NCBI GenBank assembly: GCA_003519585.1
Contig: DOWL01000219.1
Span: forward strand, 1-14,961
DNA from: Nocardioides sp.
GTDB lineage: Bacteria > Actinomycetota > Actinomycetes > Propionibacteriales > Nocardioidaceae
Direction of reading: 5' to 3'
DNA length: 14,961 nucleotides
Shown: positions 1 to 14,961 of the stretch, one piece after another
How the letters are laid out: each line of letters begins with the position of its first letter
How positions within the stretch are numbered: the stretch's first letter is position 1
Made by a program: the position numbers and the translations under genes
The notes under the pieces: model-generated
The model's database searches: none
Told to the model about the DNA's origin: nothing
The model's input: only the letters and a program-made list of their open reading frames with translations

Positions 1-325
1 CGGGCACACCGGCAGCGGCGAGGGCGTCGGAGAGCGCCCGGTGCAGGGTCGTCCGTCGGACCCCGCGACCGTCACCGTGCCGGAACGGCGCCTCCGCCGT
101 ACGCCCGTTACCGAGGTAGCGGATCCCGGACAGTCGGTGGCCGTCCGGGTCGATACCGAGACCGGCGAGGTCGGCCACGGCTCCGGGCATCAGCCCTTCT
201 CCGCAGGCCTTGTCGACCGGTCCCGGCCGGGGTTCGCGCACGACCACGTCGAGTCCCGCGCGCGCGGCGTAGAGCGCCGTCGCCAGCCCGACCGGACCGC
301 CGCCGGCCACCACCAGGTCAGGCAT
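1..325 (-). CDS. FAD-dependent oxidoreductase/monooxygenase, N-terminal part (cut by window edge)
   Basis: Only the first 108 residues are present; the gene runs off the left edge. Seen: the protein starts [20 protein letters not shown], an N-terminal Rossmann fold with the dinucleotide motif GGGPVG at residues 8-13. A DKACGEGLMP segment follows at about residues 39-48, which is typical of the geranylgeranyl-reductase/aromatic hydroxylase flavoproteins. The ATG overlaps the 3' end of the methyltransferase gene by 8 bp, so it is the last visible gene of the operon. Known: srsC and agqC, next to type III PKS genes, encode FAD monooxygenases that hydroxylate the resorcinol ring to the hydroquinone level. 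Inference: this gene does the same for the product of the neighbouring PKS. The substrate-binding half is not visible, so a reductase is not excluded. Confidence 0.85.
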   Translation of the reverse strand, partial: MPDLVVAGGGPVGLATALYAARAGLDVVVREPRPGPVDKACGEGLMPGAVADLAGLGIDPDGHRLSGIRYLGNGRTAEAPFRHGDGRGVRRTTLHRALSDALAAAGVP

Positions 326-845
326 CAGCGAGAAGCCCCGACAGTGCAGCATTCTCGACACGCACCCGGACGCCGAGCAGCACGGCGTTGAGCACGGTGA
401 ACACCACGGCGGTGATCCAGCAGGCGTGCACCAGGGGCAGCGCGATGCCCTCCACGACGACCGCGACGTAGTTGGGATGCCGCATCAGCGCGTAGGGACC
501 CCGCCGCACCGGTGCGAGGCCGGGCACGATGATCACCCGGGTGTTCCACTGCCGACCCAGGGTCGCGATGCACCACCACCGCAGCGCCTGCGTGAGCACG
601 ACGACGATCAGCATCGACCAGGCCAACGCCGAGGGGACGTCGGGCCGGCGCACGTACGCCTCGACCAGCGCACCCACCAGCAGCCCGGTGTGCAGGACCA
701 CCATGACCGGATAGTGCGAGAAGCCGGTCTCGACCCCGCCGCGCGCGAAGGACCACGCGGCGTTGCGCTTGGAGACGACCAGCTCGGCCAGCCGCTCGAG
801 GCCCACGAGGACGACGAGGACGGTGAACGCCGTCAGCGAGGTCAT
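318..845 (-). CDS. Isoprenylcysteine carboxyl methyltransferase-family protein (putative polyketide O-methyltransferase)
   Basis: This 175-aa integral membrane protein has hydrophobic segments near residues 4-20, 46-66, 74-90 and 128-160. The family signature is clear: [11 protein letters not shown] near residues 18-28, then [12 protein letters not shown] at about 116-127, the S-adenosylmethionine-binding part of the ICMT fold. The ATG at 845 overlaps the stop of the type III PKS in an ATGA arrangement, which fixes the start; a longer open frame upstream is only a shadow of the PKS gene. Known: srsB/agqB-type and Bacillus bpsB-type members sit beside type III PKS genes and methylate the phenolic or pyrone hydroxyl of the polyketide. 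Inference: it makes the methoxy group of the alkylphenol produced here, at the membrane where the lipid-like substrate resides. Confidence 0.9.
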
Positions 846-1915
846 CGCGCGGCCGCCTGGAGCAGCACCAGTTCGGAGCAGAACCCGGGCCCCATCGCCA
901 GCATCAGCCCGTGGCTGCCCGGGGGCGGTGGCCGCTCGCGCAGCGTGTCCTCCAGGACATGCAGCACCGAGGCCGACGACAGGTTGCCGATCTGCGCCAG
1001 CGAGCGCCGGGTCAACGAGACCGCCTCGGGATCGAGCCCGAGCGTGGTCTCCAGCGCCTCGATCACCTTCGGCCCGCCGGGGTGGCAGACCCACCAGCCG
1101 ATGTCACTGCGGCCCAGCCCGTGGTCGGCCAGGAAGCCATCGACGTCCTCCCGCACATAGCGCCCGATGACGGCCGGCACCTCCGCGTCGAGCACGATCC
1201 GCAGCCCGGTCGAGCCGACGTCGAACCCCATCACCCGTTCGGAGTCCGGGTAGAGCCGCGAGCGGGTGGCCAGCACCTGCACTGAGCCCGGGCCGCGACC
1301 CCGGCGATCGCCGGCCGCGACGACACACGACGCGCCGTCGCCGAACAGCCCCGACGCGACCAGGTTGGGCACCGACACGTCGTCGCGCTGCACGGTGAGC
1401 GAGCACAGCTCCACCGCGACCAGCGCCGCGACCTCGTCGGGGTGCCCGGTGAGGTAGTCGTGCAGCCGAGCCACCCCCGCCGCGCCGGCGACGCAGCCGA
1501 GCCCGACCAACGGCACCCGCTTCACGTCCGGACGCAGCCCGACCAGCGCCGCGATCCGCGCGTCGAGGGAGGGTACGGCGAGCCCGGTCACGGTCGCCGA
1601 CACGATCAGGTCGACGTCGGACGGCGTGAGGTCCGCGGCCTTGAGCGCATCCTGCAGCGCCCGCGCCCCGAGCTCCACCGCGTGCTCGATGAACAGGTCG
1701 TTGGCCGCGGTGAAGCCGTCCAGTTCGGCGTACCGATCCAGCGGCAGCACGGTGTGTCGGAACTCGACCCCGGCGTTGGCGTGAAACCGACGCAGCAGCC
1801 GCTCGTCGAAGCCCCCACCACCCGCGATGAAGCCGGCGAACGCATCGGTGATCTCGGCCTGGGTGTGGCGGTACGCCGGCAAAGCGCCGCGCACGGTCAG
1901 GATCTGCATCGACAT
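842..1915 (-). CDS. Type III polyketide synthase (alkylresorcinol/alkylpyrone synthase-like)
   Basis: At 357 aa it is close to the usual length of chalcone-synthase-fold enzymes. The catalytic triad is complete: Cys141 in [10 protein letters not shown], His278 in [11 protein letters not shown] and Asn311 in [11 protein letters not shown]. The C-terminal GPGF loop is present ([12 protein letters not shown], about residues 341-352). ELCSLTVQ after the active-site Cys resembles bacterial long-chain starter enzymes of the SrsA type. The enzyme would condense a fatty acyl-CoA (or acyl-ACP) with malonyl-CoA into an alkylresorcinol or alkylpyrone in the cytosol. Its ATG overlaps the reductase stop by one base (TGATG). 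A second in-frame ATG lies two codons downstream, so the exact start is uncertain by 2 residues. The starter length and the cyclisation type cannot be read from the sequence; the neighbours favour a resorcinol. Confidence 0.95.
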
Positions 1916-3054
1916 CAGCGGTCTCCCTTCAGTCCCGTGACGGCCTTGCGACCGAGGCCGGCGACCAGGCCGCGCACCAACCGGCCGGAGATCCGTCCGT
2001 CTCCCAGCCCGAGCTCGACGAGCTCGTCAAAGACTCTTCGGTCGCGCCGCGCCACCCGGATGCCGCCGTCGACGATCACGGCGTGCTCGGCGAGCCGGGA
2101 GGCCACGAAGGTGTGCTTGAGATGGGTCCCGAGCTGCTTCCTGACGGCATGGCGGTGCAGTGCCCCCGGGTCGGTGTGCTCACGCAGGGCGCGGACCGCC
2201 GAACGGCCGGCGGCGATGCCGGTCGCGATCGCGTAGTAGATACCCTCGCCGGTCATCGGGTTGATCAGCCCCGCCGCGTCTCCAGCGAGCAGGACCCGCC
2301 CGTCCGGTTGATGCCAGCGCCAGCCGGACAGGGGCAGGTGGTGGCCCTTCCAGTGTTCGCCCGCCTCGACCGAGCCGGGCAACAACAGTTCGAGCTGGTC
2401 GAGCAGCAGCGCCCGGGAGGGCGGAGCATCGGTGCCTGGAGACGGGAGCAGCTCGCCGTAGCCCACGTTGGACAGCCCGTCGCCCCGGTCGAAGGCCCAG
2501 GCGTACGCCGGCTGCCGGCGATCGCCGTACCGGATCACTTGAGTCCCGCGCCGACCCGCCGGAGTCGGCGCGTAGCCGCGGATCGCGATCGCACGACGTC
2601 CGTACGGCAGTCCGAGGTGTTGGCGGAGCACCGAGTGCGCGCCGTCGGCACCGACCACGACGGCCGCGTCGGGCAGTTGGTCGACCGAGGTGACCCGTTG
2701 GCGACGGAACGTGGCGCCGCGATCGACCGCCCGCTCGACCAGTCGGGCGTCGAAGACCTCACGCGGGATCACGTAGACGGGACGGGCCATCGTGCGGGCC
2801 ACCGACTGCTCTCCCCGGGCCAGCTCCAGCCGGGTGAGCGGCGTCCACCCGGACTCGACGCCGGTCACCCCGATGGCTGCGAGCTGTTCGAAGCAGTGCG
2901 GTGCGATGCCGTCGCCACAGGACTTGTCGCGCGGGAAGTCGGCGCGGTCGAGCAGCAGCACTCGCAGTGACGGCTCCGCGTGGAGGGCCGCCAGCGCGGC
3001 GGAGGCGCCCGCCGGACCGGCGCCCACGACGACGAGGTCCCAGGACTCGTTCAC
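1915..3054 (-). CDS. Geranylgeranyl reductase-family FAD oxidoreductase
   Basis: This 379-aa protein begins with GTG overlapping the UbiA stop (GTGA), which fixes the start. An N-terminal FAD site ([15 protein letters not shown], about residues 6-20) is followed by [10 protein letters not shown] (41-50), the family hallmark, and by the FAD-binding motif [18 protein letters not shown] in the second half. Members of this family saturate double bonds of prenyl chains. Known: the product of the A. missouriensis agq cluster carries a dihydrogeranyl ether, which needs such a reduction. Inference: this enzyme reduces one double bond of the geranyl (or longer) group before or after transfer by the adjacent UbiA protein. 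It could instead be a hydroxylase of the same flavoprotein group, but the CGDGI motif and the prenyltransferase neighbour favour a reductase. Confidence 0.88.
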
Positions 3055-3851
3055 TTGACCCACACCAACATGGCCACGTCGACCAACGCCATCGCGATCG
3101 CGGCCCGGAACGGCGCCCGGCCGTGAGCCAGCAGCGCGACCGCCGCCAAGCCGGCGGTGAGCAGGAGCGCAAGGGCCGCGACGAGTCCGGACTCGACCGG
3201 CGCACCGAAGACGATCACGAGCGCCGCGGCGACCAGGACCGCGGCCGCGGCGACCTGGCTCCCGCGAGCGCCGAGCCGGTGCGGCAGTCCGCGGACGCCG
3301 GTGGCCGCGTCGTCGCTCAGATCGGGCAGCACGTTGACGAAATGCGCTCCGACCCCGAGCAGTGCGCCCGCGAGCGGCAACCACAGCGGCGGCAGCGCGT
3401 CAGGGTTGTCGGTGAGCGACACGAAGACCGGGAGGCCGCCGAAGGCGACGGCGTACGGCACCCACGACCACGGCGTCGACTTGAACCCCAGGTTGTAGGC
3501 CCACCCCGCGGCCACGCACACCAGTTGCACGAGCCCGGCCAGGAGGCCGCAGGCCAGCGAGAGCGGGACGGTGGCGACCACGGCGAGCGCACAGGCGATC
3601 CGCACGGCTCGTTCACTGATCCGGCCCTCGGCCAGCGGCTTGTCTGTGCGGCCTACCACTCGGTCACGAGCGAGGTCGACCAGGTCGTTGCTCCACCCGA
3701 TGGAGAGCTGACCCGTCAGCACGGCGGCTACCACCAGCGTCACCTCACCGGGACCCAGGCCGACGGCGACGCCGAGCAGCCCGGCGAGCACCGTGACCGC
3801 GAACGCGGGGCCGGGGTGAGCGGCCCCGAGGAGAGCGACGGCCTTAGGCAT
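3051..3851 (-). CDS. UbiA-family membrane prenyltransferase
   Basis: This 266-aa polytopic protein has about eight hydrophobic segments. The first Asp-rich motif is NDLVDLARD (N55, D56, D59, D63), matching NDxxDxxxD, which binds the Mg-prenyl diphosphate. The second is NVLPDLSDDAATG (about 173-185). YNLGFKSTPWSWVPYA in mid-protein is also typical of actinobacterial members. I chose ATG at 3851 rather than the adjacent GTG at 3854 because a GAGG ribosome binding site lies 7 bases upstream of it. The gene follows the sucrase/ferredoxin-like gene by 9 bp and overlaps the reductase by 4 bp. Inference: it attaches a geranyl-type chain to the methoxyhydroquinone (O-prenylation in agqD, or possibly C-prenylation). 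A menaquinone-type role is less likely in this context. Confidence 0.92.
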   Translation of the reverse strand: MPKAVALLGAAHPGPAFAVTVLAGLLGVAVGLGPGEVTLVVAAVLTGQLSIGWSNDLVDLARDRVVGRTDKPLAEGRISERAVRIACALAVVATVPLSLACGLLAGLVQLVCVAAGWAYNLGFKSTPWSWVPYAVAFGGLPVFVSLTDNPDALPPLWLPLAGALLGVGAHFVNVLPDLSDDAATGVRGLPHRLGARGSQVAAAAVLVAAALVIVFGAPVESGLVAALALLLTAGLAAVALLAHGRAPFRAAIAMALVDVAMLVWVK

Positions 3852-3860
3852 CACGAGGCC

Positions 3861-4769
3861 TCACACGAGCCGGATCTCGTGGACCTCGTGGTGCATGACC
3901 GGATTCTCGCGCAGCGCGCGACACGTGAGCCGGTGCAGTTCGTCGGGCTGAGTCGTCGTCACGGTCACGGCGTACCTGCGCCCGTCGACCTCGAACAACG
4001 CCGACTCGCGGCGCACCTCTGGCCCTGCGTCCCGCACCTCACGGGAAAGGAAACGAACGGCGGCGACGCGACGTTCATCGACGTAGCGGCGCAGCGCCGC
4101 CTCGGCGGCCTGGAGCGAGGTCGAGAGCCCGGACCGCCCGCGCAGGTGGTCGAGGTCGAGCTCACCGGCCGCCAGCAGCCGGGCGACACCGCGGGCGCTC
4201 GCCGGCTCGAGACGACCGAAGTAGAGGCCGTGCGGAAGCACGAGCATGCTCGCGGCGAACCGGTCGCCGCCGAGGTGCGAGGACTCCCACGTCTCCTCCG
4301 GGAACGCCTCCGCCAGGCCCGCCGCCACGGGCCGCCCCCGCTCGGCGCAGCAGGTGTCGTGCCGGCCGTGGGTGCAGACCGCGAGCACCGGCCCCGGGTG
4401 TGGCGTGAGGCCGGTGGAGCGCCCGGCCGCGAGCGCCTCCAGGTCGAGGTCGTGCACCTGCGCCAGGTCGTCGAGGAGCGTGGTCTCGAGCCACGGCTCG
4501 GCGTGGTGGGCGTACGCCGCGAAGACCCGGATGCCCGCACCGCCCTTCGATCCGCCCGCGGGACGCCGGATCAGCAGCACCTTGGTCTTCGTCGCCGCAG
4601 CCCGGGCGCGCAGCTCGGGCCCGATCCCTTCGGGCATCCGGGCGTCGCGCAGCGCATCGACGCCCCACGGCCCCGGGTGCTCGACCATCAGGAACGACCG
4701 CACCGTGGACGCCGTACCGGCCATCGACTCCTGGCGCCCCTCGCTGGCAACGGCGCAGCGGAAGGTCAC
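3861..4769 (-). CDS. Sucrase/ferredoxin-like family protein (thioredoxin-fold, probable [2Fe-2S])
   Basis: This 302-aa protein belongs to the Suc_Fer-like family. Family features: FRCAVAS at the N-terminus, FLMVEHPGPWG at about 26-36, a cysteine cluster CTHGRHDTCCAERGRP (Cys132, Cys140, Cys141), and HLGGDRFAAS at 165-174. The Cys cluster plus the His of HLGG probably bind a [2Fe-2S] centre; this is inferred from the thioredoxin-like ferredoxin fold. GTG at 4769 was chosen because the conserved FRCA segment begins right after it, with a GTAGGG stretch directly upstream. The ATG at 4724 would remove that segment. The gene lies 11 bp after the oxygenase stop. Despite the family name, sucrase activity is not implied. 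Inference: it could feed electrons to the adjacent Fe(II) oxygenase or protect it, but no partner is proven. Confidence 0.88.
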   Translation of the reverse strand: MTFRCAVASEGRQESMAGTASTVRSFLMVEHPGPWGVDALRDARMPEGIGPELRARAAATKTKVLLIRRPAGGSKGGAGIRVFAAYAHHAEPWLETTLLDDLAQVHDLDLEALAAGRSTGLTPHPGPVLAVCTHGRHDTCCAERGRPVAAGLAEAFPEETWESSHLGGDRFAASMLVLPHGLYFGRLEPASARGVARLLAAGELDLDHLRGRSGLSTSLQAAEAALRRYVDERRVAAVRFLSREVRDAGPEVRRESALFEVDGRRYAVTVTTTQPDELHRLTCRALRENPVMHHEVHEIRLV

Positions 4770-4780
4770 CCCTACATCAT

Positions 4781-5908
4781 TCAGGATCCCGGCCGCACCG
4801 TGAGCAGCCCCTCGCGGACCAGCCGGCGGGCCAGGACCAACCGGCTCTGTCCGTCGAGCGGCAGGTCGCGCGGGCGCAGCTCGTCGCTGCCTCGGACCAG
4901 CTCGAGCGCCGGTCGGAGCCGCGCCGGTACGTCGAGGGTGCGGTCGCCCAGCAAGACCTCCAGCCGGTCCTCGCGGTCGACCAGCACGCACGCGTGGCCA
5001 GGGCGTCGGCGCAGCACCGTGTCGTCGTCGATGGCGTCGAGGGCGAGCACGTCGACCAGCGCACCCTCCAGCCGAGGTGGCCGCGAGGTGAGGAACCGGC
5101 GAACCTCCCGCTGCACCTCCACATCCGGGTCGATACCGCGCAGCCGGTCCGCGACGTCGGAGAGGTGCCGGCCGAGCTGGTGCGCGAGCACGTGGGGATC
5201 GTCGAGGTAGCCGGCGGGCAGGTGGTCGGCCGGCACCTCCGAGGCCAGGGAGGCGAGGGCGCGCTCGACCAGGCCGCGCCAGGTGAGCTGGTTGATGCCG
5301 ATCGTGATGTGCAGCGAGACCGTGTCCTGGGCGCGCGCCGCGTGCGGGGTGCCGGTCGGGAGGTACATCACGTGGCCGGGCTCGAGCAGGGGCGCCTCCG
5401 CGTCACCGTCAATCGGATGGAGCTCCCACTGCTTGGTGCCTGCGGTCTGCAGGACGAAGACGTCGTGGGTGTCCGCGTGCACCGCGAACCCCTGGGTGCC
5501 GGGCGGGGTGAGGTAGGCGTTGGCCTGACACGGGTGGCCGAGCTCCAGTTCGAGCTCTCCGATCAGCTCGACCAGCGGCGGGAAGGAGCGGTGCAGACCT
5601 TGGAAGACCACGGTCGCGCCGCGCCGGAACTCATCGACCGCCGTACGCGCGTCGACCAGCCCGGTCAGCTGCCGGCCGGTGATCGTGGCGTGCCGGGTGT
5701 AGCCCTTCTCGGGGAGCATGCTGCCGTCGCGGACGAGGCGCACGCTCGGCGTACGGATCGCGGTCGCAGTCAGCAGCCGGTCGGCATCCTCGAGGGAGAG
5801 GTACGCCGCCAGCTCGGCCGGATCGACCCGGTGGTGGTGGACCCGCGACGCCCAGACCTTCTCGCGGAAGGTCTGGGCGTCACCGGTCAGCCGGTCGAGT
5901 GCGCTCAG
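4781..5908 (-). CDS. JmjC/cupin-fold Fe(II) oxygenase (ribosomal-oxygenase/NO66-like)
   Basis: As called here it has 375 aa. The metal triad is complete: FAVHADTHDVFVLQTAG (His144 and Asp146 of HxD) and GTPHAA (His189), in the style of YcfD/MINA/NO66 protein hydroxylases, which use 2-oxoglutarate. A roughly 150-residue C-terminal part follows (dimerisation/winged-helix region in known members). There is a start problem. The first ordinary start in frame is GTG at 5743, but about 55 codons upstream read as a normal family N-terminus (TFREKVWASRVHHHRVDPAE, then LSLEDADRLL and IRTPS) with host-like codon use. The only start able to include them is CTG at 5908, whose last two bases overlap the TGA of the repeat-peptide gene (CTGA). 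I therefore infer a CTG start with translational coupling. Substrate unknown; the coupled peptide is the obvious candidate. Confidence 0.8.
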   Translation of the reverse strand: MSALDRLTGDAQTFREKVWASRVHHHRVDPAELAAYLSLEDADRLLTATAIRTPSVRLVRDGSMLPEKGYTRHATITGRQLTGLVDARTAVDEFRRGATVVFQGLHRSFPPLVELIGELELELGHPCQANAYLTPPGTQGFAVHADTHDVFVLQTAGTKQWELHPIDGDAEAPLLEPGHVMYLPTGTPHAARAQDTVSLHITIGINQLTWRGLVERALASLASEVPADHLPAGYLDDPHVLAHQLGRHLSDVADRLRGIDPDVEVQREVRRFLTSRPPRLEGALVDVLALDAIDDDTVLRRRPGHACVLVDREDRLEVLLGDRTLDVPARLRPALELVRGSDELRPRDLPLDGQSRLVLARRLVREGLLTVRPGS

Positions 5909-6111
5909 GAGGCGTCCCCGTCGGTGCCGTCGGCGTCGCCGCCGTCGCCGTCGGTTGCGTCGGTCGCGTCGCCATCGGTGCCGTCGGCGTCGCCGCCGTC
6001 AGTGCCATCCGCGTCCCCACCGTCGGTGCCGTCGGCATCACCGCCACCGAGGTCACCACCGCCGCCCGGCGTGGTGGTCATGTCGTCGTCGTCGAGCACG
6101 TCGTCGCTCAT
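5905..6111 (-). CDS. 68-aa Asp/Gly/Thr-rich repeat peptide (possible oxygenase substrate or acidic Ca-binding-type peptide)
   Basis: I do not recognise a named family. The peptide starts MSDDVLDDDDMTTTPGGGG and then carries GGDADGTD three times in tandem (residues 23-46) and once more at 57-64, ending GDAS. It has no Lys, Arg or His and only a few hydrophobic residues, so it should be extremely acidic, soluble and probably disordered. There is no signal peptide or membrane segment. ATG at 6111 is supported by a near-perfect ribosome binding site (GGAGGA, 3 bases upstream). The repeat units differ at many third codon positions but not in amino acids, which argues for a real, selected protein. 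Its stop overlaps the oxygenase CTG. DxDG spacing resembles EF-hand/dockerin loops, so metal binding is an alternative to being a modified precursor. Function unknown. Confidence 0.82.
   Translation of the reverse strand: MSDDVLDDDDMTTTPGGGGDLGGGDADGTDGGDADGTDGGDADGTDGDATDATDGDGGDADGTDGDAS
5920..6045 (-). repeat. 24-bp coding repeats (GGDADGTD units) in the acidic peptide gene
   Basis: Three tandem 24-bp units occupy 5974-6045 and a fourth lies at 5920-5943. Each encodes Gly-Gly-Asp-Ala-Asp-Gly-Thr-Asp. Units 1 and 2 differ at six of eight third codon positions with no amino-acid change; units 3 and 4 are almost identical at DNA level. The repeats are therefore conserved as protein, not just as fresh DNA slippage. 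Confidence 0.85.
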
Positions 6112-6120
6112 CGGTCCTCC
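6112..6120 (-). promoter_or_regulatory. Ribosome binding site of the repeat-peptide gene
   Basis: On the minus strand GGAGGA lies 3 bases before the ATG at 6111. It is the strongest Shine-Dalgarno match noticed in this window and decides the start of the 68-aa peptide. It also makes it likely that the peptide is translated at a higher level than the downstream oxygenase, which has no comparable site. Confidence 0.8.
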
Positions 6121-6176
6121 AAGTGCTGGGGTGGGTGTGAGGACAGTGAAGTACCCCCGGCCCCTGCCTGTACACA

Positions 6177-6188
6177 CCCCTAGAGGGG
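6177..6188. promoter_or_regulatory. Short inverted repeat between the LAL regulator and the repeat-peptide operon
   Basis: CCCCT-AG-AGGGG forms a 5-bp-arm inverted repeat with a 2-base centre, 14 bases after the end of the regulator gene and about 65 bases before the peptide ATG. The loop is too small for a good hairpin, so an operator is as likely as a weak terminator. The rest of the 91-bp gap (6112-6202) must hold any promoter of the biosynthetic operon; I see no convincing -35/-10 pair in it. Confidence 0.25.
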
Positions 6189-6202
6189 CGTCTCAGCCAG
6201 CG

Positions 6203-9184
6203 TCAGTCGAGCAACCCTCTCCGGCGGGCGATGGCGGCCGCCTCGGTGCGCCCCGAGGCGCCGAGCTTGCCGAGGATGTTGGAGACGTGCACGGACACGG
6301 TCTTGGCGCTGATGAACAGCAGCTTGCCGATCTCGCCGTTGGAACGACCCTCGGCCACCAGCGCGAGGATCTCGGCCTCGCGAGCGGTGAGCGTGGCCTG
6401 CGATCCGGGGCCGGCACCCTCTCCCCGACCCGGCGCGGTCCCTTGCACGCGAAGCCGATCGAGCAGCGGGTCGGCGCCCAACCGATGCGCGACCTCGCGG
6501 GCCTGGTCGCCGAGTTCGCGCGCGCCGGCGGCATCACCGGTGCTGCGCAGGATGCCGGAGAGGATCGCGCGGACGGTGGCGAGCTCGTGGACGTGGCCGA
6601 AGTCGGCGAACAGCTGCTCGGCCTCGCGCCATACCTCGACGAGGGTCTCCTGCGATGGTGCGTCGATGCCGGCCAGCCAGCGGACCCGGAGGGTCTCGGC
6701 ATCCAGCCGCTTCACCCACGCCCGTCCCTCCGGCCCCCAGAACCCCGACGGATCGGTGTACTTGTCGAGGACCACGTGCCCCTCGCCGTGCAGCCGCTCG
6801 GCCTCCGCGGCGTACGTCGTGCGGTCGGCCGCACTCAGCCGGGGCAGCGCGTCGGCGATCGCGCCGATGGTGATCGCGGCCAGCCGGATGCGGGCGCTGA
6901 ACCACTCGTGCCAGATCCGGCCGAGCACGCCGACGGCGTCCTGGTAGATCGCGATGACGGAGCCCGGGTCGTCGGCGTGGGTGACGTCGAGCAGCTCGGC
7001 CACGACGGAGTTGATGGCGACGCCGCCCTCGAGCTCCCAGAACTTCCGCAGCGCGTGCGCCCGCTCGGCCACCGGCTCGCCGCGCGCGCCCTCGACCAGT
7101 AGGGCGACGGCCTCGACCAGGGCCGCCGGGATCGGCGGGACCTGCTCGTCGCGGGTGTCGGTGAGCCGCAGCGCCTCGTCCCAGTCGCCGACGACGTACT
7201 TGATCCAGGCCAGCTGCCACCGCGACTCGAAGCCGTAGGGAGCATTGGGGATCCCGGCCGCGCTCGCCGCCTTCATCCCGCCCTTGAACCAGTGCTCGGC
7301 CTGCGCCCACTCGCCCCAGTCCTCGTAGGAGCGGCCCAGGAAGAACCGGGCGCGCATCTCGGCGTGGATGGCGCCGGTCTCGACGGCGCGGTCGACCGCC
7401 TCGAGCAGTGCGGTGCGCAGGGCGTCCTTCGGGCCGGCCTTCTTGAGCTGGCTCAGCGTGGTGATCACGTCGGAGGCGAGCTCGTGGAGGTCGAGGCGCT
7501 CGGCCAGGGCCAGCGCGTCGAGTCCGGCGGCCTGCGCCTCGTCGTACTTGCCGTACGCCGAGAGCACCCGGGCCAGCACCGCCAACACCTTGGCGCGCAG
7601 TCCGCCGGCATCTTCGGGAAGCAGTTCGACTGCCTCCCGGGCCAGGTCGAGCGCGCTGACGTCGGTGGCCTCGGTCAACAGCACGGCATCGGCTCGGGCG
7701 GCGAGCATGCGGGACCGCCAGGCCGGTGGGGCGTCGGGCGCGAGCTGTTCGAGCTGCTCGCCCAGCAGCGCCGCCGCGCGGGTGGGCTGGCCCGAGGTGG
7801 TGAGCGCGTCGGCGGCGCTGACCGCCAGCTTGGAGATGTCGATCTCGCAGCTGGAGCGCCGGCGCGGGTCGGCCAGCAGTTCGAGCGCCTGCTCGTAGTG
7901 GCGGGCCGCCTCGTCCGGGCCGGCGACCGCCATCGCCTCGTCGCCCGCCCGGATGCTGGCGTCGAGCGCGGTGTCGAGGTCGTGGGCCAGCCGGGCGTGC
8001 CGGGCCAGCTCGGCGGCGGTGCCGCGGCCCATGCCCTCGCGCAGCGCCTCGGCGTACTGCGCGTGGAGGCGGACCCGCTCGCCGGGCAGCAGGTCGTCGT
8101 AGACCGCCTCGCCCAGCAGCGCGTGCCGGAAGGAGTAGGTGCCGTCGCCGGGGACGAGCAGGTTCATCTCCACGGCCTGCCGCAGCCCCTCCTCCAGCTC
8201 GGCCGAGCCCAGCCCAGACGCGGCGACGAGCAGGTCGTGGGCCACCTTGCGACCCGCCACGCTCGCGACGCGTACGGTCTGGCGCGACGAGTCGCCCAGC
8301 CGGTCGAGGCGGACCAGCAGCACGTCGGCCAGGTCGTCGGGCACCCAGCTGCCGGGCTCGGAGGCGGCGCCGACCAACTCCTCGACGAAGAACGCGTTGC
8401 CCTCGGCGCGCCGCACGATGGCGCGCAGCTCCTTCTCGCCGATGGCCTCGGCCGTGAGACTCGCGACCAGCAACCGCACCTGGTCGTCACCCAGTGGGCG
8501 GAGCTGGAGCCGGCCGACCCCCCGCAGCCGGGACCACTCGGCGACCTGGCGGCGCAGCGGGTGGCGGCGGTGCAGGTCGTCGGAGCGGTACGACGCGACG
8601 ATCACCACCTGATGGCTGCTCTCGAAGGGCCGGGTGAACAGGAAGCTGAGCAGGTCGCGGGTCGACTGGTCGGCCCAGTGGCAGTCCTCGATGACCAGCA
8701 GCAGCGGCGCGACCTCGGCGACCTCGGAGAGAAGTGCGTGTACGGCGCCGAACAGGTCGACGCGGTCGACCATCTCCCCCTCACCCCGGCCCGCGGACGG
8801 GTCGCCGGAGCGCGCCATCATCCGACGCCCGGGCTGGAGCCGAGCCAGGGCGGGGTGGGCGTCGGCGACCTGCTGCACCAGCTCGGGCAGGTCGGCCTCC
8901 AGGCGGCCGAGCACCTCGGAGAACGGGAGGTAGGCCAGCGCGCTGTCGCCGAAGTCCAGGCAGTGCCCGGCGACCACGCGCCACCCCTCCTCTACTGCCA
9001 CGTCGCGCAGCTCCTGGAGGAGCCGGGTCTTGCCGACGCCGGCGTCTCCGGACAACACGACGTGCACGGGCTCCTCGGCGAGGTCCCCCGCAGACGACCG
9101 AACGCCGAGCTGTGAGGTCAACTCCATCAGCTCGGCGTCTCGGCCGATCAAGGTCCGGCTGGTCGTGTGGGCCACGCCGTCCAT
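6203..9184 (-). CDS. LAL-family (MalT-like) transcriptional regulator: AAA ATPase with C-terminal LuxR HTH
   Basis: This 993-aa protein has LIGRDAELMEL at about 12-22, then Walker A GDAGVGKT (46-53) and Walker B LLLVIED followed by CHWAD (161-172). A long helical, TPR-like middle region (about 400-900) comes next. The last 62 residues are a LuxR-type DNA-binding domain starting LTAREAEILALVAEGRSN. The layout and length match LAL regulators, ATP-dependent activators often found next to secondary-metabolite clusters. Two upstream in-frame starts exist (ATG at 9259 and a GTG). The 25 codons before 9184 are rich in A/T third positions (AAA ATT, ACA ACT, GAA), unlike the gene body, so ATG at 9184 is preferred. 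It lies 91 bp upstream of the repeat-peptide operon on the same strand, making it a candidate cluster regulator. The inducer is unknown. Confidence 0.93.
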   Translation of the reverse strand: MDGVAHTTSRTLIGRDAELMELTSQLGVRSSAGDLAEEPVHVVLSGDAGVGKTRLLQELRDVAVEEGWRVVAGHCLDFGDSALAYLPFSEVLGRLEADLPELVQQVADAHPALARLQPGRRMMARSGDPSAGRGEGEMVDRVDLFGAVHALLSEVAEVAPLLLVIEDCHWADQSTRDLLSFLFTRPFESSHQVVIVASYRSDDLHRRHPLRRQVAEWSRLRGVGRLQLRPLGDDQVRLLVASLTAEAIGEKELRAIVRRAEGNAFFVEELVGAASEPGSWVPDDLADVLLVRLDRLGDSSRQTVRVASVAGRKVAHDLLVAASGLGSAELEEGLRQAVEMNLLVPGDGTYSFRHALLGEAVYDDLLPGERVRLHAQYAEALREGMGRGTAAELARHARLAHDLDTALDASIRAGDEAMAVAGPDEAARHYEQALELLADPRRRSSCEIDISKLAVSAADALTTSGQPTRAAALLGEQLEQLAPDAPPAWRSRMLAARADAVLLTEATDVSALDLAREAVELLPEDAGGLRAKVLAVLARVLSAYGKYDEAQAAGLDALALAERLDLHELASDVITTLSQLKKAGPKDALRTALLEAVDRAVETGAIHAEMRARFFLGRSYEDWGEWAQAEHWFKGGMKAASAAGIPNAPYGFESRWQLAWIKYVVGDWDEALRLTDTRDEQVPPIPAALVEAVALLVEGARGEPVAERAHALRKFWELEGGVAINSVVAELLDVTHADDPGSVIAIYQDAVGVLGRIWHEWFSARIRLAAITIGAIADALPRLSAADRTTYAAEAERLHGEGHVVLDKYTDPSGFWGPEGRAWVKRLDAETLRVRWLAGIDAPSQETLVEVWREAEQLFADFGHVHELATVRAILSGILRSTGDAAGARELGDQAREVAHRLGADPLLDRLRVQGTAPGRGEGAGPGSQATLTAREAEILALVAEGRSNGEIGKLLFISAKTVSVHVSNILGKLGASGRTEAAAIARRRGLLD

Positions 9185-9221
9185 GATCCCGTGTTCAGTT
9201 GTGTTGTCTCGCACCCCGCCG

Positions 9222-9237
9222 CCCTGAATTTTCTGGG
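9222..9237. promoter_or_regulatory. Near-palindrome upstream of the LAL regulator
   Basis: CCCTGAATTTTCTGGG is a 16-bp inverted repeat with one T-T mismatch, sitting in the locally AT-rich 97-bp gap between the small basic protein gene and the regulator start at 9184. Directly repeated GTGTT pairs lie at 9191 and 9201. This could be an operator for autoregulation; there is no direct proof. Confidence 0.3.
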
Positions 9238-9281
9238 TTGGTGCCACGTCGACGCTCATGTCGAGCCGGCGTCGCGGGGCG

Positions 9282-9422
9282 TCAGCTGGTGGTGCGAGTG
9301 GCCTGGGCGGACTTGCGCCCGAACGAGCTCCGGCCTCGACGACCCTTGCGGTTGACGTCCTTGCGGAAGCGGTTGGCGCGGTACTCGATCTCGGCCTGGT
9401 AGGTGTCGAAGGTGTTGTACAT
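9282..9422 (-). CDS. 46-aa basic small protein, unknown function
   Basis: The small open frame reads MYNTFDTYQAEIEYRANRFR and ends with an Arg/Lys/Ser-rich tail (GRRGRSSFGRKSAQATRTTS). Support for it being real: G/C third positions in nearly every codon, an ATG with AGGAG 10 bases upstream, and a position directly before the LAL regulator on the same strand. The N-terminal half looks like an amphipathic helix; the C-terminal third is strongly basic, suggesting nucleic-acid or acidic-partner contact. I have a general impression that similar small proteins are common in actinobacteria, but I cannot name a family. It has no signal peptide or membrane segment. A longer frame over the same DNA (9256-9498) has poor composition and is rejected. 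Confidence 0.65.
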   Translation of the reverse strand: MYNTFDTYQAEIEYRANRFRKDVNRKGRRGRSSFGRKSAQATRTTS

Positions 9423-9604
9423 GACTGGTGTGCTCCTCAGTGGTTCCTGGTGCTGCCTGGCGAAGACAACACTCGCTGTCTGAGGTAGACCCCCACATCG
9501 GGAAGGTTCCTTATCTGTGCGGGTCCCCGGACACCTAGGCGACGAACGAGATGCCTTAGGTACGACACCTACGGCCGGGATTCACGCTCAATTCGCCCCA
9601 CCAT
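9423..9604. promoter_or_regulatory. Gene-free regulatory region with repeated ACCTA/TAGGT half-sites
   Basis: This stretch holds the likely promoter of the minus-strand 46-aa gene. ACCTA at 9533-9537, TAGGT at 9557-9561 and ACCTA at 9567-9571 form inverted half-sites, with ACACCTA directly repeated 34 bp apart and ACCTAGGC/GCCTTAGGT forming a stem with one bulged base. On the minus strand GGAAC followed about 15 bases later by GTC resembles an ECF-sigma promoter, with weak support. No coding frame with good codon use was seen here. Confidence 0.35.
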
Positions 9605-9646
9605 CCCCAAGAGTCACTCCGGTCACCGTAGTTACGGAGCCTGGGG
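9605..9646 (-). terminator. Possible stem-loop terminator after hutI
   Basis: CCCCA (9605-9609) can pair with TGGGG (9642-9646), and CTCCG (9617-9621) with CGGAG (9635-9639), giving a two-step stem-loop starting 22 bases after the hutI stop. There is no T-tract, as is common for actinobacterial terminators, so the call rests on position and pairing only. Confidence 0.35.
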
Positions 9647-9667
9647 TGCCTCAGATGGCTCGTCGTC

Positions 9668-10846
9668 CTAGGCGTGAACGGGGCGACCGGCCACCCAGGT
9701 CCCCGCGACCAGGGGTACGCCGGGCCGGTAGGCCAGGTGGAGGTACGACGGGGCATCGAGAAGCGCCAGATCCGCCCGGGCGCCCACCGCGAGCCGGCCG
9801 ACGTCCTCGCGCAGCAGCGCGCGCGCTCCGCCGTACGTCGCCGCGTGCACGGCCTCGGCGGGGGTCATCCCCATCTCGCGCACCGCGACCGCGATGCAGA
9901 ACGGCACCGAGCTGGTGAACGACGACCCCGGGTTGCAGTCGCTGGCCAGCGCCACCGTCACGCCCGCGTCGAGCAGCTGCCGGGCGTCCGGATAGGGCTG
10001 GCGGGTCGAGAACTCCACCCCGGGAAGCAGAGTGGCCACGGTGCCCGAGTCGCTCAGAGCGTCCACGTCGCCGTCAGTGAGGTAGGTGCAGTGGTCGACC
10101 GCGGCGAGGCCGAGCTCAGCCGCGAGCAGGATTCCCGGCCCCGGGCCGAGCTGGCTGGCGTGCAGCCGCCCCGCGAGACCGTGCGCCGCGCCGGCCGCCA
10201 GCACCGCGCGAGCCTGGTCGACGTCGAAGGCGCCCCGCTCACAGAAGGCGTCGATCCACCGGGCGTACGGCGCCGCGGCCTCGAGCATCGGGCCGGTGAC
10301 CAGCTCGACGTAGCCGGCCGGATCCTCGGCGTACTCCGCCGGCACGACGTGCGCCCCGAGGAAGGTGGTCTCGTCGGTGAACTGGCGCGCCACGGCCAGG
10401 CTGCGCGCCTCGTCGTGCACGGTCAGGCCGTAGCCGCTCTTGATCTCGACGGTCGTCGTGCCCTGGCGGGTCATCTCCTGCACCAGCCGGGCTACGTGGG
10501 CCGTGAGCTGTTCGTCGGTGGCGGCGCGGGTCGCTGCCACGGTCGTGCGGATCCCGCCGGCGGCGTACGACTCACCGGCCATCCGGGCCGCGAACTCGCG
10601 CGCCCGGTCGCCGGCGAAGACCAGGTGGCTGTGGCTGTCGACGAACCCCGGCAGCACCGCTCGGCCACCCGCGTCGAACACCTCGTCGGCGGCCGGCGCC
10701 TCGGCCGCCGGGCCGACCCACGCGACCCGGGTGCCCTCGACCACCAGCGCCGCGTCGGTGCGGATGCCGAGCAGATCGTCGGCCTCGGTCGACGGTTCGG
10801 GGTCGTTGGTAACGAGCTCGCCGATGTTCGTGATCAGGACTGCCAC
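9668..10846 (-). CDS. hutI: Imidazolonepropionase
   Basis: This 392-aa amidohydrolase-fold enzyme opens the ring of 4-imidazolone-5-propanoate to N-formimino-L-glutamate, the third step of histidine degradation. Metal and substrate motifs are clear: HSH at 72-74 ([11 protein letters not shown]), [11 protein letters not shown] (98-107), EIKSGYGL (134-141), [11 protein letters not shown] (162-172), DAFCERGAF (199-207), His229 in GRLHASQ, His252 in DHCTY and Asp303 in ASDCNPGSS. The start is GTG at 10846 with GGAG 4 bases upstream. It overlaps the hutF end by 13 bp, so the two are translationally coupled. The stop is TAG, followed by a possible stem-loop, making this the last gene of the hut operon. 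Confidence 0.97.
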
Positions 10847-12090
10847 AGTGCTCCGATCGCCTCGTCGAGCTCGCGCCCGATCTCCTCCTCGTCACCGCGG
10901 ACATGGACGACGCGCCCGCCCGCGACGACCTGCGTGACGTCCGCCGCCGTGGCGGCGAACACGGCCGTGTGCTCGTCGGCACCGGTGCCCGCGGTCCGCA
11001 GGCTGGCCGTGTCGAGGGTGACCAGATCGGCGGGTGCACCGACCTCGATCCGCCCCGTGGTACCGACCGCCAGCAGTTCGGCGGCGGTCCAGTGCCCTCG
11101 CTCGCCGGTCGCGAGCCGTTCGTCCATCTCGAGGGCGCGTAGCTCCTCGAACGGGTCGACCACCGCATGGCTGTCGCTGCCGATGGTGATCCGGCAGCCG
11201 GCCTCGTGGAGCCGTCGGGCCGGGCCGATGCCGTCGGCCAGGTCGCGCTCGGTGGTCGGGGTGATGCAGACGGTCGTGCCGGTGGTCCCCAGCAGCTCGA
11301 CGTCGTCGTCGGTGAGGTGGGTCGCGTGCACGACGGTCGTGTCCGGGCCGAGCAGGTCGGCCTCGTGCAGCAGCCGGGTCGGGGTGACGCCGTACGCCGC
11401 GAGGCAGGCCTGGTTCTCGGCCACCTGTTCGGAGAGGTGCACGTGCAACGTCGTTCGGCCGCGAAAGGTCGCCAGTTGATCGCGCGGCACCGCGCGCACA
11501 GAGTGGATCGCCGCCGGGCCGGCGCCGGCGCGCTTGGCCCAGGTCTCCGCGTCCCCGTCCGAGTAGCGCCGTTGCACGCCCTCCGGCGGCGCGCCGAAGC
11601 CGCTGCTGACGTAGCAGGTGTCGAGCAGCGTGATCCTGATCCCCGCCTGCCGGGCCGCGTCCTCCAGTGCGTGCCGCATCGCCAGCGGGTCGTCGTACGC
11701 CGTGCCGTCGGGCTGGTGATGCAGGTAGTGGAACTCCGTCACCGACGTGTAGCCCGCCGCCACCATCTCGCGATAGGTCGCCCGCGCCAGGGCCAGGTAG
11801 CTCTCCGGCGTCAGCTGCTCGGCGACGGCGTACATCTGGTCGCGCCAGGTCCAGAACGTCCCCCGCTCGCGCTGCGTACGTCCGCGCAGGGCTCGATGGA
11901 ACGCGTGGCTGTGGTCGTTGCTGAGGCCGGGGAGAGTCAGCCCGGCGAGGCGGGGAGCGGGCGAGTTGGCTATGCCGGGTGTGACCTGAGTGAATCGGCC
12001 GTCCTCGATCTCGACCAGGACGTCGTCGCGGACGGCACCGGCGACCCAGGCTCGCCCCAGGAGGTACGCCGACCTCGCGGTGGAGGTCAT
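10834..12090 (-). CDS. hutF: Formimidoylglutamate deiminase
   Basis: This 418-aa amidohydrolase converts N-formimino-L-glutamate to N-formyl-L-glutamate plus ammonia, the branch of histidine degradation that avoids formamide. Seen: [16 protein letters not shown] (metal His60 and His62), [11 protein letters not shown] (77-87), HVHLSEQ (His216/His218, Glu221), VVHATHL (His255/His258) and [15 protein letters not shown] with Asp306. The WTWRDQMY segment and FHRALRG separate HutF from other deaminases. ATG at 12090 overlaps the amidohydrolase stop (ATGA). HutF presence implies that a formylglutamate-hydrolysing enzyme is needed downstream in the pathway, which fits the M20 neighbour. Confidence 0.96.
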
Positions 12091-13352
12091 GTGGCCAGCC
12101 TCTTGAGCGTCTCGGCCAGCGCGTGGACGCCGGCCAGGCAGTCGGGCAGCTCGGCGAACTCGGTGGGCGAGTGCGAGACGCCTGTCGGGTTGCGTACGAA
12201 GAGCATCGCGGTCGGAATCCCTTGTGCAGAAAGGATTCCGGCGTCGTGTCCGGCCGCGGTCGGGATGATCGGCCAGTCGCCTTCCTCGTGGTCGGCGGCG
12301 ATCCGCGCTGTCAGCGACGGGTCGAAGGCCACCGCGCCGGACACCGACTCGGCCGTCACCGACACCGACGTCCCGTCGCGCTCGGCGCGCTCGGTCGCCT
12401 GCCGGGTCACGGTCTCCACGAGCTCGGCGAGCGCGGACTCGGAGGAGCAGCGCGCATCCAGCCAGGCCAGCACCTGGGAGGGCACGGCGTTGGTGCCGTT
12501 GGGCGTGACCTCGAGGCGGCCGAACGTCGCCCGCTCGTCGGCCAGCCGGGCCTGCTTGTTCGCGGCCAGCGCGGTCATGGCGTAGGTGAGCATCGGGTCG
12601 GCGCGGTCCTCCATCCGGGTGGTCCCGGCGTGGTTGGCCTGGCCGCCGAAGTCGAAGCGGTAGCGCCCGTGCGGCCAGATCTCACTGGCCACCCCGACCG
12701 CCGCGCCGCGGTCGACCAGGTCGCGGCCCTGCTCGACGTGCAGCTCGACGAACGTCTCGACGCCGGCCAGCAGCCCCGGCCCGCCTCCCTCGACGACCTC
12801 CTCCAGCGCGACACCGTCCCGGTCGCGCAGCACCCTGGCCCGATCCCAGTCGATCGCCCCCATGGCGAGCCGCGACCCGAGGCAGGCCAGCCCGAACCGC
12901 GAGCCTTCCTCCTCGACGAACACCGATACCCCGATCGGCCGCGTCGGCCGTACCCCCCGCGCGCGCAACTCGTCGACGGCCGCCAGCGCCGAGACCACCC
13001 CCAGCGGCCCGTCGTACGCACCCCCGTCGAGCACCGAGTCGAGGTGCGAGCCGGTGAGCACGGCCCCGGTCCGGGGTAGTCCGTGACCTACGGGCCCCTG
13101 TTTGTCCACATGAGGGGCCCAAACGTCACGGACTACCGCACCGTTGTCCACAGGCGCCGGGTCCCACCACGCGACCAGGTTGCCGAAGTCGTCGGCTTCC
13201 AGGGTCAGCCCACGGGCCTCTGTTTGACCGCGGAACCAGTCGGCGAGCTCACGTTCGGGTTGGGTGAAGGGCTGGCGGAAGTAGCCGCCCGACGTGCTCG
13301 ACCGGCCGATCGGCGCCAGGTCGGACCACATCCGCTCGAAGTCATCGGGCAC
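12087..13352 (-). CDS. M20-family amidohydrolase, allantoate amidohydrolase-like (likely N-formylglutamate deformylase of the hut operon)
   Basis: The call gives 421 aa, slightly long for this family. Metal and catalytic motifs: GSHLDSVLDGGAYDGPLGVV (His103, Asp105, Asp114), VFVEEEGSRFG (Glu148/149) and FVELHVEQG (His205); GGQANHAGTTRM and the AGHDAG segment near the C-terminus are typical of allantoate and N-carbamoyl-amino-acid hydrolases. GTG at 13352 is chosen because family-like sequence (DDFERMWSDLAPIGRSS) starts there; GTG at 13394 is possible. Known: such genes often sit with hutF and hutI in actinobacteria. Inference: it hydrolyses N-formylglutamate, replacing HutG. Oddity: residues 73-92, between the N-terminal strand and the HLDSV motif, are encoded by an inserted palindromic element with 10 of 20 codons ending in A or T; active-site residues are intact. 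Confidence 0.9.
   Translation of the reverse strand: MPDDFERMWSDLAPIGRSSTSGGYFRQPFTQPERELADWFRGQTEARGLTLEADDFGNLVAWWDPAPVDNGAVVRDVWAPHVDKQGPVGHGLPRTGAVLTGSHLDSVLDGGAYDGPLGVVSALAAVDELRARGVRPTRPIGVSVFVEEEGSRFGLACLGSRLAMGAIDWDRARVLRDRDGVALEEVVEGGGPGLLAGVETFVELHVEQGRDLVDRGAAVGVASEIWPHGRYRFDFGGQANHAGTTRMEDRADPMLTYAMTALAANKQARLADERATFGRLEVTPNGTNAVPSQVLAWLDARCSSESALAELVETVTRQATERAERDGTSVSVTAESVSGAVAFDPSLTARIAADHEEGDWPIIPTAAGHDAGILSAQGIPTAMLFVRNPTGVSHSPTEFAELPDCLAGVHALAETLKRLAT
13075..13137. repeat. 63-bp palindromic element inserted in frame in the amidohydrolase gene
   Basis: Perfect 13-bp inverted arms, GGTAGTCCGTGAC (13075-13087) and GTCACGGACTACC (13125-13137), enclose a second perfect 7-bp pair, GGGCCCC (13092-13098) and GGGGCCC (13114-13120), with a 4x4 internal loop and a 15-base terminal loop. 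Total length is 63 bp, exactly 21 codons, with no stop in the coding frame. Half of the encoded codons end in A or T while the flanking gene is almost all G/C. This looks like a mobile or dispersed palindromic repeat (REP/MITE-like, compare Rickettsia palindromic elements) that keeps the host frame open. Mobility is an inference because only one copy is in the window. Confidence 0.75.
13102..13152 (+). other. Two DnaA-box-like sites (TTGTCCACA)
   Basis: TTGTCCACA occurs at 13102-13110, in the loop of the palindromic element, and again at 13144-13152, just outside it, in the same orientation and 42 bp apart. TTGTCCACA is the preferred actinobacterial DnaA box. Whether DnaA binds here is unknown; two boxes inside a metabolic gene do not make an origin. 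Confidence 0.4.
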
Positions 13353-13407
13353 GTCCCCATCCAACGCAGCAGCGCGGCCCGGCGCCACCGCCACGCGGAG
13401 TACGAGG

Positions 13408-13421
13408 TCTCGGATCCGAGA
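13408..13421. promoter_or_regulatory. 14-bp perfect palindrome in the divergent hut/nitroreductase promoter region
   Basis: TCTCGGATCCGAGA is perfectly self-complementary and lies 16 bases before the nitroreductase GTG (13438) and about 55 bases before the amidohydrolase GTG (13352). Just downstream, CATACT (13426-13431) could be a leaderless -10 element, with 6 bases to the GTG. The position suits an operator that controls one or both divergent genes. Confidence 0.45.
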
Positions 13422-13437
13422 TCTACATACTGGACGC

Positions 13438-14046
13438 GTGGAGTTCCAGGACGTCGTACGCCGCCGCCGGATGGTCCGTGACTACAGCGAGGAGCCGGTC
13501 GATCCGGCGGTGATCGACACCGCGCTGGCCAACGCCGTACGCGCACCGAGCGCCGGCTTCAGCCAGGGCTGGGCGTTCCTGGTGCTGGACACACCCGACG
13601 ACGTACGCCGGTTCTGGGCCGCGGCCGCCGACGACCTCGACCATCCCGACAGCTGGCTGGCCGGGATGATGAAGGCGCCGGTCGTGATCGTGCCCTGCTC
13701 GAGCAAGGCGATCTACCTCGAGCGCTACGCCCAGGAGGACAAGGGCTGGGAGGACCAGGACGAGGCGCGTTGGCCGGTGCCGTTCTGGCACATGGACGCC
13801 GCCATGGCCAGCCTGCTCATCCTCCAGACCGCGACCGACGCCGGGCTCGGCAGTGCGTTCATCGGCATCCCGCCGGACAAGGAGCCCGCCGTACGCCGCG
13901 AGTTCGGCATCCCCGACGACCACGACCCCGTCGGCGTCGTCACCATCGGCCACCGCGCTGAGGCCGAGCGCCCCTCGGGTTCGCCGCGCACCCGCGCCCG
14001 ACGGCCACTGGCCGAGCTGGTGCACCGCGGACGCTGGTCCGGCTGA
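13438..14046 (+). CDS. Nitroreductase-family FMN-dependent oxidoreductase
   Basis: This 202-aa protein has the family N-terminus EFQDVVRRRRMVRDY (Arg cluster at 8-11 and Arg14, which contact the FMN phosphate), then VRAPSAGFSQGWAFLVL (34-50), also FMN-site sequence, and GLGSAFIGIP (137-145) in the second half. Length fits the single-domain nitroreductase fold. The start is GTG at 13438: the conserved segment begins at its second codon, and no ribosome binding site precedes it, which suggests a leaderless mRNA. The frame stays open further upstream, but that DNA is the antisense of the amidohydrolase start. The gene is divergent from the hut operon and 17 bp before the dehydrogenase ATG. The natural substrate cannot be told from sequence; a link with histidine degradation is not implied. 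Confidence 0.88.
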   Translation: MEFQDVVRRRRMVRDYSEEPVDPAVIDTALANAVRAPSAGFSQGWAFLVLDTPDDVRRFWAAAADDLDHPDSWLAGMMKAPVVIVPCSSKAIYLERYAQEDKGWEDQDEARWPVPFWHMDAAMASLLILQTATDAGLGSAFIGIPPDKEPAVRREFGIPDDHDPVGVVTIGHRAEAERPSGSPRTRARRPLAELVHRGRWSG

Positions 14047-14050
14047 GCCC

Positions 14051-14056
14051 TAAGGT
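14051..14056 (+). promoter_or_regulatory. Leaderless-type -10 element of the dehydrogenase gene
   Basis: TAAGGT matches the TAnnnT -10 of actinobacterial leaderless promoters and ends 7 bases before ATG 14064. No Shine-Dalgarno sequence is present between them. This favours the ATG over the upstream GTG at 14055, which overlaps the element itself. It also means the gene can be transcribed independently of the nitroreductase, whose stop lies 4 bases before the element. Confidence 0.6.
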
Positions 14057-14063
14057 GTCGCCC

Positions 14064-14930
14064 ATGGGTGAAGGAACATTGCAGGTCGGCGTCGTCGGGT
14101 GTGGCCTCATGGGGTCGGGCATCGCCGAGGTGAGCGCGCGCACCGGGCATGACGTGGTCGTGGTCGAGTCCAGCGAGGAGTTCGCGAAGGCCGGGCTCGC
14201 CCGGTTGGAGAACTCCCTGCACCGGGCCGAGGAGCGCGGCAAGCTCGAGGAGCGGGCCGCCGACGTACTGGCCCGGGTCCAGGTGCTCACCGACCTCGAC
14301 GCGCTGGCCGACCGCGACGTGGTGGTCGAGGCGATCGTGGAGGACGAGGCCGCGAAGGTCGAGCTGTTCAGGAAGCTCGACGCGATCGTCACCGCCCCCG
14401 ACGCGATTCTGGCCTCCAACACCTCCTCGATCCCGATCATGAAGCTCGGTGTGGTCACCTCCCGGCCGACCCAGGTGGTCGGCGTCCACTTCTTCAACCC
14501 CGTCCCGGTGCTGAAGCTGGTCGAGCTGGTGCCCTCGCTGCTGACCGCCTCCGAGACGACCGAGCGGGCCCGCAACTGGGTCGAGGGCGGCCTGGGCAAG
14601 CAGGCCATCGACTGCCAGGACCGCGCCGGGTTCGTGGTCAACTCGCTGCTGGTCCCGTTCATCCTCTCCGCGATCCGGATGTATGAGTCCGGGTTCGCCT
14701 CGGCCGAGGACATCGACCGCGGCCTGGTCCTCGGTGCCGCGCACCCGCAGGGGCCGCTGGCCCTGGCCGACCTGATCGGGCTCGACACGACCAAGGCCGT
14801 GGCCGAGTCGCTCTACGAGGAGTTCAAGGAGCCGCTGTACGCCGCCCCGCCGCTGCTGCAGCGGATGGTCGACGCCGGCCTGCTCGGCCGCAAGTCCGGC
14901 CGCGGCTTCTACACCTACGACCGCCGCTGA
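14064..14930 (+). CDS. 3-hydroxybutyryl-CoA dehydrogenase (FadB2-like)
   Basis: This 288-aa protein oxidises 3-hydroxyacyl-CoA (short chain) with NAD(P), or runs in reverse, in fatty acid/PHB-type metabolism. Seen: the N-terminal Rossmann motif GCGLMG (12-17), VVEAIVEDE (88-95) closing the NAD site, and ASNTSSIPI (117-125). The catalytic residues inferred by alignment in mind to the human enzyme are Ser121, His142 (GVHFFNPVPVLKLVE), Glu154 and Asn193. The C-terminal helical domain ends with the LLGRKSGRGFYTY signature. Length is standard for the stand-alone enzyme (no hydratase fusion), and the sequence closely resembles mycobacterial FadB2. The leaderless -10 at 14051 decides the ATG. Only 31 bases remain after the stop. 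Confidence 0.96.
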   Translation: MGEGTLQVGVVGCGLMGSGIAEVSARTGHDVVVVESSEEFAKAGLARLENSLHRAEERGKLEERAADVLARVQVLTDLDALADRDVVVEAIVEDEAAKVELFRKLDAIVTAPDAILASNTSSIPIMKLGVVTSRPTQVVGVHFFNPVPVLKLVELVPSLLTASETTERARNWVEGGLGKQAIDCQDRAGFVVNSLLVPFILSAIRMYESGFASAEDIDRGLVLGAAHPQGPLALADLIGLDTTKAVAESLYEEFKEPLYAAPPLLQRMVDAGLLGRKSGRGFYTYDRR

Positions 14931-14961
14931 GCATCATCTAGTGCCGTGAACGGAAAATACT

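Follow-up and report, generated by a model that had tools for sequence, protein, structure and literature searches.

The window, that is, the whole stretch of 14,961 nucleotides of Nocardioides sp. DNA analyzed here, contains on its minus strand a gene for an M20-family amidohydrolase with a palindromic element lying inside its reading frame. The enzyme was assigned through Pfam PF01546, its homologues and its solved relatives 3n5f and 1z2l, and is of the N-carbamoyl-L-amino-acid hydrolase or allantoate amidohydrolase type, both of which are represented among the solved relatives. Two amidohydrolase-superfamily genes, one of them imidazolonepropionase-like, adjoin the host gene on the same strand, and the row at 9668-13394 probably represents a histidine-use (hut) cluster. 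Elsewhere in the window, minus-strand genes at 318-3854 encode a type III polyketide synthase, an FAD-dependent oxidoreductase, a UbiA prenyltransferase and an ICMT-like methyltransferase, probably forming one small pathway, and a GC-rich imperfect tandem repeat with a period of 54 (and 15-24) is located at 5911-6025. The host gene and the parts of the element are the following:

12087..13394, minus strand: host gene, M20-family amidohydrolase, 435 amino acids
13075..13137, no strand: palindromic element of 63 bp (inverted repeat, fold, repeat family), composed of a 59-bp TAGTCC...GGACTA unit plus a paired GG/CC outside it
13077..13097, no strand: half-site 1, 21 nt (family comparison, from pairing and identity profiles)
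13098..13114, no strand: spacer, 17 bp (length nearly constant and sequence free among copies)
13115..13135, no strand: half-site 2, 21 nt, inverted (inverted repeat and family comparison)

The element has two arms of 25 nt (13075-13099 and 13113-13137), separated by 13 nt and complementary at 22 of 25 positions (88%). Folded as RNA, it reaches -47.7 kcal/mol (z -6.1), a value equalled by none of 200 shuffles. The arms, the fold and the repeat family described below confirm the palindrome reported at this position in the original prediction; its outer perfect stem of 13 bp was found as claimed, and the inner one (GGGCCCCT/AGGGGCCC) measures 8 bp rather than 7. A palindrome detector with 18-nt arms missed the window copy because the arms contain mismatches, and, of 100 Markov-generated versions of the window, 3 contained some palindrome at the same threshold; it is the repeat family that proves that the palindrome is no product of chance. 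Comparison of the window with Rfam gave no match. The host reading frame stays open through the element, which adds, without a stop and as had been proposed, approximately 21 residues (VVRDVWAPHVDKQGPVGHGLP) to the amidohydrolase. The codon use of the insert is also as foreign as had been described, the fraction of codons ending in G or C being about 0.52 in the insert, whose codon set is approximate since its start falls within a codon, against 0.91 across the rest of the gene.

Copies of the element were sought by an exact scan (GTAGTCCGTGAC, a gap of 20-50, GTCACGGACTAC) of one genome per species in 84,980 species. The scan matched 109 distinct stretches, all of them titled Nocardioides. 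When the pattern was widened slightly, each of 11 such genomes showed between 3 and 37 copies, and its reversed control gave none; the maximum was found in Nocardioides halotolerans (G007), where some of the 37 copies have an inner stem resembling that of the window element. With TAGTCC and GGACTA alone fixed, matches were detected in 146 of 196 genomes of the genus, with up to 44 per genome, low counts being meaningless since the reversed control yields 0 to 12 per genome. These dispersed copies, both extragenic and in-gene and restricted to Nocardioides, bear out the proposal that a palindromic repeat, foreign to this gene, was inserted into it in frame, and the 63-bp insert is almost certainly an in-frame copy of this Nocardioides palindrome family. 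Searches of the open-licence literature, like the original prediction, turned up no actinobacterial counterpart; the main text of PMC3733652, where GTAG-type REPs are described, has no mention of Nocardioides, "actinobacteri" or Streptomyces.

From TAGTCC to GGACTA, 81 of the 109 copies measure 59 nt, 17 measure 60, four measure 58 and five 47-50. Pairing was scored in the 59-mers at free positions, positions 1-11 being set by the search pattern: it amounts to 96% at position 12, 58-77% at 13-16, 89-98% at 17-21, and 27-53% over the middle 17. A set of 30 copies from 30 genomes retrieved with the TAGTCC-only search, of which 21 are 59 nt long and which may still include chance matches, gave 100% pairing at positions 7-10, 81-95% at 15-18 and 57-71% at 19-21. 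Within each of five genomes, the copies are 83-89% identical at the free half-site positions (12-21), 48-66% in the middle or spacer and 37-53% in the flanking DNA; a few pairs of copies also have the middle in common. The usual Nocardioides unit consists of two half-sites that are alike within a genome and, between them, a spacer of 17 bp that hardly varies in length but is free in sequence. Such a spacer would fit the needs of a protein dimer on double-stranded DNA; a hairpin of RNA or single-stranded DNA would have less reason for a fixed loop length. A target-site duplication of at least 4 bp directly beside the unit was found in none of the 109 copies.

According to a simple gene caller based on codon usage, which gave a coding density of 0.90, 41 of the 109 copies lie between convergent genes, 23 between tandem and 9 between divergent genes, 7 at the edge of a locus, 25 overlap a gene end and 4 are within genes. 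The overlaps concern the 3' end in 20 of the 25 cases, and in 18 of these they comprise 4 nt containing the TAG of the element itself. In its placement the family resembles REPs, the window copy being part of an in-gene minority; with only 4 of 109 copies in genes and a mainly extragenic location, the likeness to Rickettsia palindromic elements as colonizers of coding genes, drawn in the original prediction, did not hold. Two of the in-gene copies occupy one site of one gene in two species, N. terrigena (L017:7148-7209) and Nocardioides sp. Soil805 (L108:4936-4997), and thus represent a second gene with an in-frame palindrome; another is in a proline-rich linker (L050) and the last is doubtful (L059). 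In-gene copies read VVRD because the other two frames of this stem meet TAG or TGA. At the DNA level, the comparison with empty sites outside the amidohydrolase did not yield a highly identical match with a clean junction of 0 bp, the nearest case being one row at -1 whose matches are short; the insertion boundaries are therefore approximate. Between orthologous intergenic sites, one pair (L027/L002) has a common stem and different spacers, and another (L210/L203) has flanks 85-90% identical around different stems.

Within the host enzyme, the element occupies the loop that precedes TGSHLDS, ahead of the HLDSV metal motif as predicted. In a weak model of the whole enzyme (pLDDT 62), residues 82-105 form a loop of low confidence that connects strand 73-77 with strand 111-118. 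The insert is absent from the solved relatives, and among 121 proteins (that of the window and its best 120 matches) 62 have a short loop, 51 a long one and 8 were left unclassified. The segment is, as predicted, missing from many related enzymes, 62 of 113 classifiable orthologues being short-looped. The loop site was located in 63 of 70 orthologue loci of the genus (L110-L179): five contain a palindrome (G007, G096, G158, G161 and, in decayed form, G068), the loop is 8-15 residues long in 44 and 17 in one, and the other 13, with 21-47 residues, lack a strong palindrome. Among the seven unlocated loci, L119 (G078) holds a palindrome according to a second, ends-free detector. The loop palindromes of G007, G096, G158 and G161 match the type of their own genome.

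At the protein level, the two ends of the insert covary, in classes defined after inspecting the data: the combination PD/Q is found in 13 proteins (PD being joined to L or R in 4 others), RH/D in 7 (plus one unassigned), RD/H in 6 (D and another residue replacing H in one each) and RE/NH in 4, the remaining 14 long inserts falling into small or unassigned end classes. A tree built without the insert, a quick one with many weak forks, gave at least 27 changes between occupied and empty loops, and 18 changes for the four main stem types (37 rows); the sisters P0009 (filled) and P0036 (empty) are joined by branches of 0.021. The short loops of P0024, P0036, P0044 and P0072 retain a piece such as GLSR or GLPR, and by eye some short loops (e.g., those of P0024 and P0072) look like deletion scars of a past palindrome. 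The loop is a hotspot that in other species holds different palindromes or none.

In five genomes, copies spaced by about 1.2 kb were found to flank one protein family, referred to here as the partner protein, whose gene is present in 26 of the 28 genomes in which it was sought, with 1 to 4 match rows per genome. When genes were located by HMM and palindromes by an ends-free detector with looser arms, palindromes flanked 57 of 95 partner genes from 67 genomes on both sides and 28 on one side only, and 10 had none. Stricter settings found palindromes on both sides of 20 of 50 genes when TAGTCC ends were required and of 28 of 50 with ends free. The 50-gene set derives from 52 match rows, two genes (L244 and L256) being in two pieces that were spanned without mending; for the 95-gene set, 14 of 49 added loci failing the motif filter were retained and 4 duplicates were excluded. 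As a control, 122.9 kb of amidohydrolase loci yielded 4, 5 and 6 palindromes in three scans (41.9 kb of shorter loci yielded 4), four of the five ends-free palindromes being the in-gene amidohydrolase copies, and none of 40 genes there was bracketed. In 109 loci selected because they hold a palindrome, 329 genes with a length of 600-1500 nt were called; 2 of them were bracketed on both sides, and one of these two encodes the partner protein (48% identical to P0121).

The two palindromes of a partner gene have a median stem identity of 0.95, reaching at least 0.75 in 55 of 57 cases; the corresponding values are 0.55 and 2 of 29 for partner genes within one genome, and 0.56 and 383 of 3,541 for those from different genomes. 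Across genomes, stem similarity correlates with protein identity (rho 0.40, reached in 0 of 300 permutations): the fraction of like stems is 0.03 below 35% identity (406 pairs) and 0.02 at 35-40% (696), 0.06 (895) and 0.11 (883) in the next rising classes, 0.25 at 50-60% (602) and 0.83 above 60% (59). This correlation is consistent with matched specificity, and common descent alone could yield it. The stem TATCTAGGGAC, whose start differs from TAGTCC, was read from the partner gene of L236 and predicted dispersed copies of its own; this prediction held, with 48 copies in 11 of 196 genomes, whereas the reversed control found no copy in any of the 196. A partner gene is flanked by some of these copies, as in G057, where those at C23:52627 and 53911 surround the gene at 52710-53711. 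A specific link between the palindromes and this AbiEi/EDxHD-like gene is, then, well supported.

Pfam contains no match to the partner protein, NCBIfam none that exceeds a cut-off, and sequence comparison with the PDB gave nothing meaningful. When 5.8 billion proteins were searched, 6,410 candidates were scored, of which 373 were kept at E <= 0.001; among the best 120 of these, all organism-named homologues come from Nocardioides or Nocardioidaceae. At E <= 1e-20, a homologue was detected in 57 of 296 genomes of the class. The protein is predicted to consist of an AbiEi-antitoxin-like part fused to a Vsr/EDxHD-like putative nuclease. Its C-terminal domain may have the fold of I-Bth0305I and Vsr, to which it compares with modest scores, and 86 aligned homologues conserve E192, E199, D232 and D258 without exception and H249 in 83 (numbering of P0121). 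These E, D, H and D residues we take to be the EDxHD motif. Ten neighbor proteins from five partner loci, scanned with Pfam, include no DUF1814 nucleotidyltransferase; they comprise ABC transporters, response regulators, PHO4, VanY and one protein without a Pfam match. Some of the partner-gene matches in G140, G205, G212, G232, G243, G280 and G297 contain an in-frame stop and look decayed, as would be expected of a mobile or dispensable module. Among 17 loci at the weaker end of the homologues (L331-L347), some of whose genomes may be Nocardioides, three genes (L333, L334 and L341) lie between two palindromes that have in common a stem of another kind, seven have one on one side and seven have none, the downstream side being lost at a contig end in two of the 17.

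The reading that we favor, with a probability of roughly 0.7, is that a dispersed Nocardioides palindrome lies in an insertion-tolerant loop of the amidohydrolase and that a homodimer of the AbiEi/EDxHD-like protein targets and spreads such palindromes. Each palindrome would be a double-stranded target of the homodimer, with the AbiEi-like part reading both half-sites and the Vsr/EDxHD-like nuclease part acting at the 17-bp spacer, either over it or next to it; this arrangement would account for a spacer whose length is nearly fixed and whose sequence is free. The partner protein would drive the copying or re-insertion of the short palindromes elsewhere, as a nuclease-based counterpart of REP/RAYT, and insertions would persist downstream of genes and, rarely, in frame within permissive loops, the window insert being one element that landed in this way. 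That the protein binds, cuts and spreads the palindromes is the best reading that we infer from these associations. A further version, held tentatively and at somewhat less than even odds, is that of a new class of selfish DNA module in which an AbiEi-like reader of inverted repeats, fused to an EDxHD-like nuclease, spreads across the host genome, and renews, its own target palindromes of two half-sites and about 59 bp, each gene having a private recognition sequence, and entire sets of dispersed sites, in-gene copies included, turn over together to a new sequence when specificity changes.

Other explanations account for part of these data. The sites might be maintained by the host, with the AbiEi-like protein autoregulating its gene via the flanking palindromes and the remaining copies being kept by selection as roadblock, termination or chromosome-organizing sites, after an earlier spread by another mobile element in which the nuclease part was not involved. 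Purifying selection would give half-sites that are more alike than spacers within a genome; the 41 convergent placements and the 20 at 3' gene ends, 18 of them by 4 nt with the TAG, also suit such roles, and AbiEi relatives are described as binding promoter inverted repeats (PMC7319586). However, palindromes are found downstream of the partner gene and not upstream alone, both state and stem type change often on the tree at the amidohydrolase site, and a copy within an enzyme coding sequence has no evident regulatory use, so that host maintenance appears unlikely. If the element were instead MITE-like, the remnant of an insertion sequence whose terminal repeats are TAGTCC and which an ordinary transposase moves, with the partner gene as a passenger, it would have the conserved TAGTCC/GGACTA ends, the in-frame insertion and the copy numbers of up to a few dozen per genome; the lack of target-site duplication, the variable interior of kept length and stems cognate to the bracketed gene, not to the genome, leave it a slim prospect. 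As for an old native loop with drifting codons, the outcome that the original prediction had named as contrary to an insertion, the 51 long-looped proteins among 113 classifiable ones could suggest it. Nevertheless, several inserts, where the DNA was read, are palindromes with the repeat stem of their own genome, and the loop is short in the other 62 and the insert absent from the solved relatives; this explanation is ruled out by the repeat family and its probability is practically nil.

The nearest known kind of element is the REP/RAYT system. Like GTAG/CGTC REPs and REPtrons, the Nocardioides palindromes are dispersed, have genome-specific stems, lie downstream of genes, provide a TAG stop and are in some cases in-gene; as in REPtrons, the partner gene is flanked by repeats, and, as with REPs, different repeats may occupy one site of an orthologous gene, recB of two Xanthomonas being an example (PMC3733652). 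A known GTAG-type REP system moved by a RAYT (Y1 HUH) transposase would account for the GTAG foot, the use of the TAG stop, the extragenic placement and the species-specific stems, all described in that source, yet it is highly improbable here. Y1_Tnp (PF01797) was not detected at E <= 0.001 in any of 15 genomes, TAGTCC palindromes being present in 14 of these, and across the genus it was detected in 1 of 196 genomes, against 5 of 14 control genomes, and RAYT was rejected as partner of the palindromes, which flank a different, AbiEi/EDxHD-like protein. The sole Y1 transposase-like match among the 196 genomes is at L180 (G157). Moreover, the unit is longer (59-63 bp versus 20-40 bp in PMC3733652), its spacer is of near-constant length and both of its ends are alike, the GGTAG of the window element being paired to CTACC at the opposite end, whereas GTAG REPs bear an unpaired GTAG tag at one end. 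Two defining features of REP/RAYT are thus missing and the family is hence set apart from it, although it may work likewise.

Other known systems are similar in part. Rickettsia palindromic elements also lie in frame in metabolic genes and are tolerated by the protein (PMC10969869), but the Nocardioides family is mostly extragenic, belongs to another bacterial group and has a unit shorter than the approximately 150 bp given in that source. The EDxHD homing endonuclease I-Bth0305I and Vsr resemble the partner protein in the conserved E, D, H and D and may, to judge by modest scores, do so in the C-terminal fold, and the target of I-Bth0305I, of nearly 60 bp and bound by a dimer, recalls the Nocardioides unit of about 59 bp; in contrast to both, the partner is fused to an AbiEi-like part, its sites are palindromes scattered in the host genome and no intron or intein was seen. 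Unlike the AbiEi antitoxin of the type IV toxin-antitoxin system AbiE, it has a nuclease-like domain and no DUF1814 protein among the neighbors scanned.

A repeat family of soil bacteria, its stems specific to the genome, is here linked at the level of individual genes to a protein family unmatched in Pfam, and natural pairs of site and protein already number in the dozens (85 of 95 genes), which suggests a new partnership of protein and repeat spreading through genomes. If the pairing is functional, it would provide a second, unrelated enzyme for REP-like repeats and a set of long DNA-recognition specificities readable from sequence, as well as a case of in-frame insertion in which one enzyme loop has turned into a recurrent landing site. 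If the favored reading holds true, the organism of the window would carry a partner gene flanked by palindromes with a stem of the TAGTCCGTGACG type.
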